Source: Candidatus Zixiibacteriota bacterium
GTDB taxonomy: Bacteria > Zixibacteria > MSB-5A5 > CAIYYT01
Direction of reading: 5' to 3'
NCBI GenBank assembly: GCA_020853795.1
Contig: JADYYF010000117.1
Span: 1 to 34,740, forward strand
Length of the DNA: 34,740 nt
The notes beneath the pieces are model-generated. The model was not told the origin of the DNA and did no database searches. It worked only from the letters and a program-made list of their open reading frames with translations. Below, piece by piece: positions 1 through 34,740 of this stretch (positions within the stretch are counted from its first letter, which is position 1; every line of letters starts with the position of its first letter). The translations under genes were made by a program, and so were the position numbers.

Positions 1-161
1 CGCCGATATAAGCTCAAGATACATCGTCAGTTCACTTTGCAGTCGGCGCGGCATTCCATTCGCACGGCAGTAATCTACCGCCGCCACGAATTGCCACCAG
101 GTGCGGTGCACATTATGAAGCTGGTCAATTCTCGCGCCGATATTGATCGGAGGTCTGCCTC
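1..161. other. Left-edge segment with competing partial reading frames
   Basis: Both strands are open here and neither frame is recognised. On the plus strand, frame 1 is open from base 1 to a TGA at 163-165 that overlaps the GTG start of the next gene in a GTGA arrangement, which would fit translational coupling; its product is very rich in Arg, His and Ser. On the minus strand a frame is open from an ATG at 210 (or a GTG at 111) leftward off the window; its product has helix-like hydrophobic spacing (for example RTWWQFVAAVDYC) but no visible ribosome-binding site. At most one is real, and I cannot decide which. Confidence 0.3.
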
Positions 162-3100
162 GTGAATCATCTCTCTCTGCGGTATCACGGATTGCTGACT
201 GCCTTGGCATGGCTTTTGGTTGCCGCTTCAGCATCGCCAATAACGCAATCGTTGCGGTCGGGTGCGACCTTTGCCGGTATCGACGGCACCTGTAAATTCG
301 AAAAGCCCGGCGATCCGGACTGGATGTTTAGTCGCTTCACCTGTGTCGTTCCCTATGCGGAATGTCCGGCCTCAATCGATGACTGGCGCGCCAAGTCGCC
401 GGGTGCGCGCCTGTATTATTACATCTCCGGCACTGACATGCCGTCGTATCGCAGCAGCTCGTCGACGATGTTCAACGGGGGGAAGAAGGCGGCCTGGATT
501 CGCGACCGGATCGTCCAGCTGGGCGGAATCCAGGAAGAAGCCTACATGCACTTCTACAACGACACGCGCATCCGCAACTGGAACGGCAGTTCCTGGGATA
601 CCATGCTCATCCCGGGCACGAATTCACTGACAATCCAGCCCAAGGACTCCGTCAGCCGCGTACCTAATGGTTACATATCTTCACTCTTCAGCGGCGGCAA
701 CACCTTCTCTTACCCCACCCGACTGGCGCCGAATTTCCCGAGCGACCGTCTGCGGCAGGCCTACAAGGAATGGGTGACTCTGATCTTCAGTTCCGGCGGC
801 GACTCCAACTGGCCAAATCGTACCGGCTACTGGGATGGAGTCTTCTTCGACAACTATAATCACACGAACTTGAAGGGGGCCGGCCTGGTGTCCGGCGGAC
901 TGGTAGTTGAAACCGGCACAAGTCCCGCAAATCTGCTGACGTACGGTACCGACACGTTTGCCGAGTGGGGCTGGAATTGGATGCTGGTCTTTGGCCGCGA
1001 GGTCCACGATACGCTCAAGACCTCAGCACAGTGGTCGATCGATCACAAGCACAAACAACTGGCCTACAACTTCGGCAATTATCACAAGACGATTCTGGAG
1101 AATCCGGATTCTTCCGGCTGCGACCTGGTCCACTATGAGTTCGGTTGGGATCCGGTTTACTGCAATAACTCCAGTGTGCACCGTCTCGAGAATCTCTATT
1201 CGCGTGACTCGCTGGCCGCTTCGCGCGGGGTTACGTATTTCTGGTGTTCGATGCCCCGCACCAGCTATGACGGCTGGTCGATTTCGTCGCTGCGGCAGGC
1301 GATCTACAACAATCTTTGTTTCTACCTGGCAGCCCGCAGCGATTCGACCTGGCTGTTCATTCGCCCGGCGTCCGGCAACGCCTATGGTGCGTTTCTGAAT
1401 CCCGGATTTGACACGCTCGCCTGGATTCCGGCGATGGGCTACGAACTTGGTTGGCCCGCGCAGCACTACCAGCTGACGCAATCGGGCGCTTCGCCCGATC
1501 AGTCCGGAGGAACCTACAAGGTTTGGCAGCGCGAATATCCGAACGGGCGGGTATATATCCGAGCGCGGGACGGGTTCGAGTCCAAATGGGGAGATGCTTC
1601 CACCGCCGTGACAGTGAATCTCGGCGGCAGTTATCGCAAGCTGCTGGCCGACGGCTCGCTGAGCGATGTGATTACGCAGATCTCGTTGCGCGGCGGCGAG
1701 GGCGCGATTATTGTGCCGACCACATCCAGCGGCGGTGCCGACTGCCCGACCCCGCCGACCCGGCCGACTAACGCCACGCCCGGCAATGGTACGCTCGCTG
1801 CCAGCGTCACACCGAGCCTATGCGTCACGAGCTCGACGCAGTCCGGCTGCGAACAGCCGATCCGGTACCATTTCCAGATTTCCACTTCCAGCAGTTTTGC
1901 CCTGGTTACGCAGGAGAACGTCGCGGTGCCCCATACGTCGGGGACCTCGTGCTGGCAGGTACCGGTCAACCTGGCGCCGGCAACGACATATTACTGGCGC
2001 GTCCGCGCCGGCAACGGGAGCTTGTGGTCGGCGTGGTCAAGTACGACGAGCTTTGCCACCCCCAATACACCGCCGTTGACGCCGACTCTGAATTCGCCGG
2101 CCAACGGCGCCACGGTCAATGCGCGGCAGCCAACCTTGATTGTGAACAACACCACCGACCCGGAAGGTGTTACGCCCACCTATCAGTTTCAGGTCTCACT
2201 CAATTCGAGTTTCACGTCGATCCCGGCCCAGGCCAGCAATGTCGTCCAGGGCGCCGGCGGCACGACCTCCTGGCAAGTCGGCTCACCACTGACCAACCTT
2301 ACCACTTACTACTGGCGCGTGCGCGCCTCGGATGGGACGTACTCCTCCCCGTGGTCATCGGCGCGGACATTCATCGTCAACGTGTCATTGGCCAACACAC
2401 CGCCGACGACGCCGACTTTGAGTGCGCCGGCCAACGGCGCTGCGGTGGCGACGTTGACACCGACGCTGCGGATCGTCAATTCGACCGATGCCAACGGCAA
2501 CACGATCACCTATCAGTTCGAGCTGTATGACTCCTCGCTGACGACGCTGATCCAGATCTCTTCGATGCTGGCGCAGGGTTCCGGCACGACGACCTGGACG
2601 TTGGCGACCAACCTGGTCGACGGTGCCTACTACCGCTGGCGGGCGCGCGCTTACGACGGCCAGGCCTGGTCAGGTTATATGGAGCCCGCCGGATTTCGCA
2701 TCGTGCTCGCCAACAATCCGCCGACGGTTCCGGGTCCACTGACACCCACAGCCGGGCAACCGGTCTACGGCCATCCCATCACACTCGTCGCAAATAACGC
2801 CACCGATCCTGACGGCGATCCGCTGTACTACCTCTTTCGCACTTGCTCCGATTCACTGCTGACGGCGCAAGTCGAGATCTCCGGCAATGTTGCCCAGCAG
2901 TCGCCGTATACGACTTACCAGAGCACGGCCAACTACCAGCACAATCGCCGCTATTGGTGGACGGTGCGGGCATTTGACGGCAGCGCCTATTCGGCGTGGG
3001 CGCCGGCGCAGGTGTTTACGCATTATGACATGGCACTCGATGCCGGTGAGGTAGCGACGCTGCTGTATCCCGTCGACGGGGCGACTGAGATGTCAGCACA

Positions 3101-3584
3101 TCCGACGTTTGAGATCGGTTGGAGCGGCGATCGCGATACCATCGCTTGCACGTTCGAAGTCTCGCGCGACCGCGATTTCGTCGACTTGTTCGATGCCGGA
3201 ATCGTCGTCGGTTATTCCGGTTCCGCCCGCTGGACGCCGCAGCGCGCCCTGGAAAACGAGACGATCTACTACTGGCGCGCTAAACTGGCCACCGACGGAT
3301 ACTCGGAGACTGCAAAGTTCACGGTGAGTTCGCCCGTGTTCGTGTCCCCGAATCCCTTCTCCTATCTTGACGGTGAACTGGTATTTCGCAACCTGCCTCC
3401 GGGCTCGCGGCTCGAGATCTTCACGGCCTCGGGCGACCGCATCGTCGCTTTCGACAATCTCAGCGGCGAGTATCACTGGGATGTCCGCAATCCGTCTGGA
3501 GAGAAGCTGGCCCCGGGTGTGTTCTTATATTACGTCCGCTTCGACGACAAGACGATTGCGGATAAATTCATCGTCGTGCGCTAA
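162..3584 (+). CDS. Secreted glycoside-hydrolase-like protein with fibronectin-like repeats and C-terminal sorting-like domain
   Basis: The 1140-residue product begins at a GTG with a CGGAGG ribosome-binding site about nine bases upstream. Residues 1-25 form a signal peptide (LLTALAWLLVAASAS). Residues of about 35-520 resemble the putative TIM-barrel glycoside hydrolases of the GHL15 type; the acidic motifs GYWDGVFFDNYNH and VHYEFGWDP are candidate active-site segments. Five fibronectin-III-like repeats of roughly 100 residues follow (about 527-1057), most with a YYWRVRAxDG-like strand and several starting NTPPxTPTLxxPANG. The last 80 residues (SPNPF start, then APGVFLYYVRFDD) match the FlgD-like or type A sorting-like tail common in FCB-group secreted proteins. 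It is probably a cell-surface or secreted polysaccharide-active enzyme. Export and repeat architecture are clear; the substrate is unknown and the hydrolase assignment is moderate. Confidence 0.8.
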   Translation: MNHLSLRYHGLLTALAWLLVAASASPITQSLRSGATFAGIDGTCKFEKPGDPDWMFSRFTCVVPYAECPASIDDWRAKSPGARLYYYISGTDMPSYRSSSSTMFNGGKKAAWIRDRIVQLGGIQEEAYMHFYNDTRIRNWNGSSWDTMLIPGTNSLTIQPKDSVSRVPNGYISSLFSGGNTFSYPTRLAPNFPSDRLRQAYKEWVTLIFSSGGDSNWPNRTGYWDGVFFDNYNHTNLKGAGLVSGGLVVETGTSPANLLTYGTDTFAEWGWNWMLVFGREVHDTLKTSAQWSIDHKHKQLAYNFGNYHKTILENPDSSGCDLVHYEFGWDPVYCNNSSVHRLENLYSRDSLAASRGVTYFWCSMPRTSYDGWSISSLRQAIYNNLCFYLAARSDSTWLFIRPASGNAYGAFLNPGFDTLAWIPAMGYELGWPAQHYQLTQSGASPDQSGGTYKVWQREYPNGRVYIRARDGFESKWGDASTAVTVNLGGSYRKLLADGSLSDVITQISLRGGEGAIIVPTTSSGGADCPTPPTRPTNATPGNGTLAASVTPSLCVTSSTQSGCEQPIRYHFQISTSSSFALVTQENVAVPHTSGTSCWQVPVNLAPATTYYWRVRAGNGSLWSAWSSTTSFATPNTPPLTPTLNSPANGATVNARQPTLIVNNTTDPEGVTPTYQFQVSLNSSFTSIPAQASNVVQGAGGTTSWQVGSPLTNLTTYYWRVRASDGTYSSPWSSARTFIVNVSLANTPPTTPTLSAPANGAAVATLTPTLRIVNSTDANGNTITYQFELYDSSLTTLIQISSMLAQGSGTTTWTLATNLVDGAYYRWRARAYDGQAWSGYMEPAGFRIVLANNPPTVPGPLTPTAGQPVYGHPITLVANNATDPDGDPLYYLFRTCSDSLLTAQVEISGNVAQQSPYTTYQSTANYQHNRRYWWTVRAFDGSAYSAWAPAQVFTHYDMALDAGEVATLLYPVDGATEMSAHPTFEIGWSGDRDTIACTFEVSRDRDFVDLFDAGIVVGYSGSARWTPQRALENETIYYWRAKLATDGYSETAKFTVSSPVFVSPNPFSYLDGELVFRNLPPGSRLEIFTASGDRIVAFDNLSGEYHWDVRNPSGEKLAPGVFLYYVRFDDKTIADKFIVVR

Positions 3585-3591
3585 CTAAAAG

Positions 3592-3615
3592 CGGGCGGAT
3601 CATTCGATCCGCCCG
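3592..3615 (-). terminator. Rho-independent terminator of the minus-strand gene 3651-5015
   Basis: A perfect 10-bp GC-rich stem (CGGGCGGATC with GATCCGCCCG) closes a 4-base loop ATTC. Read on the minus strand it is followed by CTTTTAGTT, a short U-tract, so it should end transcription of the gene to its right. On the plus strand there is no U-run, though the hairpin may also act on the gene ending at 3584. Confidence 0.65.
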
Positions 3616-3650
3616 ACACTTACCGATTCAACTGCACTAAAACCCAAGTC

Positions 3651-5015
3651 TCAGCGTTCGTCGTCCTGCCACGGATGGCCGGTCTCATTGGACTCCGGAA
3701 CCTGAAGCGATTCCTCCGGCACTTCGGCCGAGCGAATCATGTGATTGCGGAAACTGTTAACCGCTTCCGCCGCACGCAGCAGGGTGCCGGTCACACTGGA
3801 GCTGTTGCCGTTATTGAGGGTGTTGAAGATGGCCGTCTCGGTTTCCTGTAGAAATGCGTCGATCGTGAAGGGTCGTTGATCGAGGTCATATTCAAATTCC
3901 TTCTGCCGGACGAAATCGGTGACGGTCAGGTTACGGCCAGAAGGCGACAAACCGAAAACGCCTTCCTTCTGGAGAGTATCGATCCCCGGCGCCGAGCCTG
4001 CGTCAGCAGTCGTCGCCGTCTCTTTCGGCGCAAGCGCGTCAGCTAACTGACGCGCGTAGTCTTCCGGAAGCACCAGCGGTGCCGGTCGGAGCGGAGGGTC
4101 GAAGAAAGGATCGACCGCCGTCACAGCGCTAACCTCACTCACACTGGTTTGGCGCAACCGCGCCATCATATCCTCACTCTCGGCGGCCTTCTGATTCCCC
4201 CGCACACGCTCGTCGAGCTGCTCCAGATAGGCTTGATGCACCTTCTTGTGGACGGCGTACATCGCGTCATCCATTCGTTCTCTGCCGGCTGTACGTTCGT
4301 GCTGAGCGGAGATTGAATTCTCGATTGCCCGCCGATCAATCGCCTGCTCGTCAACTTGCTCCGCAGTCACCCCCGCGGTGTCGTCGCTTTGCATTTCGAA
4401 CTGGTGTTCAATCATCAATTCTGCATCCTCCCGTTGCGACTGCGACTGCTTGAGCATCTTCTCGAGAAATACCTCCAGCACGCTGCGTGACGCTTGTTGT
4501 CGCTGTGCCAGATCGATCTTCCCCGCCGATTCGTCCTCCTCGTCCTCAAGGCGCTGCTCTGCCGGCGATACCGACTTGCGGTCGCTCGAACGTTTCGCCT
4601 GATCGACTGGTGTGCGATGCGTTTCCGAACCCTGCAATTTGGGTTCATCTTCATCCGACCGGGCAGTGACATCCGGCTGTTTCTCGCGATCGTGGGTTTG
4701 CGGAGATTGTCTTTTTTCGGGAGGCCGCTTGGCTTCAGCGGCTTTGTCGTTCACCTCAAAAGCGGGAGTGAACTTATTGGCATCAGCGGGAATCGTTGTG
4801 ACCATTGAGCGTCGCTCTTCGGCCTCCGGAGAACGATTGTCAGATTTATGGCGGAGCTTGGCAAGCTTCGCTTCGACTCCGGCCTTTTCCAATTTGCGTT
4901 GCACCATCGCGCCGACCTTGCCGAATTGCGGTTCGTCCTCGCGAGATCGCTTCTCTTTCGCCCGCGGCGGTGTGACCTCGACACGATAAGTGTTTGTGAC
5001 ATTGACCTTAATCAT
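3651..5015 (-). CDS. Uncharacterised highly charged protein next to the flagellin gene
   Basis: The 454-residue product is not recognised. There is no signal peptide and no membrane segment. Residues of about 10-180 are extremely rich in Glu, Lys, Arg, Gln and Ser and look disordered. Residues 180-300 are helical and Gln/Glu-rich, perhaps coiled coil. The C-terminal part (about 350-440, containing GVFGLSPSGRNLTVTDFVRQ and a Phe-rich amphipathic helix) looks like the folded portion. It is divergent from the flagellin gene across a 402-base spacer, so a flagellar function (secretion, length control, chaperone-like) is possible but only inferred from position. The ATG at 5015 has a weak ribosome-binding site; no better in-frame start is visible. 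It ends at its own terminator. Confidence 0.7.
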   Translation of the reverse strand: MIKVNVTNTYRVEVTPPRAKEKRSREDEPQFGKVGAMVQRKLEKAGVEAKLAKLRHKSDNRSPEAEERRSMVTTIPADANKFTPAFEVNDKAAEAKRPPEKRQSPQTHDREKQPDVTARSDEDEPKLQGSETHRTPVDQAKRSSDRKSVSPAEQRLEDEEDESAGKIDLAQRQQASRSVLEVFLEKMLKQSQSQREDAELMIEHQFEMQSDDTAGVTAEQVDEQAIDRRAIENSISAQHERTAGRERMDDAMYAVHKKVHQAYLEQLDERVRGNQKAAESEDMMARLRQTSVSEVSAVTAVDPFFDPPLRPAPLVLPEDYARQLADALAPKETATTADAGSAPGIDTLQKEGVFGLSPSGRNLTVTDFVRQKEFEYDLDQRPFTIDAFLQETETAIFNTLNNGNSSSVTGTLLRAAEAVNSFRNHMIRSAEVPEESLQVPESNETGHPWQDDER

Positions 5016-5251
5016 ATTCGCCTACACTTGTGCCAACGCATTCCTTCTCCCCCGTTTCACTTCACGCAAAAGCGGTACCAAAGGCACGGGTGGCGTAAGC
5101 GGTTAGGGGCGAGCGGGTTGGAAATAGTCGATTGCGATGATGTCTTGCCTGCCCCCCATACTGATGGCAACAATCCCACCAGCGCGATCAGATTTCACAC
5201 ACGACACCGGACGCTGTGTGGGAAGTCAACAGCCGAGTGTGGCGTGTCCGC

Positions 5252-5279
5252 CTTAGTTTCTGAGTGAAACTGGCGATAC
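5252..5279 (+). promoter_or_regulatory. Candidate sigma-28 (FliA) promoter of the flagellin gene
   Basis: CTTAGTTT, a 12-base spacer, then GGCGATAC. The FliA consensus is TAAAGTTT, 11 bases, GCCGATAA; five of eight and six of eight positions match, including the diagnostic CGATA core. Flagellin genes are classic sigma-28 targets, which supports the reading. Confidence 0.5.
5255..5271. repeat. Inverted repeat inside the flagellin promoter
   Basis: AGTTTC and GAAACT are perfect arms around TGAGT. The dyad lies between and partly within the candidate -35 and -10 elements, where a repressor could block polymerase. Confidence 0.4.
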
Positions 5280-5330
5280 CGCGCCGCGGCGGCCCCTGCG
5301 GCAGAGACGCCAATGCTTTGATAACGAAAG

Positions 5331-5347
5331 GGTTCTGAGGGTGAACG
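5331..5347. repeat. Second, related inverted repeat in the flagellin leader
   Basis: GTTC, TGAGGG(T), GAAC form a dyad with the same TTCTGAG..TGAA core as the element at 5255-5271, 76 bases upstream. Two similar dyads suggest paired binding sites, but this is inference. Confidence 0.3.
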
Positions 5348-5417
5348 ATCCTCCCAGTGCTTCGGCAGCCTTGTTGCATCCCTAGTCACCGACACGGACG
5401 ACGCAAGGAGGATCCGC

Positions 5418-6182
5418 ATGATCACCATACAGGGTAGTTTTGCCGGCATGAACACCGTGCGCAACCTGTCGTTGATCCAGCGCAGCCTGACCAAGACCAT
5501 GCAGAAGCTGTCTTCCGGCGAGCGCATCAACACGGCAGCGGACGGTCCGGCCGAACTGGTGATTTCTGAACAGATGCGTGCGCAGATCGGATCGCTCACG
5601 GAACAAATCAAGGGTTTGGAAGCGCATCTCAATCGCAATGCCGCTACCGATGCCGCGCTTGGCGAGCTGACAGATGTCGTTCGCGAGATGCGGCAGATCG
5701 TACAGACGGCCAGTGACGAGGCAACCAACACTCCCGAGACCGGCAAAATCCTGCAACAGCAGATGACCGAGACGGTCGCAGCCTTCAACCGACAGCGCGC
5801 CGAGACCGGCTACGGCAATCAGAAGTTGCTGGACGGCTCGGACGGTGCCGTCGTCGCCGTACCGCAGATGCCGGACCTCGATGTCTCGACGCCGGACCAG
5901 GCGCGAGAGGCGCTGAGCGAGGTGGACCGCGTGTTGCGTTCGGTTTCGGACTTGCGGCTGGATGTTGGTGCCAAGACCAAGAATGAATATGAATCGACCA
6001 TGCGTTCGCTGGAGGTGGCGTCACAGAACCTCACTGCCGCGGAGTCGACGATCCGCGACACTGACTATGCCAGCGAACAGGCAAGTTATCTGCGTTCAAT
6101 CGTGCAACTGAACGTCGGAATGGCAGCACAGGCGCAGGGGCAACTGACGTCGGATACGGTTTTTAAGTTGCTGCACGCTTGA
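5418..6182 (+). CDS. fliC: Flagellin, short form lacking a variable surface domain
   Basis: Structural subunit of the flagellar filament, exported through the flagellar type III apparatus. The 254-residue product has the N-terminal D0/D1 helices (LTKTMQKLSSGERINTAADG, then ISEQMRAQI, comparable to the usual LSSGxRINSAxDDAAGLAISE), an NQKLLDG turn near residue 137, and the C-terminal D1/D0 helices (AAESTIRDTDYASE through QLTSDTVFKLL). Only about 30 residues separate the conserved halves, so the exposed D2/D3 region is essentially absent. Typical flagellins are 270-500 residues. The ATG is set by an AAGGAGG site six bases upstream. It is monocistronic, with a candidate sigma-28 promoter upstream and a strong terminator downstream. 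Confidence 0.93.
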   Translation: MITIQGSFAGMNTVRNLSLIQRSLTKTMQKLSSGERINTAADGPAELVISEQMRAQIGSLTEQIKGLEAHLNRNAATDAALGELTDVVREMRQIVQTASDEATNTPETGKILQQQMTETVAAFNRQRAETGYGNQKLLDGSDGAVVAVPQMPDLDVSTPDQAREALSEVDRVLRSVSDLRLDVGAKTKNEYESTMRSLEVASQNLTAAESTIRDTDYASEQASYLRSIVQLNVGMAAQAQGQLTSDTVFKLLHA

Positions 6183-6241
6183 CGCTCAATTACGAACCTC
6201 CCCTGTAGGTGTTTCACACACCTGATGCGCTTTCTGCCTGA

Positions 6242-6278
6242 GAGGCCCGGCATCCCCTGCCGGGCCTCGACCTTTTTT
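6242..6278 (+). terminator. Rho-independent terminator of the flagellin gene
   Basis: An 11-bp perfect stem (GAGGCCCGGCA with TGCCGGGCCTC) with a 5-base loop is followed after four bases by TTTTTT. Strong intrinsic terminator on the plus strand. Confidence 0.92.
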
Positions 6279-6285
6279 GTTCAGA

Positions 6286-6831
6286 TTATTTCTCGAACTG
6301 CCGGCGAATCTGGTCGGCGAAGATCTGGCGATCGACCTGGAAGTTGTAGTCGTGGATGGTGCCCGACTTGCCGACGACCAGCTGCAGCGGGAAGTCAGTG
6401 ACTTGAAAACGATTCATGAAGATAAGTCCGGTATCAACATACACTGCAAACGGGAGTGACTGCAGGCGCTGGTACGCCTGCGCGGCCTCCACACTTGCGG
6501 GCACGATTGCCGCAACCTCTTCCGGAGACATGAGCTTCTTCTCGAATTGGTCGCGCCAGCGGTCAATGATCTTGACGCAGTAACTGCAAGTCGGTTCCAG
6601 GAACAGAAATACCCGGCCTTGCCCGAGAATCTGGCTGGTTTTTGTCACGTTACCGTCAAGGTCGAGCACCTCAACATTGGGAAATTGCTGACCAATCAAC
6701 AGGCGATAGCCGGTAGTATCAGTAGCCGCCTTCGACGACACTGTCGCTTCGTCCTTATTTGATGGACTGCATGACAGCGAAACAGTGATGGTGATCAACA
6801 AAGTGATTGCGAAGCTGATCTCATTTCTCAT
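6286..6831 (-). CDS. Exported thioredoxin-fold protein (redoxin/TlpA-like), probable lipoprotein
   Basis: From the ATG at 6831 the product is 181 residues. Residues 1-20 are a hydrophobic signal (MRNEISFAITLLITITVSLS) ending at Cys21, a likely but imperfect lipobox because Ser occupies the -3 position. After a Ser/Thr-rich linker comes a TlpA/AhpC-like thioredoxin fold: IGQQFPNVEVLDLDG, then VFLFLEPTCSYC with a CxxC redox pair at 82-85, then FPLQLVVGKSGTIHDY near the end, which holds the family's cis-Pro and Gly turn. It probably acts in the periplasm as a thiol-disulfide reductase. An in-frame ATG at 6888 would add 19 residues but lies inside the divergent gene, so I reject it. No ribosome-binding site precedes 6831; the transcript may be leaderless. 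Confidence 0.78.
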   Translation of the reverse strand: MRNEISFAITLLITITVSLSCSPSNKDEATVSSKAATDTTGYRLLIGQQFPNVEVLDLDGNVTKTSQILGQGRVFLFLEPTCSYCVKIIDRWRDQFEKKLMSPEEVAAIVPASVEAAQAYQRLQSLPFAVYVDTGLIFMNRFQVTDFPLQLVVGKSGTIHDYNFQVDRQIFADQIRRQFEK

Positions 6832-6841
6832 ACTGGTGGCA

Positions 6842-6849
6842 AATATAAT
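6842..6849. promoter_or_regulatory. Shared divergent -10 region of the redoxin and ATL genes
   Basis: The start codons at 6831 (minus) and 6860 (plus) are separated by only 28 bases. Within them lies GGCAAATATAATTGCC, a near-palindrome: TATAAT on the plus strand (6844-6849) and TATATT on the minus strand. Each box ends about ten bases before its start codon, so both messages could begin at or within a few bases of the ATG. No convincing -35 is seen. Confidence 0.45.
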
Positions 6850-6859
6850 TGCCTGTGCT

Positions 6860-7210
6860 ATGCCGAAGCGAACGCAAAATCCCGACACCTCGAAGTTAAG
6901 CCCATTTCACCAGTGCGTTGTCGACGTCATTCGGCGCATTCCGCGCGGCAAAGTGACATCATACGGCCAGATTGCCGCCCTGGCAGGTGAGCCGCGCGCG
7001 GCACGACAGGTGGTCAGGATTCTGCACACCCAGAGCGAAAAGCACGGCCTCCCGTGGTATCGGGTGATCAACAAGCAGGGGCGGATATCATTGCCGCATC
7101 ATGGAGGCTATGAGCTTCAGAAGTCACTATTGAAGAAGGAGGGTGTTCGGTTCAATCGCGACGACGTCATCGACCTTGCCCGCTTTGGCTGGAAACCGCG
7201 CCTCCGTTAG
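6860..7210 (+). CDS. Alkyltransferase-like protein (ATL, MGMT DNA-binding domain without the acceptor Cys)
   Basis: From the ATG at 6860 the product is 116 residues, the usual ATL length. It has the winged-helix core of O6-alkylguanine-DNA alkyltransferases: CVVDVIRRIPRGKVTSYGQIAALAG with the following RAARQVVRIL arginine-finger helix. At the acceptor motif, where MGMT has PCHR, this protein reads PWYR (65-68), so it cannot accept an alkyl group. ATL proteins normally have PWHR; they bind O6-alkylguanine and hand the lesion to nucleotide excision repair. The Tyr in place of His is unusual. An upstream TTG/ATG extension (from 6785) would overlap the divergent gene and is rejected. No ribosome-binding site is present; TATAAT lies ten bases upstream. 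A true Ogt and an AdaA lie 5 kb downstream. Confidence 0.88.
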   Translation: MPKRTQNPDTSKLSPFHQCVVDVIRRIPRGKVTSYGQIAALAGEPRAARQVVRILHTQSEKHGLPWYRVINKQGRISLPHHGGYELQKSLLKKEGVRFNRDDVIDLARFGWKPRLR

Positions 7211-7247
7211 CCCCGTTCTATCGCATACCGATCTTATCTGAATTAGC

Positions 7248-7276
7248 TTGCAAATCGGCAGCCAATTGATTAGTTT
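7248..7276 (+). promoter_or_regulatory. Weak candidate promoter of glutamine synthetase
   Basis: TTGCAA, 17 bases, TAGTTT in the 102-base gap upstream of glnA. The -35 is fair and the -10 poor. No sigma-54 signature was found here. Confidence 0.25.
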
Positions 7277-7312
7277 ATGTGAAAATTGTCACAAGCGACG
7301 AGGAGATCGCGC

Positions 7313-8725
7313 ATGAAGTTGGAAGATATCAAGAAACTCATCAAAGCCGCTGAGATTGAGTACATCGATGTGAAATTTTGTGATCTTTCCGGCCTGTGGC
7401 ACCATGTCACACTGCCGGTGGAGTCTCTGGATAGAGAGTTCTTCGAACACGGGATCGGGGTTGACGGCAGTTCGATGCGGGGCTTCACCTCGATCGAGCG
7501 CGGCGACATGATCGTGTTGCCTGACCCGGAAACGCGATTCGTTGACCCGTTTTTCGAGCGGCCGACTTTGTCGTTCCTGGGCAATTTCATGGAAAGTGGC
7601 CGGACAGTAACGCCCTACTCACGTTGTCCACGGCGGGTGGCAGCGGCGGCGGAGCGCTATGTTGCGTCAGTGGTCAGGGGTGCCGAGGCGATTATCGGAC
7701 CGGAATTTGAGTACTACGTGTTTGACAAAGCCGATTATCGCCAGGAACCGGGGACGGCCTATTATGTCGTCAAGTCGGCCGAGGCCGATACGATCGACGA
7801 TGAAACGGAAGACAATCTGGGATACAAGATTGGCTGGAAGCGGGGCTATCATATTGCGCCCCCGCTGGATCGGACTTTCAATCTCAGATCGGAGATTTCC
7901 TCGCTGCTCAAGTCGGTTGGCATCGGATTGAAATACCATCACCACGAGGTTGGCGGGCGCGGCCAGCATGAGATCGAGACCGCATTTCAGCCGCTGCTGA
8001 AGATGGCTGACCAGTCGATGCTGGTGAAGTACATCGTCAAGAATCACTGTTTCCGCATGAACAAATCCGCGACGTTCATGCCGAAGCCCCTCTTTAACGA
8101 GCCCGGATCGGGAATGCACGTGCATCAATACCTGGCTGCCGGCGCCCACTCACTGTTCTATGACAAGAGCGGACGAGCCATCCTGTCCAAGGAGGGGATC
8201 TACTATATCGGCGGCATCTTGAAGCACGTGGATTCACTCCTGGCATTTACCAATCCATCCACCAACTCCTTCAAACGGCTGGTCCCCGGATTCGAAGCGC
8301 CGATTGCGGGAACTTATTCGATGGGCAACCGCACAGCTTGTATCCGTATCCCCGGCTATCAGCGCAATCCCAAGACGATGCGGTTTGAGTTCCGTCCGCC
8401 CGATGCAACCATGAACCCGTACCTCGGCTATGCGGCGATGGTGATGGCGGGAATGGACGGAATCAAGAACAAGATCGATCCGGGTGCGCCGCTCGACAAG
8501 AATCTCGATGACTTGTCAGAGGGCGAGCTGGAGAAGATCCATCAGCTGCCGACATCCCTTGATCGGGCGATTAAGGGACTGGAGAAAGACCACTATTATT
8601 TGCTGGAAGGCGGCGTGTTCTCGGAAGACCTGATCGAGAACTGGATCAAGGTCAAGGGCGATGATTTCGGAAATATCGGACGGCAACCGACGGTCGGCGA
8701 GTTTGAATTGTACTACGATTGCTAA
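7313..8725 (+). CDS. glnA: Glutamine synthetase, type I
   Basis: Condenses glutamate and ammonia with ATP to glutamine in the cytoplasm; dodecameric enzyme of nitrogen assimilation. The 470-residue product matches GSI length. N-terminal beta-grasp: GVDGSSMRGF (residues of about 50-60). Catalytic domain: GPEFEYYVF with metal-binding Glu, the metal and ammonia site HHHEVGGRGQHEIE, the ATP-site segment NEPGSGMHVHQ, NRTACIRIP, and RFEFRPPD. The adenylylation loop that reads KNLYDLP in enterobacterial enzymes reads KNLDDLS here (Asp399), so the modifiable Tyr is missing. The ATG at 7313 is chosen because AGGAG lies seven bases upstream; an in-frame TTG at 7286 has no such site. It appears monocistronic. 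Confidence 0.96.
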   Translation: MKLEDIKKLIKAAEIEYIDVKFCDLSGLWHHVTLPVESLDREFFEHGIGVDGSSMRGFTSIERGDMIVLPDPETRFVDPFFERPTLSFLGNFMESGRTVTPYSRCPRRVAAAAERYVASVVRGAEAIIGPEFEYYVFDKADYRQEPGTAYYVVKSAEADTIDDETEDNLGYKIGWKRGYHIAPPLDRTFNLRSEISSLLKSVGIGLKYHHHEVGGRGQHEIETAFQPLLKMADQSMLVKYIVKNHCFRMNKSATFMPKPLFNEPGSGMHVHQYLAAGAHSLFYDKSGRAILSKEGIYYIGGILKHVDSLLAFTNPSTNSFKRLVPGFEAPIAGTYSMGNRTACIRIPGYQRNPKTMRFEFRPPDATMNPYLGYAAMVMAGMDGIKNKIDPGAPLDKNLDDLSEGELEKIHQLPTSLDRAIKGLEKDHYYLLEGGVFSEDLIENWIKVKGDDFGNIGRQPTVGEFELYYDC

Positions 8726-8770
8726 TCACGCTGAGAGCCGCTTGCCCGCGCTCATAGGAAGCCGACCGTA

Positions 8771-8795
8771 CATGAGTGTAGGTCACCTGCTCATG
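8771..8795. promoter_or_regulatory. Dyad upstream of the metal-efflux gene, possible metalloregulator operator
   Basis: CATGAG and CTCATG are perfect 6-bp arms 13 bases apart; within them AGGT and ACCT form a second small dyad. The element ends 30 bases before the DmeF-like start codon. Position suits a metal-responsive repressor or MerR-type activator, but no family-specific consensus is recognised. Confidence 0.35.
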
Positions 8796-8825
8796 AAGGG
8801 ATTACCCGCGACGGCTTGATTTGCC

Positions 8826-9506
8826 ATGAGCGACCGACATTCTCACGAACACACTCACGATCATCAGCATCCTGGGCCTGCGCACGACCACCAGGCGCAT
8901 CACGAGCGACGCACTCGCTGGGTAGTCTACTTGACCGGCGCCACAATGTTGGTGGAGATTGGATTCGGCTACTACACGAATTCTATGGCGCTGCTGGCCG
9001 ATGGCTGGCATATGTCCTCGCATGTGCTGGCCATCGGGCTGAGCTGGATGGCCTATGCGCTGGCGCGACGCAACCACGACAATCCCCGCTTTCGTTCCGG
9101 CACCGACAAGATCCTGGCATTGGCGGGATATACGAGCGCGCTGTTCCTGCAGGTAATTGCCGTTTGGATGGCGATTGAATCAGTGGCGCGTTTCATCCAT
9201 CCGCAGCAGATCAAGTTCGGCGAGGCGATAGTCGTTGCGGTTGTCGGGCTGGCAGTGAACTTCATTTGCGCCCTGGTTCTGCATCATCCCAAGGAGCATT
9301 CCGATCACAACATTCGGGCGGCATATCTTCACGTGATCGCTGATGCCCTGACCAGCCTGACGGCAATCATCGCGCTCACTGCGGGACTGATCTGGAACAT
9401 CTATTCACTCGATGCCCTGAGCGGAATCATCTCGTCGATCATCATCACCAAATGGGCGATCGAGTTGGCGCTGCAATCGGCGCGCGACCTGCTGGATTTC
9501 AAGTAG
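8826..9506 (+). CDS. dmeF: CDF-family cation efflux protein, DmeF-like (Co/Ni/Zn)
   Basis: The 226-residue inner-membrane protein would export divalent cations in exchange for protons. The N-terminus is a His-rich cytoplasmic metal-binding tail (HSHEHTHDHQHPGPAHDHQAHH, residues of about 5-26). Six membrane helices follow. The CDF metal site is visible in TM2 (ALLADGWHMSSH, an HxxxD-like site) and TM5 (HVIADALTS). Wording such as RRTRWVVYLT, MALLADG, FGEAIVVAVVGLAVN and LRAAYLHVxADALTS is typical of the DmeF subfamily. The protein stops at ARDLLDFK just after TM6, so the usual cytoplasmic C-terminal domain is missing; no frameshifted remnant is visible downstream. The gene symbol is by similarity; metal specificity is not proven. 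Confidence 0.85.
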   Translation: MSDRHSHEHTHDHQHPGPAHDHQAHHERRTRWVVYLTGATMLVEIGFGYYTNSMALLADGWHMSSHVLAIGLSWMAYALARRNHDNPRFRSGTDKILALAGYTSALFLQVIAVWMAIESVARFIHPQQIKFGEAIVVAVVGLAVNFICALVLHHPKEHSDHNIRAAYLHVIADALTSLTAIIALTAGLIWNIYSLDALSGIISSIIITKWAIELALQSARDLLDFK

Positions 9507-9536
9507 CCCTACCGGGCTTGCTACCTACGGATTGGC

Positions 9537-9565
9537 GCTTGACTAAATGGGCAAAAGAGGCTATA
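9537..9565 (+). promoter_or_regulatory. Sigma-70-type promoter of the dockerin protease gene
   Basis: TTGACT, exactly 17 bases, TATATT. Predicted start near 9572 gives a leader of about 74 bases to the ATG at 9646. Confidence 0.7.
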
Positions 9566-9645
9566 TTAACGCGTAAATCATTAATTGTCATATCCTTGGA
9601 AGAGTCTTCTCCGGCAGAGATGTCATATTGGGAAGGATGGTTTCG

Positions 9646-11919
9646 ATGTTTGCATCGCGCTGGGCGCTTTGTGCGCTCTGGCTTATCAGCTCGGCGCTTG
9701 GAATTTGGCCGAGCGAAGACAGCTCGTTCTATGTCCTTGCGCAGCCTGAACCGACCGGATTCTGCGGGTCGTCATTAACTCCGGCCCAGGCTCAAGCTGC
9801 ATATCAACGGCATTTGAAACTGCTCCATTTGAATCGCGGGAGATCGACCACTCATTATCGCATCCCGGTGCAGATGCACATCATCCGGCACAATGACGGA
9901 ACCGGCGGATTCGACCCTGCGGAAATGCCGCTGGTCATGACCTCGGCCAACGTGCTGTTCAGCCAGGTGAACGTCGAAATCTACGAGTACAAGAACGTCG
10001 ACTTCATCAACTCCGACTTCTTTTTCTACGACTGCACTAACGACGCGCAATGGGACTCGCTCAAGCGATCAAGCGTCGAGCCCGAAGCGATCAACATCTA
10101 CTGGGTGCCGAACGAATCGGGCTTTCCTTACTGCGGCATCTCCGCTTTTCCCGGCAGCGGGACACAGGGGATCATCATGAACAACTTGTGCGGCGGGTTG
10201 GCGCAGCCGTTCAACTCGACGATCGTGCATGAGATCGGGCATTATTTCGATCTCTATCACACGCACGAGACCGCCTTCGGTAGCGAGTGTCCGAATGGCA
10301 GCAATTGCAGCGTTGCCGGCGATCTGCTCTGTGACACGCCGGCCGATCCCGACCTCTACCAGCACGTCTCCCCTGCGCCTGATTGTATCTACGACAATTA
10401 TGCCGCCCCACCCGGAGGGTGCGATGCGACACCATACAGCCCGCAAGTCAACAACATGATGTCGTACTCGTATAAGGCGTGCCTTGATCTGTTTACGCCG
10501 CAGCAGATTGACAAATTCCGGTTGGTGTTGGAGACGACGCGACTGGAACTGGACGTCATCGCCGGCAGTCTGGCCTACCGACCCCGGCAGATTTCGCCGC
10601 TGCTGGCCGTCCCGGGGACGATCGTCGATACCACAATTCGCGTCACGAATATCGGGACGAACTCAACGACGATCTATTCCGTCACGGCCATGGCGGGTCG
10701 GCTGGACATATCCGGCACCACACCAGTGACGCTTCCCGCCGGGACCTATCAGGATTATGTCGTCAGTTATGACGCCAGCGGCGCCTCTGGCGCCTGCGAC
10801 GTCGGTCAGATCCTCGATGAAATTCGGTTTGTCACCGATGACACCGAGTTACCGGAGAAATATATCCCGGTGGCGATCAACGTCGTCTACTCGCAACCGA
10901 GCGTCAGCAGCAACAGCTTTGGCAGTAACTGCCTGACGTTCACTGTTCCGAATACGCCCGGATTCGGTAATCAGGCGCTGCAGGCGTTGTACAACGACCT
11001 CCTCGGCAATGTCGTGTTTGATGCCAGCCTTCTGGTCGGCACGGTTGATGGAACCGACACCGTGGTCTACCAGGACAATTACAACCAGGCCGATTTCGCC
11101 GTGGTTGACGGTTTTGCCGATAGTTCCGATGCACTCGGGCGAACACTCCAGAGCCTTCGGTTTGCAACCAACGATGGGCGAATTTACGGGGATGTCACCT
11201 ACTACTATGGCTGGAATTCGCAGGGCGTAGACAGCTGCGCGCAGGTGGTGGCAATCTACAAGTTGCGAAACATCTGTGATACCGCGTTGACAGTAGCGGT
11301 TGGTGTCTTCGCAGATTTCGATGTTGACGACTACACGATCAACAACGGCGTTGCTGATGCTGCGCCCAACGCCATCGAAGTTGCGTCCACACTTGATGAG
11401 AATCGAGTGGTGGCACTGGCCAGTCTCGCCTCGTCAGCGCTGACTCCACGTATGCGCGTTATATCCAATGCCAGTCTCATCTATCCGACCTCGAGCCTGC
11501 CGGACCGCACGGCATACCGCGAGTTGGTCGCCGGCAACAGCGGTAATGAGTTCGCCGTGGACGTGTCGGCACTGCTGTCGTTTGGTAAGTTGAGCCTGCC
11601 GACTAACGGGGAGATCACGATTCCTGTCGCTTTCTTGCTGTCCAGTAACGGCGACACCCCATTTGCCGGGTTGATTTCTACGCTTAAGAGCATGCTTTCC
11701 GGCGGTAGTGCGAGCTGCGGGGACGCCGATGCCAACGGCATCGTCAACATCTCCGATGCGGTTTACCTGATCAATTACATTTTCGCCGGCGGACCGGCAC
11801 CCATACCGCTCGACATGGGAGATGTTGACTGCAACGGGCATGTCACGATTTCCGACATCGTCTACATGGTCAACTACATCTTCAAGGGCGGTCCATCACC
11901 GTGTCAGTTTTGCCCGTAG
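9646..11919 (+). CDS. Secreted pappalysin-type (M43-like) metalloprotease with C-terminal type I dockerin
   Basis: From the ATG at 9646 (GGAAGG nine bases upstream) the product is 757 residues. Upstream in-frame TTG 9628 and ATG 9637 are badly placed for that site. Residues 1-20 are a signal peptide. The catalytic domain (about 55-290) has the zinc motif HEIGHYFDLYH starting at residue 195, a following CDTPADP segment and a Met-turn-like NNMMSYSY near 271, the M43 metzincin pattern. An Ig-like domain follows (about 300-410: VPGTIVDTTIRVTNIGTNS), then a large beta-rich domain (415-685) of unknown role. Residues 692-757 form a dockerin with two calcium-loop repeats (GDADANGIVNISDAVYLINY and GDVDCNGHVTISDIVYMVNY). 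No cohesin is seen in the window. It probably degrades protein outside the cell. Confidence 0.88.
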   Translation: MFASRWALCALWLISSALGIWPSEDSSFYVLAQPEPTGFCGSSLTPAQAQAAYQRHLKLLHLNRGRSTTHYRIPVQMHIIRHNDGTGGFDPAEMPLVMTSANVLFSQVNVEIYEYKNVDFINSDFFFYDCTNDAQWDSLKRSSVEPEAINIYWVPNESGFPYCGISAFPGSGTQGIIMNNLCGGLAQPFNSTIVHEIGHYFDLYHTHETAFGSECPNGSNCSVAGDLLCDTPADPDLYQHVSPAPDCIYDNYAAPPGGCDATPYSPQVNNMMSYSYKACLDLFTPQQIDKFRLVLETTRLELDVIAGSLAYRPRQISPLLAVPGTIVDTTIRVTNIGTNSTTIYSVTAMAGRLDISGTTPVTLPAGTYQDYVVSYDASGASGACDVGQILDEIRFVTDDTELPEKYIPVAINVVYSQPSVSSNSFGSNCLTFTVPNTPGFGNQALQALYNDLLGNVVFDASLLVGTVDGTDTVVYQDNYNQADFAVVDGFADSSDALGRTLQSLRFATNDGRIYGDVTYYYGWNSQGVDSCAQVVAIYKLRNICDTALTVAVGVFADFDVDDYTINNGVADAAPNAIEVASTLDENRVVALASLASSALTPRMRVISNASLIYPTSSLPDRTAYRELVAGNSGNEFAVDVSALLSFGKLSLPTNGEITIPVAFLLSSNGDTPFAGLISTLKSMLSGGSASCGDADANGIVNISDAVYLINYIFAGGPAPIPLDMGDVDCNGHVTISDIVYMVNYIFKGGPSPCQFCP

Positions 11920-11928
11920 CGGTCGCAG

Positions 11929-12483
11929 CTATTTGACATCAGCCTTGATCTGCAGCTGCAACTGGGCCGGTGCAACACCCGCCTCCAGTTCGAGCAGATA
12001 TTTCTTTCGCCAGATTCCGCCGCCGTAGCCATGGAGCTTGCCAGCGGCATCGATCACGCGGTGGCAGGGGATCACGATGCTCAGGAAATTGGCGCCGTTG
12101 GCGCGGCCGACAGCGCGCTGAGCGCCGGGACGGCCGAGACGTTCAGCCATTTCACCGTATGTGCGCGTCTTCCCGTACGGAATTCGCTGCAGTTCTCTCC
12201 AAACCTGCCTCTCAAACGGGGTACCGGTAACATCAATCGGCACGGTGAAAGTGGTCAGTTTGCCTTCGAAATAGCGTGCCAGTTCTTTCTCCAGCTTGTC
12301 AAGATGCTGATGGTCGCCGGGCTGGGTGCCACGGCGAAAACGTTTGGCGACGCGATCGAGAATGCGCTCGATACCGCCGCGGTCTTGCCATTCAAGGAAG
12401 CAGATCCCGTCACCGGTCGTGCCGGCGATCATCGTCCCCAGCGGGCTGGGGAGATCGCGGTAGAGGATATTAGTTGCTGACAT
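11929..12483 (-). CDS. ogt: O6-methylguanine-DNA methyltransferase
   Basis: Suicide repair enzyme that moves the alkyl group from O6-alkylguanine to its own Cys. The 184-residue product has an N-terminal ribonuclease-like domain (1-85), the winged helix (TPFERQVWRELQRIPYGKTRTYGE, 88-111), the arginine-finger segment RAVGRANGANF, and the acceptor motif IPCHRVI with Cys140, then GKLHGYGGGIWRKKYLLELE. About 14 residues beyond the usual end form a short tail. The start at 12483 is chosen because homology begins there; the open frame continues to 12594 inside adaA. It overlaps the end of adaA by 14 bases, so the two genes form an operon equivalent to a split Ada protein (compare adaA and adaB of Bacillus). 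Confidence 0.94.
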   Translation of the reverse strand: MSATNILYRDLPSPLGTMIAGTTGDGICFLEWQDRGGIERILDRVAKRFRRGTQPGDHQHLDKLEKELARYFEGKLTTFTVPIDVTGTPFERQVWRELQRIPYGKTRTYGEMAERLGRPGAQRAVGRANGANFLSIVIPCHRVIDAAGKLHGYGGGIWRKKYLLELEAGVAPAQLQLQIKADVK

Positions 12484-13015
12484 AGAACGCTCCCGGCGGT
12501 TTGCCGAATTGTTTTGCGAACGCCTCGCGGAAGCCGGAGGCGGATTCATAGCCGCAGGCGAAAGCGGCGTCCAGATAACTGTGGCCGTGCTCAATCAATT
12601 CGCGTGCGAAATTGAGACGCGTACGGCGGTGAAACGCCAGCGGCGTGGTCTGCAGGTGCTGCCTGAAATAGCGGCGAATGGTCGAAATGTCGACACCGGA
12701 GAGACGAATCAAAGCTAACTCGTCCAAGCGCACCTGGCGGTGGCGGCGCATGTGCTCAAGCACCTGATGGAGCCATGGCGGAAGCGTGTCGGGAAAGCGC
12801 TCGGCCCGACATCGTTTGCAGGCGCGCAGGCCGGCGGCGATCGCTTCCTCACGGGTGGAATAGAACGATACGTTTTTCAGCAGCGGCTTCTTCGCCTTGC
12901 ACGACGGCAAACAATAGATGCCGGTCGAGTGGACACCGACATAGAATGTGCCATCGAAGCGGCGATCTTTGTGCATCATCGCGTCGACCATCTGCTGATA
13001 CTTGAGCCGGTTCAT
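12470..13015 (-). CDS. adaA: AdaA-type methylphosphotriester sensor and AraC-family activator
   Basis: The 181-residue product has the Ada zinc domain (1-75) with the four zinc cysteines at 35, 39, 66 and 69 (GIYCLPSC and ACKRC); in Ada the first of these accepts methyl from DNA phosphotriesters and turns the protein into an activator. Residues of about 85-181 are an AraC-type DNA-binding domain with two helix-turn-helix units (LDELALIRLSGVDISTIRRYF; AAFACGYESASGFREAFAKQFG). There is no alkyltransferase domain; that role is supplied by the overlapping ogt. The ATG at 13015 is where family similarity starts; the frame continues upstream to 13165 but that extension lacks family resemblance. No ribosome-binding site precedes 13015, while TTTATT lies six bases before it on the minus strand. 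Confidence 0.92.
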   Translation of the reverse strand: MNRLKYQQMVDAMMHKDRRFDGTFYVGVHSTGIYCLPSCKAKKPLLKNVSFYSTREEAIAAGLRACKRCRAERFPDTLPPWLHQVLEHMRRHRQVRLDELALIRLSGVDISTIRRYFRQHLQTTPLAFHRRTRLNFARELIEHGHSYLDAAFACGYESASGFREAFAKQFGKPPGAFYVSN

Positions 13016-13039
13016 GTGTCTAATAAAACCGTCGAGACG

Positions 13040-13057
13040 AATTCGGTCTACCGAATT
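13040..13057. promoter_or_regulatory. Perfect dyad upstream of adaA, probable operator
   Basis: AATTCGGT, two bases, ACCGAATT: 8-bp perfect arms, 25 bases before the adaA ATG, in the position expected for the -35 to spacer region. It may be an autoregulatory or other regulator site. It does not resemble the asymmetric E. coli Ada box. Confidence 0.5.
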
Positions 13058-13168
13058 TCGAGAAAGGAATTCTTGCTTACGAGTTCTGTAGCAGATAGTA
13101 CGCAGCGGCGGGCAGTCAGAGCAGCGGATTTCGCAGCCCTCGGCGGGCGAAAAAAGCCGTCTCATCGG

Positions 13169-13196
13169 TTGACAAGCGCCCCGCGATTCATATCTT
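13169..13196 (+). promoter_or_regulatory. Sigma-70-type promoter of the tRNA-Lys pair
   Basis: TTGACA (perfect -35), 16 bases, TATCTT. Predicted start about seven bases before the first tRNA. Confidence 0.75.
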
Positions 13197-13210
13197 GTCT
13201 GTCCGAATCT

Positions 13211-13282
13211 GGGGGTGTAGCTCAGTGGTAGAGCATGTGCCTTTTAAGCACAGGGCCGATGGTTCGATCCCATCCACCCTCA
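13211..13282 (+). tRNA. tRNA-Lys (anticodon TTT)
   Basis: A 72-base cloverleaf: acceptor GGGGGTG with CACCCTC (one G-U), D arm GCTC/GAGC, anticodon stem TGTGC/GCACA with loop CTTTTAA (anticodon TTT at 13243-13245), T arm GATGG/CCATC with loop TTCGATC, discriminator A. CCA is not encoded. Confidence 0.95.
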
Positions 13283-13307
13283 TGGAATTTGACATAGCCG
13301 TTTGAAT

Positions 13308-13380
<73 letters not shown>

Positions 13381-13418
13381 TTTTTTATTGGCCGAAGCGA
13401 AGGCGGTATTGAGCGGAC

Positions 13419-14060
13419 ATGGAAATCCTGCAGACGATTTTTGACTGGGTGGTGCATCTCGACCGGCATCTGGCGGAACTGATCGCCCAGTATGGCCTAT
13501 GGGTCTATCTGATCCTCTTTACGGTGATCTTCTGCGAAACCGGTCTGGTCGTAGCGCCGTTTCTTCCCGGTGATTCCCTGCTGTTTGCGACCGGTGCGCT
13601 GGCCGCGACCGGCGCGCTCAACCCCCATCTGGCCTTCGTGATTTTGGCCAGTGCCAGCGTGCTCGGCGACAACACGAACTACACCTTCGGGCGTTTCATT
13701 GGGCCGCGGGCATTTTCCGGCAATCACCGGTTCTTGAAGAAGCAATATCTTGAGAAGACGCAGTCGTTTTATGCCAAGTATGGCGGGCGGACGGTGATTA
13801 TCGGGCGATTCCTCCCGATTATTCGCACGTTTGCGCCGTTCGTGGCCGGAGTCGCCGCCATGAGCCGCGCCAAGTACGTTCCGTACACGATCATCGGCGC
13901 CATTTTCTGGGTCGGCCTCTTTCTCTATTCGGGATACTTCTTCGGGAATCTACCGTTCGTGAAGAACAACTTCGCGCTGGTGATTGTCGTGATCATTTTG
14001 ATCTCGGCGATGCCGGCGATCGTCGAGGTTCTGCGGAGTTGGCGGAAAAAATCGGCTTGA
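13419..14060 (+). CDS. dedA: DedA/VTT-family inner-membrane protein
   Basis: The 213-residue protein belongs to the DedA (SNARE-associated/VTT) family, which includes polyprenyl-phosphate and phospholipid scramblase-like transporters supporting envelope homeostasis. The conserved re-entrant motif is clear: FCETGLVVAPFLPGDSLLFATG (residues of about 39-60, with the family Glu and the PGD turn). A second signature follows at GDNTNYTFGRFIG, then GGRTVIIGRFLPIIRTFAPFVAGVAAM, which carries the conserved Arg residues and the PxxR segment (about 121-148), and C-terminal helices ending in a basic tail. Four or more membrane segments are evident. The ATG has only a weak GAGCGG ribosome-binding site. 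Its individual substrate cannot be read from the sequence. Confidence 0.92.
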   Translation: MEILQTIFDWVVHLDRHLAELIAQYGLWVYLILFTVIFCETGLVVAPFLPGDSLLFATGALAATGALNPHLAFVILASASVLGDNTNYTFGRFIGPRAFSGNHRFLKKQYLEKTQSFYAKYGGRTVIIGRFLPIIRTFAPFVAGVAAMSRAKYVPYTIIGAIFWVGLFLYSGYFFGNLPFVKNNFALVIVVIILISAMPAIVEVLRSWRKKSA

Positions 14061-14122
14061 TCCGCACTCGGGCCGGCCGCCAAACATTTCCATTGGGCTG
14101 ACTGCCACGATTCATTAAGTTT

Positions 14123-14590
14123 ATGGCCATGCGCTGGATCATGGCTTCACTGCTGATTCTTCTCGCATCCGCGTGCACCGTGCGTAAGCCGACGGAACGC
14201 GCGCCGGTTCTGGCCGTATATTCGCATACATCCGCTGCACAGGTTGTCGGCGCACTCATGGCCATTCTCGCCGAAGAGAGGATACCGGTGTCGGCGCGCT
14301 CAACCGGCGGAGCAACGATTGTTACCGACAGCTTCGAAGTGCTGCCCGAATATTGCGATTGCGGCCGGAACTTCTTCGGCGCCGAATACCCGGGGATCCG
14401 GCGGGGCCAGATGAAATTCACGGTCGCCGACGGCGGCACCGCCCGCGTTAAGATCGAGTTCGCGACTCTGCTGACAATAACGGCCAACAACAAGCACGTG
14501 CATTGTACTTCGTTCGGGATTCTCGAGGAGAAGCTGTTGAAGCGACTGGAAGGGCGGCTGGGAACGGCGAGGTTGAATGCGCAAAATTGA
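14123..14590 (+). CDS. Small lipoprotein at the head of the mla operon
   Basis: The 155-residue product has a short signal and lipobox (MASLLILLASAC), so the mature protein would be a lipid-anchored envelope protein. The rest is a single alpha/beta domain of about 130 residues with three further Cys (CDCG and HVHCTSF). The pattern of a beta-rich body followed by an amphipathic helix (EEKLLKRLEGRL) recalls small outer-membrane lipoprotein domains such as those in BamC, but I do not recognise the family. The start could be ATG 14123 or ATG 14129; a TTGGGC, 17 bases, TAAGTT promoter ends seven bases before 14129, so 14129 could be a leaderless start. It overlaps mlaE by 14 bases and likely works with that transporter. 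Confidence 0.75.
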   Translation: MAMRWIMASLLILLASACTVRKPTERAPVLAVYSHTSAAQVVGALMAILAEERIPVSARSTGGATIVTDSFEVLPEYCDCGRNFFGAEYPGIRRGQMKFTVADGGTARVKIEFATLLTITANNKHVHCTSFGILEEKLLKRLEGRLGTARLNAQN

Positions 14591-15365
14591 CGTGCGCCAA
14601 GGCGGCCTGGTCGAAAAGGCCGCCGTCCACTGCTTTGCGATATTCAAGCTGGCCTTCGATGCCGTGGGCTACATGTTCCGGCGGCCGTTCTATCCGAAGA
14701 CGATCATCGAGCAGATGTACCAGATCGGCGTGCGTTCGCTCTCGATCGTGCTGCTGACCTGCTTCTTCACCGGCATGGTGCTGGCCTTGCAGACCGGCTA
14801 TCAGATTGCGCGGTTTGGCGCCAAGGTTTACATCGGCGTCGTGGTGGCACTATCGCTGGTGCGCGAACTGGGGCCGGTGCTGACCGCCCTGGTGGTAGCG
14901 GGCCGCGTCGGCGCCGGGATCGCCGCCGAGCTGGGCTCGATGCAGGTGACCGAACAGATTGATGCCATGCGCGCGATGGCGACGAATCCGGTCAAGAAGC
15001 TGGTGACCACCCGCCTGATCGCGCTGCTGGTTATGCTGCCGATCCTGACCGTTTTTGGTGATCTCATCGGCATCGTCGGCGGCATGCTGATTTCGCTCTA
15101 TTCGTTGGGTCTGGACTTCAGCTTTTATAAGTCCACCACCATTCAGGCGTTGTCACTTCAGGATGTTTTCACCGGGATGGTGAAACCGGTGGTTTTTGGC
15201 TTCATTATCGCCATCGTTGGTTGTCATCTCGGCTTGTCGACCACCGGCGGCACGGAGGGTGTCGGCAAATCGACGACCATGTCGGTCGTCACTTCCTCCA
15301 TTCTGATCTTTCTGTTTGACTTCCTCCTTGTTAAGATTTTCTTCTTAATCTTCGAGACCGGATAG
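14577..15365 (+). CDS. mlaE: MlaE-family lipid ABC transporter permease
   Basis: Inner-membrane permease of an MCE lipid transport system, which moves phospholipid between inner and outer membranes. The 262-residue product shows the family core: an amphipathic N-terminal helix, LLTCFFTGMVLALQTGYQ, ELGPVLTALVVAGRVGAGIAAELG with the EQIDAM motif following (the coupling helix to the ATPase), then three hydrophobic helices and the end segment GCHLGLSTTGGTEGVG. Length and motif order match MlaE/YrbE. The start ATG overlaps the upstream lipoprotein gene and is preceded by GAGG. mlaF follows after nine bases. Confidence 0.95.
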   Translation: MRKIDVRQGGLVEKAAVHCFAIFKLAFDAVGYMFRRPFYPKTIIEQMYQIGVRSLSIVLLTCFFTGMVLALQTGYQIARFGAKVYIGVVVALSLVRELGPVLTALVVAGRVGAGIAAELGSMQVTEQIDAMRAMATNPVKKLVTTRLIALLVMLPILTVFGDLIGIVGGMLISLYSLGLDFSFYKSTTIQALSLQDVFTGMVKPVVFGFIIAIVGCHLGLSTTGGTEGVGKSTTMSVVTSSILIFLFDFLLVKIFFLIFETG

Positions 15366-15374
15366 GACGCACGA

Positions 15375-16109
15375 TTGATTAAGCTAAAGAACATTCACAA
15401 GCGCTTCGGCAGTCTGGAGGTTCTCAGGGGTGTCAATCTGGCGATCGGCGAAGGCCAGACGGTCGTGATTCTCGGCAAGTCGGGCTGCGGCAAGAGCGTA
15501 CTGCTCAAACTGATCCTGCGGCTGATTTCGGCCGACAGCGGAACGATCGTTATCGACGATCAGGACACGACTGGATTTTCGGAAGAAGCGATGGTACCGG
15601 TGCGCAAGAAGATGGGTATGCTGTTTCAATCCGCGGCGCTGTTTGATTCGGTTAACGTCAAGGAAAACGTCGCCTACATGCTGCGCGAACACTCGGCGAT
15701 GACCGAGCGGGAGATCGATGAACGGGTGGAAGAAGTCCTCTCGTTCGTGCAATTGTCCGGCGTGCAGAACAAGATGCCTTCGGACTTGTCCGGCGGCATG
15801 AAGAAGCGGGTGGCGCTGGCGCGCGCGCTGGCGTTTCGGCCGCGCTATTTGTTGTATGACGAGCCGACCACCGGACTTGACCCGATGACCGCCAAGGCCA
15901 TCAACGAGCTGATCCGCAACACCCAGGAGACCCTCGATGTGACCTCGATTGTGGTCACGCACGATCTGATTTCGGCCTTTTATGTCGGCGACCGCTTTGC
16001 CCTGATTCGGGACGGCGTCGCCGCGTTCGACGGTACGCCGGCGGAGTTCAAAGCTTCGACCGATCCGTTCATCGTGGAGTACCTCGCCGCCGCGCAGGAG
16101 TATCACTAA
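15375..16109 (+). CDS. mlaF: MlaF-family lipid ABC transporter ATPase
   Basis: Cytoplasmic ATPase that powers the MlaE permease. The 244-residue product has Walker A GKSGCGKSV (about 36-44), a Q-loop at LFQSAALFD, the signature LSGGMKKRVALARAL, Walker B YLLYDEPTTGLDP and the switch His in IVVTHDL. The start is a TTG with AGGAC seven to eight bases upstream. The stop overlaps the mlaD start in TAATG, indicating translational coupling. Confidence 0.95.
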   Translation: MIKLKNIHKRFGSLEVLRGVNLAIGEGQTVVILGKSGCGKSVLLKLILRLISADSGTIVIDDQDTTGFSEEAMVPVRKKMGMLFQSAALFDSVNVKENVAYMLREHSAMTEREIDERVEEVLSFVQLSGVQNKMPSDLSGGMKKRVALARALAFRPRYLLYDEPTTGLDPMTAKAINELIRNTQETLDVTSIVVTHDLISAFYVGDRFALIRDGVAAFDGTPAEFKASTDPFIVEYLAAAQEYH

Positions 16110-17050
16110 TGACGCGCGAAGTCAAGGTGGGATTGACCATCATTCTTGCCTCTTTGTTCTTGGTAATCGCAGTGTTTACGATCGGCGATCAGGAGGGCGT
16201 CTGGAAATCCAAGTACCAGCTGCGGCTGAAGTACGACGATGTCATCGGCCTGCTGCCGGGCTCACCGGTGCGACTGTCGGGATTGCGCGTCGGCACCGTC
16301 AAAGAGATCTACTTCTCTGAGACCGATCCGGGCAGACTCGAGGTGAAACTGAGCATCGACAAGTCGGTGCAGCGGTTTATCCGCTCCGATTCACGCGCCT
16401 TGATCGGAACGATGGGGTTGCTCGGCGACAAGACGATTGAGATCTCGTCCGGCTCCGATACCGCCCGCGTGCTCAATGAGGATGAATATCTGCTCCCCGG
16501 TCGGTCATCGTCGATCGAAGCGATCATCGCAGAAGGCGGCCAGGCGGTGGAGAATATCCGTGAAGCATCCCGCCATGCCAAGGAGATCATTGAGAAGATC
16601 AACAACGGCACCGGCTCGCTCGGACTATTTGTCAACGATCCCAATGTTTACTTCGACCTCGACAAACTGCTCGTTCTGACCGAACGCCTGACCCAGCAAC
16701 TCGAATCGGGTACCGGTTCGTTTGCCAAATTCATTACCGATTCGACGCTCTACGTGGAAATGCGCAGCCTGATGAGCAATACGAATGTCCTGCTTGACTC
16801 TCTGTCACACGGAGACGGCACGCTGGCGCAGCTGTTGCATGATCCCGAACCGTACAATGACCTCAAGACAATTGTCGCCGACTGGCGCAAGATCACCACA
16901 CGCATCAACTCCGGCGAAGGCGCGCTCGGTCAGATGCTTTACAACGACACACTCTATTACAACCTCAGTCGCACGCTCGATCGCGCCGAAGCGCTGCTGG
17001 AAGACTTCCGGCTCAATCCGGGCCGCTATTTGAAACTCCGCATTTTTTAG
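16109..17050 (+). CDS. mlaD: MlaD-like MCE-domain protein with 34-residue repeats
   Basis: The 313-residue protein has an N-terminal membrane anchor (VGLTIILASLFLVIAVFTI) and an MCE domain (about 38-120: GLLPGSPVRLSGLRVGTVKEI, then ALIGTMGLLGDKTIEI). In Mla systems the MCE protein forms a periplasmic hexamer that carries lipid to and from the permease. The long C-terminal region contains four tandem repeats of about 34 residues (167-200, 201-234, 235-268, 269-303), each starting GxGxL/F and continuing with an acidic residue and a Tyr or Leu. This is longer than E. coli MlaD (about 180 residues) and closer to Mce proteins with helical needle-like extensions. No MlaC or MlaB gene is adjacent. 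Confidence 0.93.
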   Translation: MTREVKVGLTIILASLFLVIAVFTIGDQEGVWKSKYQLRLKYDDVIGLLPGSPVRLSGLRVGTVKEIYFSETDPGRLEVKLSIDKSVQRFIRSDSRALIGTMGLLGDKTIEISSGSDTARVLNEDEYLLPGRSSSIEAIIAEGGQAVENIREASRHAKEIIEKINNGTGSLGLFVNDPNVYFDLDKLLVLTERLTQQLESGTGSFAKFITDSTLYVEMRSLMSNTNVLLDSLSHGDGTLAQLLHDPEPYNDLKTIVADWRKITTRINSGEGALGQMLYNDTLYYNLSRTLDRAEALLEDFRLNPGRYLKLRIF

Positions 17051-17419
17051 TCGCAGCCTAAGTCGCATCTTCGGGAGGTCCAGACGGAGACCCGCCGCAC
17101 CTGCGATTTCATTCTGAAGCGCCCCGTTCCAATCACGTCAACGTGTTTCACTGAGAGATTAATCCGGTCCCATTTGTCGTCGGTCGCATTCGACCAATGT
17201 CCATTTGTTGCGCAACCGGAGCGAATGTTGTTATCATAGTCGATGATCGGTCGATACCTTCAACGCATTGTCTGCCGAATCATGCGGATCGCGCAGAAGC
17301 TTCACGACCGGTCGATTTACGCCGGCGACTGAACCCCAACCTTCCTTCGCGGCTACTCATTCAGCAATGCGGGCAACTACGAGCAGTGATGGTATCTCGC
17401 AATTCGAGGAGGTCAACAG
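17051..17419 (+). other. Intergenic region with candidate promoter of the porin gene
   Basis: A 369-base gap without a convincing gene. It holds TTGCGC (17208-17213), an 18-base spacer and TATCAT (17232-17237), a fair sigma-70-like promoter that would give a leader of about 175 bases, and a strong GAGGAGG site nine bases before the porin ATG. Small inverted repeats (for example CACGT/ACGTG) are not distinctive. No terminator for the mla operon is obvious. Confidence 0.35.
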
Positions 17420-18655
17420 ATGAAAGCACTAATCGGTCTGATCAGCGCGCTATTGGCGGCGATGATCTTGCTGGCGCCGGCAACGGCGACGGCCCAAAAT
17501 TACGACAAACTGCTCGATGCCTTGACGCGCCTGGAAAACTCGCTCAAGGCGATCAAGGTGCAATTCGCGGCGCAGCCGCGCCAGGTTCCGACCATTGCCG
17601 ATTCTGAAGGCGAAATCGTCAGCGCCCCGAGCTCGGACTTTTCCGACGAAGCGTTGATCGTCGCGACGCAATTGACTGAAGTGGTCGGGGAGTTGAAGCA
17701 GGTGGTTGAGGAAACGAAGAAGGTCGAAGGCGCCCGCCCGAAGAATCCGGCTTCAACCAGCCACGGCAAGATTGCGCTCTATGGCGCCGTGCACGGCTCT
17801 TATTATCAGCGCGAAGGTACGGTTCGTAGCTCCAGTTTCGAGATGCGCACCGTGCAACTGGGCGCGATCGGCTCGCTGAATGAGTGGGCGCAGTATCAAT
17901 TCATCGGCGAGTTTGCCAAGTCGCCGTCCCTGTTAGATGCGAAGATTTCCGTGGCGCCGACCAAGAACTGGAGTTTCGAGGCCGGTCAATACAAGCCGCC
18001 GTTCTGTACCGACAATCTGCGTTCGACGACGGCGATGCCGTTTGTGACGCCGTCGCTGGCGAAGGCGCTTGGGCCGAGTCGCGACGCGGGCATTTCGGGC
18101 GCATATCAGCGCCCCGTCGCCAAAAATACGACCATGAAAGTGATCGCCGGCGTGTACAATGGCGCCGCAGCGAACACCTCCGATTTGAATCGGGACAAGA
18201 ACCTGATGTCGCGGGCTGAAGTCAAGTACGGCTCGTCATTGGCTCTGGCCGCGAATATTCTTACCGGCACGACCAATGCTGTTGATTCGCTCAAGCAGAA
18301 TCTCGACTCGTGGGGTGGTTCGGCAACCTGGACCTGGAAGCGCTCCATTGTTGAGGCGGAATACATCCATTCGCACGTCGGCACTGTCGACAAGGCCGGC
18401 TGGTATCTCTGGGGTGGCCAGAGCTTCGTAACCGGCAGTCGGTTTCTACCGGAGGTGCAGGTGCTGGCGCGATTGGAACAGATCGACAACAATCGTGATC
18501 TGGCCAACGACCGCCTGAGCCGCCTGGTCCTGGGCACGAATCTGTACATCGACGGCAAATTCACCAAGTTGCAGATCAACTACCATCTGAACGGCGAACA
18601 AGCCAATGCCGTCAGCAACAACGAGGCGTTGGTGAACTTGCAGGTGGCCTTCTAA
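17420..18655 (+). CDS. OprP/OprO-like outer-membrane porin
   Basis: The 411-residue product has a signal peptide (residues 1-26, ending ATATAQ), a coiled-coil-like N-terminal stretch (27-105, regular Leu and charged residues), a Pro/Ala linker, and a beta-barrel domain (about 118-411) with alternating-residue strands such as GKIALYGAVHGSYYQ, AQYQFIGEFAKS and WSFEAGQYKPPF. It ends in LVNLQVAF; a terminal Phe is the usual signal for outer-membrane insertion. The combination resembles the phosphate-selective porin O/P family. The solute is not determinable: phosphate or another anion is possible. The carbonic anhydrase starts 52 bases downstream and may be cotranscribed, which makes bicarbonate-linked transport a speculative option. 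Confidence 0.82.
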   Translation: MKALIGLISALLAAMILLAPATATAQNYDKLLDALTRLENSLKAIKVQFAAQPRQVPTIADSEGEIVSAPSSDFSDEALIVATQLTEVVGELKQVVEETKKVEGARPKNPASTSHGKIALYGAVHGSYYQREGTVRSSSFEMRTVQLGAIGSLNEWAQYQFIGEFAKSPSLLDAKISVAPTKNWSFEAGQYKPPFCTDNLRSTTAMPFVTPSLAKALGPSRDAGISGAYQRPVAKNTTMKVIAGVYNGAAANTSDLNRDKNLMSRAEVKYGSSLALAANILTGTTNAVDSLKQNLDSWGGSATWTWKRSIVEAEYIHSHVGTVDKAGWYLWGGQSFVTGSRFLPEVQVLARLEQIDNNRDLANDRLSRLVLGTNLYIDGKFTKLQINYHLNGEQANAVSNNEALVNLQVAF

Positions 18656-18707
18656 GGGAAGCTAACAATTGCGCCGGGCAGCGGCAGGGCAAGGCTAAGG
18701 AGGGTTT

Positions 18708-20237
18708 TTGCTGATCAGACGTATGAGAAGGAGTGGCGCTATCAGACGGTTGGCTGCGGCCGCGACGGCTCTGGTGATGACCGCAACGGCGCTCGCGGCC
18801 GCCGATCGTCCGACCCCCGATCAGGCCGAACAGACGTTGCGCGCGGGCAGCACCCGGTTTACCGCACACGAACTGCAGTTTCCACGACAAGATCGATATA
18901 TCCGGCAGGCGACGTCATCCGAGCAACATCCGTGGGTGACAATTCTATCCTGCTCCGATTCGCGCCTGCCGGTTGAATTAGTGCTCGACCTCGGGATCGG
19001 AGACGCCTTTGTCGTCCGGGTGGCCGGCAATGCCGCGGGGATCGACGAATTAGCATCAGTTGAATACGGAGTCGATCGTCTCGGTACGCCGCTGCTGGTG
19101 GTGCTCGGACACACTGACTGCAGCGCAGTAACGGCATGCGTCAAGAAAAGCCCCGCGAGCGGATATTGGCCGCAAGTGGTCGAGCAGTTTGACGGAGCGG
19201 TGACGCGTGCTCAGCGCCGGCTCAGTGGCATGCCGCCGGATGAAGAGACTCTGATCAAGTGCGCAATCGAAGAAAACGTCTGGCGTACGATCGAAGCGCT
19301 CATTACGCAGAGTCCGGCGATTTACAATCGCGTGCAGGATGGCCGGTTACGCGTTATCGGCGGGATCTACAACGTCGACAGCGGCAAGTTGCATTGGCTG
19401 GGCGTGCATCCACGGCAGCAATGTCTGGAACTGGCTGATGCGCCGCCGGCGTCCAAGATGGTGCCGGCCAAGGTGGCTGCCGTCGCCAAGGCGGTCACAC
19501 CGGCACATCCGGAGGGAATTACCAGCGATCTGGCACAATTGATGCTGCGGGAAGGCAACAAGCGATTCGCAGCCGGTGCGCGCACTTACCCGAATCTTCA
19601 TGAAACGCGGTTAGAGCAGGTCGCCGGTGGGCAGCATCCGTATGCGACGATTCTGTCCTGTTCCGACTCCCGGGTCCCGGTCGAGTGCATTTTCGATGCG
19701 GGGCTGGGCGACTTATTCGTCGTTCGCGTGGCGGGCAACGTCGCCGACGTCAACGAAATTGGGACAATCGAATACGGCGTGGCCCAACTGTCAACACCGC
19801 TTCTGGTCGTGATGGGGCACACCGATTGCGACATCGTCAGGGCAGCAGCAAGCGGCGAGAAATTCCACGGCCCGTTGGCGGAGTCGACGGATAACATCGT
19901 GGCGGCAGCACCGGGTGAAACGACTCAGTCCGCAGCGGCCAGGGGTAGCGATCAAGCTGCCGTGGCGGTGAAGTCTAACGTCCAACAAGCGATCTCCGAT
20001 ATACTTAAGCAAAGCGCCGAAGTGCGACACTTGGTGAGTACCGGAAGGCTGCAGATCATCGGGGCGGTCTACCATCTGGAAGACGGCTACGTCGAATGGT
20101 TGGGTCCGCATCCGCAGCAGAAACAGATTCTTGCGGCCTTCGCCAAGCCGGCACCGCCGAAGCGTGAACGCGAGCACGAACCGTGGCAGTATGGCGATGA
20201 TCAATCCCATTCGAACTATGACTATGACAATGATTAA
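18708..20237 (+). CDS. Exported tandem beta-class carbonic anhydrase (two catalytic domains)
   Basis: Reversible hydration of CO2 to bicarbonate. The 509-residue product has an Arg-rich N-terminus and hydrophobic signal (RRLAAAATALVMTATALAAA, residues 13-32), so it is likely periplasmic. Domain 1 (about 37-240) has zinc ligands Cys82, His135 and Cys138 (CSDSR and GHTDC) with the Asp84/Arg86 dyad. Domain 2 (about 265-480) has Cys318, His371 and Cys374 with its own CSDSR. Both therefore look active. A Pro/charged tail follows (REREHEPWQYGDDQSH). The start is TTG 18708 or the next codon CTG, just after AAGGAGGG; ATG 18723 is 19 bases from that site. An MCP gene follows 66 bases later. Confidence 0.93.
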   Translation: MLIRRMRRSGAIRRLAAAATALVMTATALAAADRPTPDQAEQTLRAGSTRFTAHELQFPRQDRYIRQATSSEQHPWVTILSCSDSRLPVELVLDLGIGDAFVVRVAGNAAGIDELASVEYGVDRLGTPLLVVLGHTDCSAVTACVKKSPASGYWPQVVEQFDGAVTRAQRRLSGMPPDEETLIKCAIEENVWRTIEALITQSPAIYNRVQDGRLRVIGGIYNVDSGKLHWLGVHPRQQCLELADAPPASKMVPAKVAAVAKAVTPAHPEGITSDLAQLMLREGNKRFAAGARTYPNLHETRLEQVAGGQHPYATILSCSDSRVPVECIFDAGLGDLFVVRVAGNVADVNEIGTIEYGVAQLSTPLLVVMGHTDCDIVRAAASGEKFHGPLAESTDNIVAAAPGETTQSAAARGSDQAAVAVKSNVQQAISDILKQSAEVRHLVSTGRLQIIGAVYHLEDGYVEWLGPHPQQKQILAAFAKPAPPKREREHEPWQYGDDQSHSNYDYDND

Positions 20238-20303
20238 GCGATTCCGCGTAGTGGCCACCAGTGTGGCGGTCACGACGAAAATCAACAATACAAGGAGTTA
20301 GCG

Positions 20304-22247
20304 ATGAAGTGGAGAGACATCAAGATCGGACAGAAGCTATACATCGGCTTTGGCGTAGTCCTGGTGCTGACGCTAATCGTCGGTTGGATCGGTTACAGTG
20401 GCATTTCCAGCTTGGCGAACGGCGTCAACAAGGCTGACGGTGCCATGGAAATCGCGCTGTCGGTAAAGGACCTGGCGGTAGCCCGTCGTGATTTCACGAT
20501 CGCGGCCGAGCAGAAGACGGCAGACCGGGCCGAACAGCTGCTGACCCAGATTGAGAAGCAGACCGCGGATTTGCTGGCACTGACCGACGGGGAAGGACAG
20601 GCTGCGGTTGAGGAGATTATCCGCGTGCAGGACGAGTATTCCGCGCTGTTCCGCGATTGGGTGAAAGCGCGTCTGCAGGCCAAGGAATATGTCGACCGCA
20701 TGGAGCGGGCGGAAGAGCAAGCCCGCGATGTCATTCGCTACGGCGGCGGCCGGTTCTACTCGATGCTGCAGGATGTGCGCGTTCCGTACAAGGATTACCT
20801 GCTCAAGCACGATGATAATTACGCCAGTACGACGCTGGAGCGCCTCGAGAACCTGATTCGGGAAGCGAACGGCGCTAGCGCCAATTTGTCGCAGGCACTG
20901 AACACGTTCCGGCAGGAATTTCAAAGTTACCGTAGCCTGCAAAACCAGATCGGGGATATGAACGCCAAGCTGGTACCGCTGGCAGCGAAGTTCGTCGAGT
21001 CGACGCTTTCTTCCGCAAAGATCTTTTCCCAGGAGATGGAATCGGCACAGACGACGGCCACCAGCCTGGCGATCATCTTCGTAATTGCCGCGCTGGCACT
21101 CGGCATCGTGGTGTCGATCCTGATTGCCCGCAACATCGCTCAGCCGTTAGCCGAGATGACGCGGGTCGCGAGCGCGGTGTCAATTGGTGACGTCCAGCAC
21201 AATATTCATATCAGCCAGAAGGACGAACTCGGTCAATTGGCCGACGCGTTTCGTGGGCTGGTCGACTATATGAAGACGCTGGCCGCCGCCGCTACCGAGA
21301 TCGCCGCGAACAATCTGACCGTGCGGGTCGAGCCCAAATCGGACAAGGATACGCTCGGCTCTGCCTTCAAGACGATGACCAATAACTTGTCGCTGATGAT
21401 TCGCGAGTTGACCGACAACGCCACGCAGCTGGTGTCGGCTTCAACCGAAATCGCGTCGTCGTCGGAGCAGATGTCGCGCGGTTCGCAGGAACAGACCAAT
21501 CAGACCGCACAGGTCTCGTCCGCGGTTGAAGAAATGACGGCGACCATTGTTGAATCTTCGAAGAACGCCGGCGAAGCCTCGAATATGGCGAAAGAAGCGG
21601 CAGGTGCGGCCACGCAAGGCACGCGCGTCGTGGCCCAGACCATCGACGGCATGACCCGGATCGCGCAGGTCGTGCAGGATTCAGCGAAAACGATCCAGGA
21701 TTTGGCCAAGTCCTCCGACCAGATCGGCGAAATCATCGGCGTGATTGACGACATCGCCGATCAGACCAACCTGCTGGCGCTCAATGCCGCTATCGAGGCG
21801 GCTCGCGCCGGCGAACAAGGGCGCGGCTTCGCCGTCGTCGCCGATGAGGTACGCAAACTGGCCGAGCGTACGACCAAGGCGACTAAAGAGATTACCGACA
21901 TGATCAAGGGTATTCAAGGAGACACCAAGGGCGCCGTCACGTCGATGGAACAGGGCATTCAGGAAGTCCAGGCGGGCCGTCAACTGGCGGACAAGGCCGG
22001 CGAAAGCCTGAACGCCATCCTCAACTTCGCTCAGCGGGTCCAGGATATGGTGTCGCAGATCGCCTCGGCTTCCGAGCAGCAATCGGCGGCTTCCGAGCAA
22101 ATCGCCCGCAATGTCGAATCGATTGCCAAGGTAACCCGCGAAAACGCGGCCGGCATCGAGCAGTCGGCCTCGGCCGCCGAACAACTGAATCGCCAGGCCG
22201 AGGGTCTGCGCACGATGGTCGCCAAGTTTCAGGTTCAGGGCAAGTAA
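20304..22247 (+). CDS. mcp: Methyl-accepting chemotaxis protein with helical periplasmic sensor
   Basis: Transmembrane chemoreceptor that controls the CheA kinase through CheW. The 647-residue product has TM1 (about 12-32), an all-helical periplasmic sensor (33-250) of the four-helix or HBM kind, with segments [11 protein letters not shown] and [13 protein letters not shown]2 (about 253-275), and HAMP (about 276-330: [21 protein letters not shown]). A linker with a second HAMP-like motif ([21 protein letters not shown]) precedes the signalling domain (about 390-640), with the hairpin tip [20 protein letters not shown]. No CheR-binding pentapeptide is at the C-terminus. AAGGAG lies eight bases before the ATG. 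It is followed by cheW. Confidence 0.95.
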
Positions 22248-22271
22248 CCGCCGAATCGGGAAGGTATGAAG

Positions 22272-22763
22272 ATGGAAAACAAAGACGTCAATCCGCAGGG
22301 ACGAAAGGTTTCCGAAGACATCCTGCAGCTGGTGAGCTTCAATATCGGCACCGAGGAATTCGGCGTCGATATCCTGAAGGTCCAGGAAATCAACCGGATG
22401 GTGGAAATCACGCGCGTCCCACGTTCCCCCGATTTTGTCGAGGGGATCATCAATCTGCGCGGCAAGGTGATTCCGATAATCGATCTGCGCAAGCGTTTCA
22501 ATCTGCAGATCACCGATCACGACAAGAACACGCGCATCGTCGTGGTCGATATCGAGGGCCAGACGATGGGGATGATTGTGGATTCGGTATCCGAAGTATT
22601 GCGCATCCCGGCCAGTACGATCGAGCCGACTCCGGACGTCGTCACTTCGGTTGACTCCGATTATATCCGCGGCGTCGCCAAGCTCGACAACCGGCTGCTG
22701 ATCTATCTCGATCTGGCGAAAATTTTGACCGGGGAAGAATACAAGATGCTGGCCGAAGCCTAA
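22272..22763 (+). CDS. cheW: Chemotaxis coupling protein CheW
   Basis: Adaptor linking chemoreceptors to the CheA kinase. The product is 163 residues from the ATG at 22272, which sits seven bases after GGAAGG; an ATG at 22266 is only one base from that site and is less likely. CheW beta-barrel signatures are clear: LVSFNIGTEEFGVDILKVQEI, RVPRSPDFVEGIINLRGKVIPIIDL with the receptor-contacting NLRG, TRIVVVDIEGQTMGMIVDSVSEV, and YIRGVAKLDNRLLIYLDLAKIL. It lies between two MCP genes on the same strand; no CheA, CheB or CheR is in the window. Confidence 0.96.
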   Translation: MENKDVNPQGRKVSEDILQLVSFNIGTEEFGVDILKVQEINRMVEITRVPRSPDFVEGIINLRGKVIPIIDLRKRFNLQITDHDKNTRIVVVDIEGQTMGMIVDSVSEVLRIPASTIEPTPDVVTSVDSDYIRGVAKLDNRLLIYLDLAKILTGEEYKMLAEA

Positions 22764-22793
22764 TGCCTTGGTTGCATGACATTGAGCCAGAAG

Positions 22794-22845
22794 GGGGACG
22801 AAGGCGGCAATAGCTTTCGCCCCTATTCTTCGAATAGGCGTCCCC
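22794..22845 (+). ncRNA. Predicted three-way-junction RNA between cheW and the second MCP gene
   Basis: P1: GGGGACG (22794-22800) pairs perfectly with CGTCCCC (22839-22845). Inside are P2, GGCG/CGCC (22803-22821, 11-base loop), and P3, CCTATTC/GAATAGG (22822-22838, loop TTC). P2, P3 and P1' abut with no unpaired bases, only AA separating P1 from P2. No U-tract follows, so it is not a standard terminator. It may be a structured leader or riboswitch-like element of the MCP gene starting at 22960. No known class is recognised. Confidence 0.4.
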
Positions 22846-22872
22846 GCACAGGTCGGACGCAAAACAAACCAA

Positions 22873-22944
22873 GAGTCCGCGGAATCATCAGCATGCAAGC
22901 ATCGGGACTCGGAAAGTAAGAGTACACTGAGGGAATCTTCCGAG
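22873..22944 (+). promoter_or_regulatory. Mutually exclusive hairpins before the second MCP start
   Basis: GAGTCC (22873-22878) can pair with GGACTC (22905-22910), or CTCGGAA (22908-22914) can pair with TTCCGAG (22938-22944). The two helices share bases 22908-22910 and cannot coexist; the second ends six bases before the AGAGGG ribosome-binding site. This looks like a switchable expression platform, but helices of this size can occur by chance. Confidence 0.3.
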
Positions 22945-22959
22945 AAAGGCAGAGGGTTC

Positions 22960-25443
22960 ATGAAGATCAAACTCAACATCATGAGCAAGGTGGTGCTCAT
23001 CACCAGCGCGATGCTGATCGCTGTGATCGCGATTTTCGTCGCTATTTCCAGTTACCAAAGCAAGGAGCAACTCACCACAGCGGCTAAATCGGATCTGGCG
23101 CATCTGACCGCGACGGCGCGAGCGATGTGCGAATTACAGTCGCAGAACGTCAGTAACAAGGTGCGCGGCGACCTCGGCCTGGCCCGACTGGCCTTCGACG
23201 CCCTCAGCAACAACCATGTCGTCCTGGAAAACGGACGGTTGATTGCCGGCGGCCGTGAACTCAACGGCGACACCAAGTTCGTCGACGAGATCACCGAGCG
23301 CACCGGTTCGTTCTGCACGATTTTCATGCGGCAGGGCGACCGGGCCATCCGGATTGCCACCAGCGTCAAGAACAAGGAAGGCAAACGGGCAGTTGGCACC
23401 GAGTTGTCACAGCAGGTATATGATGAGGTCTTCCGCAACGGCCGCGCCTTCTACGGCCGGGCGGTCGTGGTTGACGATTGGTACGTGACCGCCTATGAAC
23501 CGATCCGCGACGCGCGCGGCCAGGTGATCGGCTCGCTATTCTGCGGCAGCAAGGAACAGTCGGAACTCCTGCGCTCGGCCATCCTGGGACAGAAAGTCGG
23601 TACGACCGGTTATATCTATGCCATCGATATGACCGGCACACTGCGGATTCATCCAGCCAAAGAGGGCGCGAACATAAACAACTACGACTTCATCAAAGAA
23701 ATGATCGACAAGGCACCGAAGCTGGGAACCGGCGAAATCGGTTGGATCGTTTATCCGTGGATCAACAAGGAATTGGGCGAAACCAAGGCGCGCGACAAGA
23801 TCGTGGCCTACGCTTACTTCAAGGATTGGGACTGGATCATCGGCGTCGGGAGCTACCTCGACGAATTCACCGCACCGATCAGCGCGGCACGTAACATCTT
23901 GTTCCTGGTCGGCTTCATTATGATCATCGGATCCCTGGCCTTGACCTATCCGTTCGGCCGCTCGATCAGCCGTCCGATCAAACAGGTCGCGGCGGCAGCC
24001 GAGCAGGTCTCCCAGGGTGACATTGACTTCAGACTGGACGTCAAGTCGCAGGACGAAATCGGCGTTCTGGCACATTCGTTTGAACAACTGACAGACTATA
24101 TCAAGTACATGGCCACCGCGGCGCAGAATATCTCCCGAAACAACTTGACGGTCGAGGTGGAACCCCGTTCGGGCAAAGATGTCCTTGGTCATTCATTCCA
24201 GCAGATGGTGACGAATCTGAGAGCCATGATCAAGGAACTGACCGATAATGCGATGCAACTGGTGAGCGCCGCTTCCGAGATCGCCTCGTCGTCAGAGCAG
24301 ATGTCACGTGGTGCGCAGCAGCAGACCGATCAGACCAGCCAGGTGTCGAGCGCGGTTGAGGAGATGACCGCGACAATCGTCGAAACTTCGAAGAATGCAG
24401 GTGAAGCGTCAAACATGGCTCAGCAAGCCGCCGGCGCAGCGCATGAAGGATCGGCTGTTGTCGGCCGCTCGATCGAAGGAATGAATCGCATTGCGAACGT
24501 CGTCCAGCAATCGGCAAAGACGATCCAGGATCTGGCGCAGTCGTCCGACAAAATCGGCGAGATCATCGGCGTGATCGACGATATCGCCGACCAGACCAAC
24601 CTGCTGGCTCTCAACGCGGCAATTGAGGCCGCTCGTGCCGGCGACCAGGGACGCGGTTTTGCCGTCGTCGCCGACGAAGTGCGCAAATTGGCCGAGCGCA
24701 CCAGCACCGCGACCCGCGAAATCACCGACATGATCAAAGGAATCCAGAAAGACACCGAGGGCGCCGTCGCGTCGATGCAGCAGGGCATCAAGGAAGTCGA
24801 TGCCGGCCGCGAGTTGACGGACAAAGCCGGCGAAAGTCTGACGCAGATTCTTGGCCACGCCCAGCGAGTGCAGGACATGATCCAGCAGATTGCCTCCGCC
24901 AGCACCGAACAGTCAGCCGCCAGTGAGCAGATCGCCCGCAATGTGGAGGCGATCGCCAAAGTAACCAAGGAGAATGCTACCGGTGTTGAGCAGGCTGCCG
25001 CGGCGGCGGAACAACTCAGTCGACAGGCGGAAGGGCTCAACCAGATGGTGAGTCGCTTCAAACTGACCGGCGGAAACACCACCGTGGTCGCGCTGGCGAA
25101 ATCTGATCACCTCGCTTACATGGACAACCTGCGCAAGACCATCGACGGCGTTCTGTCGCCCGCCTCATGGAAAGGCACCGACGATCACTCGTGTCGTTTC
25201 GGGCGGTGGTACTACTCGGGTGAAGTTGCCGAGTTTGCCAGCCTGCCGGAATTCCAAGCGATCGCCGAACCGCATCATCGCGTTCACGAGTTTGGCAATC
25301 AGGCCGTCGCCGCTCTGAGAAACGGCGACAAGGTTCGATGCAAGGATGCCTATGACAAAGCATATGCGGCGTCACGGGAAGTCATCCAAAGCGTCGAACG
25401 CTTGTTGAACCGCATTGGCACACACATAATGTCTTCGAAGTAA
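22960..25443 (+). CDS. mcp: Methyl-accepting chemotaxis protein with Cache sensor and C-terminal zinc-binding CZB domain
   Basis: The 827-residue product has TM1 (about 8-31), a large periplasmic Cache-type sensor (32-310; GSFCTIFMRQGDRAIRIATS, then the second module GTTGYIYAIDMTGTLRIHPA and WDWIIGVGSYLDEF) of the Cache3-Cache2 kind, TM2 (about 312-333), HAMP (335-390), and a signalling domain (about 420-690) with the tip [20 protein letters not shown] nearly identical to the MCP at 20304. Residues 710-800 form a CZB domain: HLAYM, CRFGRW with Cys745, and HHRVH are the zinc-binding His/Cys set. In other bacteria CZB domains sense zinc or HOCl-type oxidants through the Cys-Zn site. The ATG has AGAGGG four bases upstream. 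Confidence 0.95.
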   Translation: MKIKLNIMSKVVLITSAMLIAVIAIFVAISSYQSKEQLTTAAKSDLAHLTATARAMCELQSQNVSNKVRGDLGLARLAFDALSNNHVVLENGRLIAGGRELNGDTKFVDEITERTGSFCTIFMRQGDRAIRIATSVKNKEGKRAVGTELSQQVYDEVFRNGRAFYGRAVVVDDWYVTAYEPIRDARGQVIGSLFCGSKEQSELLRSAILGQKVGTTGYIYAIDMTGTLRIHPAKEGANINNYDFIKEMIDKAPKLGTGEIGWIVYPWINKELGETKARDKIVAYAYFKDWDWIIGVGSYLDEFTAPISAARNILFLVGFIMIIGSLALTYPFGRSISRPIKQVAAAAEQVSQGDIDFRLDVKSQDEIGVLAHSFEQLTDYIKYMATAAQNISRNNLTVEVEPRSGKDVLGHSFQQMVTNLRAMIKELTDNAMQLVSAASEIASSSEQMSRGAQQQTDQTSQVSSAVEEMTATIVETSKNAGEASNMAQQAAGAAHEGSAVVGRSIEGMNRIANVVQQSAKTIQDLAQSSDKIGEIIGVIDDIADQTNLLALNAAIEAARAGDQGRGFAVVADEVRKLAERTSTATREITDMIKGIQKDTEGAVASMQQGIKEVDAGRELTDKAGESLTQILGHAQRVQDMIQQIASASTEQSAASEQIARNVEAIAKVTKENATGVEQAAAAAEQLSRQAEGLNQMVSRFKLTGGNTTVVALAKSDHLAYMDNLRKTIDGVLSPASWKGTDDHSCRFGRWYYSGEVAEFASLPEFQAIAEPHHRVHEFGNQAVAALRNGDKVRCKDAYDKAYAASREVIQSVERLLNRIGTHIMSSK

Positions 25444-25454
25444 CGGGCAACACC

Positions 25455-25486
25455 GACCGGGATGGGTTCAGATACTCGTCCCGGTC
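25455..25486 (+). terminator. Long hairpin after the chemotaxis cluster
   Basis: GACCGGGA pairs with TCCCGGTC; a T-G wobble and GGGT/ACTC extend the helix to 13 bp around a TCAGAT loop. It starts 12 bases after the MCP stop. There is no U-run, so it may be a Rho-assisted terminator or an mRNA-stabilising end. Confidence 0.4.
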
Positions 25487-25546
25487 CGGCGATTCGCCCG
25501 CATCAGTCCCAGCAACCTTTGTCGTAACTATTGCCCGCCAAGAGCG

Positions 25547-25552
25547 TATTAT
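25547..25552 (+). promoter_or_regulatory. -10-like box directly before the ABC-2 ATPase gene
   Basis: TATTAT ends six bases before the ATG at 25559, and there is no Shine-Dalgarno sequence. This spacing would place the transcription start on the start codon. The -35 region is weak. Confidence 0.35.
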
Positions 25553-25558
25553 TCAACC

Positions 25559-26449
25559 ATGATCTCCGTGGAGGGAGTGACCAAGCGCTTCGGCACACTG
25601 ACCGCCGTCGATAGCGTTTCCTTTGAGATTCGCTCCGGCGAGATTTTCGGCTTGCTAGGCCCCAACGGCGCGGGCAAATCAACGACGATCAACATGATGG
25701 TTGGCGCCCTGAACCCCGATAGCGGGCGAATCAGGTACGATGGCACCCTTGATCCAGCGCGGCCGTCAGCGCGGCGCAAGCTCGGTAACGCCCCGCAGGC
25801 TCTGGCAATCTATGACGAATTGACGGCCGAGGAGAATCTCTCCTTCTTTGGCCGCCTCTACGGTCTGCACGGCGGGCACCTGAAGGAGCGGGTCAATTAT
25901 GCGCTCGACGTTGCCGGCTTGGCCGACCGCCGCAAGGACCTGGTCGCCAAGTATTCCGGCGGCATGAAACGGCGCCTCAACCTCGCCTGTGCCCTTGTTC
26001 ATGAACCGCAAGTGCTTTTCTTCGACGAACCGACCGTTGGCGTCGATCCGCAGTCGCGCAATCTGATCTTCGAAAAAATCGAGTCGCTGCGCAGCGATGG
26101 CAAGACCGTGATCTACACCACGCACTACATGGAAGAAGCGCAGCGGCTTTGTGATCGCGTGGCGATCATCGACCATGGCCGCATCCTTGATCTCGACACG
26201 GTCAAGCAGCTGATTGACAAGCATGGCGGCAGTGCGGTAGTGATCGCCGAGCTTGAAGCGCGGCCCGACGCAGCGGTAACGCTGCCCGGGGTCCTTGAGG
26301 GATTGGAACTGCGGTTTGAATCCCATCAACCTTTCGCGGATATCGCCGCACTGAATAGCCGCGGCATTTCCTTTCGGACGCTGCACGTGCAGCGCCCCGA
26401 CCTGGAGAGCGTCTTCTTGAATTTGACCGGCCGGAGGTTGCGCGACTGA
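25559..26449 (+). CDS. ABC-2-type exporter ATPase
   Basis: The 296-residue product is a DrrA/CcmA-type ABC ATPase: Walker A GPNGAGKST (about 36-44), Q-loop PQALAIYDELTAEENL, signature YSGGMKRRLNLACAL, Walker B VLFFDEPTVGVDP, and TTHYMEEAQRLCDRV with the switch His. Its C-terminal 70 residues are the usual extension of this subfamily, ending VFLNLTGRRLRD. The stop overlaps the permease start in TGATG, so the two are translationally coupled and form one exporter of unknown substrate. There is no ribosome-binding site before the ATG. Confidence 0.93.
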   Translation: MISVEGVTKRFGTLTAVDSVSFEIRSGEIFGLLGPNGAGKSTTINMMVGALNPDSGRIRYDGTLDPARPSARRKLGNAPQALAIYDELTAEENLSFFGRLYGLHGGHLKERVNYALDVAGLADRRKDLVAKYSGGMKRRLNLACALVHEPQVLFFDEPTVGVDPQSRNLIFEKIESLRSDGKTVIYTTHYMEEAQRLCDRVAIIDHGRILDLDTVKQLIDKHGGSAVVIAELEARPDAAVTLPGVLEGLELRFESHQPFADIAALNSRGISFRTLHVQRPDLESVFLNLTGRRLRD

Positions 26450-27738
26450 TGCGGGCGATCTTCACACTTGCCTTAAAGGACTTGCGGCTGCTGGTGCGCG
26501 ACAAGCTCGGGCTGTTTTGGGTGATTGCGTTTCCGCTATTGATGGCTCTCTTCTTCGGCTCGATCTTCGGCGGCAGCGGCGGCGGCGCCCGCAGCATGCG
26601 GATTGCCACCATCACCGATACGACTTCGCCCCTCGCCCAGCAGTTCTACACGCAACTGGCGAAGGCTGAGGTGCTCGAGCTCGTGCCGCTGCCACGGGAC
26701 TCGGCCGCCATGCTCGTGCGGCGCGGGGAGATCGTCGCCTTCGTCGAATTTCGTTCCCGCGCTGCCAGTGTCTTTCAGATGTTCGGTGACGACTCGGCGG
26801 GAATTGACGTCGGCATCGATCCGAAGCGGAAAGCCGAGGCCGGCTATCTCAACGGACTGATCAACCAAGCCTACTTCACGATGCTGCAGTCGGCGATGTC
26901 CGACACTCACGGTTGGCGCGAGAACCTGCAGCGCGGCCTGGGTTCGCTCGATACCGCGACCGGCTTAAGCTCTCTTGATCGCGGACTGTTTCGCCGCTTG
27001 TTCAGCAGCCTCGACGTTTTCCTCAGCAATCTCGACAGCGTCAACCGCACCGATTCCACCAGCGATTCGACACGCAGCGTCGGCGGTTTCGGCGGCGTGA
27101 ACGTCAAGTTCACCGACGTCTCGGTGAATCGTGTCGGTCCGCGCAGCTCGTTTGAGATCACATTCCCGCAATCGCTGCAATGGGCGCTGATCGGAACGGC
27201 GGCGGCGTTTGGGCTGTCGATTGTTATCGAGCGGACGCGCGGCACCTTTTTGCGTTTGCGACTGGCACCGATCTCACGGGCGCACATCCTTGCCGGCAAG
27301 GGGCTGGCTTGCTTCCTCGCCAGCTTCACGGTTTGCGTCCTGCTGATGGTGATCGGCGTATTGATCTTCAAGGTCCAGGTGGTTGCACCACTGGGACTGC
27401 TTGTGGCGATCGCCAGCTCGGCGTTCTGCTTCGTCGGTCTGATGATGCTGATGAGCGTCCTCGGCAAGACTGAAGCCTCTGTCTCCGGTGCCGGCTGGGC
27501 GATGTTCCTGGTCTTCTCGATGATCGGCGGCGGAATGGTGCCGTTGATGATGATGCCGCGCTGGATGGCCGCCATCGCCAACTTCAGCCCCGTCAAGTGG
27601 AGCGTGCTTGCCACCGAGGGAGCGATCTGGCGCGGTTTCAGTGCTGCTGAGATGCTGCCGCCGGTAGCGGTGCTTTGCGGCATTGGGGTCGCCGGATATC
27701 TCTTCGGCGTGTGGATCCTGCGGCGCGCTGACGGGTAG
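26449..27738 (+). CDS. ABC-2-type exporter permease
   Basis: The 429-residue inner-membrane protein has one N-terminal membrane helix (FWVIAFPLLMALFFGSIFGG, about 24-43), a large extracytoplasmic loop (about 50-240), and five C-terminal helices (about 245-425), including the conserved ERTRGTFLRLRLAPISRAHILAGK coupling segment. This is the ABC2_membrane_3 layout. The partner ATPase is encoded immediately upstream. Such pairs export drugs, lipids or polysaccharides; nothing here fixes the substrate. Its stop lies only 11 bases from the convergent MsbA-like gene, with no visible terminator between. Confidence 0.92.
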   Translation: MRAIFTLALKDLRLLVRDKLGLFWVIAFPLLMALFFGSIFGGSGGGARSMRIATITDTTSPLAQQFYTQLAKAEVLELVPLPRDSAAMLVRRGEIVAFVEFRSRAASVFQMFGDDSAGIDVGIDPKRKAEAGYLNGLINQAYFTMLQSAMSDTHGWRENLQRGLGSLDTATGLSSLDRGLFRRLFSSLDVFLSNLDSVNRTDSTSDSTRSVGGFGGVNVKFTDVSVNRVGPRSSFEITFPQSLQWALIGTAAAFGLSIVIERTRGTFLRLRLAPISRAHILAGKGLACFLASFTVCVLLMVIGVLIFKVQVVAPLGLLVAIASSAFCFVGLMMLMSVLGKTEASVSGAGWAMFLVFSMIGGGMVPLMMMPRWMAAIANFSPVKWSVLATEGAIWRGFSAAEMLPPVAVLCGIGVAGYLFGVWILRRADG

Positions 27739-27749
27739 CGCCGATCGTG

Positions 27750-29513
27750 TCAACTTAAGCCAACGAATTGCTTCTCGGCCAACTCGCGATAGATCGACGA
27801 GCGCGTCAATAATTCGGTGTGTGTACCCTCGTCAACAATCGCGCCGTTTTTCACAGTGATGATGCGATCTGCTCGCTGAACCGTTGCCAATCGGTGCGCG
27901 ACGATAATGGCAGTCTTGTTCACGAGAATCCTTTCGAGGGCGTCCTGAATCAGATGTTCGGATATCGAGTCGAGAGCGGAGGTGGCTTCGTCGAGAATCA
28001 GCACGGCCGGATCGCGGATCACGGCGCGCGCCAGACACAGGCGCTGTTTCTCGCCGCCGGACAAAGTCACGCCGCGTTCGCCGACTACAGTGTCATAGCC
28101 GCCGGGCAGGCCGCTGATGAAATCGTGCACATTGGCCACCTTGGCCGCGGCAATAACCTCATCGCGGGTAGCTCCCGGCTTGCCATAGGCGATGTTTTCC
28201 AAAATGGTGGTGTTGAACAGCAGGGGATCTTGATCGACCAGGGCGACGCACGCGCGCAGCGAGCGAAACGAGAGCTGGCGCAAATCAACACCGTCAAGCA
28301 TGACCGTCCCGGATTGCGGATCGTAGAAACGCATAACGAGGTTGATAATCGTGCTCTTGCCGCCGCCCGAAGGCCCGACAATGGCCAGCTTCTCCTTGGC
28401 CGCGATCTTCAGATTGAAATCCTCGAGGCGAAAACCCTGCCCGTCGTAGGCAAATGACACGCGGTCAAACCTGACTTCACCGCGCGGCGAAGTCAGCGTC
28501 AGGGACTGCGGCGCCTCCACGATCTCGATCGGCTGGTCGAGATACTCGAAAACGCGATCGACGGACGCCATGATGCTCTGGATGTCGACGCGCGCTGACG
28601 CCAGGATCTGAATCGGATTCATCATCCACGCCATCAAGAAGAAGAAGGCGATCAGCCGCCCCAAAGTCATCTGGCCGATGACGATAAAATAGGAACCGAT
28701 ACTCAACACAACGATTACGCCCATGAAGCTCAGGATCATGATCGCTGTCCGCGAAATCGACTGCGTCACGGTAAAGCGGACGATCACGCGCTTGAGGCGT
28801 TCGAGGATTCCCGACATACGGCCCAGTTCATCCTGCTCGCGGCCAAACGCTTTGATCGTCTTGACCCCGACCAGGCTCTCCTGGACCCGCGCGGACAACT
28901 CGGCGGTGGTTTCCTGGAATTGCCGCGAAACCTTGTTCATCAACAATCCGAAGCGATGGGTGAGATACCAGGTCAAGGGAATCGGCGCGAGCGCCAGAAG
29001 CGTCAGGAGCCAGTTGGTGTATAGCAGATAACTCAGGATGGCGAGCAGGAACATCAGGTTCGCCAGCGCGCTGACCAGCACGTTGGCGAAGACGTCCTGG
29101 ATGCGGCTGACGTCCGACATCATGCGCGACAAGATTTCTCCAACCTGATGCTTCTGATAGAATCGCAGCGGCAAGTATTCGAGCCGTTCAAACAACTCGG
29201 CGCGCAGATCGACAACGATGCTGCTGCCGACGCGCGCGCCGAGGTAGTCACGGGCCCAGCTCATGAAGAAGACGATGGCATAGACCCCGATAACGACGGC
29301 CCCGAACCACACAGCGCTGTGCCAGTAACCCGGCTCGCCTTTGTGCGCGATCATCTCGGGAATGCCCACATCAATGAGATATTGCAGCGCCGCCGGAAGC
29401 GCCAACTGCAGCACGCCGGTAGCCGCGGTGGCCAGAAGTGTTGCCAGTTCCAGCTTCCAGTAGGGGCGCAAATAGCCCCATAGCCGTTTCGCCCGCGGCG
29501 TCAGTATCGCCAT
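27750..29513 (-). CDS. ABC exporter with fused membrane and ATPase domains (MsbA/LmrA-like)
   Basis: The 587-residue half-transporter should function as a dimer. Residues of about 18-310 form the six-helix type I exporter domain (coupling motifs LFERLEYLPLRFYQKHQVGEI and QESLVGVKTIKAFGRE). The ATPase domain (335-587) has an A-loop Tyr in VSFAYDGQ, Walker A GPSGGGKST, Q-loop DQDPLLFN, signature LSGGEKQRLCLARA, Walker B VLILDEATSALD and switch His in IIVAHRLATV. Substrates of this family include lipid A, other lipids and drugs; the particular one is unknown. A good promoter lies about 107 bases upstream of the start (29627-29655). The ATG has no clear ribosome-binding site. Confidence 0.95.
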   Translation of the reverse strand: MAILTPRAKRLWGYLRPYWKLELATLLATAATGVLQLALPAALQYLIDVGIPEMIAHKGEPGYWHSAVWFGAVVIGVYAIVFFMSWARDYLGARVGSSIVVDLRAELFERLEYLPLRFYQKHQVGEILSRMMSDVSRIQDVFANVLVSALANLMFLLAILSYLLYTNWLLTLLALAPIPLTWYLTHRFGLLMNKVSRQFQETTAELSARVQESLVGVKTIKAFGREQDELGRMSGILERLKRVIVRFTVTQSISRTAIMILSFMGVIVVLSIGSYFIVIGQMTLGRLIAFFFLMAWMMNPIQILASARVDIQSIMASVDRVFEYLDQPIEIVEAPQSLTLTSPRGEVRFDRVSFAYDGQGFRLEDFNLKIAAKEKLAIVGPSGGGKSTIINLVMRFYDPQSGTVMLDGVDLRQLSFRSLRACVALVDQDPLLFNTTILENIAYGKPGATRDEVIAAAKVANVHDFISGLPGGYDTVVGERGVTLSGGEKQRLCLARAVIRDPAVLILDEATSALDSISEHLIQDALERILVNKTAIIVAHRLATVQRADRIITVKNGAIVDEGTHTELLTRSSIYRELAEKQFVGLS

Positions 29514-29626
29514 GGAGCCAATTTCAGAAAAATGGGCAAAGAATACAGCGAAAAGAATTCGAGGCTGGACAATGTAGACTGCATCAATGATCGAACCTTG
29601 ACAAACCGATCAACAATTCGGTCAAA

Positions 29627-29655
29627 TGAATACTAACTAAGGGGGATTTTGTCAA
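29627..29655 (-). promoter_or_regulatory. Sigma-70-type promoter of the MsbA-like exporter
   Basis: On the minus strand TTGACA (29655-29650), exactly 17 bases, TATTCA (29632-29627). A dyad ACCGA/TCGGT at 29605-29622 falls around the predicted start site and could be an operator. Confidence 0.7.
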
Positions 29656-29739
29656 GCGGGTAATGTCGTCACCCCAGGGGTGCTCGCGCAAGCATTTGCG
29701 CCGCCAGTGGTCTCAGCGGAGACACGGATGTCATTGCGA

Positions 29740-30108
29740 TCACTTTGCGTTATGATCGGTCTGCATAACGCCGCCGATGTTTCCTTCGGTGTCCTTGAAG
29801 TACGCCAGCCAGCCGACACCGGAGATCGGCATCTTGGGTACCACGATCGTCCCGCCGTGCTTCTCGATGCTCGCGATGGAGGCATCGATGTTGTTGACTG
29901 CAATCGTGTTGTAGACATTCCCCTGGGGATCGCGTCGGCGCATCATACCGCCATCGATCCCCGGTTCGGTTGAATCGCCGGTGGTTATCAGCCAATATTC
30001 GACCGGGCCTTCCCACTTCTGAAATCTCCAGTCGAAAACTTCGCGATAGAATTTGCCGGCCCGATCCGGGTCGTCGACATGGATTTCGAAATGCACTACA
30101 CGCGGCAT
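29740..30108 (-). CDS. VOC-superfamily (glyoxalase-like) protein
   Basis: The 122-residue product has the two beta-alpha-beta-beta-beta modules of the vicinal oxygen chelate fold: VVHFEIHVDDPDRAGKFYREVFDWRFQKW at the start and YNTIAVNNIDASIASIEKHGGTIVVPK, then GWLAYFKDTEGNIGGVMQ. Such stand-alone VOC proteins include dioxygenase-like, lyase-like and antibiotic-binding members, and their specific roles cannot be predicted from the fold. Candidate metal ligands are His6 and the Glu in KDTEGN. A strong AAGGAGG site lies upstream of the ATG at 30108. The next minus-strand gene upstream is 129 bases away. Confidence 0.9.
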   Translation of the reverse strand: MPRVVHFEIHVDDPDRAGKFYREVFDWRFQKWEGPVEYWLITTGDSTEPGIDGGMMRRRDPQGNVYNTIAVNNIDASIASIEKHGGTIVVPKMPISGVGWLAYFKDTEGNIGGVMQTDHNAK

Positions 30109-30237
30109 GATTCCTCCTTAGACAGATATGTCAGAGTCCAGCAGTTTTGTTATTGGAGGAAATACGGATGACGCGTCGGATTGTTCGTCGCAAAGTCGTG
30201 CAGTTCGCCCCAATGTGACTCAGCTCTTCTGTCGGCG

Positions 30238-30594
30238 CTATGCCTGGAGATGCGCCTTGGCCTCGGGGTTGAACAAAACCCAGAAAGCATAGATGCCGAG
30301 TGCCGTGCCGAATGGTGGGCTGATGACATTGATCACAGCCATGATGATCACCACGATCCGCGCCCACTGCCGCTTCTGCAGTAGGCCCCAGCCGCCGATC
30401 AACTCCGGGATGCCGGTCATGATCGAGAAGCAACTGGCGACAATCCCGATGATGGTCAGGATGGCAAAGGCTTCGTCACTGCCGGCCAAGATCCCGCCGC
30501 CCAGGAACAGAGCGAACAAGAAGAGCCCGAAACACAGGGAGATTATCCCCCAGATCACAAAGAGAATCCCTAACAAACGAATATGATGTTCCAC
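30238..30594 (-). CDS. Small four-helix membrane protein of unknown function
   Basis: The 118-residue product is almost entirely hydrophobic, with four predicted membrane segments (about 7-36 as the first, long and Gly/Phe/Leu-rich, then 42-66, 76-93, 95-111) and a short C-terminal tail NPEAKAHLQA. GGWGLLQKRQWARIVVIIMAVINV is a pattern common to small uncharacterised integral membrane proteins in many bacteria. No catalytic residue is evident. The start is a GTG at 30594 with GGAG eight bases upstream. It lies divergently from the exported protein at 30807. Confidence 0.8.
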   Translation of the reverse strand: MEHHIRLLGILFVIWGIISLCFGLFLFALFLGGGILAGSDEAFAILTIIGIVASCFSIMTGIPELIGGWGLLQKRQWARIVVIIMAVINVISPPFGTALGIYAFWVLFNPEAKAHLQA

Positions 30595-30806
30595 TGTGCC
30601 ACTCCGCTCACGATAAGTTCCCTATCATTTGTTGAAGACGAAATATCGGCGACGAAGTTGCGCAAAGCAAGTCTGTGCTTGCCGAATCGAATGTCGAGTG
30701 TATCATTAGAGGAATCAATATCCACGAGTTTGTAAGTGGCTGGGAGAATACCGCCGAGTTGCCGGCCCGGCCCGACCGTGCCGGTCGGCACACGATGGAG
30801 CGAAGC

Positions 30807-31700
30807 ATGAAATCAATCATAACTGCAATGATATTGGCGCTGCTGGCGTCGGGAGTAACCATGGGTTCTGATTCGTCGAAACCGCTGTCGGCCGCTGAAC
30901 AATTGGCTGCCACCGAACGCCTGTTCGCCGCGACTTCAGTCGATTCCGGCATGACGGTGGCGTTCCTGAGATTCTTGAATGACGAAGCGGTCGTTTTTCG
31001 GCCGGGACCGATCAGCGGCAGACGCTGGTACAGTGACCGCTCCAATACCACCGCTTATCTGAACTGGCAGCCGGAGTTCATCGAAATTGCCTCTTCCGGC
31101 GATTTGGGCTATTCCACCGGGCCGTGGGAATACCGATCGAGTCGCACTGACACGACCTCCTATTACGGCCATTTTGTCTCAATCTGGCAGCGCCAAGCAG
31201 ACGGCAAATACCAAGTCTTGGCCGATCTTGGTATCGATCACGATGCGATTGCCCGGCAGTTGGGGGCCACCCCGCTTCAACTGTCGACGCTGTCAAGCCC
31301 GGTGAAGGCCGTGGCCGATAGTCACGATACCCTGATTGCCGGCCTGAAAGCTGTGGAGAAGGCGTTTTCTGATGCAACTGCGAAGAGCTCGCTGGCCAAA
31401 GGCCTGGCGATTTTTGGCGACGAGAACATCCGTCTATATCGCCCCGGAGGATTCCCACTGGTTGGCCGCAAGGGGCTCGAATCGCTGCCGGAAGCGGGTA
31501 AGAGCAGAATGCAGGTTGACACCCGCTTCGCGGACGTTTCCGCGAACGGCGATCTGGGTTACACCTACGGTTTCGTCACGCTCTGGCCGGTCGATGCCGA
31601 TCTGACTTCCGGCGCCGTGCATAGCTACTTGCGCGTCTGGAAGAAGAACCCGGGCGGCGAGTGGAAAATCGCGCTCGATATTGCCTTGCCGATGAAGTAG
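30807..31700 (+). CDS. Exported protein with two NTF2-like (SnoaL/DUF4440-type) domains
   Basis: From the ATG at 30807 (GGAG six bases upstream) the product is 297 residues with a signal peptide (MKSIITAMILALLASGVTMG). Two related halves follow. The first (about 30-160) reads AAEQLAATERLFAATSVDSG, FLNDEAVVFRPGP, GDLGYSTGPWEYR, GHFVSIWQRQADGKYQVLADLG. The second (about 180-297) has KAVEKAFSDATAKSS, FGDENIRLYRPGGFPLVG, NGDLGYTYGFVTLW, SYLRVWKKNPGGEWKIALDI. Each matches the cone-shaped NTF2-like fold of DUF4440/SnoaL-like proteins. They usually bind or convert small molecules in a central pocket; here no function can be assigned. An earlier in-frame start at 30675 has no ribosome-binding site and would bury the signal peptide. 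Confidence 0.82.
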   Translation: MKSIITAMILALLASGVTMGSDSSKPLSAAEQLAATERLFAATSVDSGMTVAFLRFLNDEAVVFRPGPISGRRWYSDRSNTTAYLNWQPEFIEIASSGDLGYSTGPWEYRSSRTDTTSYYGHFVSIWQRQADGKYQVLADLGIDHDAIARQLGATPLQLSTLSSPVKAVADSHDTLIAGLKAVEKAFSDATAKSSLAKGLAIFGDENIRLYRPGGFPLVGRKGLESLPEAGKSRMQVDTRFADVSANGDLGYTYGFVTLWPVDADLTSGAVHSYLRVWKKNPGGEWKIALDIALPMK

Positions 31701-31765
31701 CCGCCGACAAATCTCAACCGTACTTGGAAACTTTTTAGCGTCGATCGCGTTTCAAGCTAAATACT

Positions 31766-32953
31766 ATGAGACGCGAACGACTCCTGCTGATAACGCTGGG
31801 CGCGATCAATTTCACGCACATCGTCGATTTCATGATCATGATGCCGCTGGGGCCGCAGTTGATGCGGCTGTTCGCAATTTCGCCCCAGCAGTTCTCAGCC
31901 TTGGTATCGACCTATACTTTCTCTGCCGGCACGGCCAGCTTTGTGGCGGCGTTCCTGCTTGACCGCTTCGACCGTAAGCGTGCTCTAATCACGGCCTTTG
32001 TTGGCTTCATTATCGGCACTTTCGCCTGCGCCTTGGCGCCAAACTATCACCTGTTGCTTTCCGCACGCGTCATTACTGGCGCCTTTGGCGGCATCTTGTC
32101 AGCCTTGATCCTGTCGATTGTCGGAGATGTGATTCCGCAAGAGCGCCGGGCCACGGCGATGGGGATCGTAATGGCCGCGTTTTCGGTCGCGTCGGTCTTC
32201 GGTGTGCCGTTCGGGCTCTATATTGCCACCCGCTTCAGTTGGCATGCGCCGTTTACTTTCCTGGGGTGTCTTGGTTTGATACTATTCGTGCCGATTGTCA
32301 TGGCGGTTCCCTCAATGCGCGAACACCTGGCGTCCGACCGGCAACATCCGGGTCCAGTCGCCGTGCTGACCTCGGTAGCCAAAAACGGCAATCAACTTTC
32401 GGCGCTTTGGTTTACCGTGATGCTGGTCCTCGGGCATTTCATCATCATTCCGTTCATCTCGCCGTTCATGGTGGCGAATGTTGGGTTTCGTGAGACGGAT
32501 CTGACTTACATTTACTTGCTCGGCGGCTTCGTTACTGTCTTCACATCGCCGCTGATCGGTCGAGTCGCTGATCGCGTCGGCAAGGCACAGGTGTTCACGG
32601 CCTTTGCCTTGCTGGCTCTGGTTCCTGTGTTCCTGATTACGAACCTGCATCAAACGGCCTTGCCCGTAGCTCTGGCAATAACGACGGTCTTCTTCGTAAC
32701 TTCCAATGGCCGTTGGGTGCCGGCAGTGGCCATGGTGACCTCCGCAGTATCGCCGCAGAATCGCGGCAGCTTTCTTTCGATCAACTCGGCCGCGCAGCAA
32801 CTTTCGGCCGGGGTGGCCGCCGCGTTTGGTGGAATGATTGTCGCGAAGGATGCTTCCGGTGCGTTGCTGAATTACCATTACGTCGGCTATATCGCGATAG
32901 CGATCTCGCTGCTGGCGATCCTGGTGGGGCGCCGACTGCATGCAGTTGCCTGA
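31766..32953 (+). CDS. Major facilitator superfamily transporter
   Basis: The 395-residue inner-membrane protein has 12 hydrophobic segments. The MFS loop 2-3 motif appears as LLDRFDRKRALI (residues 65-76), and TM4-5 has GAFGGILSALILSIVGDVIPQERRATAMGIVMAAFSVASVFGVPFG, the pattern of DHA1-type drug or sugar efflux proteins. A second loop motif, GRVADRVGK, lies in the C-terminal half. It would exchange a small substrate for protons; the substrate is unknown. No ribosome-binding site is visible before the ATG (TAAATACTATG). The selenoprotein-like rhodanese gene starts 52 bases after its stop. Confidence 0.92.
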   Translation: MRRERLLLITLGAINFTHIVDFMIMMPLGPQLMRLFAISPQQFSALVSTYTFSAGTASFVAAFLLDRFDRKRALITAFVGFIIGTFACALAPNYHLLLSARVITGAFGGILSALILSIVGDVIPQERRATAMGIVMAAFSVASVFGVPFGLYIATRFSWHAPFTFLGCLGLILFVPIVMAVPSMREHLASDRQHPGPVAVLTSVAKNGNQLSALWFTVMLVLGHFIIIPFISPFMVANVGFRETDLTYIYLLGGFVTVFTSPLIGRVADRVGKAQVFTAFALLALVPVFLITNLHQTALPVALAITTVFFVTSNGRWVPAVAMVTSAVSPQNRGSFLSINSAAQQLSAGVAAAFGGMIVAKDASGALLNYHYVGYIAIAISLLAILVGRRLHAVA

Positions 32954-33005
32954 CCTCTGAGACTTCTCTGTTGCCTTCGATTGCGGAATTTTGAACCTTA
33001 GGCCT

Positions 33006-33338
33006 ATGACTGATCCGACTCCTGCACGAGTGAGCGCGGCGGAAGTTCGCCGCCGCATGCTTGCCGAAGAAAACACCCTGCTGGTGTCAGTATTTCCGGA
33101 AGCCGTTCATCGCTTCTCGCATTTGGACGGCGCGATCTCGCTCGAAGCGCTCAATCGCCGTCTCGAGTCGCTTGATAAACGTACCAATCTCGTCTTCTAC
33201 TGAGCCTGAGTTGGTGATGAGAGCGCCGTCAGTTTGGCGGCGGAGTTTCTAGAGCGTGGTTATCTGAACGCGCAAGTCCTTGAAGGGGGCGTCGCAGCCT
33301 GGCATCAGGCAGGATTTCCGATCATTGAAACGGCATAG
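33006..33338 (+). CDS. Probable selenoprotein: rhodanese-like sulfurtransferase with UxU active site (two in-frame TGA)
   Basis: Read through two TGA codons (33201-33203 and 33207-33209), the frame gives a complete 110-residue single rhodanese domain. The N-terminal half is VSAAEVRRRM, TLLVSVFPE, HLDGAISLEAL. After VFY comes U66-A-U68-VGDESAV, then LAAEFLERGYLNAQVLEGG and VAAWHQAGFP, ending at TAG 33336-33338. In the closest rhodanese subfamily this loop reads YCxCPxxxSA, with the first Cys as the sulfur-accepting residue, so both TGAs fall on Cys positions. Frame, composition and similarity are intact on both sides, which argues against a decayed gene. A SECIS-like hairpin follows. Without recoding the product is a 65-residue fragment lacking the active site. 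The ATG at 33006 is preferred over TTG 32991; the ribosome-binding site is weak. Selenium insertion is inferred. Confidence 0.8.
33224..33242 (+). promoter_or_regulatory. Candidate bacterial SECIS hairpin of the UxU rhodanese
   Basis: CGCCGTCA pairs with TGGCGGCG (eight pairs including one U-G) around the loop GTT. The stem begins 14 bases after the second TGA and 20 after the first; the loop begins 22 and 28 bases after them. Bacterial SECIS elements lie just downstream of the UGA, with a G (and usually U) at the start of the apical loop for SelB contact, as here. Confidence 0.6.
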
Positions 33339-33343
33339 CAGTG

Positions 33344-33362
33344 GGCGGCGATTTGCGCCGCC
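33344..33362 (+). terminator. Hairpin after the rhodanese gene
   Basis: GGCGGCG and CGCCGCC (7 bp) around ATTTG start five bases after the TAG stop. The downstream ACGTGACTTTCT is only weakly T-rich, so this is a moderate terminator candidate. Confidence 0.4.
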
Positions 33363-33528
33363 ACGTGACTTTCTATTACGCCGATTGCATACCGAATCCT
33401 GACGACTGCAAACCTTCGCATATGCTGCAAAACGCCGACAGTGCCGGCGATTCTTAGCCTTGTCGCTAACTTGTTGGTAATCAGTCTGATCAACCATCTG
33501 GCGCCGACCAGGTCGCGGCGACCGCGAT

Positions 33529-33544
33529 CGGCACAGTGGTTGCG
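33529..33544 (+). promoter_or_regulatory. Sigma-54 (-24/-12) promoter of the gene at 33589
   Basis: CGGCAC, five bases, TTGCG. The consensus is TGGCAC-N5-TTGCW; the invariant GG (33530-33531) and GC (33542-33543) are present with the required 10-base separation. Predicted start is near 33555, and the AAGGAG site at 33575-33580 lies within the leader. Confidence 0.6.
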
Positions 33545-33588
33545 TTATCCTTTTCTCGCGAACGATAGAGAGGGAAGGAGATAAAACG

Positions 33589-34209
33589 ATGGTTGCGACA
33601 GACATGAAACGCGGGTTCCCCAAGCAGCGATTCGAAAAGAGCGTCGAACCGCGGGTTAAGTGCGACGAAGGCGGATACTTCATCTATACCCTCAGCGAAA
33701 ACGTCAAAGTCTATTTCGATGATTACTACGGATTCCTCGAGCGGGCCGAGCAGCGCGCTCTGGCCGACATCGGCGATATCAAGGCCAAAGAGGCCGAACT
33801 TAAGCCGCACGAAACCGAACTGCGCTCCTACCTGTGCGCCCGCAAGAAAATTCTCGAAACGCTGCTGCGCACGGTGTACGATTTCTACACCGAAGCCAAT
33901 AATTTCGGCGTCGTCATGACCCCCTGGTGCTTTGGCACTGTGGTACTGGAGAAAGTGGAAGCATATCGCGACAAGCTCGCCAAGGGTAATGTCGAGGACA
34001 GCGACCTGCCGGAATACACCTACGACGTCGTGCGCTACATTGAAGAGATTTACCGCAAAACCTTGCTGGATACGTTTGACTTCCCCGAAAAGGCCTTCTC
34101 CATGCGCTGGCAGTATTCCGAGCTGCTCAAGCGCTATTCCAAGGCGCTGACTAACATCAGTGCCTCCCTGCAGTCGGTCATGATGCTCGTCAAGAGCTAC
34201 GGCAGCTAA
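33589..34209 (+). CDS. Uncharacterised 206-residue soluble protein under a sigma-54-like promoter
   Basis: Not recognised. There is no signal peptide or membrane segment. After a basic start (MVATDMKRGFPKQRFEKS) comes GGYFIYTLSENVKVYFDDYYGFLER, then a long helical body with many Glu, Lys, Tyr and Leu residues (LRSYLCARKKILETLLRTVYDFYTEANNFG), a short non-helical TPWCFG turn near residue 115, and further helices to the end (SASLQSVMMLVKSYGS). It looks like a mainly helical bundle. AAGGAG lies eight bases before the ATG. The gene stands alone between a sigma-54-type promoter and a strong terminator. Sigma-54 control is common for nitrogen, motility and stress functions, but none can be assigned here. 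Next downstream is a probable HD-GYP gene. Confidence 0.85.
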   Translation: MVATDMKRGFPKQRFEKSVEPRVKCDEGGYFIYTLSENVKVYFDDYYGFLERAEQRALADIGDIKAKEAELKPHETELRSYLCARKKILETLLRTVYDFYTEANNFGVVMTPWCFGTVVLEKVEAYRDKLAKGNVEDSDLPEYTYDVVRYIEEIYRKTLLDTFDFPEKAFSMRWQYSELLKRYSKALTNISASLQSVMMLVKSYGS

Positions 34210-34257
34210 GACGAGTCCCCTCATGTAGGTTACCTGTTGGCCCTCCCCTTTCTGTAA

Positions 34258-34293
34258 GCCGGCAGCGGATCACCCGCTGCCGGCTTTTGTTTG
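34258..34293 (+). terminator. Rho-independent terminator
   Basis: GCCGGCAGCGG pairs with CCGCTGCCGGC (11 bp perfect) around ATCAC, directly followed by TTTTGTTTG. Strong plus-strand terminator for the gene at 33589. Confidence 0.93.
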
Positions 34294-34330
34294 TCAAGTC
34301 GATCCCTAAATCTGACGATATCACTCAATA

Positions 34331-34740
34331 ATGACGCTCCAAACTCGTCAACCAATCGGGCGCCACGCCCATTTTGACCACCCGGCGTTCCTGCCGATTC
34401 GCGTCGAGTCGCTTCGGGTCGATAAGATCCTGCAATTCGACATCTATGTCTACGTCGGCAAGGAGCTGGTCTTGTATCGTTCGCAGGAGCTTCCGTTTAC
34501 TGAGCAGAACCTGTCCAAACTGCGTGACAACAAAGTCGAGATGATCTACATCGCCTACGAATCACGCCACGCCTATCAGCGCTATCTCGAAGACAATCTG
34601 CCGGACATTCTGCGCGACCCGCAGGTGGAAGAGGTCAAGAAGGCCGAGATCCTCTATGACACTTCCAAAGCGTTGATCAAGGAAGTCTTCTCCAACCCCA
34701 CTTACTCGGAGAACATTAAACGGTCGCAGGACATGGTTGA
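34331..34740 (+). CDS. N-terminal part of a probable HD-GYP-type c-di-GMP phosphodiesterase (runs off the window)
   Basis: The frame is open from ATG 34331 to the window end, giving 136 residues. It contains FLPIRVESLRVDKILQFDIYVYVG, ELVLYRSQELPFTEQNLSKLRDNKVEMIYIA and YQRYLEDNLPDIL, the layout of the DUF3391-like or unnamed beta-rich N-terminal domain that precedes HD-GYP domains in many bacteria. A helical linker follows (VEEVKKAEILYDTSKALIKEVF). The catalytic HD-GYP domain itself would lie beyond base 34740, so the enzyme call is an inference from the N-terminus. No Shine-Dalgarno sequence is visible before the ATG. If correct it would hydrolyse c-di-GMP and so affect motility. Confidence 0.75.
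   Translation, partial: MTLQTRQPIGRHAHFDHPAFLPIRVESLRVDKILQFDIYVYVGKELVLYRSQELPFTEQNLSKLRDNKVEMIYIAYESRHAYQRYLEDNLPDILRDPQVEEVKKAEILYDTSKALIKEVFSNPTYSENIKRSQDMV

Follow-up and report, generated by a model that had tools for sequence, protein, structure and literature searches.

In the window (the whole stretch of 34,740 nucleotides that we analysed, from a genome of Candidatus Zixiibacteriota), we identified a gene that is very likely to encode a selenoprotein of the rhodanese family with selenocysteine at both chalcogen positions of the active loop (U66-A-U68); SelB would decode the two UGAs, apparently with the help of one SECIS-type hairpin. The support for this reading is comparative: the double TGA and the hairpin are kept in relatives, the frame is under purifying selection, and the genome contains the full selenocysteine (Sec) machinery. 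For the narrower claim that both TGAs of this gene are decoded as Sec, the same sequence comparisons make us confident. We also favour, with some reserve, a broader proposal: that this gene represents a multi-phylum subfamily of rhodaneses with a diselenide/diselenol UxU loop, in which one SECIS hairpin lets SelB decode two UGAs, Cys and Sec alternate at position 66, and Sec68 is constant.

The gene (33006..33338, plus strand) is a single frame that begins with ATG and ends with TAG. Its only internal stops are the TGAs at codons 66 (33201..33203, plus strand) and 68 (33207..33209, plus strand), which agrees with the original prediction of two in-frame stops, both TGA and one codon apart. With both TGAs translated as Sec, the product has 110 residues (MTDPTPARV...NLVFYUAUVGDESAVSLAAEFLERGYLNAQVLEGGVAAWHQAGFPIIETA). 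It belongs to Pfam's Rhodanese family (PF00581; 37.6 bits, with a cut-off of 22.2), and the match covers residues 12-101 and so spans both TGAs; as had been proposed, the frame and the rhodanese similarity continue unbroken to the TAG. The TGAs were also said to fall on the two Cys of a CxCPxxxSA loop. Homologs do have Cys at these positions: the first is Cys (TGY) in 46 CxU relatives, and both are Cys in L241 and in other CxC rhodaneses. The proline of that motif is missing here, as the loop of the window protein is UAUVGDESA (FYUAUVGDESA, with Val at the Pro site), while most relatives keep the Pro. In an alignment of 26 members, Y65, Sec66, Sec68, G85, L92, G94, G95, and W99 are invariant. 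The AlphaFold2 model (pLDDT 93) has a rhodanese fold, with a strand at 61-65 and a helix from 69, which would place Sec66 immediately behind the central strand and Sec68 just ahead of the helix. Foldseek matches the model to solved rhodaneses, including GlpE and 3ilm (E = 4e-7). The protein is small, has a single domain, and is probably cytosolic.

Among 133 genomes of Zixibacteria, the gene is found only in the source genome and in G033 (Candidatus Zixiibacteriota bacterium isolate B22T1B11). G033 is a distant genome, with 38-39% identity between the proteins, and it has both TGAs at the same positions. We also scanned 84,980 genomes, one per species, for the DNA pattern Y-TGA-x-TGA followed by G, LxGG, and W at the distances of a rhodanese. 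The pattern was present in 119 contigs, as compared to roughly 2 expected (as estimated from the pattern's information content), and 117 of the 119 are rhodanese frames. Nearly all have the motif YU[T/A/G/S]U, and in all 117, the 31 codons that follow it are free of stops. (The two others, L091 and L113, are non-rhodanese sequences that match by chance, with three and one further stops after the motif, respectively.) Given the same pair of TGAs in a distant member of the phylum, and 117 rhodanese frames where about 2 matches were expected, the double TGA is more than chance. UxU loci occur in about a dozen phyla, including Thermodesulfobacteriota and other former Deltaproteobacteria, Nitrospirota, Chloroflexota, Methylomirabilota, Planctomycetota, and Acidobacteriota. 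The genomes compared are all metagenome-assembled genomes or single representatives of species. Frameshifts or non-TGA stops in related genomes would have counted against the original prediction; we found none, and in the congener G003, the gene is simply absent. A search of the genome contigs with the back-translated read-through protein gave no match, probably because the Sec codons were read as Cys codons.

To place the UxU proteins among their relatives, we built a profile from the window's group and searched it against 95 genomes of Methylomirabilota and 395 genomes of Desulfobacterota. Methylomirabilota yielded 60 matches, of which 59 have one or two TGAs, and 46 of the 47 matches from Desulfobacterota have a TGA. 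Among the 56 loci that were read in a fixed register, there are 46 CxU, 9 UxU, 1 CxC, and 0 UxC. Thus, every single-TGA relative examined in the two phyla is CxU (46/46); nor did we find the UxC pattern anywhere in the 395 genomes of Desulfobacterota. When the motif residues were masked and a tree was built from 166 rows, the first position had to change between Cys and Sec no fewer than 16 times, and well-supported branches force 4 of these changes. Because the UxU rows came from the motif scan and the CxU rows came from two phyla, the frequencies of UxU and CxU in this set are not comparable. The orthologs L188 (CxU) and L122 (UxU) share 93% identity across 327 bases, with TGT versus TGA at the first position and identical hairpins. 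The counts, the tree, and this pair together indicate that the Sec that stays constant in the family is Sec68, whose position is common to UxU and CxU relatives, and that Sec66 is a variable addition, with position 66 toggling between Cys and Sec. Given that the single-TGA relatives examined are only of the CxU type and that the toggle is between TGT and TGA, a UxU gene is a CxU gene with a second Sec, apparently under the same hairpin. We compared UxU relatives in 28 independent pairs, which gave a pN/pS of 0.41 before the first TGA and 0.30 behind the second. This purifying selection means that the sequence behind the TGAs is maintained for the protein that it encodes, unlike in a pseudogene.

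The candidate SECIS element is a hairpin at 33224..33242 (plus strand) with a stem of 7 bp (33224-33230 with 33236-33242) and the loop AGUUU (33231-33235). It begins 14 nt behind the second UGA, and its loop is 21 nt from the second UGA and 27 nt from the first. Numbered after the second TGA, the pairs run from C15-G33 to C21-G27. The fold has an energy of -13.1 kcal/mol (z = -2.3). Compared to synonymous shuffles, it is only moderately stable (z = -0.7), so the support for it comes from the family. In 117 relatives, the hairpin is in one fixed register, with positions 15-21 paired with 27-33 around a five-base loop. The 117 distinct sequences all have G at position 23, in the loop, with U or G next to it at position 24. 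When wobble-wobble covariation was compared to shuffles, three stem pairs ranked at the top of all those tested (z = 10.0, 9.6, and 6.5; the next was 2.7). The published bSECIS model has a stem of 4-16 bp, a loop of 3-9 nt with G within its first two positions, a distance of 16-37 nt between UGA and loop, and a minimum free energy of -7.5 or below (PMC13188914). In stem length, loop, energy, and spacing to either UGA, the window's hairpin is consistent with this model, and 113 of 118 sequences satisfy its constraints, versus 53% of synonymous shuffles. The same hairpin is found in CxU relatives (G in the loop in 46/46) and is absent from CxC rhodaneses (2/15). These comparisons make it likely that one hairpin serves both UGAs of the UxU genes. 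The 27 nt between the first UGA and the loop is inside the published range; use of the hairpin by SelB at that UGA is putative.

The source assembly (3.56 Mb, 99.9% complete) is a draft in 215 contigs. All of the Sec genes that the original prediction called for are present and over their cut-offs. The tRNA-Sec, with anticodon TCA, is at C210:2613-2702 (71.6 bits); selA is directly downstream of it (462.6 bits, cut-off 267.9), and selB follows selA (283.5 bits, cut-off 242.25). On contig C44, we found selD (401.8 bits, cut-off 125). With strict scoring, tRNA-Sec is found in 106 of the 133 genomes of the phylum, including both carriers of the UxU rhodanese. Across phyla, 37 of the 39 tested genomes with UxU genes have a tRNA-Sec over the cut-off, and 36 reach at least 64 bits. 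The cut-off alone is weak evidence, as 5 of 14 control genomes also pass it under a lax setting, which is why we give bit scores and the stricter run. The SelD of the source genome is part of a fusion (L166:322-2532) in which a cysteine desulfurase, recognised by eye as NifS-like, comes first; this arrangement is a plausible direct channel for selenium.

Could the gene instead be an ordinary CxC rhodanese with two nonsense changes, or with sequencing errors, and no read-through? The assembly is a draft, and the UxU gene is sporadic, being missing from G003 and from the other members of the family (of organisms) that were searched. But the same two TGAs, with no other stop, are found in 117 other loci. 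This conservation refutes the pseudogene explanation for the family as a whole. Also, a decayed copy would not be expected to show purifying selection behind the TGAs or a covarying hairpin in a genome with complete Sec machinery. We consider this explanation very improbable for the window's gene. It is even less credible that TGA has become a sense codon (for Trp, Gly, or Cys) throughout the genome. The frame would be open under such a code, but other genes in the window end normally at TGA, such as the transporter gene that ends at 32953, and this rules out a change of code. Furthermore, the genome has tRNA-Sec and SelA, SelB, and SelD, and the TGAs of this gene and of its relatives are found solely at the two active-site positions.

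A third alternative, to which we assign a small probability, is that just one UGA encodes Sec, while the other terminates translation or is read by a near-cognate tRNA as Trp or Cys, so that the products are mixed. The hairpin does have the spacing that is used for a single Sec in the CxU relatives, and two UGAs that are six nucleotides apart should lower the yield of full-length protein. However, the first position is limited to TGA or Cys codons and the second to TGA. UxC was seen in none of the 395 genomes and in 0 of the 56 loci, yet UxU is common, which implies that the first TGA is retained together with the second. And the repeated change from CxU to UxU would be hard to explain if it destroyed the protein.

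Turning to families that have been described, the closest is rhodanese_LYCAU (NF041203; "rhodanese-like domain-containing protein form 3"; TKB26178.1), which is catalogued as CxU with one Sec (PMC13188914). Like the window protein, it is a rhodanese of small size whose Y-[C/U]-x-U motif ends in Sec. It differs in having Cys first and a single Sec, where the window protein has a TGA at codon 66 and two Sec. The window protein also belongs to a separate group and has no visible signal peptide. This cytosolic group, with about 29 relatives, has LLVCAY (LLVSVF in the window protein) in place of the VDVR of other rhodaneses, and the closest relatives of the window protein (45-49% identity) are from Methylomirabilota and a planctomycete. 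The remaining UxU relatives are of the VDVR type. NF041203 is the best NCBIfam match for the window protein, but at 50.4 bits it is under the cut-off of 115, and CxU members of the window's subgroup are also under it (49-67 bits). Several VDVR-type UxU proteins exceed it (142.7 bits for L047, 152.3 for L126, and 120.8 for L066). As judged from the members that were scored, the window's subgroup lies beyond the reach of the present NCBIfam models for selenoproteins. For this reason, such genes are probably annotated as truncated fragments.

Other known proteins are less similar. TsoB (NF045694), a fusion of rhodanese and DsbD with UxxxxU, is also rhodanese-related with two Sec, but the spacing of the Sec is different, a DsbD-like part is fused, and the score of the window protein is 21 bits, where the cut-off is 805. 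GlpE from E. coli (NF001195; PDB 1gmx), a thiosulfate sulfurtransferase, has the same single-domain rhodanese fold (Foldseek TM 0.73), but it has one catalytic Cys and no Sec, and the window protein scores 20.2 bits (cut-off 102). The UxxU redox proteins (Prx-like, FmdB-like, and NF041115) share the feature of two Sec in one redox motif, but they have thioredoxin or other folds and two intervening residues. Besides TsoB as the one double form, a 2026 review lists other single-Sec forms of rhodanese (PMC13188914). UxU is not in the text of that review, of the 2022 prokaryotic review, or of the GOS and Sargasso Sea papers, and in the open-licence literature we found no report of a UxU or double-Sec rhodanese. 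We conclude that UxU is a variant, absent from the 2026 catalogue, of the known CxU family of rhodanese selenoproteins. The double-Sec loop is widespread rather than a one-off.

How might the protein work? SelB and Sec-tRNA would read both UGAs, six nucleotides apart, apparently under the one hairpin. In the structural model, Sec66 is at the usual position of the rhodanese nucleophile. Because rhodaneses keep their catalytic Cys there, Sec66 most likely takes up the sulfane sulfur or selenium atom, as a persulfide or perselenide. Sec68 would then attack the loaded Sec66, so that (hydro)sulfide or selenide is released or the atom is passed on, and the resulting 66-68 diselenide would subsequently be reduced. 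We infer this resolving role for Sec68 from the spacing of the two residues and from the constancy of Sec68. That constancy, along with the switching of position 66 between Cys and Sec, also suggests that the two residues are probably a redox couple of the dithiol type. Transfer or reduction of persulfides or perselenides is our tentative proposal for the role of UxU rhodaneses, with slightly less than even confidence. Alternatively, the protein could be a genuine double selenoprotein that binds a metal or metalloid, or that delivers selenium to SelD, without catalysing transfer. Metal-binding proteins do contain some of the double-Sec motifs of bacteria (UxxU, NF041115; PMC13188914), and the fusion of SelD to a NifS-like desulfurase shows that selenium delivery is clearly in play in this organism. 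Against this, no genes for metal or selenium metabolism adjoin the UxU gene, and the protein has kept the rhodanese fold with a chalcogen residue after the central strand; we consider binding or delivery unlikely, but a serious competitor.

If the selenoprotein reading is true, then the single-base switch at position 66 provides natural Cys/Sec pairs for testing the benefit of the second selenium. It raises the question of what a diselenide does beyond what a selenylsulfide does, for which L188 and L122 (TGT versus TGA) are a natural comparison, and the question of whether one bacterial SECIS can direct Sec at two nearby UGAs.

The gene neighborhood did not indicate a substrate or a partner. 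A gene for an MFS transporter (31766..32953, plus strand; Pfam MFS_1, 188.6 bits) ends 52 bases before the rhodanese start and is possibly co-transcribed with it. The MFS gene is not kept beside the relatives, and among the UxU loci of the LLVCAY group, no neighbor is common to four or more loci of the subfamily. In G003, the closest relative, another gene occupies this place (by eye, it encodes an LptG-like permease), which implies that the window's copy was gained or that the relatives lost theirs; we found no trace of a decayed rhodanese in the flanking sequence of G003. Downstream in the window, 33589-34206 (with only a weak, sub-cut-off match to HybE) and 34331-34738 (no match) form a gene pair that is conserved together in the family without a rhodanese in front. 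Elsewhere in the window, 18708-20237 is a frame of 509 residues with two tandem halves that resemble beta-carbonic anhydrases (by eye, two CSDSR...HTDC blocks).

Among the VDVR-type UxU relatives, many have a hydrophobic, signal-like N-terminus, and a set is fused to multihaem cytochrome c. These cytochrome fusions occur in Deltaproteobacteria-type genomes. In L047 (3205-4821), a UxU rhodanese with a signal-peptide-like start is followed by a C-terminal multihaem cytochrome c (Pfam was checked for L047 only), and similar long C-terminal parts with CxxCH motifs are found in L048, L060, L075, L099, L108, L111, L161, and L163. From their sequences, fusions of the L047 type are probably periplasmic double selenoproteins that are linked to electron transfer. 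UxU rhodaneses are also fused to an adenylate/guanylate cyclase domain (L145:3313-4311) and to a YHS-like domain (L069:3520-4272; L150 is similar). L141:2092-3987 is a three-Sec protein that combines a UxU rhodanese, cohesin-like and HEAT parts, and a redoxin domain with an in-frame TGA of its own (WUGYC). Finally, L186 from Methylomirabilota (G203:C266) contains two CxU rhodanese genes, one from each group, as tandem selenoprotein genes that share a strand and are separated by about 380 bases.

Follow-up and report, generated by a model that had tools for sequence, protein, structure and literature searches.

A SECIS-like hairpin downstream of two closely spaced UGA codons in a bacterial rhodanese-superfamily gene

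Among described bacterial selenoproteins, the rhodanese-like selenoprotein form 3 (NF041203, rhodanese_LYCAU) is entered in the accessible table of a 2026 review with a CxU motif containing one selenocysteine (Sec, U) (PMC13188914). Bacterial proteins with two Sec residues are also on record, with the available portions of that review and of the GOS paper giving UxxU motifs for Prx-like, metal-binding (NF041115) and FmdB proteins and a UxxxxU motif for TsoB. Section 5 of the review (PMC13188914) describes the bacterial SECIS element (bSECIS) by an apical loop of 3–9 nt on an upper stem of 4–16 bp, a G within the first two bases of the loop, frequently with G or U after it, a distance of 16–37 nt from UGA to apical loop and an energy of -7.5 kcal/mol or lower. 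For a bacterial UxU protein we found no report in the accessible parts of a mainly non-subscription literature (PMC13188914, PMC9312934, PMC1088965, PMC1794560, PMC2398784, PMC8318568, PMC5029168); the term 'UxU motif' together with selenoprotein occurred in the context of neurodegenerative disease only. Within these sources, the CxU rhodanese selenoprotein and bacterial UxxU and UxxxxU proteins are therefore known, and the UxU form considered here is one for which no report was found.

A rhodanese gene with two in-frame TGA codons

The gene lies in a stretch of 34,740 nucleotides from a Candidatus Zixiibacteriota genome (contig JADYYF010000117.1), the whole of which is referred to as the window. 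It was compared with 19 intact Sec-codon relatives, the window included, that comprised 6 UxU and 13 CxU genes from Zixibacteria and Planctomycetota (Sec rows), and with seven relatives carrying CxC (Cys rows). The features assigned in the window are as follows.

33006..33338, + strand: predicted rhodanese-domain selenoprotein gene, 110 codons, start codon assumed (PF00581, AlphaFold2 model, PDB matches)
33201..33203, + strand: UGA1, putative Sec66 (U66), Cys in CxU and CxC relatives (TGA in 6 UxU rows, TGY in 13 CxU and 7 CxC rows)
33207..33209, + strand: UGA2, putative Sec68 (U68), aligned with the usual rhodanese catalytic Cys (TGA in 19/19 Sec rows, TGY in 7 CxC rows; MAFFT)
33224..33230, + strand: 5' arm of the probable SECIS stem, 7 bp (covariation in 19 Sec rows)
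33231..33235, + strand: probable SECIS apical loop AGUUU, consensus GGUCN, with G33232-U33233 corresponding to the GU of 19/19 Sec rows (loop conservation)
33236..33242, + strand: 3' arm of the probable SECIS stem (covariation in 19 Sec rows; leave-out model match at 33223-33243)

If both in-frame TGAs are read through, the product of 33006-33338 has 110 residues and its active-site loop reads U-A-U, the two TGAs being six bases apart. The protein is a member of the rhodanese superfamily, as PF00581 matched it with 37.6 bits against a gathering cut-off of 22.2 (E 3e-9) over a domain that covers both TGAs, and the AlphaFold2 model (pLDDT 90.6) adopted a rhodanese fold with best PDB matches to rhodanese 3ilm (TM 0.79) and GlpE 1gmx (TM 0.76). 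In this model residues 66 and 68 were placed between strand 61-65 and helix 69-83, and a MAFFT alignment with ordinary rhodaneses put residue 68 in the column of the usual catalytic Cys and residue 66 two residues earlier. Ordinary annotation ends such genes at the first UGA and the family is therefore easily missed.

The surrounding genes were also surveyed. An MFS transporter gene (31766-32953) lies on the same strand 52 bases upstream of the rhodanese gene and is nearest to the myxochelin exporter MxcK, at 326 bits below the cut-off of 525, and an open reading frame of 206 aa at 33589-34209 gave a sub-threshold HybE match of only 19.6 bits. As a clue to function the neighbourhood offered no shared family among nine neighbours of six loci.

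All components required for Sec decoding were found in the host genome (3.56 Mb, 215 contigs, 99.9% complete). A tRNA-Sec (71.6 bits) adjoins selA (495 bits) and, beside it, selB (283.5 bits, above cut-off) on contig C210, while a selD domain (401.8 bits) lies within a 766-codon open frame on contig C44; in the class as a whole tRNA-Sec was present in 105 of 132 genomes. Formate dehydrogenase, considered as a positive control from within the genome, gave matches without an internal TGA and thus provided none. Five of the 17 long open reading frames of the window end in TGA, indicating that TGA is still a stop codon there.

This last result bears on the reading of the gene as a pseudogene with two stop codons, or of the genome as one that translates TGA as Trp, which we regard as scarcely credible. 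TGA is a stop codon by default, and one relative (L119) does look broken and carries an in-frame TAA; against this, the two TGAs are shared at Cys positions by six genes of different genomes, the domain is intact beyond them, and the termination of the five window frames at TGA argues against a reassigned codon.

Hairpin anatomy and strength

An earlier note on this DNA had placed a SECIS-like hairpin directly downstream of a double TGA. This location was borne out, as the two TGAs share one frame and 14 bases (33210-33223) separate UGA2 from the start of the stem. The 8-bp stem that it described, CGCCGTCA at 33224-33231 with TGGCGGCG at 33235-33242 around a GTT triloop at 33232-33234, is present in the window; the triloop is not conserved, however, as the A-U pair that closes it is absent from the other 18 Sec relatives. 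The conserved form of the hairpin is a 7-bp stem with a five-base loop, AGUUU in the window (33231-33235), and the GUU triloop is thus a local variant of the window.

In either form the hairpin conforms to the described bacterial SECIS, with 7 bp and a 5-nt loop or 8 bp and a 3-nt loop, a G in the required part of the loop (AGUUU or GUU), a distance of 21–22 nt from UGA2 and 27–28 nt from UGA1, and an energy of -11.7 kcal/mol against the limit of -7.5. The suitability of distance and G/U loop for SelB recognition, proposed from the sequence alone, is consistent with these values from both UGAs. Folding likewise recovered the stem in the minimum-energy structure of all five stretches folded, albeit with a modest stability relative to shuffled sequences (z from -0.37 for 71 nt to -2.04 for 38 nt) that is ordinary for a GC-rich stretch.

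Chance pairing was estimated from coding sequence. Among 7,903 coding positions in the 17 window frames, 6.4% conform to the bSECIS rule and 1.0% reach -11.7 kcal/mol; the energy of the hairpin alone was rejected as proof because of the former proportion. Random synonymous codons for the window protein reached the hairpin energy in 4.9% of draws (p = 0.049), in comparison to 0.085% for the gene of G024, a genome of the same class. These values indicate that the hairpin taken alone is weak evidence and that the comparison with relatives carries the case.

Relatives and covariation of the hairpin

Relatives were collected from several sources. A protein profile applied to 132 genomes of the Zixibacteria class and phylum identified UxU genes only in the window and in G024, which belongs to another family of the same class and whose gene shares the TGA pair and encodes a protein of 38% identity. 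A DNA-pattern search of the 132 genomes returned 30 places, of which two were rhodanese genes and 28 were rejected as chance frames. NF041203 gave weaker matches in 77 of these genomes, none above the cut-off and none with an internal TGA among the matches listed. The Planctomycetota search (392 genomes) yielded 26 matches in 25 genomes, divided into 4 UxU, 13 intact CxU, 1 broken CxU, 5 CxC and 3 without the pair. No match was found in viral contigs, and plasmids gave matches to two distant rhodaneses.

Several sequences were dropped before counting, namely L119 (CxU, but with its motif altered and its frame interrupted by TAA), L127, L128 and L129 (no Cys/Sec pair), and L016, L026, L082 and L036, L037 (duplicates of L035 and L108, L116). 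Alignment A6 predates the finding of L126, which therefore belongs to the seven Cys rows of the codon randomisation and lies outside the six-row covariation test; L109 was given uniform codons in the synonymous randomisation since it had no open reading frame from which to take codon usage. L119 itself (1501-1782, genome G350), with its TAA upstream in frame and an FSCGU motif, retains a hairpin scoring 26.7 bits and is perhaps a recent pseudogene. In each of the genomes of L036 and L037 (G132 and G133), two tRNA-Sec matches exceeded the gathering score, of which one was strong and the other, at 47.1 bits, marginal.

The window gene is most closely related to L104, which came from the Planctomycetota search and is also UxU (45% identity, support 92/82). 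Regarding a single or multiple origin of UxU, the drawn tree has five changes, only one of which is forced by well-supported branches. Sec at position 1 occurred only where position 2 was also Sec in every row found, and no UxC row was present among the 26 matches, which fits a history where Sec is primary at position 2 and is gained or lost at position 1. Genome G155 holds both a CxU and a UxU rhodanese (L106 and L124) and offers a natural within-cell comparison.

The 19 Sec rows aligned without gaps and had the hairpin in the same register in every case. RNAalifold, with no structure supplied, predicted the 7-bp stem and 5-nt loop from these rows. When the eight pairs were counted, 82.9% of 152 pair cells were standard and five pairs had changed on both sides (e.g. 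UA:13, CG:5), giving a covariation score of 0.284 that was reached by none of 500 shuffles and fell to 0.154 or less when the partner was slid by one to three columns. The 7-bp stem had 123 of 133 pairs, whereas in 2,000 synonymous-codon randomisations the number averaged 91.8 and never exceeded 108. GU at loop positions 2-3, which these randomisations gave in 4.8 rows on average and in no more than 11, was found in 19/19 Sec rows. The four innermost pairs were intact in all 19 rows. A GGUC loop is common to the other 18, with AGUUU of the window as the sole departure. A comparison of the window with G024 showed a C-G to U-A exchange of the outer pair at positions that are synonymous on both sides, whereas a test restricted to the two Zixibacterial rows was uninformative, its covariation being matched by 261 of 500 shuffles.

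In contrast, 41.7% of 48 cells paired in the six Cys rows, where no measure exceeded the shuffles and RNAalifold predicted a different structure; the difference in stem covariation between TGA and TGC homologues that the earlier note had proposed as a check was thus obtained. The RGU loop was found in 19/19 Sec rows and in 0/7 Cys rows, and the seven CxC relatives likewise lacked the stem in the Sec register. This is the pattern that the bSECIS description expects, a structure kept with Sec codons (19 rows) and absent with Cys codons (six to seven rows). As the Sec rows are related to each other, the counts are not independent and carry less weight than their size suggests; the contrast between Sec and Cys rows is nonetheless clear in these alignments. 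All four genomes with the first-found Cys homologues carry tRNA-Sec, and the absence of the hairpin there does not simply reflect lost Sec decoding.

Equally stable stems in Cys homologues had been named beforehand as a finding that would speak against a SECIS. Two Gammaproteobacterial homologues did have stems that were nearly as stable (-10.8), although in a shifted register and with G at the loop start in one only. These Cys-Cys sequences (L038:4181-4243 and L039:4181-4243) continue an upstream membrane-protein-like frame, and L038 passes the generic SECIS rule in its other register. Their genomes have tRNA-Sec, and the stem may be either a remnant of a SECIS or fortuitous.

A covariance model of the hairpin alone was built blind to the Zixibacterial rows, from 17 Planctomycetota rows. 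Of its 34 matches on both strands of the window, the best was 33223-33243 at 15.7 bits, ahead of 12.5 for the next. The E-value of 0.25 is by itself not significant, though the place is the predicted one. The same model scored 26.1 bits on G024.

These comparisons decide on the possibility that codon bias in the Ala/Gly-rich stretch after the active site produced a stem that plays no part in decoding. Pairing is favoured by the amino-acid sequence (SAxxLAA and similar), such that random synonymous codons form about 5.3 of the seven window pairs, and this together with the p value for the window alone and the stable stems of L038 and L039 without Sec speaks for a chance hairpin. Against it stand the covariation and the invariant GU loop of the 19 Sec rows, which are missing from seven Cys rows, and the first rank given to the window hairpin by the leave-out model, and we consider it very improbable. 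The hairpin is real and very probably a bacterial SECIS element, as judged from comparative sequence evidence.

Proposed sharing of one hairpin by two UGA codons

The natural reading of this anatomy would be that both UGAs are decoded as Sec from one hairpin. In the 13 CxU genes, whose only UGA is in the second position, this hairpin lies as far from that codon as it does from UGA2 in the window, indicating that it is matched to UGA2 and that UGA1 shares it; as relatives use it for one UGA, one signal appears to serve two codons. We hold with considerable confidence that 33224-33242 is the SECIS of a rhodanese-superfamily selenoprotein and that the same hairpin directs Sec at UGA1 and UGA2 to yield a Sec-x-Sec product. 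The wider proposal, a UxU rhodanese family of Zixibacteria and Planctomycetota in which one UGA2-matched SECIS serves two UGAs six bases apart, appears probable.

Alternatively, the hairpin may act for UGA2 only, with UGA1 being a real stop or subject to low-level near-cognate suppression, so that full-length protein would be rare or have another residue at position 66. The match of the hairpin to UGA2 in the 13 CxU genes is consistent with this, as is the position of UGA1 6 nt further from the 5-nt loop (27 instead of 21 nt), yet this distance is still inside the 16–37 nt range (PMC13188914). Moreover, the TGA at position 1 is kept in six rows from two phyla, is never replaced by another stop and always stands at the Cys of relatives. 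Termination at UGA1 would cost the catalytic residue and nearly half of the domain, yet the rest is conserved. We therefore judge a function restricted to UGA2 to be unlikely.

For the preferred reading, in which both UGAs are decoded, SelB loaded with Sec-tRNA would bind the loop while UGA1, and then again while UGA2, occupies the ribosomal A site. With its stem starting 14 nt past UGA2, the hairpin is expected to be still folded with either codon in the A site, and not yet unwound it would direct Sec insertion at UGA1, 27 nt from the 5-nt loop, and at UGA2, 21 nt from it. In the product, Sec68 would occupy the catalytic position of rhodaneses with Sec66 as the partner residue, and the two would probably cycle via a diselenide (or via a Se-S or Se-Se intermediate) in a putative transfer of sulfur or selenium or a reaction with peroxide. 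If this is true, one hairpin serves two successive elongation cycles, with SelB reloading or staying on, and the Sec-x-Sec catalytic pair may form a diselenide of very low potential.

Together, the CxU and UxU genes provide a natural series in which an identically placed hairpin follows one or two UGAs. This series allows one to ask how far a SECIS reaches and whether the same ribosome can use it twice, and raises the question of why a cell pays for a second Sec in a sulfurtransferase-type active site.

In comparison to known systems, NF041203 is the best NCBIfam model for the window protein and the relatives scanned, and shares their active-site spacing with Sec at the second position. The window protein scored 50.4 bits against its cut-off of 115, and the relatives scanned were also below it; the motif given for this model in the accessible source is CxU with one Sec, whereas the window has UAU with two TGAs. 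The UxxU proteins and TsoB likewise have two close Sec residues in one bacterial protein, but as far as the available portions of their sources describe them the former have other folds, TsoB is a rhodanese/DsbD fusion, and their Sec codons are at least 9 nt apart in comparison to 6 nt in the window. The SECIS of E. coli fdhF (formate dehydrogenase H) is likewise a hairpin just downstream of UGA, and contains a bulged U. Its GGUCU is common to the loop of G024, and the 5-nt loop of the window has G and U at its second and third bases. In fdhF a single UGA is followed by GGUCU after 18 nt, whereas in the window the distances to the 5-nt loop are 21 nt for UGA2 and 27 nt for UGA1.
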